From contig JACQFD010000021.1 in assembly GCA_016200225.1 (NCBI GenBank), positions 124,001 through 188,000 of the forward strand: a stretch of DNA of 64,000 bases. The letters run 5' to 3'. The position numbers were made by a program, and so were the translations under genes. Positions 1 to 64,000 of this stretch are shown here, one piece after another; position 1 is the first letter of the stretch; each line of letters opens with the position of its first letter. Origin of the DNA: Planctomycetota bacterium (GTDB lineage Bacteria; Planctomycetota; UBA1135; JACQFD01). The notes beneath the pieces were generated by a model. It had not been told where the DNA came from and made no database searches. It saw nothing but the letters and a program-made list of their open reading frames with translations.

Positions 1-468
1 GAAGCGTGGCGAGCAGGAGTGCGCTTGCCCGACGAAAGCCACCGGAAGTACGACGATCTGGCACGTTATCAAGTCTGGCGCGAAGAGGAGGTTGGATTGG
101 GAATATTGTGGTTTCACCAGGATACGAGCGAACCGGACTGGGGCGGCATGGGGAATTTCTTAATATTTGCATTCCCTCCGGGCGGCTCGTGCGGAAGCTC
201 CCATTTTCACTTCATTAGCGCTCTCGATGTCGAAGCCGGCATCCATCTTGGAATTGTCGGTTTGCGCGTCGGCGTCTCTCCGGGCCAATTGATTGATTTC
301 TTGTTGGGTTGGACGACGCTCGATATCGCGTCCGACGACCGCGAATCGCGCAGCGAGCTCGCAACGGACCGTCCCGACGAAAAATTACATAAATCATCGC
401 AACAAAAACAACCGGACACGGCCAATCCGGCCTCGCGGCCGGCGGCGAACGCAGAAACTAAGAAATAA
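1..468 (+). CDS. C-terminal part of a lipoprotein-like paralogue (5' end outside window)
   Basis: The reading frame is open from the left edge to TAA at 466-468, so the start lies outside the window; the ATG at 19 in the ORF track is internal. Its segment ALDVEAGIHLGIVGLRVGVS and the following FLLGWTTLDI closely match the next gene, so the two are tandem paralogues. The tail after about residue 120 is hydrophilic and low in complexity. No known domain is recognised. By analogy with its neighbour it is probably an exported lipoprotein, but the N-terminus cannot be seen. Confidence 0.7.
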   Translation, partial: EAWRAGVRLPDESHRKYDDLARYQVWREEEVGLGILWFHQDTSEPDWGGMGNFLIFAFPPGGSCGSSHFHFISALDVEAGIHLGIVGLRVGVSPGQLIDFLLGWTTLDIASDDRESRSELATDRPDEKLHKSSQQKQPDTANPASRPAANAETKK

Positions 469-487
469 CCTCAACGACTATTCCGTC

Positions 488-1171
488 ATGAATCCAAAAC
501 TCCTCAAATCGTTATTATTACTTATTCCCGCGTCATTTTTTACATCCTGCAAAACGACGACCGGAGGCTATTTTCAAGACCGGTTGAACGATTTTATCGA
601 TATCGTTCCGTTCGACGTCGCGGCGGGACCGGGATTTTACGTCGGCGCGCGCGGAACGGCGTTCGCGGGCGTCGGGATTGGTTATGATAAGGTTCGACGC
701 GCCGGCTGGCACCATCGTACCGCGAATGCAACAGAAGCTTCGGATCTGCGCGGATTCAAGTCATGGCGCGAGACGGAAGCCGGATTGGTAGTATTGTGGA
801 CGCGTTCGGACGATCCTACAAAAGGCGCGGGAAACGTCGGATTCATCGTCCCCGTCCAACCGGAAAAAACGCCGCTGTCGTTCAGACCCGGTCTCGAATT
901 GGGCTCGGCGCTCGACGCGGAAGTTACGATTCACCTCGGATTTGTAGGATTGCGCATCGGCGCATCGCCGCTGCAGGCGATCGATTGGCTGCTCGGATGG
1001 ACGACCCTCGACATTCTTAATGATGATTTGAACGCGCGATTTTACAATACAAAGGAAGAAGCGGATGAAGAGGACGAAGAGTACGAAAGCGCCCGCGAAA
1101 AAAAGTCGAACGAACGGAAAAAAGAGCTGGAAAAGGAAAAATCCGGCAAGCGTCGCGCCGAAGCCCGATAG
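488..1171 (+). CDS. predicted lipoprotein, tandem paralogue of the preceding gene
   Basis: Starts at ATG 488, 19 nt after the previous stop. The N-terminus is a signal peptide with a lipobox ending FFTSC, so maturation at Cys about 20 is expected. The middle is Gly/Ala-rich and beta-like, with a segment near residues 140-180 (DAEVTIHLGFVGLRIG, then LLGWTTLDIL) shared with the upstream gene. The last 45 residues are a highly charged Glu/Lys tail. No function can be assigned. The track's longer ORF from 293 only adds overlap with the upstream gene, so it was trimmed to the lipobox start. Confidence 0.75.
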   Translation: MNPKLLKSLLLLIPASFFTSCKTTTGGYFQDRLNDFIDIVPFDVAAGPGFYVGARGTAFAGVGIGYDKVRRAGWHHRTANATEASDLRGFKSWRETEAGLVVLWTRSDDPTKGAGNVGFIVPVQPEKTPLSFRPGLELGSALDAEVTIHLGFVGLRIGASPLQAIDWLLGWTTLDILNDDLNARFYNTKEEADEEDEEYESAREKKSNERKKELEKEKSGKRRAEAR

Positions 1172-1179
1172 CCGCTGTC

Positions 1180-1209
1180 TTGCCTCGGAGGCGGCGCCAT
1201 CCGAGGCAA
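1180..1209. repeat. 10-bp perfect inverted repeat between convergent genes
   Basis: TTGCCTCGGA at 1180-1189 and TCCGAGGCAA at 1200-1209 form a perfect 10-bp stem with a 10-nt loop. It lies between two convergent genes, where a bidirectional terminator is expected. Neither strand has a T-run directly after the stem, so it is not a classic intrinsic terminator. Confidence 0.55.
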
Positions 1210-1240
1210 AAAGGGCGGCGGCGGCTCGTGGACTCGCCCG

Positions 1241-2905
1241 TTATTTTTTCGTTATTTTCAACAAATACGACGGATAGGAATCGTTCCGCGTCAAAGCATA
1301 TCGATTCGTGACTTCCGCCAGCATGTCTCCGGGAGGCGTTCCAGGCGTGATGATTTCGAGGTCGCCGACGAGCCAGACGCCGTCTCCGTTTCCGAGAATG
1401 CGTTCGATATGGCCGACAAATTTTTTCTTATAATTATTAATTTCCGCCCCGGTCTGCCAATCGATTTCGAATAAATTCATAATGAAAGGCGCGGCGCCGC
1501 TTCCGCGATGTTGATAATAATAGAGCCAAGTCGCTTGGGCCGCGGCGCTGAAATCCGCGAGGATAATGCAACCTTTGGCGCCGGCGATCTCCGCCACGGC
1601 GGCGGCGCGATCGCGAACGGGATCATTCTTAAAGTCCCTGGCCACGGCAAGCGCGGTGAGAATGCATGTAAAAAATGGCGCCAGAAAAGCGGAACGAGGC
1701 AACCGGCGCGACTCCGGCGCGGCCGGCGGAATCAGAAACCAACAAAACGCCGACGCGAACGCCCAGACGATCGTTCCGGCGTCGCGCGAAGCGGAGAATA
1801 CGGTTACGAGGGCCGGCGCAAATGCAACAATAATCACAGTCAGCGCGCGGCCGGGGCTCTTCGCGATCTCGCGATAGGCCGCGATCGCGAGCAATGCCTG
1901 CATTCCAATCGTTGGAACATAATAACAACCCATCTCGAGAACTTCCGTCGGCGCGCATAATAAGAAATAACCAATAAAGGCGAGTCCGAAGATCCAGACG
2001 ACAGGCCGCGCGCTTCGCGCGATGACTCGAAATCCCGCCGGGACGAGCGTCGACGCCGGACTTGCATATATGAACAACTCCGCGGTCGCCGTGAAAATGG
2101 TGCGCGGCCACTTCGACGGCGATTTAAACATTTCCGAGTAAATTATATTAAATCCAGTTTCATAATTCCGAATCCGATCCATCGATCTCGCGATCATAAA
2201 ATATCCGAAAAGAAACAGAATGCCGCCGGCGGCGCACGCGGAAAAGAGCTTCCATCGGTGCCGCGAGAAGTAAATCGCAGCCAGGCACGGAGGCGCGGCG
2301 GCGACTCCCGAAAGGTGGGATCCGGGCGTCAGTGCCGCGCCCGCCGCGACGATCAACCACGCGCGGGCCGGGATCGACGATCGAATCAATACGGAGACGA
2401 TCCCATATATTAATAAGGCCGAAAATGCCCCGTGTTGCGTGTGAACCTCGGTCGCCGTGGCGTTGAACCAGTAACCCGGAATGAAAATGATCATCGCCGC
2501 CGCGACGCCCGCCGCGAAATTCGACTTTAGTAATAATCGCCCCGTGAGAAACCAGAGTCCCACTCCCGCCGCGCCGCCGACCGCCGACACGAGCCGAATC
2601 GCGTCTTCCATTGTAATTGCATGAACGGGCGAAAGCAGGAGTCTGGCGCAGTGCACGAGCGGAAAATACGTGAGATATTGCGACCGCCACGCCCCTTGCT
2701 CCAGATCTCGTAAATAAAATATTCCGTCGGAATAGAGTCCGCGCTGCGGATAAAAGATATATATTAAAAACGCGGCCAACGACAGGGCAAGCGCCCAAAC
2801 GGCGGCCGTGCGCGGCGACCCGGCTTCGACGGGAGCCGCGCCGGAAGAAATATTATCAATTCCTGCGAGTACCGGGTGAGCGTCCCCGCGAGGTGAGGGG
2901 TGCAT
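1241..2905 (-). CDS. polytopic membrane protein, GT-C glycosyltransferase-like
   Basis: 554 residues with about 10 hydrophobic segments beginning near residue 33 and a large soluble C-terminal portion. The first loop carries YSDG followed by a Tyr/Leu-rich stretch, a layout reminiscent of GT-C enzymes (dolichyl-phosphate-mannose or ArnT-like), which use an acidic residue in the first external loop. The exact family is not recognised. It ends convergently with the lipoprotein gene and starts 19 nt after the DUF2203 gene, so the two are probably cotranscribed. The N-terminal 30 residues are soluble, and an internal start is possible. Confidence 0.6.
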   Translation of the reverse strand: MHPSPRGDAHPVLAGIDNISSGAAPVEAGSPRTAAVWALALSLAAFLIYIFYPQRGLYSDGIFYLRDLEQGAWRSQYLTYFPLVHCARLLLSPVHAITMEDAIRLVSAVGGAAGVGLWFLTGRLLLKSNFAAGVAAAMIIFIPGYWFNATATEVHTQHGAFSALLIYGIVSVLIRSSIPARAWLIVAAGAALTPGSHLSGVAAAPPCLAAIYFSRHRWKLFSACAAGGILFLFGYFMIARSMDRIRNYETGFNIIYSEMFKSPSKWPRTIFTATAELFIYASPASTLVPAGFRVIARSARPVVWIFGLAFIGYFLLCAPTEVLEMGCYYVPTIGMQALLAIAAYREIAKSPGRALTVIIVAFAPALVTVFSASRDAGTIVWAFASAFCWFLIPPAAPESRRLPRSAFLAPFFTCILTALAVARDFKNDPVRDRAAAVAEIAGAKGCIILADFSAAAQATWLYYYQHRGSGAAPFIMNLFEIDWQTGAEINNYKKKFVGHIERILGNGDGVWLVGDLEIITPGTPPGDMLAEVTNRYALTRNDSYPSYLLKITKK

Positions 2906-2924
2906 GAACTATGAAATTTAATAA

Positions 2925-3335
2925 TCAGAGGCGCTGGCGACCCGCGAAACCGGTGTCGATGTGATGCCAATATTCACAATTCGATTCTCCCCGTCGCCAG
3001 CATAAGTAAACTAAAAATCCGTCGCGCACGCCGTAAAAATCGAGCAACCCCGGGTTGAGCCCCTTGACCGTCGCGCCGAATTCCTGAAACGACGCCGACG
3101 TTTTTTGAAACTCGTCCTCGGCGGATTTCATGTCTTCGATATGATGTAAGTATTCCTTGTTGTCGGAGCAATCGTCGCGATTTACCTGTTCGCCCCAGAT
3201 CATCTCGAGCGCGTCGACGCGGATCTTTAACGTTCGGAGTCGATTCCGGAGACCGTCGAGTTCGATGAACTTCGATTCGAGCTCCGGAATCAGAGCGTCG
3301 ATTTCTTCAACTGTAAAAATTCGGGGTCCCGCCAC
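2925..3335 (-). CDS. DUF2203 family protein
   Basis: 136 residues matching the DUF2203 pattern: an N-terminal FTVEEIDALIPELE helix, a central coiled stretch, then GLLDFYGVRDG, VYLCWRRGE, a Tyr-Trp-His-His segment and a C-terminal GFAGRQ. These conserved Trp/His/Gly blocks are diagnostic of the family, whose function is unknown. It is small and soluble with no signal peptide. It directly precedes the membrane protein gene on the same strand. Confidence 0.85.
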   Translation of the reverse strand: MAGPRIFTVEEIDALIPELESKFIELDGLRNRLRTLKIRVDALEMIWGEQVNRDDCSDNKEYLHHIEDMKSAEDEFQKTSASFQEFGATVKGLNPGLLDFYGVRDGFLVYLCWRRGESNCEYWHHIDTGFAGRQRL

Positions 3336-3412
3336 TCGTTCGCACCGTTATCTTAAGAAAAGGAATTGTGAGTTTTGCGGCCGCATGGCGGGATCATGTA
3401 CTATATTTAAAT

Positions 3413-4072
3413 TTACTGAACTTTCTTCGTCGACAAATACCACTGTTTTACATTCAACGCCTTGTCGCCGACGCGTTCCGCCGCGGCCGCCGACGTCGCG
3501 GGCGCCGGGACGATGACTTCGTCGCCTTTGTGCCAGTTCGCGGGCGTCGCGCACGCGTTCGCGTCGACCGTCTGCAACGCGTCGATCACGCGCACGAACT
3601 CGTCCATGTTGCGCCCGACCTGCATCGGATAATAAACCATCGCGCGAACGTTTTGTTTCGGATCGATGATGAAAACGCAGCGAACGGTCATCGTCGCGTT
3701 CATCGGCTTGTGAACCATTCCATACAATTGCGCGACGTTCTGATCGAGGTCGGCGACGACGGGAAACGGCACTTTCACGCCGAAGTTATCCTCAATATTA
3801 CGCATCCAGGCGATATGTGAATATACAGAATCGACCGATACGCCGATCAGTTGCGTATTCCGCTTTTCGAATTCGCCCGCGAGTTTCGCGAATCCTACAA
3901 ATTCGGTCGTGCAGACCGGCGTGAAATCCGCCGGATGCGAAAACATCACAACCCACTTTCCGGCTTTTGTATAATTTGAAAGTTTGATCATTCCGTGCGT
4001 CGAGTTCGCCTCGAAATCCGGCGCGGGGCCGCCGAGGGTGATCCGGGGACGATCGTTAGTTGTTTCTGTCAT
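3413..4072 (-). CDS. peroxiredoxin (AhpC/TSA, Prx6-like subfamily)
   Basis: A 219-residue thiol peroxidase reducing H2O2 and organic peroxides. The peroxidatic motif [12 protein letters not shown] places the active cysteine at residue 54, and the C-terminal part has ATPANW and GDEVIVP as in Prx6/archaeal peroxiredoxins. An extra Cys just before ATPANW could serve as a resolving residue. The start at 4072 is preferred over the longer ORF because AGGTG lies 5 nt upstream and the alignment begins there. It is divergent from trxB, which suggests that the two work together in peroxide defence. Confidence 0.92.
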
Positions 4073-4206
4073 GGGACACCTGTAATCGAAATCAAAATGG
4101 GTTATGGGAATTCGCCGATCATAGCGAAGAATCGCGAAGTAGAATCCGCGCCCTTTCCAGTCGCACAGAATCATCCCCAACGCAACCCGATCCCCGCCAA
4201 CACCCA
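4073..4206. promoter_or_regulatory. divergent promoter region between peroxiredoxin and trxB
   Basis: 134 bp separates the two start codons and must hold both promoters. The only clear element I can read is the AGGTG ribosome-binding site of the peroxiredoxin, next to 4072. No convincing -35/-10 pair or operator palindrome was found. Confidence 0.4.
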
Positions 4207-5136
4207 GTGAGCATTCGAAACGTTGTCATCATCGGTTCCGGCCCCGCCGGTTACACAGCAGCCCTCTACGCGTCCCGCGCAAACTTGGAACCTCTGCTCT
4301 TCGAGGGCGACCAGCCGGGCGGCCAGCTCACAATTACTACAGAAGTCGAGAATTATCCGGGTTTTCCGAAGGGCATCCTTGGCCCCGAGCTCATGGAGTT
4401 ATTCAAGAAGCAGGCGGAGCGGTTCGGAACGGAGTGCCGCATCGGCCGGATCGATCACGTCGATTTCAAATCGCACCCGTTTCGCGTTCGCACGACCGAC
4501 GAGGAGACGATCGAAGCGCGCACCGTGATCATTTCGACCGGCGCGACCGCGAAATTGTTAGGAATTCAAAACGAGAACAAACTGATGGGTTACGGCCTCT
4601 CCGCCTGCGCGACGTGCGACGGCGCATTTTATAAGAATAAAAACGTGCTCGTCGTCGGCGGCGGCGACACCGCGATGGAGGAAGCTAATTTTCTCACGCG
4701 TTACGCGTCGAAAGTTACCATTGTCCACCGCCGCGACGCGTTCCGCGCTTCGAAGATCATGCTCGAGCGCGCGCGCGCGAATGCAAAGATCGATTGGGTG
4801 CTGAACGCCGATATGATACAATATTTGGAGAAAGATAATAAAATCCGCGGCGCATTGCTTAAAAGTACAAAAGACGGCCGCCAGTGGGAGGCGCCGACCG
4901 ACGGTATTTTTATTGCCATCGGCCATCAGCCGAATACGAAGATTTTCGAAGGGCAGATCGACCTCGACGACAAGGGTTATATCCGGCTCCACGGCGGCAC
5001 GCGCACCAACGTCGACGGAGTCTTCGCGTGCGGCGACGTCGCCGACGCGATTTACCGCCAGGCGGTCACCGCCGCGGGCACCGGCTGCGCGGCGGCGCTC
5101 GACGCCGAACGCTGGCTCGCGCACGGGGGGCATTGA
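4207..5136 (+). CDS. trxB: thioredoxin reductase
   Basis: Flavoenzyme passing electrons from NADPH through FAD to a redox-active disulfide and on to thioredoxin. Motifs in order: FAD site GSGPAG near residue 11, the CATC active site at Cys134/Cys137, NADPH site [10 protein letters not shown] with HRRDAFRAS, and the second FAD motif FACGDVAD. The 309-residue length is normal for bacterial TrxB. The start is taken as GTG 4207 (encoding [12 protein letters not shown]) because the ORF upstream of it has no family similarity and would overlap the peroxiredoxin. No Shine-Dalgarno is evident. The likely client is the divergent peroxiredoxin. Confidence 0.95.
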
Positions 5137-5256
5137 ACGCGCGAAACCCGCGCGGATCATTGCAATCCATGCAAACTTTTCCAGAATTCGCTCCACACCG
5201 TTCGCGGAACAACCCGCGCGTTGATTCCGTGATAACGTAACAGGTCCTTCGATTCC

Positions 5257-7179
5257 ATGTTAACGCTCGCGACACTCCTGCTTTCGATATTACAAATCGG
5301 AGAGCCGGGCCGTGTCCTCGCTCCCCAACTGGAGGCACGGCTCGCATCCGCCGGACCGGCGGAACGGATCCCTGTTTATGTAGTATTTGCGGACCGTCCC
5401 GATTATGAACATCTGGGCCGCGCGCTTGCCGCGCTCGATCGCGGCGAACGCGGACACGCCCTCGCGGCAAAGCTCGCGACCCACGATCTCGCGCACCGCG
5501 GTCCGGCGCTCGATCTATTACATGCGTACGAAAAATCGGGCGACGCGGCGAACGTAGTCGATTTATTTATGGCGAACGCGATCGCGTTCGCGGCGACGCC
5601 CGCGGCGATCGGAGAATGTTCCAAATTGCCTGGAATTTTATATTTACAATACGACGCGCCGTTCTCCGCGCAATCGCGTCTCGACGCGCTGCCGGCCGCC
5701 GCGCCTGCGGCTGCGCCGACACCCGCGCCGGCTACAAATATCATCACCGCCGCGCATTTAACGCAGATCCGCGCGACCGACGTCTGGGCGAAAGGTTATA
5801 ACGGCCAGGGAGTCGTCGTCGCGATCATCGACACGGGGACGAATATCAATCATCCATGTCTCGCGAATCACATTTGGAATAATCCCGGCGAAACCGGCAA
5901 CGGCATTGACGACGACGGCAACGGCCTCGTCGACGACGTCCACGGTTGGAATTATGATCTTAATAATAGCAACATCGCCGGCAACACCGATTTTCACGGC
6001 ACGCAAGCGGCCGGCCTCGTCGTCGGCGACGGTTCGCTCGTCGACGGCGCGCAGAATCAATATCTGACGGGCGTCGCGCCCGGCGCAAAAATTATGATTC
6101 TCGTGAACGGCAACGCGCAGTCGAGTTACTGGGCTTGCCAACAATACGCGATCGCGAAAGGCGCCGACGTCGTTTCGAGTTCTCAATCTTACAAATGGTT
6201 CGTCGGGTTTTTTCCCGATTTTCATATGTTCCGCACGATGTGCGACGCGGAACTCGCGGCCGGAATTACACATATCAATTCGGCGGGCAACAACGGCCCG
6301 GCCCCGTCGGCGAATTTTCCCGTTCCATTCAATATCGGCGCCCCCGCCAACTGCCCCGCGCCGTGGTCGCATCCGTTACAATTACAAACCGGACTTCTCT
6401 CCTCCGTCGTCACCGTCGGCGCCGTGTCGACGACCGACGTTTTTCAAACATTTTCGAGCGTCGGCCCCTGCGCGTGGGATGAAATCAAACAATACAATTC
6501 GACGTATCCGTTTCCCGAACTTCCCCAATATTTCGATTATCCTTATTATAATAACAGCGGCCCCGGATTGTTAAAACCCGACGTGTCCGCCTCCTCGGGC
6601 GTCACGACGATTTCGGGAACCAATATTTACAGTTTCGGTTGGACCGGCACGTCCGCGTCCACGCCGATCGTCGCGGGCGCGGTCGCGCTCATGCTCTCGG
6701 GGAATCCAAAGCTCGAACCGCGGCACATCGCGCATTTGTTACAAGCCACCGCGGTCGACATCGCGCCGGCCGGAAAAGATGTACAATCGGGCGCCGGCCG
6801 GATCGACGCTTATGAAGCATGGCGCCGCGGGCTCGTTTCCATCACGACGTCGCCTCCCGTGGGCGTCCAGATTGCGAATTACCTGGCATTTCTAAATCAT
6901 ACAATTCCCGGCGACGCATCCTACGCGCTGCTCGCGCTCGGAAACAGCGGCACCGTCGTTCCGGGCATCGCAACGATCGACGTCTCGGCGCCGCTCGATT
7001 TTTTATTGAACGGTTTCGTGTCGGTCACTCCCGACTTCCCGCCGTTCGGATTCGAATTGCCCTATGAACCGGCGCTCGTCGGCATCAAGTTTTATATTCA
7101 ATTGGGCGTCGACGACACGGCGGGAGCGACCGGGAGCTGGATCATTTCCGCGATCGATTCGTTTATTATCAATCCGTAA
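5257..7179 (+). CDS. secreted subtilisin-like serine protease (S8 family)
   Basis: A 640-residue exported protease. A short hydrophobic N-terminus is followed by a region (about 35-140) resembling an inhibitor-type propeptide and then an Ala/Pro linker. The catalytic domain carries Asp192 (AIIDTGT), His247 (DFHGTQ) and Ser466 (GTSASTPIVAGA), the full triad. An acidic loop GNGIDDDGNGLVDD after the Asp region looks like a Ca2+ site common in bacterial subtilases. About 110 residues follow the catalytic domain and are probably beta-sandwich. Starts at ATG 5257, 120 nt after trxB, so probably transcribed on its own. Confidence 0.93.
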   Translation: MLTLATLLLSILQIGEPGRVLAPQLEARLASAGPAERIPVYVVFADRPDYEHLGRALAALDRGERGHALAAKLATHDLAHRGPALDLLHAYEKSGDAANVVDLFMANAIAFAATPAAIGECSKLPGILYLQYDAPFSAQSRLDALPAAAPAAAPTPAPATNIITAAHLTQIRATDVWAKGYNGQGVVVAIIDTGTNINHPCLANHIWNNPGETGNGIDDDGNGLVDDVHGWNYDLNNSNIAGNTDFHGTQAAGLVVGDGSLVDGAQNQYLTGVAPGAKIMILVNGNAQSSYWACQQYAIAKGADVVSSSQSYKWFVGFFPDFHMFRTMCDAELAAGITHINSAGNNGPAPSANFPVPFNIGAPANCPAPWSHPLQLQTGLLSSVVTVGAVSTTDVFQTFSSVGPCAWDEIKQYNSTYPFPELPQYFDYPYYNNSGPGLLKPDVSASSGVTTISGTNIYSFGWTGTSASTPIVAGAVALMLSGNPKLEPRHIAHLLQATAVDIAPAGKDVQSGAGRIDAYEAWRRGLVSITTSPPVGVQIANYLAFLNHTIPGDASYALLALGNSGTVVPGIATIDVSAPLDFLLNGFVSVTPDFPPFGFELPYEPALVGIKFYIQLGVDDTAGATGSWIISAIDSFIINP

Positions 7180-7202
7180 AAATTAAATAAACGAACCGCG
7201 CG

Positions 7203-7220
7203 ATTCGCCGGAGCGAATTT
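7203..7220 (+). terminator. weak hairpin after the subtilase gene
   Basis: ATTCGC, a CGGA tetraloop and GCGAAT form a 6-bp stem 23 nt after the protease stop, followed by TTT only. It overlaps the stop of the opposing small gene. It is a plausible but weak intrinsic terminator for the plus strand. Confidence 0.35.
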
Positions 7221-7476
7221 ATGATTTCGCGTGCGAACGCAGGTTGCCTTCGATACTAATATATGCCGCCTTCGCGGCGTTCGCGAGATCGGCGCGATTC
7301 GCTTTTGTAAATTCATTTTCCGCGGTCCGAAGCGCGCGACCGAGCTTCATTCCGAGCTTGACAGCGGGATCGTCTTTCAGCGATTTCAAGCGCTTGCGCT
7401 CTTCGAGTTGCGCGACTTTATGTTTCAGCGCCGCGATAATTTCATCGTACGTACGACGGTTTCGTTTGCCGGCCAT
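7219..7476 (-). CDS. small helical protein of unknown function
   Basis: 85 residues from ATG 7476 (MAGKRNRRTYDE). The N-terminus is basic, followed by a charged helical stretch (residues 10-35, KHKVAQLEERKRLKSL) that could be a short coiled coil. There is no signal peptide, Cys or recognisable domain. The track's longer start at 7527 has no better support. It lies convergent to the subtilase and 112 nt downstream of the next minus-strand gene. Confidence 0.5.
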   Translation of the reverse strand: MAGKRNRRTYDEIIAALKHKVAQLEERKRLKSLKDDPAVKLGMKLGRALRTAENEFTKANRADLANAAKAAYISIEGNLRSHAKS

Positions 7477-7588
7477 ATACAATCGAATTGCGAACGAGAG
7501 TGGGGATTGTTTAAACGAACGATCCACTTATCGCTATCGAACCGGGATCCTTCAACTAAAAATTCGCAAGAACACGCGGATCTTTACC

Positions 7589-8968
7589 TCAAAACGCTAC
7601 ATCCGCCCGTTGAATCAAGCGTTCAAACTCCTGCACGAGCTGATCATATTCCTTCGGCTTGCACGAGAATGTCCAGCGACACGCGCGACCCTTGATGATT
7701 GAAATAGCGCCGATGCCGCGCAATGCAATTGAATCATTTTCGAATTGAAACGAAAAACGCATGGCGGGCATTCCGCCAATCTTGAAATCCTCGAATGCGT
7801 CCGTTCGTCTGAATTCGGGCAGCGTCATGCGCAACTGTCGCTCGAAATCGGTGGCGACGCCCGCCAGCGTCGCGCCGTCTTCGAGCGTCGCGGCGCAGAC
7901 CGACGCGTTCGCGACGCCGTTTCTTCTTGTTAATGATATCGCGTCTTCCGCGATATGTTCGACTTCCCAATCCGCGTTTGGTAACAATAATCGTATCTTT
8001 CCCGACGCGTCGCGCGCGAGAAAACCGGCGTCGAGGGCCGCGCCGCGCGATGCCAGCGCCAGTTTTTGTGTCGAGCGTACGGCGACGAGTTCCGGTCCGT
8101 TTAATTCAATACGCGCGACGTCGCCCGTCCGCGAAAGCCAGCAAAGACTCTCTCGATTTCGCGATTTATAAACTAAAACATCGTGCGTCGTCGGCGTTTC
8201 GTTTTCGAGCGAGATGCTCCTCGGCAATTCCGCGCGCACCGTTCGTTTCATTATATTGCGCGCCATCGGATCGAAAACTTCCGATTCCATTTTCGCGCCC
8301 GGCGCCAATTTCGCGGCGGCGACTTTCGCGTCGAATAACATTGGGAACGTCATTCCGGCGCGGAACGGCAGCGTCTCGTGCGCGCGGCCGGCGGTGTCGA
8401 TCGTTTCCAATTCGAGCATGGAGTCCGCGACTTTCGCGATCACGGTCGACGAACCGCCTTCGAAAACTTCATGATAATACGATTCGACGGGATTCAACGA
8501 CGCGTCGAATACTTCCATTCGATTTATAATAATTCCGCGGCCGTCGTCATCCTTGATTTCAATTTTTTCCTCGAGCGTCGATAATTCGGGGCGTTCGCGA
8601 TCGCGGCGGGAAATGCACTGCCGGGTTCCGAGCGTTTCGCCGCGTGCGCCGCGCACGATCCACCACGTTTCGGAGAATGGTATATTCGACGACGCTGGAC
8701 GCGAAGCCGGCGCCGATTCCGGCTTTTTCGCCGCGCGTTGAATACTAGCAATCTCCGACCGCGCGATTTCGGCGCGCGCGCCGGGAGATATTTCGACCGT
8801 GACGGCGTCGGCGGTTTCGCTAACGATCGCGCCGTCGACGACGCCGCCGCTCTTTAATTGTACAATATCGCGGTCGTCGGCTTGCGCGGCGGCGGCGCTC
8901 GATATGGTTAATATCGAAATAATTACTAAAAATGAGGCGGTGGGGATGGAGTGAAAGATTTTCGACAC
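7589..8968 (-). CDS. exported protein of unknown function
   Basis: 459 residues with a signal peptide (hydrophobic 10-27, cleavage near AAAAQA). Residues 35-80 (LKSGGVVDGAIVSETADAVTV) look like a small SH3-like barrel of the kind often seen at the start of planctomycete exported proteins. A Pro/Ala linker follows, then a large domain with no family I recognise, possibly similar to transglutaminase-associated beta domains. No catalytic signature is seen. The 201-nt gap upstream separates it from the DUF1570 gene on the same strand. Confidence 0.6.
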   Translation of the reverse strand: MSKIFHSIPTASFLVIISILTISSAAAAQADDRDIVQLKSGGVVDGAIVSETADAVTVEISPGARAEIARSEIASIQRAAKKPESAPASRPASSNIPFSETWWIVRGARGETLGTRQCISRRDRERPELSTLEEKIEIKDDDGRGIIINRMEVFDASLNPVESYYHEVFEGGSSTVIAKVADSMLELETIDTAGRAHETLPFRAGMTFPMLFDAKVAAAKLAPGAKMESEVFDPMARNIMKRTVRAELPRSISLENETPTTHDVLVYKSRNRESLCWLSRTGDVARIELNGPELVAVRSTQKLALASRGAALDAGFLARDASGKIRLLLPNADWEVEHIAEDAISLTRRNGVANASVCAATLEDGATLAGVATDFERQLRMTLPEFRRTDAFEDFKIGGMPAMRFSFQFENDSIALRGIGAISIIKGRACRWTFSCKPKEYDQLVQEFERLIQRADVAF

Positions 8969-9169
8969 GGGCGTGCGCGGGACCGGAAAAACGTTCCAGG
9001 GGTCAACCGCCCGTATCGGCTTGCGAGGCCGTTTTACTCAACGGCAATCCGGGGATAACCCATCCCTCGAAGTGCTTCCCGCTGCGCCATTTCCGTCGGC
9101 GGAACCCACCGCCGAAGCAGCAAGCGGTACGACCGGCGGCGGCCGACGCCCGGCGCCGATTCGCCGGCG
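8969..9169. other. intergenic region with one hairpin, otherwise featureless
   Basis: 201 bp between two minus-strand genes. It contains a perfect 7-bp inverted repeat TCGGCGG/CCGCCGA at 9096-9115 with a 6-nt loop, which could mark the end of the DUF1570 transcript but has no T-run. The plus-strand ORF drawn here has no family features and is judged a shadow. Promoter elements for the 7589-8968 gene should lie here but were not resolved. Confidence 0.4.
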
Positions 9170-11119
9170 TCACTTCTTCACGCAGGCTTCGTCGAACTCC
9201 TTCATGTATTTGTTATTGATCTTATCGTCCGCGACATGATTAAAGTCCTGACGCATCGTGATACATAACCAATCTTGAAATTCGAGTTCGAAAGCGCTCC
9301 ATTTCTCGTCGGTATCGAGTCCGAAGAGTTCGTCGAAGTACTGGCCGCTCGCTTTTTTAGTTAATTCGGCGTCGAACCACTTGTGAAATCTGTCGCGGTA
9401 TTTGCCGTTATCCGCGTGCTGCAGAAAATGACAAAGCGCCCAGCCGTACGCATACGTTCCGGAAACTAACAATCTCGCCCTTTGCGCGTCGACACCCGGC
9501 TGGGCGCCTTCCATCTGCGAACGGGCGATCCAAAATTGTAGATAATCGAGATGCACGACTTCCTTCAACGAGGGATTCGCCTCCACCGCGTCGCCGAGCG
9601 TGCTTTTCTTCGAGAATTCTCCAAAATTATAAATCTCGTTCTTTCGGCCGATATTCGGCATGCCGAAATAGTAATGATCCAATTCGGCGCCGACTGGCTG
9701 GCTCTTGTGCGTTCCTACATATTCGGCGAAACCCTCCTCCATCCACGGCATGTTGCCCGCGCCGAATCCGCGGCCGCGGCTGTTGGAGTTAAAATCCATC
9801 AATTGATGCGTCCCCTCGTGCCACACGGTATCGATGACGTGCGCGATCGGATCGTCGATGAAGTTCTTTTCCTCGTGCGAATCACGCAGCCAGATATGTA
9901 ACATTCCCGACGTGCTGTTTTTGTTCGTACCTGTATAAAACGCGGCGACGAACGCCGTTCCAGGCTGATCCAGATGTCCGCAGCGGCGCCAGCGTTCATA
10001 TTGGCCTTTCGAACGAAATATCCAAACGGGCACCGGCGTTTCCATCAAATTGCGCAGTTGGACGACGTTTTCATAACGCTTATAAAACGTCCGCCGTAAA
10101 CCGTCGAGAATCTCGCCCATGGATCTCGCCCACGATTCTGGCGGATTGAAACCTTTGTCCTGCACCGCGAGCAGGTAAGGTTTCGGCACTTCCTTGCACG
10201 CGTAAAAGAATTTAAATGTCGCCGGGATCGAATCGGATTTGCGAATCTTATCGATATTGTCGGGTTCGGATTCGTCGGTGATATCTTTTGTAGCTTTGTC
10301 CGCGAACGCGTTCACTTCGTTGATCATGCCCTGCATTTCGGCGATGCGGTCTTTTGCTTTAATAACAAACGGATCGCTCGCGCGCTCCTCCTCGATTTTC
10401 TTTAGTTTCTCCTCCTCCTCGCGGCGTTTCGCGTCGGCGGCCGTCAATTCGGCGAGCCGGGCCGCATCGACCCACTTTCCTTTATATTCGGCCGTGTCGC
10501 CGTCGTATTGCTTATGTCCCAGACCTTCGTGCGCATGCGTGTTCCCGGGATCCTTGGCGATTACTTTTTCATAAATTTTCTTCGCGTCGGCCTCGAGTTT
10601 CGGATCCTTTAAACAAAACGTAGCGATATCGAGATACGTCATCACGGGGTTTTGTTGCTTTTCCGCCTCGGCCAGTCTTTTTGTTAACTCGGCTTTCTTC
10701 TCGACGATCGGATCTTTAGGTTTCGCGGCTTCGATCTTCGCCTGTTCGGCCGCGGCCTGTTTCGCTTGCTCTTCCTTGCCGGGTCCGCCGAACATAAAGA
10801 ATGCGCCGATGCCAAGGGCGGCGACGACGGCGATTCCACCGAGTACGAGCGGAAGCGGCGACTTCTTCGGGGCAGCCTCGCGGGCATGTGCGCGACGGGC
10901 GGCGGCGGCCGATGGACGCTGCGATTTTGCGGAATCTGTCGTCGCGGGCGCGGATGGCGGCGCCGTTTCCTCGATCGGCGGAGCGCTCGCGGCCGATTCG
11001 ACCGGAGATTCCACGAGGAGGGACGCGCCGCACGTGACGCACTTGAATCGTTTACCCGCCTTCTCGGAAGGAACGCTGTACGACTTGCCACAGGTGCAGA
11101 GAACGGAGATCGGAGTCAT
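9170..11119 (-). CDS. membrane-anchored DUF1570 metallopeptidase-like protein with zinc-ribbon start
   Basis: 649 residues. The first 35 hold CxC...CxxC (LCTCGKSY, CVTCGASL), a zinc-ribbon seen at the start of planctomycete membrane proteins. An Ala/Pro-rich linker precedes a transmembrane helix (about 90-112, LPLVLGGIAVVAALGIGAFF). A Lys/Ala/Glu-rich helical region with TPR-like character spans about 120-260. The C-terminal half is DUF1570-like: HEGTHQLMDF supplies an HExxH zinc site at His434/Glu435/His438, and EEGFAEYVG could supply the downstream glutamate ligand. Topology would put the zinc ribbon inside and the peptidase-like domain outside. Confidence 0.8.
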   Translation of the reverse strand: MTPISVLCTCGKSYSVPSEKAGKRFKCVTCGASLLVESPVESAASAPPIEETAPPSAPATTDSAKSQRPSAAAARRAHAREAAPKKSPLPLVLGGIAVVAALGIGAFFMFGGPGKEEQAKQAAAEQAKIEAAKPKDPIVEKKAELTKRLAEAEKQQNPVMTYLDIATFCLKDPKLEADAKKIYEKVIAKDPGNTHAHEGLGHKQYDGDTAEYKGKWVDAARLAELTAADAKRREEEEKLKKIEEERASDPFVIKAKDRIAEMQGMINEVNAFADKATKDITDESEPDNIDKIRKSDSIPATFKFFYACKEVPKPYLLAVQDKGFNPPESWARSMGEILDGLRRTFYKRYENVVQLRNLMETPVPVWIFRSKGQYERWRRCGHLDQPGTAFVAAFYTGTNKNSTSGMLHIWLRDSHEEKNFIDDPIAHVIDTVWHEGTHQLMDFNSNSRGRGFGAGNMPWMEEGFAEYVGTHKSQPVGAELDHYYFGMPNIGRKNEIYNFGEFSKKSTLGDAVEANPSLKEVVHLDYLQFWIARSQMEGAQPGVDAQRARLLVSGTYAYGWALCHFLQHADNGKYRDRFHKWFDAELTKKASGQYFDELFGLDTDEKWSAFELEFQDWLCITMRQDFNHVADDKINNKYMKEFDEACVKK

Positions 11120-11181
11120 GCGTGGAGTTTACGAAAGACAGCCCGCGAAATCATGGCCCGCTCTGGCGGAACCGCCGAGCG

Positions 11182-12816
11182 CTACGTCCGTCCCCGCGCC
11201 TGCCCGAGCTTTCGAAAAGTAAATATCACAATCGCGACGAGGCCGAATTGGGCGAGCCAGACCGCGTAAACGGAGCGGTCGACGCCGCCAAAGCGCGCGC
11301 TGTGTCCAACGGGACCGATCGCGCCGAAGCGGGTGAATTCGATCTGCGGCGGCGGCATCGATTCGCCGTCTTTTTGTATATTTAAGTCTTCGCGATACCG
11401 CAGGCCGTCGCGGCCCGCGAACGCGGCGCGCGCGAGCGCGTGCTGGACGATCATTAAATTTAACGGATCCGTGATCGGCAACTGGCATATCAATTGAAAC
11501 CGGTCCGGATCGCGCGCGTCGGGCCAGCGCGTCCGCGCGCCGTCCATCGCGATCGCCGTGCCGCCGTAGGGCGATGTTAACATTCCTGGAAACACTAGCG
11601 CGAATCCGAGCGCGACGAACGCCGCCGAGGCGATTCTTAATTTTAATGAAAGCCGGTCGAGCGCGGCGGCCGCGATCACGGCCATGGCCGGATACGCGAT
11701 CAGCGCGTAGCGCGGACCGAACGCCCACGCGCCGTGCCACTCGAGCGTCGACGCGGGCATCGCGAGCGCGGCGGCCGCGGATATTAATAAAATAACCGGC
11801 AGCGCGCGTCCCGGATTCGTCATCGAGCGCGCAAATCCCGCGATCGTTAACATAAATAATGGAAACGCGTACGCGATCACGCCCTTCGAATGTGAAAATA
11901 TGAGTTCGCGCAGTCCCGCGAATACGTTAATTGTAAACCACTTTTGCGCGGTGGATTTTTCGTAGCCCGTGATGAACGGCGAACCCCAGCGAACCCAATT
12001 CGCGCCGCCGAAGATCAGTATGAACGGCGCCGCGCCCGCCGCGGCGAAGGCGAAGGAGCGCGCGGTGCCGGAGAATCCGCGTTCGCGCGATATAAATAAT
12101 AGCGCGAGCGGCGCGATCGCGAACGCGGTGTGCAATTTAACGATCAACGCGAATCCGGCCGCCGCGCCGAAGACTACAAAATCGACGTCGCGCCGGCTCG
12201 CGCGCGCCGCGAGCGCGCGTTCGAGCGCGAGGGCCGTCGCGAAAACCGCCTCCGCGTCGGAGAGTCCGCTGCGCGCCTGAACGCACAAATGCGTTCCGAA
12301 TCCGCAGGCGAGCGCGGCCATGAGCGCGGCGAATTGGGAGACCGACGCGCGGCGGCATGCAATATAAATGAGCGCGATCGCCGCCGCCGCCGCGAGCGGT
12401 TGGAGCGTAAATACAAAGATTCGCGCGAAATATTCGGATCCCGCGAGCGCCTCGGCGCCGAATGTTTGTTTCTCGAATGTTTTATTAATTTCAGGAAACG
12501 CGGAGTCGAAAACGCTTCCTAAATAATAGAGCGGAACGCCCGTCGCCGCGAAACCGAGGCCCCAGTACGGATACTGCCGGTCGCCCCGGCCCTTTCGACA
12601 ATTGTACGCGCCCCCCTCCGGATCGAGCATTTTCAACGCGAGCTCCGTCGAGGGCGTGTCGGCGGATAAATACAATTCGCCGCGGCGAGCGAGCGCGCGG
12701 ATTTGTTGAAATCCGATCTCGGCGTCGCCTTCCTGCGGCGTCCAATTTACGAAAATGCATAGAAAACACGCCGCGACTCCGAAGAGCCACAGAGCGATGG
12801 TCCGGTCGCGTTGCAT
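11182..12816 (-). CDS. polytopic membrane protein, probable GT-C glycosyltransferase
   Basis: 544 residues with about 10-11 hydrophobic helices and a C-terminal soluble segment (about 430-515) before a last helix. After the first helix an external loop contains GDAEIGFQQIRAL, and later QYPYWGLGFAATGVPLYYLG, a layout typical of planctomycete family-39-like transferases, which attach lipid-linked sugars outside the membrane. Assignment rests on topology and general resemblance only. It starts 24 nt after the previous gene on the same strand and is probably the last gene of the cutA operon. Confidence 0.6.
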   Translation of the reverse strand: MQRDRTIALWLFGVAACFLCIFVNWTPQEGDAEIGFQQIRALARRGELYLSADTPSTELALKMLDPEGGAYNCRKGRGDRQYPYWGLGFAATGVPLYYLGSVFDSAFPEINKTFEKQTFGAEALAGSEYFARIFVFTLQPLAAAAAIALIYIACRRASVSQFAALMAALACGFGTHLCVQARSGLSDAEAVFATALALERALAARASRRDVDFVVFGAAAGFALIVKLHTAFAIAPLALLFISRERGFSGTARSFAFAAAGAAPFILIFGGANWVRWGSPFITGYEKSTAQKWFTINVFAGLRELIFSHSKGVIAYAFPLFMLTIAGFARSMTNPGRALPVILLISAAAALAMPASTLEWHGAWAFGPRYALIAYPAMAVIAAAALDRLSLKLRIASAAFVALGFALVFPGMLTSPYGGTAIAMDGARTRWPDARDPDRFQLICQLPITDPLNLMIVQHALARAAFAGRDGLRYREDLNIQKDGESMPPPQIEFTRFGAIGPVGHSARFGGVDRSVYAVWLAQFGLVAIVIFTFRKLGQARGRT

Positions 12817-12840
12817 GGATTTATTATGATTTAAGTTAAT

Positions 12841-14136
12841 TTACTGAAAAGCCGGCGATTCGGACGCGTCGCCGCCGATGATGACTTCGCCCGCCGACGT
12901 GCGCGTGGCCGCGAGCAGCGAAAATTGGATGATGCCGTTGGCAATCATGATGGCGGCGATCCCATGAAAAAAATACGCGGTCGCCAGAGACGCCGCGCCC
13001 GCCGCGAACGTCGCGGCGACGACGGGATTCGAAGTCCGAAGGCGCCACGCCCGATTTTTCAACGTCACAACAATTCCGTCGAGCGTCAGCAACGCGGCGA
13101 AGGCGAGCGACCAGATCCCGCTTTCTAAAATAAATAAACCGGAGTTCCCTTTTGCATGCAAACTAACGACTTTTGCGAATTCATCCCACGTTATATATAA
13201 AAGCACCGCGGCCAGCACGATTATTATCATTAACAAAGTTGCCGCAAACGCGCGCCGCGCGGCGAGCGCGTGCGCCATATAAACGATCATCGCAGACGCG
13301 AGCGGAATGCCGATCGCCGGCCAGACGGCCACGGCGCCGAACTGCAGAACAATACAAATCAGCGCCCATACGAGCGATCCCGTCCGAGATACGTGGCTCG
13401 CCGCATATTGAACTCCCACGGCGAGCGCCGCCGCCGGAATAAGCGCCGATTCGAATAATTGCAATGCCGGTTCCCTCAGCGGAATCATGAAGATCAGCGG
13501 CGCGGCGATCGCCACCACGACGGCCACGAGGACGACGGCGGGACGAAGCGAGAGACGCGTCGCAAGAAAATAATTAAACATTGCGAACAGCACGATCGAC
13601 ACGAATCGATAATTATCCGATCCCGACCGCGCGAGCGGAAAAAACCGGTCCGCGAGCGCGGTGGCGAGACCGATCGCGAGCACCGCGATCATTAACTTTC
13701 CGCCCACGCGCCACTCGACCGGCTTCGCGTACGGCGCCGGCGCGATCAATGCGGAGGGCAGAACGATATATAATAGATTCCCAGCGATTGCGCAGATTAT
13801 TAATATTGCGAGAAACGTGTGGACGCTCCCCGCTTCCATCCATCCCGGCGGAATCCATGGCATCAGCGAAAGAAACGTTGCCGCGGAGAATATAATTAAT
13901 TTCGGACCGTTCGCGGGCGCGGGGCTGGCCGCCGCATAGAATGGAAAGAACAATCCGCATAGAATCGTCGCCGAAGCGAAGATTTTCACCGCTTCGCCCG
14001 GCCAGCCGCGCAGCGCCGGCGACATATGTAATATAAACGCCACCGTCGCGAACACAGCCAGTTGCATGCACGCGAATCCCGCGCTCGCGGGCGAGCTGAG
14101 CCTGAGGGTTTTCGGTTCGTTTTGTTGCATCGCCAT
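12841..14136 (-). CDS. polytopic membrane protein of unknown function
   Basis: About 431 residues with 12-13 predicted membrane helices and almost no soluble domain. The start at 14136 (MAMQQNEP) is chosen because GGAG sits 5 nt upstream; an ATG directly before it (14139) is nearly as good. No transporter or ligase motif is recognised; it could be an O-antigen-ligase-like or other envelope membrane protein. It lies 38 nt after the sulfatase-like gene and 24 nt before the glycosyltransferase-like gene, so all three probably share one transcript. Confidence 0.6.
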   Translation of the reverse strand: MAMQQNEPKTLRLSSPASAGFACMQLAVFATVAFILHMSPALRGWPGEAVKIFASATILCGLFFPFYAAASPAPANGPKLIIFSAATFLSLMPWIPPGWMEAGSVHTFLAILIICAIAGNLLYIVLPSALIAPAPYAKPVEWRVGGKLMIAVLAIGLATALADRFFPLARSGSDNYRFVSIVLFAMFNYFLATRLSLRPAVVLVAVVVAIAAPLIFMIPLREPALQLFESALIPAAALAVGVQYAASHVSRTGSLVWALICIVLQFGAVAVWPAIGIPLASAMIVYMAHALAARRAFAATLLMIIIVLAAVLLYITWDEFAKVVSLHAKGNSGLFILESGIWSLAFAALLTLDGIVVTLKNRAWRLRTSNPVVAATFAAGAASLATAYFFHGIAAIMIANGIIQFSLLAATRTSAGEVIIGGDASESPAFQ

Positions 14137-14174
14137 CATCGCTCCGCGCTGAAATATTAAAGTAAATTTTAATT

Positions 14175-15650
14175 TTAATTCTTTCCGCCGCACGCCGATT
14201 CGGGGGGTTTGCCCTCCGGATGCCCGTGTCCGGCGTGGATGCCCTCGTCCGCGAGCATGCGCACGCGCGAGGGATCCTTTTCGATGTTCGGAGGACGCGC
14301 CGCGATCCGAGAACGCTCGCGTTCGACGAGCGCGCGCAATTGAGATATCCGCTCGGTCACGCCGCCGAATAAATTATTACGTTCATCGGCGTCGCGGACC
14401 GGATCATACAATTCCTCCGCCGCGGCGCCGACGGTTCCGCCGGGCCATCCGCCCGGCGCGATGCGCATTGGATTACAAAGAAAGCGTTCGCGCGCGGTCC
14501 GCAGTGAAAAGATACGATTTTCCCACGAAGAGAGCGCGACGCGGTCGCGGGAGCGCGGGTCGCGCGTGATTTCGAACAAATCGCCGCCGCGCGCGCCGGG
14601 CGGCGGATCGACGCCGAACGCGTTCGCGATCGTAACTGTTAAATCCATCGAATCGACGACCTCCCCGGCCGCCTTCGGCATGCCCGCCATCCCCGCGGAC
14701 CATACAAATAGCGGAACGTGCACGGCCGATTCGCGCGGCCCGCGCGCCGAACCGAAGGAACCGCGCCCGCCGAGTTCCTCGCCGTTGGTCCCCGCGAATA
14801 GTATCATCGTCGATCTGAATTGTTGTAACGCGGGAGCGACGCCGCGCAGAAACCGCGACGCGACGGCGGCATCCTGCAGCATGCACGCGGCGTGGAGCGC
14901 GGCGACGTCCGCGCGCGTCGGCGACCCATCGTTAATATTAACTTTGGCGAGCGCTTCGAGCGAACCCGCTTTTCGGTCGGCGCCCGGCATGAATCGTCGA
15001 ATGTACTCGTCGCGCGGCTCGAACGGGGGTCGCGGCATCGACAAATGTAACCATACAAAAACCGGCTGGTCGGGGCGCGAGAGCCGGACGGAATCGAGCC
15101 ACGCGCGCGCGTCCTCGCCCGCGCCCTCCGCCGACGCCTGACCCGATTCCGCGTACGCGTCGCGCGGTTTTGTAATATAAGTTTCGAATCCGCGCTCGAG
15201 GCCGCATCCGCGCGTGAGCGACGGCCTTGTTACAAATGCGCCGCAGCGCACTCCGCGCAAAGATAACATTTCCGCGAGCGTCGCGGCGTCGTCGAGGCGG
15301 TCGAGATCGTTATAAACGCCGCTCTCCTCGGACGGCCGGCCCGTATGCAACGAAACGAGCGACGCGAACGCGCTCCCCGACGTCGAAAACGCGTTGCTGA
15401 ATCGCATTCCATGATAACGAATATCCTCGATGTCCTCGATCGTCGCGCCCGCGAACGCCGTCCCCTGCTCGACGGGCGTCGTGTCGAGCGTCGCGTAACC
15501 GCCCGCTTCGCTCGTGTCGCGCTCGCGCACGGATTCCATGGTTATTAATATAACGGCGTCGATTTTTTTCCGGGAACAGGCGGCGGGGGCCGCGGCGCAG
15601 ACGACGGCGAAGATCGTTAATATATTAATTCCTCGGCGCGCGCGTTTCAT
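14175..15650 (-). CDS. sulfatase-fold lipoprotein with degenerate active site
   Basis: 491 residues. A lipobox (APAAC) near residue 24 predicts a lipoprotein. The fold order is that of sulfatases/alkaline phosphatase superfamily, but the usual catalytic residues are replaced. The ITIDTLRAD-type metal motif reads ITMESVRERD, the nucleophile region reads STSGSAFASLVSLHTG (Ala where Cys/Ser/Thr belongs), the DPHxPY region reads SMPRPPFEP, and the SDHGE motif reads GTNGEELGG. It is therefore probably a non-catalytic or strongly diverged member. The start overlaps the cutA stop by 4 nt (ATGA), indicating translational coupling. Confidence 0.75.
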   Translation of the reverse strand: MKRARRGINILTIFAVVCAAAPAACSRKKIDAVILITMESVRERDTSEAGGYATLDTTPVEQGTAFAGATIEDIEDIRYHGMRFSNAFSTSGSAFASLVSLHTGRPSEESGVYNDLDRLDDAATLAEMLSLRGVRCGAFVTRPSLTRGCGLERGFETYITKPRDAYAESGQASAEGAGEDARAWLDSVRLSRPDQPVFVWLHLSMPRPPFEPRDEYIRRFMPGADRKAGSLEALAKVNINDGSPTRADVAALHAACMLQDAAVASRFLRGVAPALQQFRSTMILFAGTNGEELGGRGSFGSARGPRESAVHVPLFVWSAGMAGMPKAAGEVVDSMDLTVTIANAFGVDPPPGARGGDLFEITRDPRSRDRVALSSWENRIFSLRTARERFLCNPMRIAPGGWPGGTVGAAAEELYDPVRDADERNNLFGGVTERISQLRALVERERSRIAARPPNIEKDPSRVRMLADEGIHAGHGHPEGKPPESACGGKN

Positions 15651-16036
15651 GAACGATCGGCCGGGTGGGTCCATTCGAGAAGCCATTGCGTGTACGCGTC
15701 ATTCCACGAACCCGCCGGGATCGTTAATATCTCGGGCGTTTCATACGGATGCAATTCCGCGAGCCGGGCGGCCGCGCGCGCGGCTGCATGCGCCGACGTT
15801 TTGAGAATTGTTAAGATCTCCCCCGCGCGCTCGATCTTACCTTTCCACGGATAAATCGATTCCGCGCCGGGCAGCATCGTCGCGCAGACGGCGAGGCGTT
15901 CCTCGACGAGCCGGTCGCAGACGCGCAGCGCATCCTCGCGCGTCGCGAACGTCGTGATCATGGCCACGACCGCGCCCTCCGCGACCCGCGCCGGAACGCG
16001 TTTTCCGCTGTGGCGGCTTTCGTCGTCGATGCCCAT
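15647..16036 (-). CDS. cutA: CutA-family protein
   Basis: A small trimeric ferredoxin-like protein linked in some bacteria to divalent-cation tolerance; its biochemical role is unsettled. Family motifs: ITTFATREDA, VEERLAVCATMLPGAESIYPWKGKIE and ELHPYETPEIL. The ORF starts at ATG 16036, giving 129 residues with about 17 extra at the N-terminus. An internal ATG at 15961 would cut into the first beta strand, so a start between the two (for example a GTG) is also possible. It ends in an ATGA overlap with the sulfatase-like gene and lies 60 nt divergent from proline dehydrogenase. Confidence 0.88.
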   Translation of the reverse strand: MGIDDESRHSGKRVPARVAEGAVVAMITTFATREDALRVCDRLVEERLAVCATMLPGAESIYPWKGKIERAGEILTILKTSAHAAARAAARLAELHPYETPEILTIPAGSWNDAYTQWLLEWTHPADRS

Positions 16037-16096
16037 TGCGATACTTTACCGTTACCATGGCCGACTCAACCCGCCGCAATTCGATTTACGCAACGC

Positions 16097-17002
16097 ATGA
16101 AACTTTTTGACCGAGCCGTCGTCGCGACGCTTCCGCTCGTGCCCCGGGCCATCGTTCGAAAAATCGCCGATCGTTATATTGCAGGAGAGACGATCGAAGA
16201 CGCGATGCGCGTCGTGCGCGCGCTGAACGGCGCCGGTTGCGAGGCGACGATCGACGTGCTCGGAGAGTTTATTACTGATTTCAAACAGGCCGAGGCGACG
16301 GCGACGGCCTACCGGCAGGTGCTCGAACGCATCACAACCGAAAAACTGCGCGCAAACGTATCGATTAAACTGACGGCGTTCGGTCTCGGATTGAACGACG
16401 ACGGATGCCTCGCGCTCGCGCGCGGCCTCGTCGCGCGCGCGAAGGAATTGAATAATTTCGTGCGCATCGACATGGAGAATTCTCCATACACTACTAAAAC
16501 GCTCGGAGTGTATCGAAGACTCAAGAACGAAGGATTTATCAATTGCGGCGTCGTCATTCAGGCGTACATGCGGCGGAGTCCGGCCGACGTCGCGGATTTG
16601 TTAAAACTCGGAACCGGTTTCCGTTTGTGCAAGGGAATTTACGTCGAAACCCCGGAGATCGCTTACAAAGACCGCGAGGAAGTGCGCAATCAGTATAAAT
16701 CGCTCTTACAACAGATGTTCGAAGGCGGCGCGACGAAAGTCGGCATCGCGACGCACGATCCGCCGCTCATCGAGCACGCCCGGCAGTTGTTGATAGATCA
16801 TAAGATTCCGAAGGAACGCTACGAATTCCAGATGTTACTTGGCGTCGCCGAAGAATGGCGCAAGCGCCTCGTCGCCGAAGGACACACCGTCAGAGTTTAT
16901 GTACCATTTGGCCGCGAATGGTACGGTTATAGCATTCGCAGAATTAAAGAAAACCCGAGCATCGCCGGCTACGTCGCCAAGGGAATGTTCGGGCTGGGTT
17001 GA
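16097..17002 (+). CDS. proline dehydrogenase
   Basis: A 301-residue FAD enzyme oxidising proline to pyrroline-5-carboxylate. It shows the monofunctional PRODH barrel: SIKLTAFGLGL, VRIDMENSPYTTKTL, VVIQAYMRRSPAD, FRLCKGIYVE, GIATHDPPLI, FQMLLGV and the C-terminal RVYVPFGREWYGYSIRR that binds substrate. No P5C dehydrogenase gene is next to it. ATG 16097 (MKLFDRAV) is chosen because the upstream 29 codons of the track ORF overlap cutA and have no family similarity. Confidence 0.93.
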   Translation: MKLFDRAVVATLPLVPRAIVRKIADRYIAGETIEDAMRVVRALNGAGCEATIDVLGEFITDFKQAEATATAYRQVLERITTEKLRANVSIKLTAFGLGLNDDGCLALARGLVARAKELNNFVRIDMENSPYTTKTLGVYRRLKNEGFINCGVVIQAYMRRSPADVADLLKLGTGFRLCKGIYVETPEIAYKDREEVRNQYKSLLQQMFEGGATKVGIATHDPPLIEHARQLLIDHKIPKERYEFQMLLGVAEEWRKRLVAEGHTVRVYVPFGREWYGYSIRRIKENPSIAGYVAKGMFGLG

Positions 17003-17040
17003 TTTTAATAATTCTCGCACGCCGCCGATTCGGCCGCGCA

Positions 17041-18144
17041 TCACGCGCCGAATAGATATTTCGCCGCAAGCCGGTGGAAATGATGCGTTCCAATTTCGTG
17101 CGACGGCGAGTAGCGGGAACGCGGCGCGAAGCGCGAACGCATGTTCGCTTGTATCGTCGTCACGGCTGCTTCGTCCTCCTCCTGCACGAATTGTAAATTG
17201 CCGCCCGCGCCTTTTCCGCGTAACGCATCCTTCCAAACATAACTCATAAAACGGACGCGCGTCCGCGACGCCGAAAGCGGTTCGACGATATTGACGGAGA
17301 GCCCCCACGGATAAAAATTCAACATCGTCCCCGGAAATAACCAATAATAATACGCCGCGACGCGCGTTCCCGCGTCGTGGTGGCCGGCGGGCAATTCGAA
17401 CGCGGGCTCGCTGTCGGCCGCGGGCGCGAGTTGGAGACTACAATAATCATAAAGAATCGTTCGATAATGATTCCAGTCCATCGTGGCCGCCAGTTTCTTA
17501 TGTATGAACGGAATATGAAATCCCTCGAGATAATTATCGACGTAAAGCGCCCAGTTCGCTTCGAATTCATACGTTCGCTCGGACGCCGCGTCGCACTTGA
17601 ATTCGTTCAACGGTAAAAACCCGATTCGCTGCGCGAGCGGCGCGACGACGGCGTCGAACGCGACGTCCGGGTCGAGATTGACGAATACGAGCGGCCCGAG
17701 GCGCCCGGTCGGCAGTTGTAATAAATCGTCGGACGGTGCCGGAAAACCCTCGACATTCTTAAACTCCGGCATCTGTTTCATGTGGCCGTCGAGCGCGAAC
17801 GAGCGGCCGTGGTATTTACAAACGAAAGATTCGTAACATCCGGGTTTCTCGACCACCGCGTGTCCGCGATGCGTGCAAACGTTCGGCATGCACGCGATTT
17901 TCGATCCGTCGTTTACTAACAAAACACGCTCGTCGAGCGCGCCCGGCAGCAGCGTGTGGGGCCGCGCGTCGCCGCGCGCGTCGAGGAGCGCCGCGTCGCC
18001 GGCGCAGTTCCAGCCGCGCGCGAGGATTCGGCCGCGGATCTCGTCGAACCACTCGGGATTATAATAAAAATCGGCCGGCGGACCGGCGGCCCTTCGAATA
18101 TTGGTATCGACGTGGAACTTTGGAATTTTCACGGCGGCGAGCAT
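17041..18144 (-). CDS. Rieske-type non-heme iron oxygenase, alpha subunit-like
   Basis: 367 residues. The N-terminal Rieske domain has Cys90-x-His92 (CTHRGH) and Cys109-x2-His112 (CKYHG) for the 2Fe-2S cluster. The catalytic domain has NWALYVDNYLEGFHIPFIH, with the two iron-binding histidines 5 apart, and QEEDEAAV near the C-terminus for the carboxylate ligand region. It resembles aromatic ring hydroxylases and choline/carnitine-type monooxygenases; the substrate cannot be told. No reductase or ferredoxin gene is adjacent. ATG 18144 is preferred over the track start at 18267, which would overlap the divergent transporter. Confidence 0.85.
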   Translation of the reverse strand: MLAAVKIPKFHVDTNIRRAAGPPADFYYNPEWFDEIRGRILARGWNCAGDAALLDARGDARPHTLLPGALDERVLLVNDGSKIACMPNVCTHRGHAVVEKPGCYESFVCKYHGRSFALDGHMKQMPEFKNVEGFPAPSDDLLQLPTGRLGPLVFVNLDPDVAFDAVVAPLAQRIGFLPLNEFKCDAASERTYEFEANWALYVDNYLEGFHIPFIHKKLAATMDWNHYRTILYDYCSLQLAPAADSEPAFELPAGHHDAGTRVAAYYYWLFPGTMLNFYPWGLSVNIVEPLSASRTRVRFMSYVWKDALRGKGAGGNLQFVQEEDEAAVTTIQANMRSRFAPRSRYSPSHEIGTHHFHRLAAKYLFGA

Positions 18145-18215
18145 GGCGGCCGCGGCGCCGCCGCGCAAGATTCGACTTCGTCGTTTGCCCCCGCGCGTTA
18201 CGCTGTCGCCCCCCC

Positions 18216-19151
18216 GTGGCCGCGTCCCCGCCGATCGCAATCCCGCCGAAACTCGCGCTCGCATCATTTATTTTCGCGATCGGCTGGGCCTCGCCTCTGT
18301 TCAAGCTCGCGGCGGCTCCCGAATTATTAGCTTCCGCCGCGCGCGTGCTGATCGCGGCGGCAATATTATTACCATTCTTCGCGCGCGACGTGCTCGACGC
18401 GCTACGCAGCGGCCCGCGCGTGCTCGCGCGCGCGGCGCTCGCGGGAGGACTGCTCGCGGCGCACTTCGCGGTGTGGGTGCCGTCATTACAATTAACGACG
18501 GTGGCGGCATCGACGCTGCTCGTGGCCACGGAACCGCTGTTCGCGGCCGGCATCGAAAGCCGGATGTTAAAGGAACGGCTTCCGAAACAACTTATTTTCG
18601 GAATTATCATTTCGCTCGGCGGAACGGCCGTAATTCTTTCGGCCGATCTTGATATAAACAATCCGAAGGGCATGTTCGCGGGCAAGGCGCTCCTCGGCGA
18701 CGCGCTCGCGCTCGCGGGCGCGGTTTTTGGAGCATGTTATTTTGTCGTCGGACGGGCCGTGCGAAAAACGATACCGGTCGGCGCCTATCTTGTAATTGTA
18801 AATATAACCGCCGGAATAATACTTTTGATCGGAAGCGCCGCGCGCGGCGAGCCGTGGCTCGCGGGAAGCATCGAATTTAATAATTGGCACGGAATTACAT
18901 GGAAGGTGCTTGGTTACTTTTTTCTTCTCGCGGCCGTTCCCCAGCTCCTCGGCCACGGCGCGGCAAACGTCGCCGTCCGCCACTATCCGGCGACGGTCGT
19001 CAATCTCGCGGTGTTGAGCGAGCCGCTGCTCGCATCGGGACTCGCGTTTCTTTTATTTAGCGAAGTCCCGCATAATTTAGCATTATTCGCATGCGGCGGC
19101 GCCGTGCTGTTCGCCGGCCTCGTCGTCTCGCTCCGGGCGAAGCGCGGGTGA
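18216..19151 (+). CDS. EamA/DMT-family transporter
   Basis: 311 residues with ten hydrophobic helices in two EamA halves; the first begins LASFIFAIGWASPLFKLAAAP and the second LAGAVFGACYFVVGRAV. This is the drug/metabolite transporter fold used for metabolite or amino-acid efflux; the substrate is unknown. The start is taken as GTG 18216. The upstream extension in the track is Arg-rich, overlaps the Rieske gene and is not family-like. The 71-nt gap to the Rieske gene holds both divergent promoters. Confidence 0.85.
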   Translation: MAASPPIAIPPKLALASFIFAIGWASPLFKLAAAPELLASAARVLIAAAILLPFFARDVLDALRSGPRVLARAALAGGLLAAHFAVWVPSLQLTTVAASTLLVATEPLFAAGIESRMLKERLPKQLIFGIIISLGGTAVILSADLDINNPKGMFAGKALLGDALALAGAVFGACYFVVGRAVRKTIPVGAYLVIVNITAGIILLIGSAARGEPWLAGSIEFNNWHGITWKVLGYFFLLAAVPQLLGHGAANVAVRHYPATVVNLAVLSEPLLASGLAFLLFSEVPHNLALFACGGAVLFAGLVVSLRAKRG

Positions 19152-19196
19152 AAATATTCTTTAGTTATCCGAATGACCGCTCTCCATGATATTACA

Positions 19197-21940
19197 CTAA
19201 TGTAATTGGCTGAACATCATAGTGATTCCACCCGGAAAGGAATTATTACCGATCGCGGCGTCGAGAAATCCGTCTCCGTTCAGATCCTCCAATGCGACCG
19301 AACTTGGGGAGTTTCCAGCGACATAGAATACCTGAGACGCAAAAGTTCCGTCGCCTATTCCCAATATGATAGAAAGATCACTTGATGAATTATTGGCCAC
19401 GGCAAGATCCGGAATATTGTCACCATTCACATCCCGAGCAAGGACGCACGTCGGGTACCAGCCACAACTATATAGAACCATTTGTTTAAACGTCCCGTTC
19501 CCAAAACCCATAAATATAGAGATGTTATCAGAATTGCGATTGGCGACCGCGATATCGAGCGCGCCGTCTGAATTCAGGTCTGCCAATGATACGAAAGTAG
19601 GCGTACTGCCAGTTGTATATTGTGCTGACAGTCCGAAGTTTCGAAACCTGTTCCCTGCAACACCGAAATTGTATTTGAGCCGGCATTTGCAATTACAATG
19701 TCCGGCAGAGAGTCGCCATTGAGATCTCCGATTGCGACGGAGCTTGGGCCACTTCCAACCGAATATGCATTCGAAGCTACAAATCCTCCAGCGCCATTCC
19801 CAAATAAGACTGAACACGCGTTCGCGTTCGCATTGACAGTTACAATATCGAGCGTACCGTCTGAATTCAAATCGCTGAGCGCCACGCTCCAAGGTGTCCC
19901 AGTAATTGTAATTAACGTTGGCGGCCCGAATCCAGCATTTGTAGTTCCGAGGAGTACTGAGACACTATCGAAGTAGGCATTCGCCGTCACCGCGTCCAGT
20001 TTACCGTCGCCATTGAGATCACCGAAAACGACAGAATTCGGGCTCGCGCCTGTTGAATAGGGTGAGAACGGTAATAATCCTCCAGATCCACTGTTAAGAA
20101 AAACATCCAGTTCGCCCAGCGAATTTCCGGTAGCCGCCATGACGTCCGGCTTGCCGTCGCCGTCAAAATCAGCGGCCACAATGGACGAAGCACCCGCGCC
20201 TGTCGAATACGCAATTGGAGCCGGAAAGGCCCCACTTCCAAGCCCAAGGAGCATTGTAATATTGCCTGACATTTGATTGGATCCCGAAAGGCCGTTCGAC
20301 GTGAGAATGTCTAATTTTCCATCTTTATTAAAATCTCGAATGGCGAGTGAGTTAGCCCTTATTACTCATGAAGTCTATGAAGATGGCCCACAGTGTGTCG
20401 CCAAATGTAAGGCGCGACGACGGCGCGACCGAGCACGGTCTCGCCGGAGGAGCAACGCAACAGTTGGCGGCACAATGTGTGGCCAGATTCGTGGAATTCA
20501 TGAATAATGCGGGTTAGGTCCGGAACCAACCATGTACGATTTTGCTATTGACAGGATTCCACTTCCTGAACCCATCAATACTGATATAAAACCTGGATAG
20601 TAATTAGTGGCTGGACCGTAGTCCGCTGTTACAACATCCAAAGTTCCATTCGAGTCCAAGTCTTCACTCGCAACGAAGATAGGTGCGATACCGACCGCAT
20701 AGGATGCGGGTGTCAAATATGTTCCAGTTCCAGTACCAATGAACACTGAAATGTTATTTGAACCGTAATTTGTGGCAACAATATCGGCATTGCCATCGCC
20801 ATTCAGATCTTTCACAACGGTGGAATATGGATATGTACCCGTTGTGTACGTCACTTGCGAAGCAAAGCTTCCATTTCCCAGACCCAACAAGATCGAAATA
20901 TTATTAGATCCGTTGTTTGTAGCGACAACGTCCGTTTTGCCGTCGCCGTTAAAATCACCAGTTGACACGAAAGTAGGACTGGCGCCAACAGCAAATTGGG
21001 TCGCCGCCGAAAATGTTCCGCCGCCCAACCCCATCAATACAGATATATTATTTGACCCGGTATTCGCGGTTACAATATCGAGTTTTCCATTTCCGTTGAA
21101 ATCGGCAATGGCAACCGTTCGGGGATTCACGCCAACCGCATAAGCAACAAACTGTACAAATGATCCATTTCCCTTCCCAAGAAGTACAGAAATATTATTT
21201 GACAACCAATTTGAGGTCACGACGTCTGGTTTTCCATCTCCATTCAGATCGCCGGATGCAGCGTCAATAGGGCCCTGGCCGACCGAAAACGATACAGATG
21301 TCGCAAAAGTTCCGTTGGCGCTCCCCTGTAAAATCGAAATTTTGTTTGATTGATAATCCGGCACAATCGCATCGTCATTACCATCGCGATTTAAGTCTGC
21401 GATTGCAAGCGGGGCAACGCCAATTCCCGCCGGGTATTCAGTCGCTGGATATATAGTAGTATTTGTCTGTGAAAATGGTTGTAAAGTAATCGCGAGCCCA
21501 AGAGAGCTGCTAAGTCCTAGTGGCGGTAGAGAACAAATGTTCCCCCAACTCCAAATCGCCTGAGCATAGTAAGTCTTTCCGACGAGCTGCGAATTGTTTG
21601 GAATTGGAATCGAAGCGAATCCAACGCCATTACCATTACTTTGCATGTCGAGAATGAATAGCTCTGTCGATCCCAAAAAATCAACGTCGATGAAAATACC
21701 CACGTTAAATATGTCGCTCCCGGGATTAAGCGCCATGTTACCAATAATTGCCACGCCGGATGCCGACGGCGGCGCATTTGTGCAGGTGATCGCAAATGCA
21801 TCATTGCCAATTGTAGGTATGGAGTTCGCTCCGGGAACTTCCATACCATTACATCCCTGCATTCCGGTGCCAAACGTTTGCGTTGGAGGGCCTTGCAGTG
21901 AAGCCGCCCATCCCAGCAACACGGCAAGAAGTGGTTTCAT
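19197..21940 (-). pseudogene. FG-GAP/VCBS repeat protein gene, broken by an insertion and a frameshift
   Basis: Read across its lesions this gene encodes about 860 residues: a signal peptide, a beta domain (about 25-150) ending GLSSSLGLAITLQP, then about 14 FG-GAP/VCBS repeats of about 57 residues with the Ca2+-binding core DLNGDGKPD. Such repeats form beta-propellers on exported or surface proteins. Lesion one is a 158-bp element at 20356-20513 that brings a stop after GSGPNPHYS; removing it restores GSGPNSLAIRDFNKDG exactly. Lesion two is a frame change near 19630-19650, after the repeat ending SVLQGTG. The gene is visibly more AT-rich than its neighbours, which may indicate transfer. Both lesions suggest it is inactive. 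Confidence 0.85.
20352..20517. mobile_element. 158-bp palindromic MITE-like element with TTAG target duplication
   Basis: The element runs 20356-20513 between two TTAG copies (20352-20355, 20514-20517). Its ends are inverted: CCCTTATTACTCATGAA on the left against CCCGCATTATTCATGAA from the right, 14 of 17 identical. The similarity continues inward (GATGGCCCACAG against TCTGGCCACACA, and GTCGCCAAATGT against GCCGCCAACTGT) to a central GGCGCGACCG/CGGTCTCGCC hairpin, so nearly the whole element is one imperfect palindrome. No transposase ORF fits inside. Excision with one TTAG kept restores the host frame. It is best read as a non-autonomous derivative mobilised in trans, family unknown. Confidence 0.85.
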
Positions 21941-21962
21941 CGGGATACTTATGAAACTATTT

Positions 21963-24161
21963 CTAATTATCCGAACTAAACTCCGCGACGCGGTTATTCT
22001 TCCTCGCGGGATGTTTGCGCGGCTTGGCGATCGGCGCGGGCGCGGACGCCGAGCGCGTGCGCGCTATTTTTAACAATTCCGTCTGGGCCCGAAGCCCCTC
22101 GGAGCCCGGCAGGGGCGCCGTGCGCGCCCACGAGCCGTCGGGCTGGAGAATGCGCGCGCGAACGTCATCCTTAAGATACGTCATTAACAATTCGTCGACG
22201 ATGCGCGCGCGCAACGCCGCGTCGAGGACCGGAAACACGGCCTCGATGCGGCCGAAAAAGTTGCGCGGCATCCAGTCCGCGCTGCCGAGATACACTTCGC
22301 GCTCGCCGCCGTTTTCGAATACAAATATTCTGCTGTGCTCGAGAAAGCGGTCGACGATCGAGCGAACGCTAATATTCTCGCTAAGCCCCGGCATGCCCGG
22401 GCGCAAACAACAAATGCCTCGAACGATCAATTCGATCCGGACGCCGGCGCAGCTCGCTTCATACAATGCGTCGATGACTCCGCGGTCGACGAGCGCGTTC
22501 ATTTTTGCAATAATTCGCGCCCGCTTGCCGCCCCGGGCGTTGGCCGTCTCGCGCCGGATTTTTGTTATGATATTTTCGTGCAGAGAAAACGGCGCGACGA
22601 GAAGCTTGCGCATCGATCCCGGCTGCGCGTATCCGGTGAGTAAATTAAACAAATCGGAAACGTCTCGCCCGATTTCCTCGTTGGATGTAAATAATCCAAG
22701 ATCGGTATAAAGCCGCGCGGTGTTGGGATTGTAGTTTCCCGTGCCGAGATGACAATAACGGCGCACGCCCTCGTCCTCGCGGCGGACAACTAAAATAACT
22801 TTACAATGCGTCTTGAGTCCAACGAGACCGTACACGACGTGGACGCCCTGCTCTTCGAGCGCGCGCGCCCAGCGAATGTTATTTTCTTCGTCGAATCGAG
22901 CCTTCAATTCCACCAATACGGTGACTTGTTTTCCGGCCTCCGCGGCCGACATGAGCGCGCGCACGACGGGCGAATCGCCGGACGTCCTGTAAAGTGTCAT
23001 TTTGATCGCGAGCACCGCGGGATCGGCGACGGCGGCCTCGAGGAATTCCACGACCGGTTCGAACGATTCGAACGGATGATGCAATAATAAATCGGATGTA
23101 AATAATCGTTCGAAAACCTCCTCGGGCTCCGCCGCCGGAATCGGATTGATCGCGGTGTAGGGCGGCCATTTCAAATCCGGCCGGTCTTCGAGATCCACCA
23201 ATTCAACGAGGCGGCCGAGATTGACGGGACCGTTACAAATATAAACATCCGAACGCGAAAGTCCGAGCTTGCCCGCGAGTTTTTCGACAATATCGGCCGG
23301 CATGCGCGAAGTGACTTCGAGCCGCACGGCCTCGGCCTTGCGGCGGCGGCGCAATTTAGCCTCGATCGTTTCCAACAAATCGCCCGCTTCGTCTTCCGTA
23401 ACATCGAAGTCGGCGTTTCGCGTGACGCGGAACGGATAACCGTCGATCACCTGGTGTCCCGGGAAAAGTTTCTCGAGATATAGTCTTGTAAGTTCTTTTT
23501 GTAAAATATAATCCTTCGTGATCGCTTCCGACGGGAGCCGCACGAGCCGCGGCAGTACGCGCGGTATTTGTACAATTGCAAGCCGGTTTGCCGCGCCGCG
23601 CTTGCCCGCGGGTTTTAGCATGATCGCGAGATTGAGCGATTTTGATAATAATTGCGGAAACGGGTGGGCGGGGTCGATCGCGAGAGGCGTCAGAACGGCG
23701 ACCGCGAAATCGTCAAAATATTTTTCCGCCCATGCTTTCTGATCCTGCGAAAGTTCGGCGCCCGAGAGTATACGAATTCCGGCCTGCGCGAGCGCGGGTT
23801 GTAGTTTATTATTCCATGTATCATATTGATCCGATGTAAATTTTCGAACCGCCTGTTCGATGCCCTCCAACTGGCGGCGCGCGGACATGCCGTCAATCGA
23901 GAGCTCGCCAACCGACGCCTCGATCTGTCGCTTCAATCCGGCGATGCGCACTTCGAAGAATTCGTCGAGATTTGTCGATGTGATCGCTAAGAATCGAAGG
24001 CGCTCGAGCAGCGGATTTGTTTCGTCCGCGGCCTCTTCGAGCACGCGGCGGTTGAACGCCAACCACGACAATTCGCGATTTAAGTAGCATGCGGGGCCGG
24101 TGACGGCGCGCGCAGGGGCGGCCGGGTCCGAAGCTGGAGTCGTCAGGTCGGGTGCGGTCAT
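21963..24161 (-). CDS. ppk1: polyphosphate kinase 1
   Basis: 732 residues; makes inorganic polyphosphate from ATP at the membrane. Domains in order: N-terminal NRELSWLAFNRRVLEEA and TSTNLDEFFEVR, the head domain, then two PLD-like catalytic halves. The autophosphorylated histidine is in GLKTHCKVILV (about His452), followed by CHLGTGNYNPNTARLYTDLGLFT. The C-terminal half has SADWMPRNFFGRIEAVFP. Its start is 4 nt after the ppx stop, so the two form a synthesis/degradation operon. ATG 24161 is the only good start. Confidence 0.96.
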   Translation of the reverse strand: MTAPDLTTPASDPAAPARAVTGPACYLNRELSWLAFNRRVLEEAADETNPLLERLRFLAITSTNLDEFFEVRIAGLKRQIEASVGELSIDGMSARRQLEGIEQAVRKFTSDQYDTWNNKLQPALAQAGIRILSGAELSQDQKAWAEKYFDDFAVAVLTPLAIDPAHPFPQLLSKSLNLAIMLKPAGKRGAANRLAIVQIPRVLPRLVRLPSEAITKDYILQKELTRLYLEKLFPGHQVIDGYPFRVTRNADFDVTEDEAGDLLETIEAKLRRRRKAEAVRLEVTSRMPADIVEKLAGKLGLSRSDVYICNGPVNLGRLVELVDLEDRPDLKWPPYTAINPIPAAEPEEVFERLFTSDLLLHHPFESFEPVVEFLEAAVADPAVLAIKMTLYRTSGDSPVVRALMSAAEAGKQVTVLVELKARFDEENNIRWARALEEQGVHVVYGLVGLKTHCKVILVVRREDEGVRRYCHLGTGNYNPNTARLYTDLGLFTSNEEIGRDVSDLFNLLTGYAQPGSMRKLLVAPFSLHENIITKIRRETANARGGKRARIIAKMNALVDRGVIDALYEASCAGVRIELIVRGICCLRPGMPGLSENISVRSIVDRFLEHSRIFVFENGGEREVYLGSADWMPRNFFGRIEAVFPVLDAALRARIVDELLMTYLKDDVRARILQPDGSWARTAPLPGSEGLRAQTELLKIARTRSASAPAPIAKPRKHPARKNNRVAEFSSDN

Positions 24162-24165
24162 GAAT

Positions 24166-25809
24166 TTATCTTAAATTTGCATGAAGGCGGGCTCGCTTTA
24201 CGGAGGGGGTCTCCGGAATTTGCGCCGCGCCGATTGTTAACTTTAATGACAGGCCATACTCTTTTTCGAACAATTCGTCTTTTGTAGCAAGCGCCCAACG
24301 TTCGAGCGCGAGATCGCCTTTCGCGCGGGGAACTATAATCAATTCGCGGTCCTTGATTCGGAGCGCGATCGAACCGACTTTCTGTCGATGCTCGCGATCC
24401 AGCGCGTCGGCCACGCGCAAAATCGCCGCGAGCCGCCTGACGCGCGACTGATTTTCATTTGTAATCGACGCGTATTCCGGGTGGCGCTCCGAAGGCAGCG
24501 CGCGCCGATGATAACGAACGGACAATGCAATAATTTGCATTTCCTCCGCCGTAAGGCCGCCGATTTCGGAGTTCGTTAACAAATACCATCCGTGCTTGTG
24601 ATGGCTCGCGTAATCTACAAATTCGCCGATGTCGTGCACCGTGGCGGCGACGGCCAGCAGCAGGCGGTCGCGGTCGGGTTTTCTTAAATTTAATTTACGG
24701 CGCTCGCGCAATCGTTCATAGATCGAAAGCGCGATCTCGCGGACTTTTTTCGCGTGCATTTCGTCATATTGATAATGCTGCCCGAGCCGCTCGGCTTCAT
24801 GCATGATTCCGAGTTCCGCTTCCTGCCGATCGTCGCGGCCGGCGGCCTGGTCCGCGAGTTCCGCGAGGATTCCGTCGCGCAAGCCGATGCCCGGCGCAAA
24901 AAATCCCTTTAAATTCAATTCGCCCGCCAGAAAATCGAGAAGCGCCGCCGCCGGAACGATGGTGTCGACGCGATCGGGGCGCAAATCATAACGTTTTGCG
25001 CGTTCGTCGGCGTCGGAATGTATCAATTTTTTTGTAATATCGTGCAGATCGTCCCTGTCGACGAACGGGCCGGCCACGGGCCGCGCCTTGGAAACGCCGC
25101 CGGCGATGCGCCCGAGCGTTTCCGCGTTGCCGCCCACGGCCAGTTGCATCGCGGGGGCATGCCGCCGGATTTCGCGAATTGTATCTTTAAGCATCCGGTC
25201 GAAATATTCATATAACAGAACGCCGCGTTCGCCGCTCTTTTTCGAATTCTCGAGAAAGAATTCGAGCATGCGCACCGCGCCCAATCTGTGGCTTTGCGAA
25301 AAAATCGTCCGTCCGCGATGCACGACCGCGAATTCGACGCTTCCGCCGCCGATGTCGACAAGCAGCGCCCGGTGTTTTGATATATCTAATTTTCGCTGAA
25401 TTGCAACAGTTAGTAGCCGCGTTTCCTCGGCGCCGGAAATGACCTCCAGCTTGAGCCCCGAGCGGGACCGGACTTGCTCCAGAAATTCATCTTTATTTTG
25501 CGCTTCGCGAACGGCGCTCGTCGCGACGCAACGCGAATACACGACTCGGTGGCGGTCCATCGCCGCGCGAAATGCAGATAATACAGATACGGCGCCGTGG
25601 ATGCCGCTGTACTCGAGCCGTCCTGTTAAGAATACGCGGTGTCCGAGGCGGACCGGTTCGCGGATCGACTCGCGTTCGATGAGCGCGCCCGACGGACGCA
25701 CGCCCATGATTTGTAAACGAATCGCGTTGCTGCCGACGTCGACAGCTGCGATGGCGCGTTCGGCGCGCATCGGGCGGATCGTGTGTCGAGGCAGGCGATT
25801 CGAGGTCAT
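24166..25809 (-). CDS. ppx: exopolyphosphatase / pppGpp phosphohydrolase family (Ppx/GppA) with HD-type C-terminus
   Basis: 547 residues. The ASKHA-fold catalytic part has VDVGSNAIRLQIMG near residue 24 and the phosphate loop DIGGGSVEF near 155, and hydrolyses polyphosphate or pppGpp. The C-terminal 190 residues form an HD-like domain (TVHDIGEFVDYASHHKHG). It lies directly upstream of ppk1, so chain turnover genes are coexpressed. The ATG at 25770 (MRAERAIAAVDVG) is an alternative start, and neither has a Shine-Dalgarno. Confidence 0.92.
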   Translation of the reverse strand: MTSNRLPRHTIRPMRAERAIAAVDVGSNAIRLQIMGVRPSGALIERESIREPVRLGHRVFLTGRLEYSGIHGAVSVLSAFRAAMDRHRVVYSRCVATSAVREAQNKDEFLEQVRSRSGLKLEVISGAEETRLLTVAIQRKLDISKHRALLVDIGGGSVEFAVVHRGRTIFSQSHRLGAVRMLEFFLENSKKSGERGVLLYEYFDRMLKDTIREIRRHAPAMQLAVGGNAETLGRIAGGVSKARPVAGPFVDRDDLHDITKKLIHSDADERAKRYDLRPDRVDTIVPAAALLDFLAGELNLKGFFAPGIGLRDGILAELADQAAGRDDRQEAELGIMHEAERLGQHYQYDEMHAKKVREIALSIYERLRERRKLNLRKPDRDRLLLAVAATVHDIGEFVDYASHHKHGWYLLTNSEIGGLTAEEMQIIALSVRYHRRALPSERHPEYASITNENQSRVRRLAAILRVADALDREHRQKVGSIALRIKDRELIIVPRAKGDLALERWALATKDELFEKEYGLSLKLTIGAAQIPETPSVKRARLHANLR

Positions 25810-25923
25810 TCGATGGGGAGGTGTGACAAACGTGTCCCACTCAGATTATGCGAGCCCGCGGCGGCAGGCGACGCCGGCGACCGCCGAATTCATATCAATT
25901 CCCGAGCGCCGGGGACCCTCCGA

Positions 25924-27561
25924 TCAATGCCTAAGGATCAACGGCGCAGTTGGTTGCGTCTCAAACGTCGCCATCGAACGGTCCGCGATTCGCTCGAGAA
26001 TCGACGCGTCGACGGCCCTTCCAAAAACCGCGACGACCCTGTCACCCTTGATTCGAGACGCGATTTTAATCCCCGCTCCCCCGTGGAGCGCCGCGTGGAT
26101 CTGCTTCGCATCGATCTCCCGGTCCGAGACCGACGCGAAGACCATCGCGGCCGCGCCCGCGCCGTTTTCGTATACAGTATACAAATCGCCGCCCCAACCT
26201 TCGCTTTCGATCGTCGACGTTTGTTTAAATATTATTGACATCTCGAAAGGCATGGACTTGTCGGCGGGCGTCTCGGCCGGATCGCTATCGTCGGTCCAGA
26301 TCGCGACGCCGAGTTCGCCGAGCACGTTGCTTCCCACCTTTTTCCAATTTTTACCTAAAATATCGGTAACATCGGCGGTGCGCACCGCGATCGGTTCGTC
26401 GCGGAGATCCGGATTCCAGTATTTATCGGGGTGCAACACTTGTTCCGAAGAGCGCGGCGGATTGTTAAATGCATAATCCAAATCCGCGAGAGACGGTTTC
26501 GCGAGCCAGCCGGAACCATGATTCAAGAACGAACCGCCCACGAGATATCTGTATAAAATCGGCCGGAGCACGATCGGCGGCACCGCCGCGTAGTCAACGC
26601 CCGCGCGGCCGAATTCTCCGCCAAAGCCGGCATCCGCTTTTGGATTTGTAACTTTCGTCGAATTATTATTTTCTTCGTTCGCAATTTCTTCGATCATCGA
26701 TGTCAGCTCGTCCTCGTCGACCTGCTCGTCGTCCGCGTCCATCGACATGTCGGTTACGTCTTCGGCATTCATATCATCATTCAAATCCGCAGTGTCGGAT
26801 TCGACGGCCGTTTCGGCGTCGGTTTCGGCGTCGGTCGCGTCCATTTCCTCGATCTGCTCGGCCTTTGCGCCGTCGAACATCGCACCGATCTGCCAACGAA
26901 ACATCAATAATGTCGCGGACCCTTCGCAAACGGCGCTCCACGCGAACCGCCGGTCATTATTATTCTTATCGACGCGATCCAATGCTTGTTCGACGTCCAG
27001 AAAATGATAATATTGATCCTCGAGCGCATGGCACAATTCGTGCACCATCGTTTGTTTCGCGTTGCCGCCTTTTGCGTGTTCTTTTAACAAAAACAGCGCG
27101 CGGAGGCGCGGATCGTAGAACCCCGCGACGTCGTCCGACATCAAATCCGTGGCGATTTTCCGGAGATCCTGTCCCGGTTTCAGCATTCCAAACAATTCGA
27201 ACGCGAGTTGGTCCGCGCGCTCCGAATCGGGATCGGACTCCTCTTTCCGATCGGCCTCGAGAAATGCGGACAATTGTCGCTTGTCGATCATTGCCTTCTT
27301 CACGGGGTCGCGGAATTTTAGTTTTCTCAAATTCTCGACCTCGACCGACGAAGCGCGCGCAAGATCGTTCGCCTCCGTGTCCGTATCCGTTAATTTTAAG
27401 ATTTCGCGTTTGATGGGCGCCATCTCCTTTGCCGGATTCGACGCAACCGCGACTTCGCGCGCGCGTCCGGCGACGGGCGCCTGCGCGCAAGATGCGATAA
27501 TGACCGATAGAACCGCAATCGGGAAAACCGATCGTATATTTACAATAACCGGAATGTGCAT
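25924..27561 (-). CDS. lipoprotein zinc-metalloprotease-like protein with acidic insert
   Basis: 545 residues from ATG 27561. A lipobox (IIASC) near residue 22 predicts a lipoprotein. The HELCHALEDQ motif at about 174-183 gives an HExxH zinc site (His174, Glu175, His178), with VCEGSATLLMF as the probable glutamate-ligand helix downstream. Residues about 233-300 are a strongly acidic, low-complexity insert (DAETDAETAVESDTADLNDD) absent from the paralogue next door. The region SSEQVLHPDKYW is shared with the paralogue. Only 4 nt separate it from that gene, so both are in one operon. The peptidase family is not named with confidence. Confidence 0.75.
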   Translation of the reverse strand: MHIPVIVNIRSVFPIAVLSVIIASCAQAPVAGRAREVAVASNPAKEMAPIKREILKLTDTDTEANDLARASSVEVENLRKLKFRDPVKKAMIDKRQLSAFLEADRKEESDPDSERADQLAFELFGMLKPGQDLRKIATDLMSDDVAGFYDPRLRALFLLKEHAKGGNAKQTMVHELCHALEDQYYHFLDVEQALDRVDKNNNDRRFAWSAVCEGSATLLMFRWQIGAMFDGAKAEQIEEMDATDAETDAETAVESDTADLNDDMNAEDVTDMSMDADDEQVDEDELTSMIEEIANEENNNSTKVTNPKADAGFGGEFGRAGVDYAAVPPIVLRPILYRYLVGGSFLNHGSGWLAKPSLADLDYAFNNPPRSSEQVLHPDKYWNPDLRDEPIAVRTADVTDILGKNWKKVGSNVLGELGVAIWTDDSDPAETPADKSMPFEMSIIFKQTSTIESEGWGGDLYTVYENGAGAAAMVFASVSDREIDAKQIHAALHGGAGIKIASRIKGDRVVAVFGRAVDASILERIADRSMATFETQPTAPLILRH

Positions 27562-27565
27562 TCGT

Positions 27566-29005
27566 TTACTTTCCCGCGGGAGCCGATTGTGCCTTCGCCG
27601 GCATTTCGCGGTGAAGCGGAACGCCTTCGACCGCCTTGGCATATTCTAACAATTCCTCGGCGGCGGCCATCATGCGTTCCGCGACCTGCGCCTTGAGCGG
27701 AGCTCCGTCGGCCGTTTTTCCGAGCGCAACGAGCACGGCGCTGCCGCGGGCGTGCGTGTGGACGGATTGGATGCGTTTCGCGGAATTGTAGTTTTCATTG
27801 ATCCATTTCATGAATTCCTGGCCGTCGTTTTCCGTGTCCCACACGGAATACCAATAAAACACTTGAACGCCGTCGGGGCCAGAATATAAAACATAACGAT
27901 CGCCGTCCCAGCCCTCCGATTCGGGAGTCGTTTTCTTGCCCATTAACATTTCCATCTGGCGCGCCATCGCGTTTTTGTTTTCATCTTTTTTGGGATCCGG
28001 CGCCGGTTTCGTTAATATTGCAATTCCGAGTTCGCCCATGACGTTCGTGCCGAGCATCCGCCACCCGGCGCCGAGGGTTTTGGTAACATCCGGAAGCGTA
28101 ATTTCGCGCGGAAGATCGATTTTATCCTTATCCCAGTATTTTTCCGGATGCAACACCTGCTCCGACGAAAGCGGCGGACTCAAGAACGTTTTCTTAACAT
28201 CTTTGCGCTCCGCGCGCGCGAGCATGCCGCCCCCTCGCGTCAAGAATGCCTGGCCGCTCATATACATTTCCATCAAAGGGCGGACGATGATCGGCGGCGC
28301 CGCCATGGCGCGTTCGCCGCTCAGCGCGGGATTGCCCGCGATATCGGCTTTTAACAATTCCTGCATGTCAACCTTGCCGTCCAGCATTGCATTTTTCATA
28401 AATGCAGTCATCAAATCGGTCGCGGAACCCTCCATGACGGCGTGGGCCGCGAAAACGCGGTCGTCGTTGTCGGGCGCGGCGCTTTTATTAGCATCGTCGA
28501 TCGCTTGCAAATCGAAATGTTGATCTTCGAGCGCGTGGCAGAGTTCGTGAGCCATCAGAATGTCGCCGAGGAATCCTTTAAATCCGCGCATGACGCGCAA
28601 TTCCTTCGATTCCGGATCGTAAAAACCGCCGATCTGTTCCATGAGCACGTCGTTCGTCTCTTTCAACATATCCATCGACTCGGGAATGAGACCGAGGATT
28701 TTGTAAACTTTCTCCTGCCACGCGTATTGTTGATCGACCTTCTCTTTTTCAGTCTGTTTCTTTAAGAATTTCGCGAGCCGCTCTTTGTCATAGATCCCTT
28801 TCTTCACGGAATGTTCAAATTTGAGTCCGCGCAGTTTCTCGACTTTCTTTTCAATACGATCCGCGGTCGCGATCGCCTCGGCGTCCGCGGGGTCGGTGCC
28901 CGCGGGCGGATCCGCGGGCTTCGTTTCCTGCGCGAACGCGATGGATGTTACAAAAAACGGCGTGAGCGCGAGCGTGGCGAGTCCGCGGAGTAAGTGGCGA
29001 TTCAT
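27566..29005 (-). CDS. secreted zinc-metalloprotease-like protein, paralogue of the next gene
   Basis: 479 residues with a cleavable signal peptide (TSIAFAQ near 25). HELCHALEDQHFD gives the HExxH zinc site (His153, Glu154, His157), and HAVMEGSATDLM is the probable third-ligand helix. Shared blocks with the lipoprotein paralogue are IGGFYDPESKELRV, SSEQVLHPEKYWD and LGTNVMGELGIAIL, which show a tandem duplication. The protein is Lys-rich and lacks the acidic insert of its partner. First gene of the pair; divergent from the Dus gene. Confidence 0.78.
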   Translation of the reverse strand: MNRHLLRGLATLALTPFFVTSIAFAQETKPADPPAGTDPADAEAIATADRIEKKVEKLRGLKFEHSVKKGIYDKERLAKFLKKQTEKEKVDQQYAWQEKVYKILGLIPESMDMLKETNDVLMEQIGGFYDPESKELRVMRGFKGFLGDILMAHELCHALEDQHFDLQAIDDANKSAAPDNDDRVFAAHAVMEGSATDLMTAFMKNAMLDGKVDMQELLKADIAGNPALSGERAMAAPPIIVRPLMEMYMSGQAFLTRGGGMLARAERKDVKKTFLSPPLSSEQVLHPEKYWDKDKIDLPREITLPDVTKTLGAGWRMLGTNVMGELGIAILTKPAPDPKKDENKNAMARQMEMLMGKKTTPESEGWDGDRYVLYSGPDGVQVFYWYSVWDTENDGQEFMKWINENYNSAKRIQSVHTHARGSAVLVALGKTADGAPLKAQVAERMMAAAEELLEYAKAVEGVPLHREMPAKAQSAPAGK

Positions 29006-29058
29006 GGATTTTGGGAGATTGGTTGGGTCGGGACCGTCTGCGGGTTAATTTTAGATAC

Positions 29059-30024
29059 GTGACGCGCCGACTTCCATTCACGGCTCCCTGGCTGCTCGCG
29101 CCCATGGAGGGCGTGACCGAGCCGTGCTTTCGCGAACTCGTGCTCGAACGCAACGCGCCGGAGTCGCTCGGCGGCGCGTTCACGGAGTTCATTCCCGTCG
29201 TCGACCACGTGTTAAAGATCGGCCGGCTCCGCGACGCGCTCGGCGAACGGCGGTTTCCGGCGCCCGTCGGATTACAACTAATCGGATCGAACCTCGAATT
29301 GCTCGCGGGCACGGCCGCGCGCGCCGCGCAAGCGGGCGTGCCGGTTTTGGATATTAATTTTGGGTGCCCGACGAAAGGCGCGCTGCGATCGTGCGCGGGC
29401 TCGGCGCTGTTAAAGGATCCTGCACAAATTGAAATCATAATAAAAACGGTGGTCGACGCCGCCGGGGCCGTGCCCGTGACCGCGAAAATGCGCGCGGGAT
29501 TCGACGACGATTTATTGTTAGAATCGCTGGCGCGCGCGGCCGAGGCGGGCGGCGCGTCGATGTTAACGTTACATTGCCGCACGCGCGCCGAGGGTTATTG
29601 TGAAAATGTGGACTGGTTGCGGATCGCGCGCGCCGTCGCCGCCGTTCGGATTCCCGTGTGCGGCAACGGAGGCGTCGAGACGCACGGCGATTTCGAGCGC
29701 ATGCGGCGCGAAACCGGCTGCGCTTACGTCATGGCCGGGCGCGCGGCGCTCGCGGATCCGTGGATTTTTAGTAATCGAATCGTTTCGCGAAAGGAAGCGG
29801 CGGAGTTTTTGTTAGAATACGGCCGCCGCCTCGTCGAGAACGGTAAATTTAATGAAAAAGGCGCGGCGGCGCGCGTAAAACAACTTGTACACTTCTGGAC
29901 GGCGGGCGCACTCGTCGGCGACGCGCGCGGCGATTGGCTCCGTCTCGAACCGGCCGCGCTGATGCGGGAAATCGGCCGCGCGGGGACGTATTCTTCGACG
30001 CTGTGGAACGCGCAAAATTTGTAA
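29059..30024 (+). CDS. tRNA-dihydrouridine synthase family protein
   Basis: A 321-residue FMN enzyme reducing uridine to dihydrouridine in tRNA. It shows the family series: APMEGVTEPCFRELV, GLQLIGSNLE, DINFGCPTKG with the catalytic-loop Cys, GSALLKDP, TAKMRAGFDDD, LHCRTRAEGY, VCGNGGVE and VMAGRAALADPWIF. GTG 29059 is chosen as the start because the ATG at 29011 is only 5 nt from the divergent metalloprotease start. It overlaps the next gene by 22 nt and heads a plus-strand operon. Confidence 0.92.
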   Translation: MTRRLPFTAPWLLAPMEGVTEPCFRELVLERNAPESLGGAFTEFIPVVDHVLKIGRLRDALGERRFPAPVGLQLIGSNLELLAGTAARAAQAGVPVLDINFGCPTKGALRSCAGSALLKDPAQIEIIIKTVVDAAGAVPVTAKMRAGFDDDLLLESLARAAEAGGASMLTLHCRTRAEGYCENVDWLRIARAVAAVRIPVCGNGGVETHGDFERMRRETGCAYVMAGRAALADPWIFSNRIVSRKEAAEFLLEYGRRLVENGKFNEKGAAARVKQLVHFWTAGALVGDARGDWLRLEPAALMREIGRAGTYSSTLWNAQNL

Positions 30025-31121
30025 TCCTCGGCGCCGGCATCGCGGGCGCGGCGGCGGCCTACGGGCTCGCGCGTCGCGGCGTGCGCGACGTCGTCGTTCT
30101 CGAGCGCGATCCGATTCCCGGGGCGCACGCGTCGGGCCGAAATGCCTCGCTCGTCCGGCGCAATTTGAAAACAGCGACCGACTGCGAACTGGCGCTCGCC
30201 GCCGAACGGTGGCTGCGGCGCCCGCCCGCCGATTTTCCGCGCGCGATCGAGTGGCGCGACACCGGCTCATTATTATTATATCAAAACGCGGAGCGCGCCC
30301 GCGTCGAAGCCGATTTCGAGCTTCAACGGCGCGCCGGGCTCGCGTTCGAAATATTATCATCGAAGGAAGCGCTCGCAAAACAGCCGATGCTCGCGCCCGA
30401 GACGTTCGACGCGGCGCAGTGGACGCCGGGCGACGGCCGGATCAATATCATCAATCTATTGCACGGAATGCTCGAATTCGCGGCGGCGCGGGGCGCGCGG
30501 ATTCTTACAAATATAAAAGTAAATTCACTGATCGTCGAAAAAGGGCGGTGCGCGGGCGCGGAGACGAACCGCGGCGCTTTTCGGGCCGAAACGGTGGTCA
30601 ACGCCGCCGGCGGCTGGGCGAACTTTATGATAAACAACGCGGCCGATCCGCTCGCGATGACTCCGTGCCGACGCACGATGGTTGTTACAGAAAACATCGG
30701 CGCCGACGGCGATCGCCCGTTCGCGTGGCACGACGGCCGCGGTTTTTATTTTCGCGAGGACAACGGCGGAATCTTAATGTCGCCGTGCGACGAGATTGCG
30801 TCGCAGAATTGTAATGAAGCCGTCGATCCGGCATGGGTCGCGCGCGCGCGCGGCCTCGCGCGCGAATTCGTTCCGTCGGTCGCGAACGCGAAAACGCAAT
30901 TTACATGGTGCGGCCTCCGAACATTAACGTTTGACCATGAGATGTACCTTGGACACGACGCGGCGCTCCCCGGACTCTTCTGGGTCGCCGGCCTCGGCGG
31001 CCACGGCGTGACGCACTCGCCGATTCTCGCGGAAATCGCCGCGGATTTGTTATTAAACGGATCCACCGATTCCATCGACGCCGCCCGCGTCGCGCCCCGC
31101 CGCGCGCGCGTCTCCGCGTGA
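30003..31121 (+). CDS. FAD-dependent oxidoreductase (D-amino acid oxidase/glycine oxidase-like)
   Basis: 372 residues from GTG 30003 (VERAKFVILGAGIAGAAAAYGLARRG). The GxGxxG Rossmann motif opens the protein, then ERDPIPGAHASGRNASLVRR near the flavin, and the C-terminal GLFWVAGLGGHGVTHSP that closes the FAD site. The DAO superfamily oxidises amines or amino acids; the substrate cannot be read. It overlaps the Dus gene by 22 nt and shares a GTGA overlap with the next gene, so translation is probably coupled. Confidence 0.85.
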   Translation: MERAKFVILGAGIAGAAAAYGLARRGVRDVVVLERDPIPGAHASGRNASLVRRNLKTATDCELALAAERWLRRPPADFPRAIEWRDTGSLLLYQNAERARVEADFELQRRAGLAFEILSSKEALAKQPMLAPETFDAAQWTPGDGRINIINLLHGMLEFAAARGARILTNIKVNSLIVEKGRCAGAETNRGAFRAETVVNAAGGWANFMINNAADPLAMTPCRRTMVVTENIGADGDRPFAWHDGRGFYFREDNGGILMSPCDEIASQNCNEAVDPAWVARARGLAREFVPSVANAKTQFTWCGLRTLTFDHEMYLGHDAALPGLFWVAGLGGHGVTHSPILAEIAADLLLNGSTDSIDAARVAPRRARVSA

Positions 31122-31693
31122 TCGTTAAATTATATATTGTTTTGGCCGGCGCCGCGCTCGCGTCGTGCGGACCGAGCCGCGCCGAGCAAATCGCCGAATC
31201 GATCCGCCGGATGCGCGACGATCCCGCGCCGAATCGTAACATCGAGCCGCGCGCCGCGACCCGGCCCGCGCCGCGTCCGCAAGCGCGTCCGATTCCGATG
31301 GAGTTAACGAAGAAAGAGCCTGGGAACAACGCGCCGCCCCGCGAAACTCCGGCCGCGAAGAGTTTAAATATAAATAATAACAACGCGGCCGCCGGCCCGG
31401 ACCTCGACGACAATTCTCCCGAAGCATCCATTCTCTCCGCGTCCGCGCCCGCCGCGTCGAAGCCCGCTTCCTCCGCCGCCGCGTCCGCGCCCGCGCCCGC
31501 CGCCGACGCCGAATTGGAACAATTAACAACTAAAATCTCCGCGCTCGCCTCGCTGCGCGCGTCCGCCGGCGACGCCGCGGGCGCGTCGCGCCTGCGCCAG
31601 CGCGTCGCGCTCTGGCGTCTCGAATATAAGAAAGGGAATCGCGAGCGCGCGATCGTTGAATTAAAGAAAACCGCCGCGGAGGCCGACCGGTGA
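31118..31693 (+). CDS. small lipoprotein of unknown function
   Basis: 191 residues from GTG 31118, which overlaps the previous TGA. A lipobox (LASC) at about 14-17 predicts lipid anchoring. The body is Pro/Ala/Asn-rich and disordered (SLNINNNNAAAGPD), followed by an Ala/Ser linker and a C-terminal helical segment of about 60 charged residues (LRQRVALWRLEYKKGNRERA). It ends in another GTGA overlap with the MFS gene, so it belongs to the same operon. Confidence 0.65.
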   Translation: MIVKLYIVLAGAALASCGPSRAEQIAESIRRMRDDPAPNRNIEPRAATRPAPRPQARPIPMELTKKEPGNNAPPRETPAAKSLNINNNNAAAGPDLDDNSPEASILSASAPAASKPASSAAASAPAPAADAELEQLTTKISALASLRASAGDAAGASRLRQRVALWRLEYKKGNRERAIVELKKTAAEADR

Positions 31694-32970
31694 CGGTCGC
31701 TTCCGTTTCTCCCCTCGCCGTCCTTCGTAACAATTCCGACGTTCGCAAAATCTGGTTCGCCCAGATTATAACAGAAACGGGGGATTGGCTGACGCGGATC
31801 GCCGTCACGTCATTCGTTGCAAACGATCGCGAACGTCCCGCCCTCGCCACCGCGACGATTCTCGCGCTGATGATGGCGCCGTATTTATTTGTAAGCCCGT
31901 TTTCGGGCGTCATCGCCGACCGGTTTCCGCGCCGGACGGTCATGATGTGGGCCGACGGCATCGCGGCGATCGCGGTTTTTGGTTATCTTCTCGGATTTCA
32001 CAATTCCGTTCCCGGGTTTTCGTTAATATTGGTCGGCGCCGTCGTCGTCGTCCATCTCGGACTCGCCGGAGTATTCGAAGCATCGCGCACGGCGCTCATC
32101 GCCGCGGCCGCCCGCCCCGAGGAACTCGCGTCGGCGAACGCCATCACGCAGACCACGTGGTCGGTCTGCCTCGCGCTCGGTTCCGCCCTCGGCGGCTGGA
32201 TCGTACAACAATTCGGGCGCGACACGGCCGTCGTCGTCGATTCTTTAACATTTCAGGCCGGCGTCGCCGTTTTGTATACAGTCCGCGCCGGGCGCGAATC
32301 CGCGCTGCGAAAATCGGGCGCCGACGGCGGCTCCTTCGCCGAGGGAATCCGATATTTAAGGAAACGGCCGCGCACGCGAATCTTATTATTTCCCAAACTC
32401 GCGCTCGGCTTGGTCGGCATGAACGATCTCGCGTTCGCGCTTCTCGGACCGCGCCAATTTAACATTTCCGCGGCCGAGGCGACGTCGGCGTATTTTCTTT
32501 GCATCGGATTCGGAACGCTGCTCGGACCGCCGATCGGCAACGCGCTCGCGCGCGGCGAACCGAAGCGGATGCGCGTCGGCATCGGACTCGCGTTCGTCTG
32601 CGAAGCCGCAATTTTCAGCGGCACGCTGTTTTCGCATTCGTTATATTTAACAACTGCGTTCGCCGGCGTCGCGACCGCCTGCGGATCCATCATTTGGACG
32701 TTCTCGTGCACGCTTCTCCAGCGCGCGACGCCCGACCACGTCACGGGACGCGCCGTCGCGCTCGATTTCGGCCTGCTCACCGCCTCCGTTTCCGTATCAT
32801 TAATCGTGGCCGGCCTCCTCGTCGATTATTTACAATTCATGCCGCGGCATTTGTTCGCGCTGACGACCGCCATTTACGCATTCGGCGGCGTCCTGTGGCT
32901 GTTGATTCTTTATTATTACCGCGGCGGAGTCTGGGACGGCGACGCCGGCCGGCCCGCGGGCGATCGTTAG
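31690..32970 (+). CDS. MFS transporter (MFS_3/EntS-like)
   Basis: 426 residues with 12 hydrophobic helices. The N-terminus reads LRNNSDVRKIWFAQIITETGDWLTRIAV, and the loop between helices 2 and 3 is SGVIADRFPRRTVM, the MFS motif A form of this subfamily of efflux proteins related to enterobactin exporters. The substrate is unknown. It starts at GTG 31690 inside the previous stop. It is followed 12 nt later by a paralogue, so the two may be a duplicated pair or a heteromeric partner set. Confidence 0.88.
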   Translation: MTVASVSPLAVLRNNSDVRKIWFAQIITETGDWLTRIAVTSFVANDRERPALATATILALMMAPYLFVSPFSGVIADRFPRRTVMMWADGIAAIAVFGYLLGFHNSVPGFSLILVGAVVVVHLGLAGVFEASRTALIAAAARPEELASANAITQTTWSVCLALGSALGGWIVQQFGRDTAVVVDSLTFQAGVAVLYTVRAGRESALRKSGADGGSFAEGIRYLRKRPRTRILLFPKLALGLVGMNDLAFALLGPRQFNISAAEATSAYFLCIGFGTLLGPPIGNALARGEPKRMRVGIGLAFVCEAAIFSGTLFSHSLYLTTAFAGVATACGSIIWTFSCTLLQRATPDHVTGRAVALDFGLLTASVSVSLIVAGLLVDYLQFMPRHLFALTTAIYAFGGVLWLLILYYYRGGVWDGDAGRPAGDR

Positions 32971-32982
32971 TATCCACTTTCC

Positions 32983-34245
32983 ATGACACGCGGCGTTTTC
33001 AGCCTGCTCGTGCGCAACGCCGCCTACCGTCGGCTGTGGCTCGCGCAATTCATATCGTTCGTCGGCGATTGGTTCACGTTCGTCGCGCTCGCCGAAATGT
33101 TATATCAGGAGACCGGCCGCCGCATCGAAACGAGCATTTTCATCGTCGCCCAGTCGGTCCCGAGTTTAATATTAAGTTCGGTTTCCGGCTCGCTCGCCGA
33201 CCGGATCCCGCGCAAGAAAATCCTGATCGCCTGCGACCTGCTGCGCGCGTGCGGCGCCTTCGGTTTTTTGATACCGGGCGCGCTCCAGCTTCACGGAACC
33301 GCGGCCGTCTGCATCATTTTATTATTTGTACTATTTCAAAGTTCGCTGACGGCGTTTTTCCGCCCCGCCGGCTCGGCGTGCGTTCCGAATCTCGTCGACC
33401 GGGACGAACTCTCGGCCGCGGGCACGCTCGACGGAATCTCGTGGTCGATCGGTATCATCGTCGGCTCCGCGCTGGGCGGACTCTCCGTCGAATACTTGGG
33501 ATTGCGCGAGTGTTTCGTGATCGACTCGGCGTCATTTATAGCATCTGCATTATTATTAAGATCGCTCCCGTTGCCGAAAACGGCGGCCGCCGTCAAGATT
33601 CCCGGCGGCAAATGGATCGATTTCGCGGAACTGTTCGCGGAAATCAGATTGAATAGAAAAATTCTCGTACCGATCTTCGCGAAATGCGCGTGGGGAGTCG
33701 GCATGGCGCAGGTATTATTATTAACAACCTTCGGCGCGCAGCTCGTCGGCCCCGATCTCGCCGCCGCGGGCGTCGGATTGTTATATTCGGCACGCGGCGT
33801 CGGAACCGCGTTCGCGCCCACCGTTGCGCGGCGGCTCCTCGGCGACAGCGACCGTTCGATCCGCGCGTCGATCATTTATGGATTCTTCTTCGCGTCGATT
33901 TGTTATTTTATTTTCGGCCTCCGCCCCGGGCTCGTCGTTTCGTTATTATGCATCGCGGGCGCGCACGGCGGCGGTTCGATGATTTGGATCGGCTCGACCG
34001 TTTTATTACAAAAAGCCGCGCCCGACCGCGTCCGCGGACGCGCGTTCGCGCTCGAAATGGGGCTCCACACGATCATTTCATGCGCCGCCGCGCTTTCCGC
34101 CGGCGCGCTCTGCGACGCGGGCTTCGACCCTGCGAATCTCGTAATCCTGTTTGCCTGTCTCACGGCGGTTTTCGGCGCCTGTTGGACGATTTTTGCGTGG
34201 CGGCTCGGCGCAGCAAATGCGAATTCCGCGGCACGTTCGGAATAG
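32983..34245 (+). CDS. MFS transporter, paralogue of the preceding gene
   Basis: 420 residues, 12 helices. The N-terminus LVRNAAYRRLWLAQFISFVGDWFTFVAL and the loop SGSLADRIPRKKILI match the preceding transporter in layout. It has an ATG start at 32983, 12 nt after that gene. Hydrophobic stretches show runs of TTA leucine codons amid otherwise GC-ending codons. It is probably an exporter of a small molecule; no ligand motif is visible. Confidence 0.88.
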   Translation: MTRGVFSLLVRNAAYRRLWLAQFISFVGDWFTFVALAEMLYQETGRRIETSIFIVAQSVPSLILSSVSGSLADRIPRKKILIACDLLRACGAFGFLIPGALQLHGTAAVCIILLFVLFQSSLTAFFRPAGSACVPNLVDRDELSAAGTLDGISWSIGIIVGSALGGLSVEYLGLRECFVIDSASFIASALLLRSLPLPKTAAAVKIPGGKWIDFAELFAEIRLNRKILVPIFAKCAWGVGMAQVLLLTTFGAQLVGPDLAAAGVGLLYSARGVGTAFAPTVARRLLGDSDRSIRASIIYGFFFASICYFIFGLRPGLVVSLLCIAGAHGGGSMIWIGSTVLLQKAAPDRVRGRAFALEMGLHTIISCAAALSAGALCDAGFDPANLVILFACLTAVFGACWTIFAWRLGAANANSAARSE

Positions 34246-34296
34246 AGCGGTCGGGCGCGCCGTCGATGGTCGCCGAATATTCATGAATCCATCGCC

Positions 34297-36234
34297 GTGA
34301 TCGCCACACTCGCCGTCTTCGCAGTTTTGCAGTCGCCACCGCCGGCGGCCGCCGACATTCGGGCGGTTCCAGATTTAATCAATGAAGTCTGCATCGCGCC
34401 CGCGGGGAACGGCGCGGCCTCCGCCGGCGGACAATTCGTCGAAATATACAAAACGACCGCGGGCAACATCGGCGGATATCAATTGCGGGATCATAAAGGA
34501 AATCCGCTTTTTACATTTCCCGACATGTTCGTTCCCGCGGGCGCAAAATGCGTCGTATTTCTGCGCCCCGTTCCCGACGTGCCGTCCGGTTTTTCGTTAA
34601 CATTACAGAACGGATCGGTCGCATTTTCGTCCAACGATCTTCCCGACGGAGACGACTATCTCGATCATCACGAAGGCGGCGTGCAGTTATTAGATAATTT
34701 AAAGAATCCGCGGATCGCCGACGCGGTTTATTGGAGCGATAGCGGGGCCGCGCCCGCGGAGTCGATGCCCGGCGCCCGCGGTCCCGCCGGATTCATGGAT
34801 TTATCGTTTAGTTCCGGTCACCCGCTCGGCCGGGACGGCGGCATCGGCCGCGCCGCGTCGCCGGTCGATCATTACACTTCGACCGCCGCGGATTTTTATA
34901 TTCACGGCGGCCGGAACGCGTTCGGCGCGACGCCCGGCCGCGACAATTCGGCCGGCGCGTTCACGCCCGCGGAGCTTGCGGAGGATGCGCAGTCGCTCGT
35001 GATGGCCGCGATTTTGCGATACGCGTCGGGCGCGGCGCCCGGCTGGCTGCAAATGAAGGACGCGCGGCTGGATATTCTTAATGTTCTCCGCGCGCCGTCG
35101 TCGATGAACATCGCGACGCAGCAGGAATTTTCGCTGGCCGACGCGTCGATCGGTAATATTACTCTTCGCGGCAACGTTTCCGTTCATTATCGTTGGAGCG
35201 CGAACGCCTCCGCGCAAAGTTATACAAAAACCATTCAGGGAAAAGTCGCGTCGGAGATCGGTTACGGTTTTTCGGTGCAAATCGTGGAATCGACCTCGGG
35301 ATTCGACGACGACGCGCGCACGACGCAAATATTTACCAAATTGATTTTTAACATCGCGGACCTCGAGTTCCCCGTCGAATTGCGCGAGACTTCGACGCGG
35401 CGGCGGACGAGCGCGGAGTCGTGGAAAATCGAATCGTCGGCTTCGATCCGCGATTTTACGAATAAACCGGAGCGCCGTTCGCGCGGCGTCGCGTCGATAA
35501 CAGAAATGCCGGGCGGCTCGATTCAAACCGTTTGGAACGTGACGCGCGACGCGCCGTTCGACGCGCCGCTTCCCGATTCGAACGAAACGCGCGCCTCGTC
35601 GACCGAGTCGATCAGTATTATCGCGAACGAACGCATGCGGAACGCCGACGGCGAGCGTTTTGTAGAGATTACGGATTTTAGTTATCAACAAAACGGCGCG
35701 TCGATATTTGTCATGGACCGCGGCGCGCGGGGATTCGCGGACCTGCGGCGTCCCGACTCCGGTGAAATATCACAATTCGGAACGCGCGCCGGCGAATTCG
35801 ACATGCAATTCCGGATTCCGGGCTGGTTCGGCGCGGAGGGCGCGAATCGCTCGCTCGCGGGCGCCCTCGAATGGGCGACCGGTCTGGCGCGATTGCAGAC
35901 CGACGGCCCCAACGCCGAAAAATGGATGACGCGCGGAATTGCATATTTCAATTCCGGCTTTTATGAACAATCGTTTGCATTCAATCCGTCGCCCGCGGCC
36001 GGACGCATGCCCTCGCAGTCGCCTTCCGCGTCGCGCGTGCCGCGCGTCGACTTTACAACCGCGCTCGGCGCGCTCGCCACCGTCGCGGAACTCGAGGGGA
36101 GCCCGTTGCCGAACGGAGCCGCCGAGGCGATGTACGCCGGCGTCCACGCGCTGCTCCAGAACGCGGGGCTGGCGATCATCCGCCTCGAGAACGACACAGA
36201 AATCCGCCGCGATTTAAAGGTTTCGCCAAAGTAG
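34297..36234 (+). CDS. exported lamin-tail-domain protein
   Basis: 645 residues from GTG 34297. A short signal peptide (LAVFAVLQSPPPAAA) precedes a lamin-tail domain at about 25-170: INEVCIAPAGN, QFVEIYKTT, GYQLRDHKGNPLFTFPD and VVFL, the beta-sandwich pattern found in exported bacterial proteins that bind surfaces or join to nucleases. The remaining 450 residues are beta-rich with no recognised domain. It starts 51 nt after the MFS pair and may share their transcript. Confidence 0.72.
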   Translation: MIATLAVFAVLQSPPPAAADIRAVPDLINEVCIAPAGNGAASAGGQFVEIYKTTAGNIGGYQLRDHKGNPLFTFPDMFVPAGAKCVVFLRPVPDVPSGFSLTLQNGSVAFSSNDLPDGDDYLDHHEGGVQLLDNLKNPRIADAVYWSDSGAAPAESMPGARGPAGFMDLSFSSGHPLGRDGGIGRAASPVDHYTSTAADFYIHGGRNAFGATPGRDNSAGAFTPAELAEDAQSLVMAAILRYASGAAPGWLQMKDARLDILNVLRAPSSMNIATQQEFSLADASIGNITLRGNVSVHYRWSANASAQSYTKTIQGKVASEIGYGFSVQIVESTSGFDDDARTTQIFTKLIFNIADLEFPVELRETSTRRRTSAESWKIESSASIRDFTNKPERRSRGVASITEMPGGSIQTVWNVTRDAPFDAPLPDSNETRASSTESISIIANERMRNADGERFVEITDFSYQQNGASIFVMDRGARGFADLRRPDSGEISQFGTRAGEFDMQFRIPGWFGAEGANRSLAGALEWATGLARLQTDGPNAEKWMTRGIAYFNSGFYEQSFAFNPSPAAGRMPSQSPSASRVPRVDFTTALGALATVAELEGSPLPNGAAEAMYAGVHALLQNAGLAIIRLENDTEIRRDLKVSPK

Positions 36235-36284
36235 AGTGGCCGACGTCCGCAGAGTTTGCGGGCGTTTATTTTCGAGCGATCCCT

Positions 36285-37223
36285 ATGAAGCCAATCTTAC
36301 TAAAACCAGTATTACTATTCTCGGCCGGAATTCTTTCCCTCGGCGCCTACGCCGCCGCCCGCCCCGCGAATACCGCCGGCGAACCGGCAAATTTAACAAA
36401 TCCCGCGCAGCAGGATTTTAGTAAAGTCGAAATTAAAACCACAAAAGTCGCCGGCAATATTTACATGCTCGAGGGATCCGGCGGCAATGTGGGAATCTGC
36501 GCCGGAGACGATGGCGTGCTGATGATTGACGATCAGTTCGCGGGGCTCGAACCCAAGCTGCGAGATGCTATCAAAAAAATCTCCGACAAACCGGTCCGAT
36601 TTTTATTAAATACACATCACCACGGCGACCACACGGGCGGAAACGAAAAGTTTGGAGCCGATTCCACGATTATTGCGCACAAAAACGTGCGCGGCCGGCT
36701 GCTTGAAATCACCGGCAGCCACAAACCGATGCCGAAGCCGGGACTCCCGATTATTACTTATGACGAGGGCGTTACGTTATATTTGAACGGCGAGGAAATC
36801 CGCTGCGTCCACTATGCGCGATGCCACACGGACAACGATACAGTTGTATTATTCCCAAAATCGAACGTCATTCACATGGGCGATCTGTATTTCGCAAAAC
36901 GCGTCCCCGTCATCGACGTCCGCGCCGGCGGCAGCCTGAAAGGCATCATCGCGGCAATCGATAAGATCATCGCCGAAGTCCCCGCCGACGTTAAGATAAT
37001 CCCCGGCCACGGCCAGCTCTCGAACGTCGATGAACTTAAAGAATACGTCGCGTTTCTTAAAGACTCCCGCGAAATTGTCAAAAAAGGCGTCGCCGAAGGC
37101 AAGAACTACGACAAACTCAAAGCCGAAAAAGTCTTCGCTAAATATGACAAATACGGCTGGGAGTTCCGCAGCATCGACAACTGGCTCGAAATGGTCGTGA
37201 CGGATGTGACGGAGGATAAGTAG
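36285..37223 (+). CDS. exported metallo-beta-lactamase-fold hydrolase
   Basis: 312 residues with a signal peptide (ILSLGAYAAA). The zinc motif NTHHHGDHTGG gives His111, His113, Asp115 and His116; later ligands are in the region CVHYARCHTDNDTVV, HMGDLYF and PGHG. The family hydrolyses esters, amides or thioesters; the substrate is unknown. The last 25 codons (KYGWEFRSIDNWLEMVV) are repeated in diverged form at 38420-38494 beyond a toxin-antitoxin module, so a second copy of this gene was once present downstream. Confidence 0.9.
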   Translation: MKPILLKPVLLFSAGILSLGAYAAARPANTAGEPANLTNPAQQDFSKVEIKTTKVAGNIYMLEGSGGNVGICAGDDGVLMIDDQFAGLEPKLRDAIKKISDKPVRFLLNTHHHGDHTGGNEKFGADSTIIAHKNVRGRLLEITGSHKPMPKPGLPIITYDEGVTLYLNGEEIRCVHYARCHTDNDTVVLFPKSNVIHMGDLYFAKRVPVIDVRAGGSLKGIIAAIDKIIAEVPADVKIIPGHGQLSNVDELKEYVAFLKDSREIVKKGVAEGKNYDKLKAEKVFAKYDKYGWEFRSIDNWLEMVVTDVTEDK

Positions 37224-37371
37224 ATTAGCTAGCTTGGAATTGGGCGCCCGTTTACGGGCCCGGAAGCGCAAGGCCGGATTGTGAGCGCGGTCTACGGGCA
37301 GGCACCCATCGATCTTCCGTCGAAGGGGCCGCAGCCCACGCAAAAAGCGTATGGACTTACGCTGAAGTCGT

Positions 37372-37398
37372 AGTACGCTCAAACCGTAGGAACGTACT
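37372..37398. promoter_or_regulatory. candidate operator before the MNT/HEPN pair
   Basis: AGTACG at 37372-37377 and CGTACT at 37393-37398 are perfect 6-bp inverted half-sites spaced by 15 nt and end 4 nt before the ATG of the MNT/HTH gene. The product has a winged-helix domain, so autorepression here is plausible. A second hairpin AGCGTA/TACGCT lies just upstream. Confidence 0.35.
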
Positions 37399-37402
37399 CA
37401 AT

Positions 37403-37999
37403 ATGCGTAAATCCACCCTCGACGCACTGTTGCCCAAGACCCGGCAGGGAATTCTCGCCCAGGCACTCATTCGCGCTCCGCAAAGGGGAATGTATCTTTC
37501 AGACTTGGCGCGACGTCTCCGCGTGCCCGGATCAAGCCTCCAACGTGAACTGGCCGCTCTCGTAGCGGCCGACATTCTTGTGCGCCGGATCGATGGAAAT
37601 CGTGTATATTTTGCACCCAATCCCGCCTGTCCGTTTCTGCCCGAACTCCGTGGATTATTAATAAAAACGGTCGGACTTGCCGACGTCCTGCGCTCCGCCC
37701 TTGGACCGTTAAACAAATATATTACGATTTCCTTTGTGTATGGTTCAATCGCACGTGGCGAGGAGCGTTCCGAAAGCGATATCGACCTGATGATCGTCGG
37801 AGATGTCACGATCAAACAAATCGCAAATCCACTCCATGTTGCGGAAGATGTCTTGGAACGTCCTGTTAGTGCGACAGTGCTGTCTCCGGATGAGTTTCGG
37901 AAGAAAGCTAAAGATAATCACTTTGTTAGAACCGTTTTGCAGGGGACAAGGATTTTTATCATCGGAGACGAACATGAGTTGGCAGAAACTCTTAACTAG
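37403..37999 (+). CDS. winged-helix plus MNT nucleotidyltransferase protein (antitoxin-like)
   Basis: 198 residues. The N-terminal 75 form an ArsR/MarR-type winged helix (YLSDLARRLRVPGSSLQRELAALVAADI). The C-terminal part is a minimal nucleotidyltransferase with YGSIARGEERSESDIDLMIVG: Gly114-Ser115 and Asp126/Asp128 are the catalytic set. Proteins of this type pair with HEPN proteins; in characterised MntA-HepT pairs the nucleotidyltransferase neutralises the HEPN RNase by modifying it. It overlaps the HEPN gene by 26 nt. The HTH suggests that it also represses the operon. Confidence 0.85.
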   Translation: MRKSTLDALLPKTRQGILAQALIRAPQRGMYLSDLARRLRVPGSSLQRELAALVAADILVRRIDGNRVYFAPNPACPFLPELRGLLIKTVGLADVLRSALGPLNKYITISFVYGSIARGEERSESDIDLMIVGDVTIKQIANPLHVAEDVLERPVSATVLSPDEFRKKAKDNHFVRTVLQGTRIFIIGDEHELAETLN

Positions 38000-38420
38000 T
38001 AACCGCGTCGAGCCGCACATCACCAGCAAGGCGGAAATTGACAGCCTCCGCCAGATGGTTGAACGCGACCTCGCCGACGCTGATATAAAACAATTGTCCG
38101 ATGATCGCCGATTTATAATAGCCTACAGCGCGGCGCTCACACTAGCGAAAATTACAATTGCGTGTGCCGGTTATCGAATAAAAGGCGTTGGAGGCGCCCA
38201 CCAAACTACGTTTGAGGCACTCAGACTCGCAATGGGCGAAAGCGTTCAAACACAGGCTATTTATTTCGACCGATGTAGAACTGTAAGAAACGATCTCAGT
38301 TACGATTCGGGGGGAACTGTTACAGAGAATGAAGTGGAAGAGATCCTTGACGAAGTGCGAGACTTCAACGTCGAAGTCGAAAGCTGGATTTCAAAAAATC
38401 ACGCGGCGTTCAAACTCTAG
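37974..38420 (+). CDS. HEPN-domain protein (toxin-like)
   Basis: 148 residues from ATG 37974, inside the 3' end of the MNT gene. It is all-helical, with YFDRCRTVRNDLSYD near residues 98-111 followed by an acidic C-terminal helix, as in SAV_6107-type HEPN proteins. The HEPN RNase signature R-x4-6-H is only partly present: Arg105-Asn106 is there but Tyr110 stands where His is usual. It is paired with the MNT gene as a type VII-like toxin-antitoxin module; RNase activity cannot be assumed. Confidence 0.78.
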   Translation: MSWQKLLTSNRVEPHITSKAEIDSLRQMVERDLADADIKQLSDDRRFIIAYSAALTLAKITIACAGYRIKGVGGAHQTTFEALRLAMGESVQTQAIYFDRCRTVRNDLSYDSGGTVTENEVEEILDEVRDFNVEVESWISKNHAAFKL

Positions 38421-38494
38421 ATTACGGCTGGGAATTCCGCGGCATCGAGAACTGGATCGAATTATTAGTGATGGATGTGACGGAGGATAAGTAG
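38420..38494 (+). pseudogene. C-terminal remnant of a second MBL hydrolase gene
   Basis: These 75 nt read DYGWEFRGIENWIELLVMDVTEDK and stop, against KYGWEFRSIDNWLEMVVTDVTEDK at the end of the MBL gene 1.2 kb upstream. The nucleotide match is interrupted by many substitutions, so this is a tail of a diverged paralogue and not a fresh target duplication. Only the last 24 codons remain, abutting the HEPN stop. Confidence 0.8.
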
Positions 38495-38499
38495 ATTTA

Positions 38500-38712
38500 C
38501 GCTGTCCGCCCAAGTTTGCATACTCCCATTCACCTTCCGTCGGTAATCTCATTCTATCAATTTTTTCTATCAATTTTTTTCAACCAAGCATTAATATCGT
38601 TCCATGACACATCGTTCTTCGGACGAGTACTTATTTCAAGATCGCCCACATCGTAACCTGACTCGCACCAAGCCCATTCGGCATTCGTGATTTCATATTG
38701 CGTGTGAGCCCG
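38500..38712 (-). pseudogene. remnant of a formylglycine-generating-enzyme-like (SUMF1/FGE-sulfatase) gene
   Basis: Read on the minus strand, 38712-38580 gives TQYEITNAEWAWCESGYD and then RPKNDVSWNDINAWLKKIDRKN, after which a stop falls. The next frame continues KIDRMRLPTEGEWEYANLGGQ. These are the VTNAEY, VSWNDA and RLPTEAEWEYA blocks of the FGE-sulfatase domain. The frames are split by a 13-bp tandem duplication (TCTATCAATTTTT twice, plus strand, about 38553-38580); with one copy the protein reads through. Both gene ends are missing: it meets the RhuM remnant upstream and the MBL remnant downstream. Confidence 0.8.
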
Positions 38713-39131
38713 GCGAGAAGGTGGTCACGTAGAACGCGCGCCGCCCAAATGCGACATTGCGTTCCACGCTTCGAATTTACGCGATAGCCGATTGAAATAA
38801 TCACATCCAAATTGTAGTATCGAATGGAGCGCGTGACGGCGCGTGCTCCCTCGACTTGAACTACCGAGGAATCCTCGGTAGTTGAGCTAGCGTCCAGTTC
38901 GCCCTCTTTGTAAACATTACGATTGTGAAGGCCGACGGTATCGGAGTCCTTGTTGAACAGAGTGGCGATCTGTCGCTGGCTCAACCAAATCGTATCGCGC
39001 ATGAGACGAACATTGAGATCGATCCTTCCGTCCGGATCTTTATAAAAGACAATCTCGCCGCCGAATGTTGAACTTTCAGCGATTTTCTTCGCGCGTCGAC
39101 TTTTGGTAATTTTCTTGCGTTTCTTCGGCAT
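38631..39131 (-). pseudogene. truncated RhuM-family gene
   Basis: 166 codons from ATG 39131 (MPKKRKK). Residues 20-145 match the N-terminal half of RhuM proteins: GEIVFYKDPDGRIDLNVRL, IWLSQRQIATLFNKD, YKEGELDASS, YYNLDVIISIGYRVNSKRGTQCRIWA and LRDHLLAGL. Full RhuM proteins are about twice as long; here the similarity stops near residue 146 and the last 20 codons are the FGE-like remnant read out of frame. RhuM genes are common in mobile and defence-associated regions and their function is uncertain. It is probably inactive, though the N-terminal domain could still fold. Confidence 0.78.
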
Positions 39132-39229
39132 CGAATGCTGCCCCGCTGGTCTTGGCACCGCGACTTGATAGTACTCTCGATGAATCAATCGGTAAAATAA
39201 GAATTGTACGAACGACATGTCGCCCGCGC

Positions 39230-39997
39230 TCACTTCAACTTCTTCTTCAACTCCTCGAACGCCTTTCCACCCGTCTTGTCCCCCGCGACCTTCGCGAGCG
39301 CGAGACCCTGATCGATGACTACAGTTGCGCGATCCTTGCGGCCGAGTTCCACCAACATTCTGGCCATGACGCCGAGATCGTGATATTCGTTCGACGCGAA
39401 GCCCAAATTGTTATGTAATAATCGCGCCATTTGCGCGGAGTCGAGCGCGGCGTCCTTTTCGCCGAGCGCCTCCTGCGCGTCCGCGAGGCCCGCGTAACCG
39501 GACGCGGCGCCCCACCAGTCGCCGAGAGGGCGCGCGAAATCGATACATTTCTGCGATTCGTCCTTCGCCGTTTTGTAGTCTTTCTTTTTCATGGCCTGGC
39601 GCGCGGCGCCGCTCGCTTTTTGGCCGTTGCGAAATTGTTTTTGTTGTTCCGGCGTGAAGCCCGCGTAGCTCGACGCGTAATCGCTAAAAATCGGCCGGCC
39701 GAGCGCTTCGTCGATCAGCAGCGCGCCGCGCACGGCGCGTTCGTGCATTTTCGCGATCTCTTCGGCGGGCGCGGCCCCCTTTTCAATTTTCGCGAGCGCG
39801 CCTTCGAGGTATTCGTCGATCACAGAAAGGGCCTCGTGCGGATGTTCCTTCCACAAATTAACAATTCCGGCCTTGTCTCCCTTGCCGTCGAGTTCTTCAA
39901 ACCGCGACTTGAGTTCATTTCCTTGAAACGCGACGCCGGCGCCAAAAGCGGTCGCGGCGGCCAAAAACATACAAATCGTGCTGCGGAGTGTGGTCAT
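39230..39997 (-). CDS. exported helical repeat (TPR-like) protein
   Basis: 255 residues from ATG 39997 with a signal peptide (MFLAAATAFGAGVAF). The mature part is all alpha with repeated helical pairs: WWGAASGYAGLADAQEALGEKDAALDSAQMA, then LGVMARMLVELGRKDRATVVIDQGLALA, in TPR spacing. It probably forms a periplasmic protein-interaction scaffold with no known partner. The longer track start reaches into the divergent FIST gene and was rejected. Confidence 0.65.
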   Translation of the reverse strand: MTTLRSTICMFLAAATAFGAGVAFQGNELKSRFEELDGKGDKAGIVNLWKEHPHEALSVIDEYLEGALAKIEKGAAPAEEIAKMHERAVRGALLIDEALGRPIFSDYASSYAGFTPEQQKQFRNGQKASGAARQAMKKKDYKTAKDESQKCIDFARPLGDWWGAASGYAGLADAQEALGEKDAALDSAQMARLLHNNLGFASNEYHDLGVMARMLVELGRKDRATVVIDQGLALAKVAGDKTGGKAFEELKKKLK

Positions 39998-40057
39998 TTT
40001 GTTCGTTTTGATTAATATTGGAGAACGCTTCCTTGAACTTTCCATTCTACTCCGCCA

Positions 40058-41263
40058 TTGCACTTCACATCCAAACTCAGCACACACTCCGACCTTGAAA
40101 CGGCGCTCGGCGAAGTCGCATCCGCGACGCTCCTCGAAATGCGCGGCGCGCGGCCCGACATCGCGTTTCTTTTCATCGGCGGGTATCTCGTTTCCGAAGT
40201 CGAAAACGCCGGCCGCCGGATCCGCGAATTATCCGGCGCGCGCTTTTTGATTGGTTGCACCGCCGGCGGCGTCGTCGGCGGCGGCCGCGAGGTCGAGCAC
40301 CGCGCGTCGGTCGCGCTGACGCTCGCGTCGATGCCGAATGTTAACATTCAACCGTTCCACGTTCTCGAAAATAAGTATCCGAGCGAGGACGCGCCGCCCG
40401 CGGACTGGCACCGCGCGATCGGCGTCGATCCGATCGATGCCGCGGGCGCGTCGCCAACGTTGATTTTGCTGCCCGATCCGTTTACGTCCGATGCGCAGCG
40501 ACTGATCGACGGATTGAATTATGCATATTCGAAAAGTGTAAAGATCGGCGGCCTCGCGAGCGCAGGCAACGAGGGCATGAACCGGCTTTTTCTTAATGAT
40601 GCATCCCTTCGCGAAGGCACGACGGGCGTCGCGCTCTCGGGCGCGATCGAAGTCGAGACCGTGGTCGCGCAGGGTTGCAAACCCGTCGGCGGCGCCGGAA
40701 AAATAACAAAAGCCCAGCGCTTCTTTTTGATGGAAGTCGACGGCAAGCCCGCGATCGATTTCATACAGGCGCAGGTCGATTCCTTTACTAATGAAGAACG
40801 CGAACTCGCGCGCACGGCGCTGTTTCTCGGAATTGTTATGGACCCGTTTCGCGATCGCGAACCGTCGCAGGGCGATTATTTAATTCGCAATATCATGGGC
40901 GTCGACCGCGAACGCGGATATGTAGCCATCGGCGCGCAACTGTCGATCGGCCGGACCGTGCAACTGCACGTCCGCGACCGCCAGACGAGCATGGACGACC
41001 TGTTGGCCGTCCTCCGGCGGACCCGCGCCGGAACCGCAGGCGCTCCCGCGGGCGCGCTTCTTTTCAGCTGCCTCGGACGCGGGCGCAACCTTTATGGCGA
41101 ACCCGACAAGGACTCGAAGCTCTTCAAGTCGGTCGTGGGCGACGTGCCTCTCGGCGGCTTCTTCTGCAACGGCGAAATTGGACCCGTCTCCGGCGAGACC
41201 TACATCCATGGTTTCACGTCGAGTTTCGGGTTATTCAAAACACCGGCCGACATTCGAACGTAA
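40058..41263 (+). CDS. FIST-domain sensory protein
   Basis: 401 residues, probably from TTG 40058 (LHFTSKLSTHSD). It has the FIST N and C domains: IAFLFIGGYLVSEVE, ARFLIGCTAGGVVGGGREVE, IGGLASAGNEG, GVDRERGYVAIGAQLSIGRTVQLHVRD and LLFSCLGRGRNLYGE...GGFFCNGEIGPV. FIST domains are predicted small-ligand sensors, here stand-alone and cytoplasmic. It starts 60 nt divergent from the TPR protein and ends 13 nt before the HtrA gene, suggesting cotranscription with that protease. Confidence 0.85.
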   Translation: MHFTSKLSTHSDLETALGEVASATLLEMRGARPDIAFLFIGGYLVSEVENAGRRIRELSGARFLIGCTAGGVVGGGREVEHRASVALTLASMPNVNIQPFHVLENKYPSEDAPPADWHRAIGVDPIDAAGASPTLILLPDPFTSDAQRLIDGLNYAYSKSVKIGGLASAGNEGMNRLFLNDASLREGTTGVALSGAIEVETVVAQGCKPVGGAGKITKAQRFFLMEVDGKPAIDFIQAQVDSFTNEERELARTALFLGIVMDPFRDREPSQGDYLIRNIMGVDRERGYVAIGAQLSIGRTVQLHVRDRQTSMDDLLAVLRRTRAGTAGAPAGALLFSCLGRGRNLYGEPDKDSKLFKSVVGDVPLGGFFCNGEIGPVSGETYIHGFTSSFGLFKTPADIRT

Positions 41264-41276
41264 CAACGTCACAACG

Positions 41277-42440
41277 ATGAAAACCACTCCGCTCACCGCT
41301 GGTTTACTCATTTTCACCGCGGCCGTCGGCGGCCTTGCGCTCGGCCGCGTATTTACAGATCGAAGCGGCGGCGACGACGGGGTTCATAACTCAAACGCGA
41401 CGCCGCGCGCGATCGCCCCCCGCGGCGAACTCGAACCCGAGGAAAAAACGACCGTCGAACTGTTCAAACGCGTCGCGCCATCGGTTGTATATATTACAAA
41501 ATACGGGATTCATCAGGTGCAAACCGGCTGGTTCACGCGCGACGCGATGACCATTCCGGAGGGCACGGGCTCGGGGTTCATCTGGAGCGAAGACGGTTAT
41601 ATTGTTACCAATCGCCACGTCGTCGCCGATATCACACAAGGCAGTCAGTGGCGCGTCACGCTACCCGACCAAAATGTTACGTATGAAGCCAAGGTCGTCG
41701 GCATCGCGTCCGAAAAAGACCTCGCCGTTCTAAAGATTGACGCCGACACGAAACTGACGCCGATCAGCGTCGGCGAATCGAAGGATCTGCAGGTCGGCCA
41801 GAAAGTCTATGCGATCGGCAACCCGTTCGGCCTCGATCAAACATTAACGAAAGGTATTATTAGCGCGCTGCATCGCGAGATTAATTCCCAGGCGCGCGGA
41901 CGCACGATCGCCGACGTGATTCAAACGGATGCGGCGATCAATCCGGGCAACTCGGGCGGTCCGCTCCTCGACAGCGCGGGACGGCTGATCGGCGTGAATA
42001 CCGCAATTGCAACATTATCGGGCTCGAGCGCGGGCGTCGGTTTCGCGGTGCCGGTCGACACGATCAATCAAATCGTTCCGCAATTGATAAAATTCGGATA
42101 CGTCGTGCGTCCGGGCCTCGGCATCGTCCCCGCGGACGAAAACGCGGCGCGGCAATTGGGAATCGCCAAGGGCGTGCTCATCAAGGACGTCGCCGTCGGC
42201 AGCGGCGCGGAAGACGCCGGTCTGCAGGGCGCGGAAGTCGTCGAAACGCGGAAAGGCTACAAATTGCGAAAAGCCGACGTCATCGTGGCCGTGAACGGTC
42301 AGGCGATCAATAACAGCAACGATTTATATAATGTTCTCGATAAGTACAAAGCCGGAGACAGCGTCAAAGTCACCATCGACCGCGACAGCGGGAAGAAAGT
42401 CGAGAAAACTATTACTTTGCAGGAGATGCGGCAGAATTAG
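41277..42440 (+). CDS. HtrA/DegP-family serine protease with PDZ domain
   Basis: 387 residues. An N-terminal hydrophobic segment (LTAGLLIFTAAVGGLALG) anchors or exports it. The trypsin-like domain has His114 (TNRHVVAD), Asp148 (EKDLAVLKID) and Ser226 (INPGNSGGPL). A single PDZ domain follows from about 285 (GLGIVPADENAARQLGI, ADVIVAVNGQAINNSNDL). Envelope quality-control protease. It lies 13 nt after the FIST gene and ends convergent to pgi. Confidence 0.95.
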   Translation: MKTTPLTAGLLIFTAAVGGLALGRVFTDRSGGDDGVHNSNATPRAIAPRGELEPEEKTTVELFKRVAPSVVYITKYGIHQVQTGWFTRDAMTIPEGTGSGFIWSEDGYIVTNRHVVADITQGSQWRVTLPDQNVTYEAKVVGIASEKDLAVLKIDADTKLTPISVGESKDLQVGQKVYAIGNPFGLDQTLTKGIISALHREINSQARGRTIADVIQTDAAINPGNSGGPLLDSAGRLIGVNTAIATLSGSSAGVGFAVPVDTINQIVPQLIKFGYVVRPGLGIVPADENAARQLGIAKGVLIKDVAVGSGAEDAGLQGAEVVETRKGYKLRKADVIVAVNGQAINNSNDLYNVLDKYKAGDSVKVTIDRDSGKKVEKTITLQEMRQN

Positions 42441-42462
42441 TTTTCTGCGCCGCGCAATACCT

Positions 42463-44094
42463 CTAAATAATTCTATACGCCGCCGAATACGCGTCCTTTC
42501 CGCTGGACTTGCGGACGCGGGCGTTCGCGGCGAGGTGTTCGAGGACTTTGTAAATCGTTTCCTGTTCGTCGTTCAATTCGGGAACGGACGCGGCGAGGGC
42601 GTCGACGGTCAACGGGACGGCGGTTCGTTTCAGTTCGTTAAGAATCCTATTTTGTATATTTAACACTCCGGCGGCGGCTTTCTTACCGGCTTCGACGCCC
42701 GGTTGATGATAAGCGTTGATGCCGACGAGGCTCGCATAGTGACCGACCGTGCGTTCGTACATCGCGATCAGTGCGCCCAACATGCGCGCGTCGACGTGCG
42801 TGAGCGTAATCGTTACAGATTCGCGGCCCTTGTCGCGGAGCGCGCTGCGCGTGCCCTGAAGAAACGCGGATAAGTAATCTCCGGATTGGACGCCCGGCTC
42901 GACGTCGAAGGGCGCGGACCCCTCCGCGACGTTGCCGCGATCTTTTAACACTTCGACGAATGTAACGAAAAAGTTATGGACGCCCTCGCGCAATTGTTGC
43001 ACGTACGCGTGCTGGTCGGTCGATCCTTTATTACCATAAACGGCGATGCCCTGCTCGACGACGCGCCCCGTCAGATCCTTCTCCTTGCCGAGCGATTCCA
43101 TCACCAATTGTTGTAAGTAACGGCTGAACAATTCGAGCCGGTCCTTATAGGGCAATATGACCATGTCCTTCTTTCCGGCGCCGCCCGTCGCGTGGTGCCA
43201 CGCCAATGCTAACAATGCGGCGGGGTTCCGGTTCGTCTCGCGCGAACGCGTCTGCGCGTCCATCGCCTTCGCGCCCGCGAGAAATTCGCTAATATTCGTT
43301 CCCTGCAGCGCCATCGGCAGCAATCCGACCGCGGACATGATCGACGTGCGGCCGCCGACGAAATCCCAGAGCGGAAACCGGTCGAGCCACTTTTCGCCAA
43401 TCGCCAATTTGTCCAATTCGGAACCGGGACATGTGATCGCGACAAAATGCTTATTAAATTCGAGGCCCGCCCTTTTGTAAGCATTCGCGACTTCGAGCAT
43501 GCCGTTGCGCGTTTCCTTGGTGCCGCCCGATTTGGAAGTGACGATCGTCAACGTCGCCGCGAGCCCGCCCGCCGCGGCCGCGATGCGCGTGAGCACGCCG
43601 TCGATGCCGTCGGGATCTGTATTATCACAAAAAAACATTCGCATGCGATCGTTTGGCGAAGCCATCGCGGCCGCCGCGAGCTGCGGGCCGAGCGCCGAAC
43701 CGCCGATCCCGATCACGAGCACGTTTGTAAATTTTGTCGCCGGACGCGCGCGCGTTTCGCCGCGGTGCACGCTTCCCGAGAACGCTAATATTCGTTTGAT
43801 GGTCGAATCGATCTCGGCGCGAACGCCGAGATCCGGCGCGAGTTTCGGATCGCGCAGCCAATAATGGCCAACCTGCCGCCCTTCGTCCGGATTGGCGATG
43901 TCGCCCGATTCCAAATGTTGCATCCCATCATAAGCTTTCTGAAGCCGCGGCTCCATTTCGCTTTTGAAACCCGCGGGCATCGCGATTCCGCTCAAGTCGA
44001 GCGCAAAACCGAGATCGGAAAAGATATAATTATTTTCCTTGAAATTCAGCCATCGGGACGAGGCGGACGTCTGTTTGGGATTCATTGTTTGCAT
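42463..44094 (-). CDS. pgi: glucose-6-phosphate isomerase
   Basis: 543 residues; interconverts glucose-6-phosphate and fructose-6-phosphate. Motifs: NVLVIGIGGSALGPQ, VTSKSGGTKETR, DFVGGRTSIMSAVGLLP (the family signature) and YGNKGSTDQHAYVQQLREG with the catalytic His. The C-terminal QPGVEAGKKAA is typical of the bacterial PGI group with a long C-terminus. It starts 40 nt after the mutarotase-like gene, which also acts on hexose phosphates, so they form a sensible pair. Confidence 0.95.
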   Translation of the reverse strand: MQTMNPKQTSASSRWLNFKENNYIFSDLGFALDLSGIAMPAGFKSEMEPRLQKAYDGMQHLESGDIANPDEGRQVGHYWLRDPKLAPDLGVRAEIDSTIKRILAFSGSVHRGETRARPATKFTNVLVIGIGGSALGPQLAAAAMASPNDRMRMFFCDNTDPDGIDGVLTRIAAAAGGLAATLTIVTSKSGGTKETRNGMLEVANAYKRAGLEFNKHFVAITCPGSELDKLAIGEKWLDRFPLWDFVGGRTSIMSAVGLLPMALQGTNISEFLAGAKAMDAQTRSRETNRNPAALLALAWHHATGGAGKKDMVILPYKDRLELFSRYLQQLVMESLGKEKDLTGRVVEQGIAVYGNKGSTDQHAYVQQLREGVHNFFVTFVEVLKDRGNVAEGSAPFDVEPGVQSGDYLSAFLQGTRSALRDKGRESVTITLTHVDARMLGALIAMYERTVGHYASLVGINAYHQPGVEAGKKAAAGVLNIQNRILNELKRTAVPLTVDALAASVPELNDEQETIYKVLEHLAANARVRKSSGKDAYSAAYRII

Positions 44095-44134
44095 ACCCTT
44101 TGTCTATCGTCATTTGCGGAATTGCCCATGAAAT

Positions 44135-45019
44135 TCAATTCTTCGGGACTTCGTCGATTTCGATTTGTACAAACCACCGCCTCCAGTCGGACTGGCCGGG
44201 GCGCAGCCGGATCAGCCCTTCGCCGGTATTGAGCGATTTCGCGGGCCCGCTCCAAGGTTCGAGGCAAACAAAATCCTTTCCCGGCAGCGTCCAAACCACG
44301 GCGCACGGAAAACCGCCGTAATCGAGGCGAACACCGGTCCGGCCCGGAGCATTTCGAAGGCGGACGGCGCCGCCGTTCGGGTCGAGAATATGATAATCGA
44401 CTTCGCCGCCCGCGAGCGCCGGCGATTTATAGTCTACAATTTTGCCGAGTAAATTATCGAACGCGCGCGTCGCGACCGCTTCGATGCGCGCGACGCTCTT
44501 GTCCGCTTCGGAAAAGTTAAAATAAGGATGGAATCCAATCTGCGCCGGCATCGGTCGCGCGCCGGTGTTCGTTATGCAAGATTCGACGCCGATCGAATGT
44601 TCGAACAATTGATATGAAACTATTAATTCAAATTCATATGGATACATCGCGCGCGTCGAATCGTTGGAAGCGAAACGCATCGCCAATTTACCGATGTTGA
44701 CGTCGGCATCGACGAACGTCCACGGCTGTTCTCGCGCGAAACCGTGGCGCGGCAGCCGGATTTCCGCTCCTTCGAACGCGGCGCGGCCTCCTTCGAGCGG
44801 CCCCGCGATCGGAAAAAGTATCGGAATGCCGCCGCGGACGTTTTTTGTAGTATCAAGAAACGTCGATTCGTCAAAATATAATATTTCCCGTCCGTCGATC
44901 GCGGCGCGCGTCGCGATCCCGCCGCGCTCCGGAGCGAATTCGATCCACGACGCGCCGTCGTCCGATTTGAGCATAGTTGTTTCGAATGGTCCGCGGCGCG
45001 ATCGGCTCAAGTGAAACAT
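44135..45019 (-). CDS. aldose-1-epimerase/hexose-6-phosphate mutarotase-like protein
   Basis: 294 residues in the GalM/YeaD beta-supersandwich family, interconverting sugar anomers. GGIPILFPIAGPL, LPRHGFAREQPW with the conserved His, and QIGFHPYFNFSE with the second His-Pro support this. Close to pgi, so hexose-6-phosphate mutarotase is the likely activity. The first 15 residues may not be translated; ATG 44974 (MLKSDDGASW) is an alternative start. It lies 5 nt after the GNAT gene. Confidence 0.85.
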   Translation of the reverse strand: MFHLSRSRRGPFETTMLKSDDGASWIEFAPERGGIATRAAIDGREILYFDESTFLDTTKNVRGGIPILFPIAGPLEGGRAAFEGAEIRLPRHGFAREQPWTFVDADVNIGKLAMRFASNDSTRAMYPYEFELIVSYQLFEHSIGVESCITNTGARPMPAQIGFHPYFNFSEADKSVARIEAVATRAFDNLLGKIVDYKSPALAGGEVDYHILDPNGGAVRLRNAPGRTGVRLDYGGFPCAVVWTLPGKDFVCLEPWSGPAKSLNTGEGLIRLRPGQSDWRRWFVQIEIDEVPKN

Positions 45020-45024
45020 ATTTG

Positions 45025-45498
45025 CTATTCCGGTTTTCGATGAATTACAAAATCGATTTCGAGCATTTCGTACGGCGCCGCGTGCATTCCCAAATGTTCA
45101 TAAACGGCGCGCGCCCGGCGATTCTCCTTTTCTACATACAATCGGACGCCGCACGCGCCCGCCGCGCGCGCGGCGCCGAGCACGTGCGCGTGCAAGGATT
45201 TGTAAACTCCTCGATTACGATATTTAGGATCCGTGTAAACGCTCTGAATCCACCAGAAATCCGCGTTGCGCCAGTCGCTCCATTCGTACGTCACCATCAT
45301 TTGGCCGGCGGGAATGCCGTCGATTTCACAAATCCAGTAACGGCCGCGCGTTGGATTTTCGAGAACCGCGGACACTCCCGCGGCAATGCGCGCGGCGGGG
45401 AGTTCGATGCTCTCCGATTCGCGCGCCATTTCACAATTAAACCGCGCGATGATCCGCGCGTCTTCGGGGGTCGCGGGACGGACGTTCAGCATGCGCAT
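45025..45498 (-). CDS. GNAT-family N-acetyltransferase
   Basis: 157 residues. It has the GNAT order: an N-terminal VRPATPEDARIIARFN, the beta-bulge strand FWWIQSVYTDPKYRNRGVYKSLH that binds acetyl-CoA, and the C-terminal LYVEKENRRARAVYEHLGM. The substrate is unknown. It is packed between the DUF547 gene (18 nt) and the mutarotase (5 nt) on the same strand. Confidence 0.88.
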   Translation of the reverse strand: MRMLNVRPATPEDARIIARFNCEMARESESIELPAARIAAGVSAVLENPTRGRYWICEIDGIPAGQMMVTYEWSDWRNADFWWIQSVYTDPKYRNRGVYKSLHAHVLGAARAAGACGVRLYVEKENRRARAVYEHLGMHAAPYEMLEIDFVIHRKPE

Positions 45499-45516
45499 CG
45501 TTTATCGGTGAATGAA

Positions 45517-46404
45517 CTATTTCTGGCCAGGTTCGCGCTTGTTGAGAGCCCACTCGAAATCGAAATAATAATTCTTACCGTTCACCGGCACGCGATTGTC
45601 CTTCCGCCAGAAATTGATGGCGTCGCGAACCGTCGGACCGGCCACGCCTCGGCCGCGCGCATAATCCACGAATTCGCGTTCGAACCGATCGAACACTTCG
45701 GAAAGCGTCAGACTCCCCTCTGGATTATCGTTGTTCTTCGGGCCCGTGCGCACGTTGCGCGGATCGTTACAAAACTCGACGGCGGCCTCCTCGGCGATCT
45801 TGTCGAAGTTTTCGCCTCCCGGCGCCTCGGCGCGCAGGCGCGGACCGCCGAGCGTTCCGTTGCTAATTAAAAAATGCACGCGCGGATCGCCGCTGAACGA
45901 CGCTTTTTTCTCGATTTCGTCGAGACTCATGCGCTCGCCCCCGACGATGACGCCGGACAATACTCCAAAAAACTTCATGCGCGACGGGAGCGAATCGCCG
46001 ACCGTATCGGTAATATTCTTTTCGATAATCTGGCGGATCACGCTGGCATTATACGCATTAACCCAGTATGCCATTTGATGCCATTTGTTCGGAAATAGAG
46101 ATTTGTCGTTTTCGGGCGACGTCTGCGCGAGCTGGCCGAGATATTTATCCAATTGAGCATGCTCGAGCCGGAGGCCGCCGTAGTCGACGCGTCCGGTTTT
46201 ATCTGTAATTTTCTTCAAGACCGCGTCGAAGTCCGCGTGCGAAAACGCATTCTTTGCATCTCGCGGCGGCGCCGTTTTCGCCACGGGCACGTCGATCGTC
46301 GAGCACGCCGCCGCGAGGACGGCGGAGAGCCCGATCGCAAAAACCTTCATCGCCGCGGCGATCGTTAAACTTCTGGATTGCATTTTCATGGCTTTGTTTC
46401 GCAT
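45517..46404 (-). CDS. DUF547-family lipoprotein
   Basis: 295 residues from ATG 46404, chosen because AAGGA lies 5 nt upstream; the 157-codon extension in the track is Arg-rich and shadows the DUF4198 gene. A lipobox (LAAAC) follows a hydrophobic segment. The mature part shows DUF547 features: VDYGGL, AYWVNAYNASVIRQII, FLISNGTLGGPRLR and a conserved Cys region. The family's role is unknown, with resemblance to thiol-protease folds suggested for it. It precedes the GNAT gene by 18 nt. Confidence 0.82.
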   Translation of the reverse strand: MRNKAMKMQSRSLTIAAAMKVFAIGLSAVLAAACSTIDVPVAKTAPPRDAKNAFSHADFDAVLKKITDKTGRVDYGGLRLEHAQLDKYLGQLAQTSPENDKSLFPNKWHQMAYWVNAYNASVIRQIIEKNITDTVGDSLPSRMKFFGVLSGVIVGGERMSLDEIEKKASFSGDPRVHFLISNGTLGGPRLRAEAPGGENFDKIAEEAAVEFCNDPRNVRTGPKNNDNPEGSLTLSEVFDRFEREFVDYARGRGVAGPTVRDAINFWRKDNRVPVNGKNYYFDFEWALNKREPGQK

Positions 46405-46505
46405 GGATTCCTTTGCAATGGTTACAAAAATGCAGCCAACTTCAAGGCGAATCGAACACCGCGCGCCGCGGGAACCCACGGGTTGTAGCGGCGCGCGCCG
46501 CACGA

Positions 46506-47465
46506 CTACTTTTCCGCTTTCGCGGGCTTCGACGACGCGCCTTCTTGAAGAGGCGCCGGCGCGAACGGTCCATCGACCCGCCACGTGAGCGAGGCCCAAA
46601 AGCTCTCCCACTGCGCCCCCGGATGATCGGTGTCGGCGAGCGGATGCGCCCGCTCCATATGCACGCACGAGGCGAGCCAGTCGCCGCCGCCGCCGATCGG
46701 AATTGTTACAAATCCGTCCGCGTCCGTTCGGAGGCGCGCGGGTGCCGGGCGCGACGCGGCGTCCGCGCTCGCGCGCCGGAACACCTGCACGAGCGCGTTC
46801 GCGAGCGGCGCCTCTTGATACAAAACACGGACGCGGAGTTCGGCCCCCGCGCGCAGCCGCGAGGGATCCGCGCAAGGGACGATTTCGAGCGGAAGCTTCG
46901 CGGGATTTGTAACAAATTCGGCCGATTGTTTAAGTTCCTTTTTCGCGGTGTCCGCCGAATTTTTAGTATCCCCGGCTTCATTGATATATATAATCGATTT
47001 CGCGCAGCGTTGATACAATTCTCGCGACACGGAATCCTGTTCGCCGCGCTGGACACGGAGTTCGCGGATCGATTCCAACCCCGCTTCGGTCAAATACTCG
47101 TCGAATTTCGCGGGCTCGAGTTCGAGATAGGATCGATTCGAATGTAAAACTAACAATAACGGTCCCGCCGCGCGCGCTTTCACGGAGCCGGTTTCCATGT
47201 CGGCGGCGAGCGCTTCCAAGAGGTCGCGCGAACCGAGCGCGTCGATCGCGCGCAACGAACGGAGTTTGCCGGGCGTGAGCGGTTTGCGATTTTCGCCGCG
47301 AAACGCGACGCCCGACCACGCTTCGAGCGGAATCGCCGTTCCGACGCCGGCCGGCCCGCGCGGATCGATCCAGAATTCATGCGCGAACGCGACGGAGGCA
47401 ATTGTAAATATTGCGAACGCGGCCGCGGCGCGCACGGCGTTTCGCGACGCGAATTTGGGTTTCAT
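46506..47465 (-). CDS. DUF4198-family exported protein
   Basis: 319 residues with a signal peptide ending ASVAFA before HEFWIDP, the hallmark start of DUF4198 periplasmic proteins. The C-terminal DADGFVTIPIGGGGDWLASCVHME then DHPGAQWESFWASLTW completes the pattern. The family is often linked to nickel/cobalt uptake or surface display, but no transporter is adjacent here, so the role is open. 101 nt separates it from the DUF547 gene downstream. Confidence 0.82.
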   Translation of the reverse strand: MKPKFASRNAVRAAAAFAIFTIASVAFAHEFWIDPRGPAGVGTAIPLEAWSGVAFRGENRKPLTPGKLRSLRAIDALGSRDLLEALAADMETGSVKARAAGPLLLVLHSNRSYLELEPAKFDEYLTEAGLESIRELRVQRGEQDSVSRELYQRCAKSIIYINEAGDTKNSADTAKKELKQSAEFVTNPAKLPLEIVPCADPSRLRAGAELRVRVLYQEAPLANALVQVFRRASADAASRPAPARLRTDADGFVTIPIGGGGDWLASCVHMERAHPLADTDHPGAQWESFWASLTWRVDGPFAPAPLQEGASSKPAKAEK

Positions 47466-47551
47466 TGGAGAATTACAAAAGCTTGGACGCGGACGGCGTC
47501 CAAATGCATGCTATCGCGGGTCCATTCCATCTCGAATAAATATAATTAAAC

Positions 47552-48706
47552 ATGCCCGCAATCCGCGTCGCGCTCATCGGCACCCAATTCATGGGACGCG
47601 TCCATTCCCACGCGTTTCATACCGTCGCGTCGTTTTTCCCGCTCGACGCGCCGCCCGACATGACAGTGATCTGCGGCCGGAATCCCGAGCGCACGCACGC
47701 GATGGCGGAGCGATTCGGATGGCGCGAATCGTCGCTCGACTGGCGAAAAGTAATCGCGCGAAAAGATATCGATCTCGTCGACGTCGCGACTCCCGGCGAC
47801 ACGCATGCCGAAATCGCGATCGCGGCGTTGAAGGCCGGGAAGCACGTGATTTGTGAAAAGCCGCTCGCGAACACGGCCGCGGAGGCTCGCGCGATGGCGG
47901 CGGCCGCGAAGAAGGCCGGAACTGTAAATTTGTGCGCGTTTAATTATCGGCGCGTCCCGGCAATCGCGCATGCACAACAAATGATCGCGCGCGGCGATTT
48001 GGGTAAAATATATCATTTCCGCGCGCGCTATCTTCAGGACTGGATCATGGATCCCGAGTTTCCGCTCGTCTGGAGACTACAAAAAGACCGGGCCGGCTCC
48101 GGTCCGCACGGCGATTTGAACGCGCACATCGTCGATCTCGCGCGCTTCCTCGTCGGCGATTTTTTTGAAGTATGCGGCATGATGGAAACGTTTATTAAAC
48201 AACGCCCCGTCGTAGCGGGCGACGGCGAACTCGGACGCGCTCGCGGCGGCAAAGCTAAAAAAATGGGGGCCGTGACCGTCGAGGACGCGGCGTTGTTTCT
48301 CGCACGCTTCAAAAACTGCGCGCTCGGCTCGTTCGAAGCGACGCGTTTCGCGGCCGGACGAAAAAATCATAATACTTTTGAAGTTAACGGATCGAAAGGT
48401 TCGTTAGTATTCGATCTCGAAGAACTTAATGTTCTGAAATATTACAATTGCGCCGACGCGGCGACCGAGCGCGGCTTCCGCACGATCCTCTGCACCGACG
48501 CCGGCCATCCCTACGCCGGCCGCTGGTGGCCCGCCGGACACATCATTGGTTATGAACACACGTTCACGCACGAGGTCTGGGAGGTGCTTCGCGCGATCGA
48601 GGGCAAAACGACCGTCAAACCCGACTTCGAGGATGGAAGCCGGTGTCAGGACGTGTTGAATGCCGTCGAACGCTCCGTTGTAAAGCGCTGTTGGGTAAAA
48701 GTTTAG
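47552..48706 (+). CDS. Gfo/Idh/MocA-family oxidoreductase
   Basis: 384 residues. The N-terminal Rossmann fold (RVALIGTQFMGRVHSHAF) binds NAD(P), with VDVATPGDTHAEIAIAALKAGKHVICEKPL carrying the EKP motif lysine. The C-terminal domain has GSGPHGDLNAHIVDLARFLVGD with the catalytic His/Asp-type positions. The family acts on sugars and cyclitols and is typically numerous in planctomycetes. ATG 47552 is clean. It is monocistronic; the next gene is 204 nt away. Confidence 0.9.
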   Translation: MPAIRVALIGTQFMGRVHSHAFHTVASFFPLDAPPDMTVICGRNPERTHAMAERFGWRESSLDWRKVIARKDIDLVDVATPGDTHAEIAIAALKAGKHVICEKPLANTAAEARAMAAAAKKAGTVNLCAFNYRRVPAIAHAQQMIARGDLGKIYHFRARYLQDWIMDPEFPLVWRLQKDRAGSGPHGDLNAHIVDLARFLVGDFFEVCGMMETFIKQRPVVAGDGELGRARGGKAKKMGAVTVEDAALFLARFKNCALGSFEATRFAAGRKNHNTFEVNGSKGSLVFDLEELNVLKYYNCADAATERGFRTILCTDAGHPYAGRWWPAGHIIGYEHTFTHEVWEVLRAIEGKTTVKPDFEDGSRCQDVLNAVERSVVKRCWVKV

Positions 48707-48910
48707 ACCACGAAAATATTTTTCGAGAAAATTTTCGAGTGTGCATTGTCGTGTATCTTGGGGGCATCGTGTTCGCGCACGCGCCTTCACCGGAATAACG
48801 GCGGACTTTCCGCCGCCTTCGGGCCGTTTATTTACATATAAGTTCAGCACCGCTTTATGACCGCGTTATGTAAGTAAACTTTCAAACTCAACAGGACGGT
48901 AAAACGCACC
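48707..48910. other. 204-nt intergenic region with hairpins, upstream of the small-protein/sigma-factor pair
   Basis: Just after the oxidoreductase stop lie AT-rich near-palindromes (CGAAAATATTTTTCG at about 48714-48728). At 48799-48815 a perfect 7-bp stem CGGCGGA/TCCGCCG with a CTT loop may end the upstream transcript. The 80 nt before ATG 48911 are AT-richer than average and should hold the promoter, but I could not pick a convincing -35/-10 pair. Confidence 0.4.
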
Positions 48911-49375
48911 ATGCCCACATCACCCCGACCCATTGTCATTGCAAATGATTTGATCGGCGCCATCGTTCCGTTTAACGGTCTCGATTATCGCATCACGGGA
49001 ATCGTCGGCAGCACGCAGCTTCCAGTCGGTACGACGCTTCCCATGCTTGTGATTCAAGCGCCGGACGGATCCTCGACGACATTTACACATACGGCGGATT
49101 CCTTCGGGGCTCCGGACGGTCGCATCGGAACGATTATTAGAAACGCCTGGGTTGTATGGACCGATGATACGATTCGAGGCACGACGATCGTTCGTTTCAA
49201 CGAGTCCACGGAGACGTTCGCGTCGACCCTCACGCTCGATTGCGATATTCAAATCGAAATCGATCCCGACGGCCGGGTTCACGTCGCATGTTTTACGATA
49301 AACTGTCCCACGGGCCAGTCCTGCAAGCCGCATCAGATCCTCCTCGGCGTGTGGGTTTGCACGTGCTTGCCGTAG
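48911..49375 (+). CDS. small protein of unknown function with Cys-rich C-terminus
   Basis: 154 residues from ATG 48911. No signal peptide; the sequence is beta-prone and Thr/Ile/Asp-rich, with two Trp near residue 80 (NAWVVWTDD). The last 30 residues hold four or five cysteines (CFTINCPTGQSC, then WVCTCLP), which could bind metal or form disulfides. No family recognised. It ends 42 nt before the fused sigma-factor gene, so the two may be coexpressed and functionally linked. Confidence 0.6.
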   Translation: MPTSPRPIVIANDLIGAIVPFNGLDYRITGIVGSTQLPVGTTLPMLVIQAPDGSSTTFTHTADSFGAPDGRIGTIIRNAWVVWTDDTIRGTTIVRFNESTETFASTLTLDCDIQIEIDPDGRVHVACFTINCPTGQSCKPHQILLGVWVCTCLP

Positions 49376-49417
49376 TCTTGGGTCCGGAGCCTCCGGGCAC
49401 GAAATCAAAGTTTACAA

Positions 49418-52400
49418 TTGCCAACTAAGTCCAAACAAGAAAACGAGCGGGCGGAAAAGCGCATCGCGGACGCGTATTTCGCGTGGCGTAACCTCAAAAA
49501 CGACGCCGCGGCGGAGATATTCGTCAAAGAAGTTCTGCTTTATTATTATCCCGCCGCGCGCAGGATATGTAATAATAGGAACGAAGCCGCGGACGCGCTC
49601 CAGGAGGCGTTTCTTCAACTTGTCATTCATCATAAGAAAAGAAGGCGGCCAAAAAACATTTCAGCGTGGCTGACCAGAGTTATCATTAATATATGCATTA
49701 ACGCAAAAAAAACCGAAGGTTTTAACGAAGACATGAGATCCAACTACATACCCCAGTTGCGAGACGATGAAAATCCGGAAGATCGGTACGAATCCGATCG
49801 TGCTACACTTCTCCGCAAGGCGCTGCAGGTGATGCCTCGAAACCTCCGCGAGTGCCTTGAACTCTCGTATCTTGACGAAGTGAAGGGGACGGCGGCGGCG
49901 AAATTATTAAAAATCGACCTCGACGATTATTACAGAATCGTCCATCGCGCGCGGAAGTTCGTGCGCGACTATTTCGAACGGTCGATGAAACCGGTTTCGG
50001 ACGAGGAAATCGATCAACTCATGAAATCGCGGATCAACGAGCCCGCGCCGGATGAGTTAAAAGCATCCATTCTTGGAACGCTCCTCGCGGCATCGACGGC
50101 GTCAACCTCCGCGTCTTCAACATCCGCGGGCGCGACCTTCGCCGGCAGAACAGTTGCGGGGGCCCGCAAGTGGAGTCGTCCTGTATTCTTAGTAACGGGC
50201 GCGGCCGTCGCCCTTTCCGCCGCGATCGGAATATATATCTTAACGAAGCCGAAGGGCGTCGAATGGACGTTAATGAATGGTTACGCGTCGCCCACCGCCG
50301 CGCCAAACATATCAAACGCAGGCGCTCCGCGAATTGTAACGAACAGACGCAAACCGGACGTGGCCTGGGTTTCGACGACAATGGTAGGAAAAGTAGCATT
50401 GCGCGATCCATGGACCGGATTGCACGCGCCGTTCAACGGCGCCGTCGTCACCGCACATCTCGCGGGAATGCCAAATTCGACGGCGGTCACCGACCCGACG
50501 GGAACCTATCAATTGCCGATCGGCGATTTTACAAAACTCCAGTCGATCGACGTGATTGCCGCGCAGGCGAATTATACAAAAACCAGCGTCACTCCTTCGA
50601 CGTGGAACATGGTACTCGCGCCCGGCTACAGTACGATGGCCGACGTGCTCCTCGAGCAGGCGTCGGTCGTTTCCGGCGAAATTACATTCGAGGGAAACGA
50701 GCCTGCCGCGGATGTGGAAGTAACGATCGAGTCTCTGACGACCGGCATCATGTATCATGGCCTCGCGGGCGGCACGGACCACTCGTTCGCGATTGCGAAC
50801 GTTCCCAACGGTAAATATCAAATTCACGCCGCGTCCGGCTTCGCCGTTTACGATTCTCCGGCGCCCGTGGACATCGACGCGCACGTCGCGGCGTCGAATA
50901 TTCTTATTACATTTCCAAAGACCGTTTCGAGAACGTTTCAAATACGATTCGCTTCGAATGCGCCCGGCGGCGACATCGTCGCCGCGAAGGGCTTTGCGCT
51001 CGTAAACCAAAACGGAACGCTGATCGCGACTGTCGACACGGACGGCAAGTTCACGGTGCCCGTGCGCGACGGAGACGCGAGCGCGCCGTCGAATCTAAAT
51101 ATTCGTGGAGAATATGCGAACACACATATTTGTTATCCGCTGACGGCCAGCGACTGGACCAGCCTGTTCGATACGGGCTCGACGACGGTTCCGGCGCTGT
51201 TCGCGACGCACGTCGTGTTGCAGAATGTCCCCGCCTCCGCCGTGGTCACGCCCGAATCTGTTATTTTAAAGACTGGAATGATTCCGATCGGCGCCGATCA
51301 AATCGTCGTCAATAATAATAATTCCACGTCGCTCGATATTCATTATTCGAGCCAGGGCCAGTCAAATGTTCAATTCTGGATTCAACCGAAGGGCATGGCC
51401 CCCGTACGAGTCACGGTCGCGCCGGGGCAGGAATCCGCCGTTTTCGACGCCGGACAGGGCGGCACGATTTCGGGAACTTTGTTCGCGTCCGACAATGCGT
51501 ACGCGAAGCAGGCGGCCGTTTTGGTGTATCTCGGGCGAAACATGATCGCTGCGGTTCCAACTTCGGATGCGGGTGAATTCAACATCCCGAACATGCCGAA
51601 GGAATTGTTAACGATCTTCGCTGTGTCGGCGGCAGGTTCTTACCAAACCGCGGTCATCCCAAGCTTGCTCGGGCCGGACAACGGACTCGTCCAATCCGTC
51701 GCCGACCCCGTTGTCATGCAGCCCCTCAATCATATTCAAATCGGACTTTCGCCGGGATTTGTGCCTGAAATGAATCTTGGCATCGCGAGCGGAGTTTTGA
51801 CGGACGCTAATTATCGCCCGCAGAGCGGCCAGCTTTATCGAAGCCAGGTGCGCACCGATGAGATCCTCGACATCGGCTGGCTTCCCACGGGATTGTACAG
51901 TTGCATCGGCTATTCCCGGCCCGGCGCCAGCGCTCCGGATTCCAAAGTCACCCGCTTCTTTACAATTTCCACGGACTCGTTATACATCATCAATACGAGC
52001 GATCTTGGAACGCTTACATTGACGCTCAGCGGTCAGGCCGAGCTTTATACTTATATTTCCGCGGTTTTGTTGAATAATAAATTTCCATACTTCTCGACGG
52101 CCGAAGTCAACTCCGACGGGAGCCTGAAGTTCGAGAACGTGCCGGCGGGAAACTACGATATTTGGATCATTCCGCGCGGAGGCGCGCCCGTTCCGGGATC
52201 GCTCGTGAATCAGTCGGTGGCGATGTCCAAGGATCAAATCCACGAAGGTCTTGGAAAACTAAAGCTCGACGACTTGAACGTTAGCGTTATCGGAAATACG
52301 AAACTGACGACGCCTGCTATCATAAATATCAAAACCGGGATTTTACAAATTCAACCGGAATGGTGGACAAACTGCGGCACGATGCAAGTCTGCGCGAAAA

Positions 52401-52564
52401 CTTCGACCGGCAGAGTCGGGGGCGCCAGTCTTCGGGAGGCTTCCTCCACCGACAAGGACAAACTCCTTCTACCGCTTCCGGTCGGGAGTTATTGTTTGAT
52501 TGGCATCGCCGCCGACGGCTCGACCAAATTCACGCACGACGTCGTCACGCTGCCCGCGAAATAA
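49418..52564 (+). CDS. ECF sigma factor fused through a transmembrane helix to a large exported beta-sandwich region
   Basis: 1048 residues from TTG 49418. Residues about 30-100 are sigma-70 region 2 (NRNEAADALQEAFLQLVIHH, ISAWLTRVIINICIN) and about 130-190 region 4 (LLRKALQVMPRNLRECLELSYL, then a helix-turn-helix to YRIVHRARKFVRDYF). A linker (PAPDELKASILGTLLAAS) resembles the juxtamembrane part of anti-sigma factors, but no zinc-binding HxxxCxxC motif is seen. One transmembrane helix lies at about 252-275. The remaining 770 residues are beta-rich with several carboxypeptidase-regulatory-like modules (GAVVTAHLAGMPNSTAVTDPTGTYQLP; FAIANVPNGKYQIHA). It is probably a membrane-tethered sigma factor with an exterior sensing or binding part. 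Confidence 0.85.
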   Translation: MPTKSKQENERAEKRIADAYFAWRNLKNDAAAEIFVKEVLLYYYPAARRICNNRNEAADALQEAFLQLVIHHKKRRRPKNISAWLTRVIINICINAKKTEGFNEDMRSNYIPQLRDDENPEDRYESDRATLLRKALQVMPRNLRECLELSYLDEVKGTAAAKLLKIDLDDYYRIVHRARKFVRDYFERSMKPVSDEEIDQLMKSRINEPAPDELKASILGTLLAASTASTSASSTSAGATFAGRTVAGARKWSRPVFLVTGAAVALSAAIGIYILTKPKGVEWTLMNGYASPTAAPNISNAGAPRIVTNRRKPDVAWVSTTMVGKVALRDPWTGLHAPFNGAVVTAHLAGMPNSTAVTDPTGTYQLPIGDFTKLQSIDVIAAQANYTKTSVTPSTWNMVLAPGYSTMADVLLEQASVVSGEITFEGNEPAADVEVTIESLTTGIMYHGLAGGTDHSFAIANVPNGKYQIHAASGFAVYDSPAPVDIDAHVAASNILITFPKTVSRTFQIRFASNAPGGDIVAAKGFALVNQNGTLIATVDTDGKFTVPVRDGDASAPSNLNIRGEYANTHICYPLTASDWTSLFDTGSTTVPALFATHVVLQNVPASAVVTPESVILKTGMIPIGADQIVVNNNNSTSLDIHYSSQGQSNVQFWIQPKGMAPVRVTVAPGQESAVFDAGQGGTISGTLFASDNAYAKQAAVLVYLGRNMIAAVPTSDAGEFNIPNMPKELLTIFAVSAAGSYQTAVIPSLLGPDNGLVQSVADPVVMQPLNHIQIGLSPGFVPEMNLGIASGVLTDANYRPQSGQLYRSQVRTDEILDIGWLPTGLYSCIGYSRPGASAPDSKVTRFFTISTDSLYIINTSDLGTLTLTLSGQAELYTYISAVLLNNKFPYFSTAEVNSDGSLKFENVPAGNYDIWIIPRGGAPVPGSLVNQSVAMSKDQIHEGLGKLKLDDLNVSVIGNTKLTTPAIINIKTGILQIQPEWWTNCGTMQVCAKTSTGRVGGASLREASSTDKDKLLLPLPVGSYCLIGIAADGSTKFTHDVVTLPAK

Positions 52565-52612
52565 AGAAATTACTTAATTTCCGAGGCGGCCCCGCCGTAT
52601 TCTGGCCGCGCC

Positions 52613-53170
<558 letters not shown>

Positions 53171-53175
53171 TTTAA

Positions 53176-54387
53176 TTATCGGGGTTTGTCGGCGACGACT
53201 TTACCGTCGATCACGACGCCCGTGCAGTGCGTCGTATATTCGAACGGATCGCCGTCGTAGAGCGCGACGTCGCCGTCCTTGCCTTTCTCGAGCGAGCCGA
53301 CTCTTTTATCAATTCCGAGAAGCCGCGCCGCGTCGATCGTGAGCGCGCGCAGCGCCGCGTCGCGGCCGAGGCCGTGCGCCGCGGCCACCGCCGCTTCGAA
53401 CAATACGACGCGCGTTTTCGGAACATAACCTTCGAATCCGCTCTGGAACGCGAACGGAATTCCGGCGTCGCGAAGTTTCGCGGCGCTCTCGAATGTTAAA
53501 TTATCAGTTTCGCCGCCCGCCCTTTGCATGGCCGGATGGATAATAATCGAAACGCGGGCGCGTTGTAACGATTCGATCAGCATCGGCGCGTCCGCGGCGC
53601 CGTCGAGCACGAGTTTGATATGAAATTCGTCCGCGAGGCGCAGCGCCGCGGACATATCCGTATGCCGCTGCGCCGTCACGAGCAGCGGCATCGCGCCGTC
53701 GAGCACCTTCGATAATGTTTCCATTCTCAAATTCCGCTCCGGACGCTTCGTTTCGTCGGCGACCGCCAATTTCTTTTTGTATGCTTGCGTTTTGATAAGT
53801 TCCTCGCGGAGCATCGCGACGGCCTTCGCGCGCGTGCCGGGCGATTTGTCATTTTGCGCGCCGTCGCCGAGCGTCGCCGCGACCATGGCCTCCGAAACCA
53901 TCACCGCCTCGTCGACGGTCTTTCCAACGGTTTTCGCGATCATCGTCTGGCCGGAAATCAGCGCGCCCGGCCCGTGTCCCGTGTGAATTGTAGTCACTCC
54001 GAAACCGCGGATCCATTCGATGAGCCGCTCTTCCGGATTATAAGCATCGATCGCGCGCAGTTCGGGCTGGATCGGCGCGGAACGCTCGATTTGCTCCTGA
54101 TCGTGCGGTTGATTCAAATAACCGGTCAGCCCGACGCACGTGTGCGCGTCGACGAGTCCCGGGACGACGACGGCCGCGCGCAGAATTGTAAAATCGGGCG
54201 GAACGCGCACGGCGGAGGCGGCGCCCACTTCGTCGATCTTACCGTTTCGAATAATAACAATTCCGTCGCGGATCGGTTCGCCCGCCATCGTGTACACGGT
54301 CTCGCCGCGGATGGCGACCTGCGCGCGCGCGGTCGACACAAAACTTCCGAGAGCCGCCGCCGCGGCGAATATGTAATTGATCCTCAT
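53176..54387 (-). CDS. amidohydrolase-like protein with degraded metal site
   Basis: 403 residues with a signal peptide (SFVSTARAQ). Its fold and order follow the amidohydrolase superfamily and its upstream neighbour (VVPGLVDAHTCVG; GVTTIHTGHGPGALISGQT; DAARLLGIDKRVGSLEKGKDGDVALYDGDPF). The HxH motif reads HTC, the HHHTHRHDD block of the partner reads LVTAQRHTD, VLHHVSEGW reads VLDGAADAP, and HTDDY reads QSGFEG, so most metal ligands are gone. It is probably non-catalytic. It starts 1 nt after its paralogue with a GGAGG site inside that gene's end, which implies coupled expression. Confidence 0.82.
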   Translation of the reverse strand: MRINYIFAAAAALGSFVSTARAQVAIRGETVYTMAGEPIRDGIVIIRNGKIDEVGAASAVRVPPDFTILRAAVVVPGLVDAHTCVGLTGYLNQPHDQEQIERSAPIQPELRAIDAYNPEERLIEWIRGFGVTTIHTGHGPGALISGQTMIAKTVGKTVDEAVMVSEAMVAATLGDGAQNDKSPGTRAKAVAMLREELIKTQAYKKKLAVADETKRPERNLRMETLSKVLDGAMPLLVTAQRHTDMSAALRLADEFHIKLVLDGAADAPMLIESLQRARVSIIIHPAMQRAGGETDNLTFESAAKLRDAGIPFAFQSGFEGYVPKTRVVLFEAAVAAAHGLGRDAALRALTIDAARLLGIDKRVGSLEKGKDGDVALYDGDPFEYTTHCTGVVIDGKVVADKPR

Positions 54388-54388
54388 A

Positions 54389-55747
54389 TTAACGATCCTC
54401 CCCGTCGGCGGCGCAGCAGCCGAGATCGAGACGCGGTTCGCCCGCGCCCCTGCCCCCTTCGGCGACGAGGCGGTCGCGCGCGCGCGACCGATCGAAGACT
54501 AATTTTCCTTCGATCCATGTTTCAGTAACATAAGAATAGACGCTCAGCGGATCGCCCGACCAGATCGCGAGATCCGCGTCCTTGCCGGTCTCCAGCGAGC
54601 CGATTTTTTTGTCGAGTTCGAGTATTTTCGCCCCTTCGATCGTCAACGCCGCGAGCGCGCCGCGCCGCGACATGCCGCCGCGCACGGCGAGAGCGGCCGA
54701 TCTGTTAAATAAGCGCGAATCTGTAATATAATCATCCGTATGAATCGCCACGCGCGCCCCCGCGCGCTCGAGAACGCCGCAGGTTTCGATCGATGCGTCC
54801 TTCGCCTCGAGTTTCCCCCCGGGACTGTCGATAACAATTACAGAACAAGGAACATTAGCTTTCGCGATCTCGTCGGCGACTTTCCAGCCTTCGCTGACGT
54901 GGTGCAACACGACTTTGAAACCAAACTCTTTTTGCAGCCGAAGAACTGTTAATATATCGTCGTGGCGGTGCGTGTGATGATGGACGACGCGCTTTCCGTC
55001 GAGCACTTCCACGAGCGCCTCCATGTTCAGATCGCGTTCGGGCATTTTTTCGGGATCGCCGTTCGCTTTCTTTAATTTATCGCGATACGCGGCCGCTTTT
55101 ATATATTGTTCGCGCACCAGCGCGGCCGATTTCGCGCGCGAACCGGGAAACGGCGGATTGCCGCGGCTGTTCGTGCCGTTGGCCATTTTGATTCCACCGG
55201 CGGCGGAACCGTCGTCGAGTTTTATCAATAAATCCTCGATCGCGTTGCCGTCGCGCAATTTTAAATATAATGTTTGCCCGCTTAACAAATGGCCCGATCC
55301 GGGCATCACGTTCGCGGTCGTGATGCCGCCCGCGCGCGCCCTCGCGATGCCTGGATCGCGCACGTCGATCGAATCCATCACCCGGCAATCGGGTTGAATG
55401 GGCGACGAACTGTCGCCTCCAGCCGGCGCGCCGATGTGGCTGTGCGTGTCCACAAAACCCGGAAGTATATATTTTCCGCGCGCGTCGACTTCCTCGGCGT
55501 TCGCTGGAATTGTTACATTCGCCGCGCGTCCGACGGCCGTAATTTTGCCTTTGTCGACCACGAGAACGCCGTCGTCGATGTCCTCGCCCGCCATCGTGAC
55601 GATTTTCGCGCCGCGAAAAACCACCGGGCGGCTCGCGGAGTCGGCGACGCGCGGGCCTTGGGAAAAAGAAAGCCCGCGCGCATTGGCGCACGCCGCGCCC
55701 GCCGCAAGCAGCGCGAGCGCGACAAATTGTAAGTTTTGAATTCGCAT
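54389..55747 (-). CDS. amidohydrolase (imidazolonepropionase-like), metal site intact
   Basis: 452 residues, exported (signal peptide ending AACANA). Metal ligands appear in place: GFVDTHSHIG (HxH), VVHHHTHRHDD, KVVLHHVSEGW and IHTDDYITDSR with the catalytic Asp. KIGSLETGKDADLAIWSGDPL is the conserved C-terminal beta strand. Its substrate is probably a peptide- or amide-type metabolite; related tandem periplasmic amidohydrolases are common. It directly precedes the degraded paralogue. Confidence 0.88.
   Translation of the reverse strand: MRIQNLQFVALALLAAGAACANARGLSFSQGPRVADSASRPVVFRGAKIVTMAGEDIDDGVLVVDKGKITAVGRAANVTIPANAEEVDARGKYILPGFVDTHSHIGAPAGGDSSSPIQPDCRVMDSIDVRDPGIARARAGGITTANVMPGSGHLLSGQTLYLKLRDGNAIEDLLIKLDDGSAAGGIKMANGTNSRGNPPFPGSRAKSAALVREQYIKAAAYRDKLKKANGDPEKMPERDLNMEALVEVLDGKRVVHHHTHRHDDILTVLRLQKEFGFKVVLHHVSEGWKVADEIAKANVPCSVIVIDSPGGKLEAKDASIETCGVLERAGARVAIHTDDYITDSRLFNRSAALAVRGGMSRRGALAALTIEGAKILELDKKIGSLETGKDADLAIWSGDPLSVYSYVTETWIEGKLVFDRSRARDRLVAEGGRGAGEPRLDLGCCAADGEDR
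54398..54404 (-). promoter_or_regulatory. Shine-Dalgarno of the second amidohydrolase gene
   Basis: GGAGGAT, inside the last codons of the upstream amidohydrolase gene, lies about 9-10 nt before ATG 54387. It is one of the few strong ribosome-binding sites in the window and fixes this start. Confidence 0.55.
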
Positions 55748-55818
55748 GTCGCGCCTTATCGTATCGCTTGCTTTACCGGTTCGAAATACCCGGCAACCCC
55801 AGGGCCCGCGGCGGTTCC

Positions 55819-57024
55819 ATGATGCAATCCGTCAAATATCTATTTTTATCGTTATTATTTCTACTCCCGAGCGCGGCGCAGGACGGCGGTGCGTCGTCGA
55901 AACCCGCGAGCGCGCCCGCGACGATGCCTTCGGTCTCCGAACTCATTCGCGCCGGCGTGGCTCAGATCCTCGCGGGCGAGGAGAAAGTCTCCGAAAACAA
56001 GGGCTCGTGGTCCTACGAAGGAGTTTACAGATCGCAGGACGGACAGATCCCGCTCGGTTATCGCGTCGGCGGAACCGCGATCGCGTGCACCGCATTGTTA
56101 TATTGCGGAGACGTGAAGGATATAAAGATAACTTCCGCGATCGAACGCGGCGCGGAATTTATATTATCGCAACTCGGCGACCCGCTGCTGGCTCCCGACA
56201 CGAAAAATGCATATGACGTCCGGATCTGGGGCCACGCGTGCGCGCTCGAGTTCTTCTCGCACTTAAAATTAAGAAACCGCGCGGGTAAACATGCGAAGGA
56301 AATCGAGGAATGGATGCCCAAACTCGTTCAAACGATCGCCACCGAGGAAATTGCGGGCGGCGGATGGAATTATGCACATCACACGTCGTCGGCGACATTT
56401 GTTACAGCGCCCGTCGCGCTGAGTCTGCTGTACGCGCGCGACGCGGGCGCGACGTTGCCGGCCGGACTTCTCGATCGCGCCCGCGATCTGTTAGATCGGT
56501 GCCGCCTCGAGTCGGGCGCGTTCGTTTATGACGAACAAACATTAAAATTAAAGGTTCCCGAATCGAAATCGCGCCTCGCCGCGATCGAGCAGGTGGATCG
56601 CACGGCGCGGCTTCCGGGCGCGATCGGACGCTCTCCGGCGAGCGAATCGGCACTCGCGCTGCTCGGCAAAAGCGACGCCGCGAGACTGGCGAAGTCGGTT
56701 CACAATTTTTATGAATATTGGGACGAACTCGAAAAACGGCGCGCCAAGACCGGCACGCACGTGGGCGAATTCGGCATCGCGCCTTATTATTTTTATTATG
56801 CGCATCGCTACGCGGCCATGGCCATCGAATTGATGCCGGCCGCGGAACGCGCCGCCGAGCGCGCGCGTTTATTACAATTTATCATGCGAACGCGCGACGA
56901 CAGCGGCGGATGGAACGACCGCCACTTCCCCCGTTCGCGAAGTTACGGAACGGCGATGGTGATTCTCAGTCTGCTCGGCGAGCGTCAGCCGATTCCCGCG
57001 GCGTCAAACGCGAAAAAACGGTAA
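55819..57024 (+). CDS. prenyltransferase/squalene-cyclase-like alpha-toroid protein
   Basis: 401 residues from ATG 55819 (MMQSVKYLFLSLLFL), with a signal peptide. The mature part consists of helical pairs with the repeats GGGWNYAHH, RLESGAFVYDEQ and DDSGGWNDRHFPRSRSYGTAMVILSLL, typical of the alpha/alpha toroid seen in terpene cyclases and prenyltransferases. Planctomycetes have many exported members whose role is unknown. The catalytic DxDD motif is not evident. Convergent with the PVC-type gene 11 nt away. Confidence 0.75.
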   Translation: MMQSVKYLFLSLLFLLPSAAQDGGASSKPASAPATMPSVSELIRAGVAQILAGEEKVSENKGSWSYEGVYRSQDGQIPLGYRVGGTAIACTALLYCGDVKDIKITSAIERGAEFILSQLGDPLLAPDTKNAYDVRIWGHACALEFFSHLKLRNRAGKHAKEIEEWMPKLVQTIATEEIAGGGWNYAHHTSSATFVTAPVALSLLYARDAGATLPAGLLDRARDLLDRCRLESGAFVYDEQTLKLKVPESKSRLAAIEQVDRTARLPGAIGRSPASESALALLGKSDAARLAKSVHNFYEYWDELEKRRAKTGTHVGEFGIAPYYFYYAHRYAAMAIELMPAAERAAERARLLQFIMRTRDDSGGWNDRHFPRSRSYGTAMVILSLLGERQPIPAASNAKKR

Positions 57025-57035
57025 TTTAAGATAAC

Positions 57036-60000
57036 TTATTTATTAATTTTACAATTCGCGAGATACTCGACGAGGTCCGCGAATGCGTTTTCGTCAAGCG
57101 CGTCCGCGAGGCCCGCGGGCATGGGCGAGAGCGGTTGGATGCTGCGCGAGCGGATGCTCTTTTTTGGAATCTTGCGCGTCGCGCCGGGACCCGCGACGAT
57201 CTCCAACAGTTCGGAATTCTCGGAAATTACAGTTCCGGAGACGGGCGATTCGCCGTCGATTTCGACCACCGTCGCTTCATAACCGCTGTGGATCACGCGG
57301 CCGGGCTCCAGAATCGATTCTATTATAAATGTCTTCGAATATTTAAGACCGACGTCCGAAAGATCGGGCCCCACGCGGGTCCCTTCGTTGCCGACGACGT
57401 GGCACGCGCTGCATTTCGCGCCCGCCGGATCCATAAAGATCGCGCGGCCTTTTTCGATATTACCTTTCCGCTCGAGCGCGACCATCGTTAATTTTACGAA
57501 TCGCTTGCGCGCGTCGCCGCCGGCCGCGCGCGGCGGTTCGTTAAAATTAGGAATTTCGCGCGCGGCCCACGCGAACCAGCGATCGAGCGCGGCTTCGTCG
57601 CCGCCGCCCGCGGGCGCCCCCGAGCCCGCGATGCGCGCGCACGCCTGCAGGGCCGCGTCGCGCAGCGATCGGCCGGCCGGCGATTCGCCGGCCGCAATCT
57701 TAATCAATCCCGCCAGCGAAGCGCGCGTGCCGATTTTCTTTAATATATTAATTCCCTGCTCGCGCACGTTCGGATCCGCGAGCATTTCGCCTCCGATTTT
57801 TTCGAATTCCGCGGGCGCTTTCGCGTCGATCTGGCGCTCGAGCGCCCAAGCCGCGGCCGCGCGAATCTTATCGTCCTTCGCATTTTGATATATTGCGAGG
57901 ACGGGTGCGGCGGCGTCCGGATACGCCGTCGCGCGGAGCGACTCGAGCGCCCTCCGCGCGACGTTTTCATCGCTATCTTTCGAAAGACTTAATAATACAG
58001 TTCCGACGCCCTCGCCTTCCAATCCCGCGAGTACTTCCGCGACCGCCGCGCGGATCGCGGCCTTTTCGTCGTTGCCGAACGGGACGATGGCGTCGACCCC
58101 CGAGCACATCGCGCGAAGAATCTTTATAATTCTCAATTGGTTCGGCTCCGTCGACCTCCGCATCAGCGCCGCGAGCGGCGCGGCGAGATCCTGCGCCGGC
58201 GATTCCTCGGCGGCGGCGATCGCGGCGTTCTGTAACATCGAATCCGTGGACGCGAGCGCTTCCGCGATTTCCTTGACCGCGAGTTCGGTTCCCTCCCATT
58301 TATATATTTTGGAGCGCGGCGTGCGCGGCTGCGTTCCCCACCATTCGACGCCGTTCCACGGCGCGGCGAGAAGCGCGACGCGCCCGATTAATTGTATTAA
58401 TTCGGCGCGCGAAGCGACGCAGCGGGGATCGTGGATCGCGTCCGCGATCATGCGCACGACGCGCGGATCATAAATATCGGCAAGCGCGCGCCTCGCCGCC
58501 GCCGATTCGCGCGCGTTCGCCGACGCGAGAGCGGCCGCGAGCGGTTCGAATTTACCGATGCGACGGATCGCCTGAACTTTACAAAACGCGACCGTCGGAT
58601 CGGTTTCGTCGGCCGCGTTCGCGAGCGCCGGAACCCACGAGTTGGCGATCTTGCCGATCGCGATCGCGGCCTCGCGCCGGGCGAAGGGCCGCTGGACATT
58701 CTGTATATTTAATAAAGCGACCAGCGGTTCCAGCGCGCGGCCGTCGCGCAGATCGCCGAGCGCCCGCGCCGCCTGCGCGGCCACGGGGTCGGACGGTTCA
58801 TGTAACAAATTCGAAAGCGTGCGCACGATCGCGGGCGCGCGGCGATTGGTAAGAATCCAAAGCGCGTGGATCCGGGGAGCGGCCGTCGTATTTTTTTCTT
58901 TATTTTCCGCGAGCGCCGCGAGAGCGGCGTCGGTATTATTATCATTACTGATCCGGAGCCACTGCGTCGCGCGGTCGCGAACCGATCGGCGCGCGTCTTT
59001 CAGCGCCTCGACGGCGCCCGCGAGATCGTTTATAACCGGTTCGGGCGCCCGAGCGGACCCCTTCGCGTGGATTCTTAATATTCGTCCGATGCGCTCCGAT
59101 TGCCCCCATCCGTCGCGGCTCCAGTCGGCAATGATCAAATCGCCGCGCCCGTCGACGGCGAGATCGGTCGGACGCAGATCGTGCGCGCCGCCCTCCTCCT
59201 GCGACATGAATAATTCGACATTCGGTTTGTACGTCGCCTCCGACGGCTCGGGTTGAATTGCATAGATTTCGCGGCGCGCCCAGTCGCATGCAAACAATCG
59301 CCCGCGGTAGCGCGGCGGAAACGCCATTTCTTGATAAACGATCGTGCCGGTCGACGAGCCCCCGCCGTATTCTCCGATCGGTTGCAATATTTCGTCGGGG
59401 TGTTTTTTGAATAAATACGGATAACCGTAATTGCCTCCGGGAATCAAATGAAACAATCGCGAATCCCAACCGTCGCCGTCATTTGTATTATCCCGCGTGA
59501 ACCACTCGCCGATCTCGTTTTCGCAATGATGGAGCGTGTTGCGCAGGCCGGATGTAAAGATTTCGAGATCGCGCCCGTCGGGAGCGAATCGTAAGGATCC
59601 GCCGCCTTCGAGATCGACTTGTGCGCCGAACCGGTTGCGCGCGCGGCAGCCGTGGTCGCCGATCGATAATATAAGTTTTCCGTCGATTCCGTATTGAAGC
59701 CCCGACGGAATGTGGTGGCGCAATCCAAAGATTCCGGGCGCGGGGCCGCAATCCGTAAGAATCGTTTCGCGCTCTTCGGCGACGCCGTCGCCGTCCGCGT
59801 CGCGCAGCGCCGTCACTTCGGGCGCGGCGGCCACGAACAATGTATCATGAATATAACAAAGCCCCTGAATGCTTCCGAAACCGCGCGAAAATTCCGTGAT
59901 GCGCGCGGCGCGCCCCGTTGCGGGATCGATCTCGAGCCGCAGAATCCGGTCGAGATCGGGTTTTTCGTTTTCGACGTTCGGAATCGCATTATACATATCT

Positions 60001-60662
60001 TCCGCGACAAATAACAATTCGGGCCGGCCGTCCCGGGCGGGAGCGGCGGCGATCACCGTCGGAAACGCGATCTCGGGATCCTGCGCGACGATCGTCGCTT
60101 CGAAGTCCGGCGGCGTTTTCGGTAATATTTCTTTTCGCGTTTTCGAAAAAGGCGCGCCGGTGACGGCGAGACTTCCGCCGCGCACCAAAATCGGCTCGCG
60201 CAGCGGCGCGCCCTCGAGTTTTAGATAACTAAATTTCGCGCGGTCCGCGACCGTGTGAAAATCGACGCGGACCGAACCGTCCCGCGCGTCGACGTCGAGA
60301 GTTTTGATTACCGCCCGATTCTTAGCTTTTGCTTCCTTAAGAATGTCCAATTGTTGCAACCAGGGAGTCCCGTTCACGGCGGCGTCGAAAACGCGCCGGC
60401 CTTCGTCGTTCCAGAAAATCTCCGCGAAACCGGCTTCGAGTTTATATTTGGCGGCGGGCACGTAAAATATTACAGAAAAATTCCTGCCGCTCGACTCGCC
60501 TTGAAACAACTCCTGCGCGGCGGCTCCCGCAATCGCGTCCTCGGTGTGGTGCGCGGAGATCGCGCCCTCGATCTCGACTCGCGTTTCCGGGTCTTGCATG
60601 CCGACGCGCGGCGCCGCCGCCATGAATAATAGAAAAATCGAAGAGGGAATGGATGTGCGCAT
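57036..60662 (-). CDS. PVC-type heme-binding CxxCH protein with malectin, beta-propeller and HEAT repeats
   Basis: 1208 residues, exported (hydrophobic N-terminus). Order: a malectin-like carbohydrate-binding domain (about 60-150, NFSVIFYVPAAKYKLEAGFAEIFW); a membrane-bound-dehydrogenase-type beta-propeller (about 185-530, FGLRHHIPSGLQYGIDGKLILSIGDHG, LIPGGNYGYPYLF); HEAT-like repeats (about 545-1010); and a C-terminal cytochrome domain with CSACH at Cys1084/Cys1087/His1088, followed by GPDLSDVG and an MPAGLAD-type axial Met region. This architecture is characteristic of Planctomycetes/Verrucomicrobia and is presumed to couple sugar or polysaccharide oxidation to electron transfer. Confidence 0.92.
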   Translation of the reverse strand: MRTSIPSSIFLLFMAAAPRVGMQDPETRVEIEGAISAHHTEDAIAGAAAQELFQGESSGRNFSVIFYVPAAKYKLEAGFAEIFWNDEGRRVFDAAVNGTPWLQQLDILKEAKAKNRAVIKTLDVDARDGSVRVDFHTVADRAKFSYLKLEGAPLREPILVRGGSLAVTGAPFSKTRKEILPKTPPDFEATIVAQDPEIAFPTVIAAAPARDGRPELLFVAEDMYNAIPNVENEKPDLDRILRLEIDPATGRAARITEFSRGFGSIQGLCYIHDTLFVAAAPEVTALRDADGDGVAEERETILTDCGPAPGIFGLRHHIPSGLQYGIDGKLILSIGDHGCRARNRFGAQVDLEGGGSLRFAPDGRDLEIFTSGLRNTLHHCENEIGEWFTRDNTNDGDGWDSRLFHLIPGGNYGYPYLFKKHPDEILQPIGEYGGGSSTGTIVYQEMAFPPRYRGRLFACDWARREIYAIQPEPSEATYKPNVELFMSQEEGGAHDLRPTDLAVDGRGDLIIADWSRDGWGQSERIGRILRIHAKGSARAPEPVINDLAGAVEALKDARRSVRDRATQWLRISNDNNTDAALAALAENKEKNTTAAPRIHALWILTNRRAPAIVRTLSNLLHEPSDPVAAQAARALGDLRDGRALEPLVALLNIQNVQRPFARREAAIAIGKIANSWVPALANAADETDPTVAFCKVQAIRRIGKFEPLAAALASANARESAAARRALADIYDPRVVRMIADAIHDPRCVASRAELIQLIGRVALLAAPWNGVEWWGTQPRTPRSKIYKWEGTELAVKEIAEALASTDSMLQNAAIAAAEESPAQDLAAPLAALMRRSTEPNQLRIIKILRAMCSGVDAIVPFGNDEKAAIRAAVAEVLAGLEGEGVGTVLLSLSKDSDENVARRALESLRATAYPDAAAPVLAIYQNAKDDKIRAAAAWALERQIDAKAPAEFEKIGGEMLADPNVREQGINILKKIGTRASLAGLIKIAAGESPAGRSLRDAALQACARIAGSGAPAGGGDEAALDRWFAWAAREIPNFNEPPRAAGGDARKRFVKLTMVALERKGNIEKGRAIFMDPAGAKCSACHVVGNEGTRVGPDLSDVGLKYSKTFIIESILEPGRVIHSGYEATVVEIDGESPVSGTVISENSELLEIVAGPGATRKIPKKSIRSRSIQPLSPMPAGLADALDENAFADLVEYLANCKINK

Positions 60663-60775
60663 GCGACGTGCCTTTGTGTGGCGGAATTGTCACACGATCG
60701 CGCCGCGCGACAAAGTCCCGGTAACTGAAATCTAGAAACGCGCGCCGCGAACGGATACATGTCCACTCTGAAATC

Positions 60776-62077
60776 GTGTCGAACGCCCGCGCCAAATCCG
60801 CATCATTAGCATTATCGCTCGCGATCTGCGGGTTCGCGGCCGCGCCCGGACTCATTATTAAATTCGCGGGCCTGCATTGGATGCCCGGACTCGAAGCCGC
60901 GGCGTTCGGATCGACAATATTAGCATCCGCGTTCGTGCTCACGTGGGCGAGCGAGGCCGCGGAGAAAGACGTGCCGCGCGCGTTCGCCGTCGTGGTGCTT
61001 TCGTTAATAGCCGTCCTGCCCGAGTACGCGGTCGACGTTGTCATTGCTTATAAAGCCGCACACGATCCCGCGCAACGCGGACTCGCGATCGCCAACATGA
61101 CGGGCGCGAACCGATTATTAGTAGGAATCGCGTGGCCTCTCGTTTGGGCGCTCAGCGTCTGGCGTTTGCGCCGACCGAAAGTGCGCACGCCGCGCGACCT
61201 CGGCACCGAAGTGACGATGCTCGTGATCGCAAGCGTTCTGGTGAGCGCGATGGCGTTCACGGGACAATTAACAATTCTTTTCGGTTGTATTCTTTCGTTC
61301 GTATTCCTCTTTTATGCATTCTTATCGATCCGCGCGGGCGGCGGAGAATCGCATCCGATCGGACCCGCCGGCGCGCTGATGGCGCTTCCGACGGCGAAAC
61401 GCCGCATTTCGCTCGTCGTATTGTTAATTCTCGCGGCAGGCGCGATCGTCTCGGTGGCGGAAGCATTTAAAGATTCGCTCGAACACACGAGCCTCGCGCT
61501 CGGCATTTCGGAATATGTAGTTATCCAATGGATCGCGCCGCTCGCGTCGGAGGCGCCCGAGGTCGTCGTTGCGATTTTGTTAGTTTATGCGCGCCGCAGC
61601 ACCGAGGCGCTCGCCGTTCTCGTCGCGTCGAAAGTCAATCAATTCACGCTGCTCGTCGGTTGCATTCCGTTCGCGTATGCATGGGCGAGCGGCAAAGCGG
61701 TCGCGCTTCCGCTCGACGGACATCAAATCGCCGAAGTCGCCGTGACCGGCGCGCAGACGCTTTTCGCCGCCGCGACCGTTGCGAACCGCACACTCGGAAT
61801 CAAAGGCGCCCTCGTTTTATTCTTAATGTTTATACTACAACTCGCCGCCTCCGGCGTGATCGAGTCGCGGTTCGCCGGCGAAGATCTATTATATTACGAA
61901 ACGGCCGGCCGCTGGACGTTCGCCGCGCTCTACACGGCGGCCGCCGTCGGACTCATTACCTTTCAATGGCGCGAAGCGCGCCTCACGCTCAAAGTCGCCG
62001 CCACTCGCATCCGCGCCGCGTTTATTTTCGGAAAAAAACCGGCGCGCGGGGAGAGCGGCCTTGACAGGCGCGGATGA
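60776..62077 (+). CDS. sodium/calcium exchanger-family (CaCA) antiporter
   Basis: 433 residues, about 11 membrane helices. The two alpha repeats are visible: ASEAAEKDVPRA with LPEYAVDVVIAYKA and NMTGANRLLVGIAWPLV, then APLASEAPEVVVAILLVYARRS with ASKVNQFTLLVGC. These acidic and polar residues line the ion path in CaCA proteins, which exchange Ca2+ for Na+ or H+. The start is GTG 60776 (GTGTCGAACGCC). It lies 113 nt divergent from the PVC-type gene. Its 3' end carries the promoter of the toxin-antitoxin pair. Confidence 0.85.
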   Translation: MSNARAKSASLALSLAICGFAAAPGLIIKFAGLHWMPGLEAAAFGSTILASAFVLTWASEAAEKDVPRAFAVVVLSLIAVLPEYAVDVVIAYKAAHDPAQRGLAIANMTGANRLLVGIAWPLVWALSVWRLRRPKVRTPRDLGTEVTMLVIASVLVSAMAFTGQLTILFGCILSFVFLFYAFLSIRAGGGESHPIGPAGALMALPTAKRRISLVVLLILAAGAIVSVAEAFKDSLEHTSLALGISEYVVIQWIAPLASEAPEVVVAILLVYARRSTEALAVLVASKVNQFTLLVGCIPFAYAWASGKAVALPLDGHQIAEVAVTGAQTLFAAATVANRTLGIKGALVLFLMFILQLAASGVIESRFAGEDLLYYETAGRWTFAALYTAAAVGLITFQWREARLTLKVAATRIRAAFIFGKKPARGESGLDRRG

Positions 62078-62089
62078 GTGAGCTATGTT
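62061..62089 (+). promoter_or_regulatory. sigma-70 promoter for the vapBC-type pair
   Basis: TTGACA (62061-62066) and TATGTT (62084-62089) are spaced by 17 nt, a near-consensus sigma-70 promoter. It overlaps the last codons of the antiporter gene and leaves only 6 nt between the -10 box and ATG 62096, so the transcript should be nearly leaderless. Confidence 0.7.
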
Positions 62090-62095
62090 AGCCAC

Positions 62096-62392
62096 ATGAA
62101 AGTAGTCAACGTTGCCGAAGCTAAAAACAATCTCTCCGCGCTTCTGGAGCAAGTTCGTCGCGGCAGTCGGATCCGTATCATGAATCGCGGCACGCCTGTC
62201 GCGGACTTAGTACCCGTCGAAATTACAAAGGGTTCGGAAGATGAAGCGTTTCTCGCTGATTTGGAACGGCGCGGGATCATCCGACGCGGAAAGGGCGGTC
62301 CAATTCCAAAGGAATTATTGAAACCAACAATTTCCGATCCAAAGGGCGAAACACTAAAAGCACTTCTCGAAGAACGGAGGAACGGCCGGTGA
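62096..62392 (+). CDS. Phd/YefM-type antitoxin
   Basis: 98 residues from ATG 62096 (MKVVNVAEAKNNLSALLEQVRRG). The N-terminal domain matches Phd/YefM antitoxins, including the VAEAKNNLSALL dimer helix and IMNRGTPVADLVP strand; the C-terminal 45 residues (ERRGIIRRGKGG) are the toxin-binding tail. It is expected to repress its own promoter at 62061-62089 and to block the PIN toxin. It overlaps the toxin gene by 4 nt. Confidence 0.9.
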   Translation: MKVVNVAEAKNNLSALLEQVRRGSRIRIMNRGTPVADLVPVEITKGSEDEAFLADLERRGIIRRGKGGPIPKELLKPTISDPKGETLKALLEERRNGR

Positions 62393-62832
62393 AATATTGG
62401 GATACTTCGGCTCTAGTGCCGATTTTTGTAGAAGAGTCACATACGGAGGGATGTAAAGATATCGCCGAGTCGGATCCTGAGATCATGACTTGGTTTTTTA
62501 CTACATCTGAAGTGCTTTCCGCACTGTGGCGTCGTTATCGTCGCGGTGAGATCACGCGGGGTGAAGTCGAGAGTGGCGAAAACCACCTTGCCCAACTCTC
62601 GGCCCAATGGATTGACGTAAGTTCAATCGACGTCGTCCGAGACGAATCCCATCGATTATTAAGAATGCATGCTCTTCGGGCCGCTGACGCCCTTCAACTG
62701 GCCGCGGCAATTATTGCATTTGACCATCGGCCAAAGGGTCATGGATTTGTCTGCCTCGACGAGAATCTTTGCGCCGCCGCGGATCTGGAGGGATTTCAAG
62801 TTATTCGCCCGGCGGCAAGAAAGCGTAATTAA
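62389..62832 (+). CDS. VapC-type PIN-domain toxin
   Basis: 147 residues from GTG 62389, overlapping the antitoxin TGA. PIN acidic residues: Asp5 (KYWDTSALVPIF), Glu in TTSEVLSALWRR, Asp in LRAADALQLAAAI, and the last in CLDENLCAAA. VapC toxins cut tRNA or rRNA when freed from the antitoxin. It is codon-usage compatible with neighbours but slightly AT-richer, as is common for such modules. Confidence 0.9.
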   Translation: MKYWDTSALVPIFVEESHTEGCKDIAESDPEIMTWFFTTSEVLSALWRRYRRGEITRGEVESGENHLAQLSAQWIDVSSIDVVRDESHRLLRMHALRAADALQLAAAIIAFDHRPKGHGFVCLDENLCAAADLEGFQVIRPAARKRN

Positions 62833-62875
62833 TTGATGCTGCGGAAGTAACAGTCCAGACTTAATACTCTTATGA

Positions 62876-63868
62876 TTACTTCTTCTCGAACGCCGCGTCG
62901 AATTTCACATTTGAAGACTTGAAATCGAGTTTCTTTACATAACCGACGGCTTCCGAGGCGCCGGCTTCGCGGTCCATGCCCGCGTCCTCCCATTCGACGG
63001 AGAGCGGACCCTGATAGTTAACATCGTTCAGCGCGCGGATGATTTCTTCAAAGTTAATTTGTCCGCGTCCCGGCGAGCGGAATTCCCAGCCGCGGCGCGA
63101 GTCGCCGAACGGCAATTGTGATGATAATATTCCGGAGCGGCCGTCGCGGCGGATGATGCAGTCCTTCATGTGGACGTGATATATCTTTTTGCCGAATTCG
63201 CGGACGAATCCGGCCGGATCGACGCCCTGCCAGTGAAAATGGCTCGGGTCGAAATTGAACCCAAACTCGGGCCGGTCTCCCAGATATTGTAATATTTTCG
63301 CGGCCGTGTGAAAATCGTAAGCAATCTCGGTCGGGTGCACTTCGAGCGCGAATCGAACACCGCATTCTTTATAAACGTCGAGGATCGGTCCCCACGTCGC
63401 CGCGACGTATTTGTAACCTGCCTCCACGTCTTCGGGCGAAACCGGCGGAAATCCATACCAGGAATCCCAGGTCGGCGAGCCGGTAAATCCGTTTACAGTA
63501 GTCACGCCGAAATTTTTCGCCGCGCGCGCCGTGAGTTTCATTTGTTGGATCGCCCATTTGCGAATTTCCTCGGGTTTGCCGTGCAGTTCCTTCGGCGCGA
63601 ACGCGTGCGAGCGGCGATCATTAATATCACAAGTCAACTGCCCCGCGAGGTGATTGCTGATGGCGTATAATTTAAGTCCGTGTTTTTCGAGAATGCCACG
63701 CTGACGCGCGCAGTAAGTCTTGTCGTTCGCGGCTTTTTCGACCTCGACGTGGTCGCCCCAACACGCCAGTTCGAGGCCGTCATAACCCCATGCCTTGGCT
63801 TTCGCGGCGATCGTTTCGAGCGAGAGATCGGCCCATTGGCCTGTAAAAATTGTGACGAGGCGTGTCAT
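62876..63868 (-). CDS. sugar phosphate isomerase/epimerase (xylose-isomerase-like TIM barrel)
   Basis: 330 residues from ATG 63868 (MTRLVTIFTGQWADL). The AP-endonuclease-2-type barrel is seen in LETIAAKAKAWGYDGLELACWGDH, ARAAKNFGVTTVNGFTGSPTWDSW, VRFALEVHPTEIAYD, FNFDPSHFHWQGVD, IYHVHMKDCII and PLSVEWEDAGMDRE, with metal ligands Glu, Asp-His, His and Glu. The family isomerises or epimerises sugars, often beside Gfo/Idh/MocA enzymes. The frame is open upstream to the right edge without an ATG, so the longer track start (TTG 63949) is not favoured. Confidence 0.88.
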   Translation of the reverse strand: MTRLVTIFTGQWADLSLETIAAKAKAWGYDGLELACWGDHVEVEKAANDKTYCARQRGILEKHGLKLYAISNHLAGQLTCDINDRRSHAFAPKELHGKPEEIRKWAIQQMKLTARAAKNFGVTTVNGFTGSPTWDSWYGFPPVSPEDVEAGYKYVAATWGPILDVYKECGVRFALEVHPTEIAYDFHTAAKILQYLGDRPEFGFNFDPSHFHWQGVDPAGFVREFGKKIYHVHMKDCIIRRDGRSGILSSQLPFGDSRRGWEFRSPGRGQINFEEIIRALNDVNYQGPLSVEWEDAGMDREAGASEAVGYVKKLDFKSSNVKFDAAFEKK

Positions 63869-64000
63869 GATGTCGTTTGTTTTTCGTCTGTTAATTTGAC
63901 TGAAACTCGCAACAACATATCGCCCGCCGCGCCGTTCGGCGACCGCCAATCTCTTTATGAATTCGTCGTGCAGTTCCTGATTCGAAAATTCGCTTTTTGC

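Follow-up and report, generated by a model that had tools for sequence, protein, structure and literature searches.

The open reading frame (ORF) at positions 49418..52564 of the window, i.e., the whole 64,000-nucleotide stretch of planctomycete DNA analysed here, probably encodes an ECF sigma factor that is translationally fused to its own membrane-bound regulator, in which a linker and a transmembrane (TM) helix would hold the sigma domain, a large ectodomain would sense, and proteolysis would release the sigma. The same architecture occurs 17 times in the source genome and throughout the order, and a split counterpart of the fusion is found in the same genome. Moreover, members of the main clade of fusions carry signals of an internal start just before the TM segment.

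Architecture of the fused protein

The ORF is intact on a contig of 479 kb and displays a coding-like signal from end to end (GC3 of 0.58-0.70 across sigma, linker, TM and ectodomain). Its parts are the following:

49418..52564, + strand: whole ORF, 1048 aa, TTG start; ECF sigma, linker, TM and ectodomain
49505..49714, + strand: sigma region 2, approximately residues 30-99 (Pfam Sigma70_r2 at 46-99, E 1.2e-8, above the cut-off; pLDDT ~95)
49808..49978, + strand: sigma region 4, HTH, residues 131-187 (Sigma70_r4_2 below cut-off, TIGR02937, Foldseek)
49985..50110, + strand: cytoplasmic linker with two predicted helices (195-206 and 211-231), starting at in-frame Met190
50183..50239, + strand: single TM helix, residues 256-274 (hydropathy 2.21; model helix at 260-275, low confidence)
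50240..52561, + strand: predicted exported ectodomain, 774 aa, all-beta
50669..50854, + strand: CarboxypepD_reg beta-sandwich, residues 418-479, the best-modelled part of the ectodomain (1.2e-11; pLDDT ~72-87)
52073..52207, + strand: second beta module, residues 886-930, resembling a sigma-less paralog and the split partner

The N-terminus is an ECF (group 4) sigma-70 factor, with regions 2 and 4 only and a short linker between them. Both regions, which the earlier note had placed within the first 190 residues, were recovered by profile searches, although the Pfam match of region 4 (Sigma70_r4_2 at residues 131-181, E 3e-4) reaches 20.7 bits against a cut-off of 25.7. The TIGR02937 sigma70-ECF model covers residues 32-184 with 51.8 bits, over its cut-off of 42.9, and solved ECF sigmas are matched at 1.7e-8 (phmmer). 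In the AlphaFold2 model, regions 2 and 4 mostly show pLDDT values of 91-98 and the Foldseek matches are ECF sigmas, with region 4 of sigmaE at a TM score of 0.80. The recognition helix of region 4 is divergent.

The single membrane helix previously noted at about 252-275 corresponds to the only hydropathy segment, at 256-274. The adjoining linker and stalk look flexible, with low pLDDT at 235-258 and 277-311. In the ectodomain, Pfam detects CarboxypepD_reg in three stretches, of which 418-479 is the best (E 1.2e-11). Structure prediction of this part, suggested for residues 276-1048, models only that module well, and the remainder is mostly beta-rich with a mean pLDDT of 42. Thus, the proposal that about 770 residues consist of carboxypeptidase-regulatory modules is only partly shown, because most of the remaining ectodomain lacks a family assignment and models poorly. 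As for the linker, described as anti-sigma-like, a Pfam scan revealed no anti-sigma domain and there is no zinc motif (HxxxCxxC), and the model predicts two helices versus the four of a class I anti-sigma domain; the resemblance that does stand is to the split counterpart described below.

A 154-aa gene with a Cys-rich C-terminus, at 48911-49375 (+), lies 43 nt upstream of the ORF on the same strand. Its product has no Pfam match, and it was discarded as an operon partner, since it is an orphan with 0 homologs in 61 genomes of the order. Two adjoining genes at 53176-55747 (-), of 403 and 452 aa, appear amidohydrolase-like when their translations are read by eye.

A split counterpart and an order-wide family of fusions

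In the source genome, 16 stand-alone ECFs have a TM partner encoded next door, whereas no small membrane partner gene was found downstream of the fused genes, in agreement with the earlier suggestion that the window protein functions without a separate anti-sigma factor. One of the stand-alone pairs reproduces the anatomy of the fusion in two genes:

L121 2945-5628 (G000 C3 ~27.9-30.6 kb), - strand: split pair of an ECF and a membrane CarboxypepD_reg protein, with GTGA overlap

Here, the stand-alone ECF C3:30343 overlaps by GTGA a gene of 693 aa (L121 2945-5026, minus strand), whose product has a short cytoplasmic N-terminus, one TM and CarboxypepD_reg modules (3.8e-38). The linker of the fused protein, SDEEIDQLMKSRINEPAPDELKASILGTLL, aligns with the N-terminus of this partner, FEENLQKLFKRAYQPAPCREEFRDALLARIL, over a short segment (permutation p 0.0002), and in-frame Met190 falls at most 2 residues from the start of the partner. 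Four partners were tried, after inspection, and the match is significant only for this one; those of L092 and L088 are marginal (p 0.04-0.06) and that of L110 gives no significant alignment (p 0.70). In the sigma tree, the window protein adjoins another stand-alone ECF, C36:164407 (93/74, long branch), whose gene overlaps that of a single-TM protein; the corresponding segment of the latter resembles the linker by eye but has no significant match to it (p 0.70). The match to the split counterpart provides the strongest indication that the C-terminal part of the window protein was once a separate membrane regulator, and the exported region therefore most likely represents the sensor half of a sigma/anti-sigma pair whose two members now share one polypeptide.

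Sigma-less proteins carrying these ectodomain modules behind an N-terminal TM are also abundant. At L136 1613-15553, six tandem genes encode N-terminal-TM proteins, several of them with CarboxypepD_reg matches, in which no sigma domain was detected.

The source genome contains 59 Sigma70_r2 matches, 17 of which (the window protein included) lie near the N-terminus of proteins of 695-1284 aa with a TM segment at ~185-275 and a large C-terminal part; C9:87908 has a second, weaker TM segment. Fifteen of these fusions form one clade (support 100/99), leaving outside the window protein and C3:66737, although a single clade of all fusions is not rejected by the AU test (p 0.175), the window protein being a long branch. 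Therefore, it is best described as a divergent member of the family, perhaps an independent fusion. No ortholog of it was found in 151 genomes of its class at E <= 1e-10, so that conservation offers no check on it.

Searching with a profile built from the 15 clade members, with at most 21 candidates scored per genome, places the main fusion clade in 85 of the 121 genomes sampled from the order, often with at least 20 fusions in each. The matches almost always lie in frames of ~700-1600 aa, and the short frames are mostly at contig ends. Contigs were also searched with a 5-row subset of the 15-row alignment. The fused relatives L181 and L264 (putative Planctomycetes bacterium Pla86, CP036296.1) and L173 and L184 (two MAGs) all contain sigma regions 2 and 4 together with CarboxypepD_reg according to Pfam. 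Size and module type, which had been judged unusual, are both the norm across the order.

Unfused members of the main clade were considered as possible split operons and rejected, most of them being truncations at contig ends. Two, related to each other, are genuine, L178 3411-4406 and L258 4574-5410, which lack TM and ectodomain, have no detectable membrane partner, and each lie near a full fused member; a loss of the sensor is possible in both. Outside Planctomycetota, a MAG labelled Oscillibacter encodes an ORF of 901 aa (L192 5689-8394) with an ECF sigma, TM segments and a Big_2 Ig-like domain, which may be an independent sigma-TM-Ig fusion.

Across the fused proteins, 100 of 147 members have a higher net charge N-terminal to the TM than C-terminal to it, with 25 ties, a positive-inside trend that suggests a type-II topology (N-in/C-out). 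In addition, the stretch that separates region 4 from the TM carries a conserved W..(A)LLPL-like motif in 81 of 147 main-clade members, e.g., L264 4592-7114, compared with 4 of 964 control stretches; this motif possibly contacts the sigma or the membrane.

Signals of a probable internal start in the main clade

In main-clade members, an in-frame ATG or GTG is found just before the TM, and the alignment of the sigma-TM junction shows a Met adjoining the TM in most of them. In a first set, Met is next to the TM in 48 of 73 proteins (14% expected) and, where Val replaces Met in the motif, the codon is GTG in 7/7 cases. An independent second set of 80 further members, 74 of them usable, gave 35/74 (10% expected) and 6/6, respectively, with Shine-Dalgarno (SD)-like triplets upstream in 25/42, compared with 99/319 control Mets (p 0.0004). 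When a slightly broader motif was applied to both sets, the Val codon was GTG in 21/27 cases, whereas occurrences of this motif within the ectodomain gave 173/472 (p 2.8e-5). Without the motif requirement, GTG codons among the 8 that precede the TM in members lacking Met showed no significant excess (p 0.115).

The nucleotides upstream are biased as well. Gly residues 3-5 codons before the internal start are encoded by GGA in 29/43 and 28/47 cases against a background of 18% and 14% (p ~1e-12 in each set), figures that, as all those given here for the internal start, come from related members that are not fully independent. An SD core is located 5-15 nt upstream in 47 of 110 cases, versus 16.0 +/- 2.6 under a synonymous-codon null, with a peak at -12, which corresponds to a normal spacer. 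Since amino acids were held fixed in this null, the excess points to selection of the internal start for translation initiation. Controls were flat at Mets of the ectodomain (z -1.7) and of the sigma domain (z -1.5), as well as at most shifted positions; a shift of +3 codons, which partly overlaps the real site, gave z 5.4. Codon bias is an unlikely cause, given that the effect appears in each of the two sets and that the controls stay flat.

The window gene carries no such signal, having no ATG, GTG or TTG next to the TM and no SD core at Met190 or Met202. The usage of SD sequences is low throughout its own genome and, therefore, the signal comes mainly from other genomes. For the main clade, the internal start implies a second predicted product, a membrane sensor without sigma. 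It is somewhat more likely than not that, across the order, many genes per genome encode two nested in-frame products, namely a tethered ECF sigma-giant surface sensor and, via a selected internal RBS before the TM, a sigma-less sensor; translation would then determine how many sensors of a surface assembly carry a sigma and how many are plain.

Mechanism, precedents and alternatives

In the proposed mechanism, the short anti-sigma-like linker and one type-II TM helix would keep the sigma domain at the cytoplasmic side of the membrane, where the linker may autoinhibit it, while the exported beta-sandwich ectodomain would sense an envelope or surface state through a putative ligand. Release would most likely follow the two-step intramembrane proteolysis known from IutY and RseA, and the freed sigma domain would then join RNA polymerase. 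In the main clade, though not evidently in the window gene, the internal start would additionally yield a TM-ectodomain without sigma, so that sigma-tagged and untagged sensors would coexist and assemblies could mix both.

Sigma-TM-sensor fusions are already known (ECF52, ECF48, ECF53 and IutY), and the precedent invoked in the earlier note for ECF groups with C-terminal membrane extensions is borne out by ECF52 and IutY. In ECF52 (SCO4117 of Streptomyces coelicolor), one polypeptide comprises an ECF sigma, a TM and an extracytoplasmic sensor-like C-terminus, for which proteolytic release has been proposed; the group, restricted to Actinobacteria, also contains a zinc-finger anti-sigma domain, a proline-rich stretch and a carbohydrate-binding module (CBM) (PMC5826349, PMC8999054). 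The window protein is likewise one chain with sigma and TM. However, Pfam detects no zf-HC2 between sigma and TM in it or in the fused relatives scanned, and its C-terminus matches CarboxypepD_reg and other beta-sandwich models instead of a CBM; furthermore, the fusions described here belong to Planctomycetota, often with at least 20 copies per genome. IutY (ECF243) of Pseudomonas putida is released by Prc and RseP (PMC8999054), but it serves iron-starvation cell-surface signalling with a FecR-type partner, and a FecR domain was not detected in the window protein at E <= 1. The SigI/RsgI systems of Clostridium thermocellum are likewise paralogous sets, in which a sigma factor is under the control of a protein with one TM and a large external sensor that is cleaved by RseP and then ClpXP (PMC12203970), although they consist of two separate proteins, with another sigma family and other ectodomains. 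Lastly, ECF57 (Singulisphaera) is likewise a planctomycete ECF with a C-terminal extension, although it is listed as regulated by protein interaction (PMC8999054, Table 2). The literature searched, whose scope did not extend to key classification papers, contained no report of a CarboxypepD_reg-ECF fusion or of an internal start and, within it, the ectodomain type, the order-wide expansion and the internal start appear to be new.

The same anatomy would also fit a sigma that acts while still tethered, in the manner of ToxR or CadC, with the ectodomain reorienting or oligomerising it at the membrane without cleavage. The flexible appearance of linker and stalk and the absence of a protease gene adjoining the window gene agree with this alternative, which we nevertheless consider unlikely, given that IutY, the characterised TM-tethered fusion, is freed by proteolysis, that the same is presumed for ECF52 (PMC8999054, PMC5826349), and that a sigma must travel with RNA polymerase, which a tether hinders. 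Less probable still is that an exported surface or structural protein is the real product and the sigma an autoregulatory or partly vestigial N-terminal extension. The abundance of sigma-less paralogs with the same ectodomain, the selected internal start of the main clade and the sub-cut-off region 4 of the window protein speak for it, but all fused relatives scanned by Pfam possess sigma regions 2 and 4, these regions are predicted to be well folded in the window model, and a vestigial domain would not explain why the fused frame has been kept across the order. That two genes were wrongly joined by assembly or annotation is scarcely credible; the assembly has 40 contigs and no ortholog confirms the join, yet an artefact would hardly account for the 17 fusions of this genome and the dozens seen elsewhere, the chromosome of the putative Pla86 among them, or for the uniform coding signal along the ORF. 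The one-protein sigma-TM-sensor route put forward in the earlier note thus remains the best reading, backed by the split counterpart, the 17 fusions and the order-wide architecture, and partly supported as a whole.

ECF signalling usually involves two or three proteins, and in this order a large share of it seems to have been transferred to single polypeptides. The split pair offers, within the same genome, a natural point of comparison for the replacement of a sigma/anti-sigma operon by a fusion. If active, the internal start would provide a nested-gene means of fixing how much sensor is made relative to sensor-sigma. With their very large exported sensors and many paralogs per genome, the single-chain proteins may serve as one-gene outside-in switches to study and engineer.
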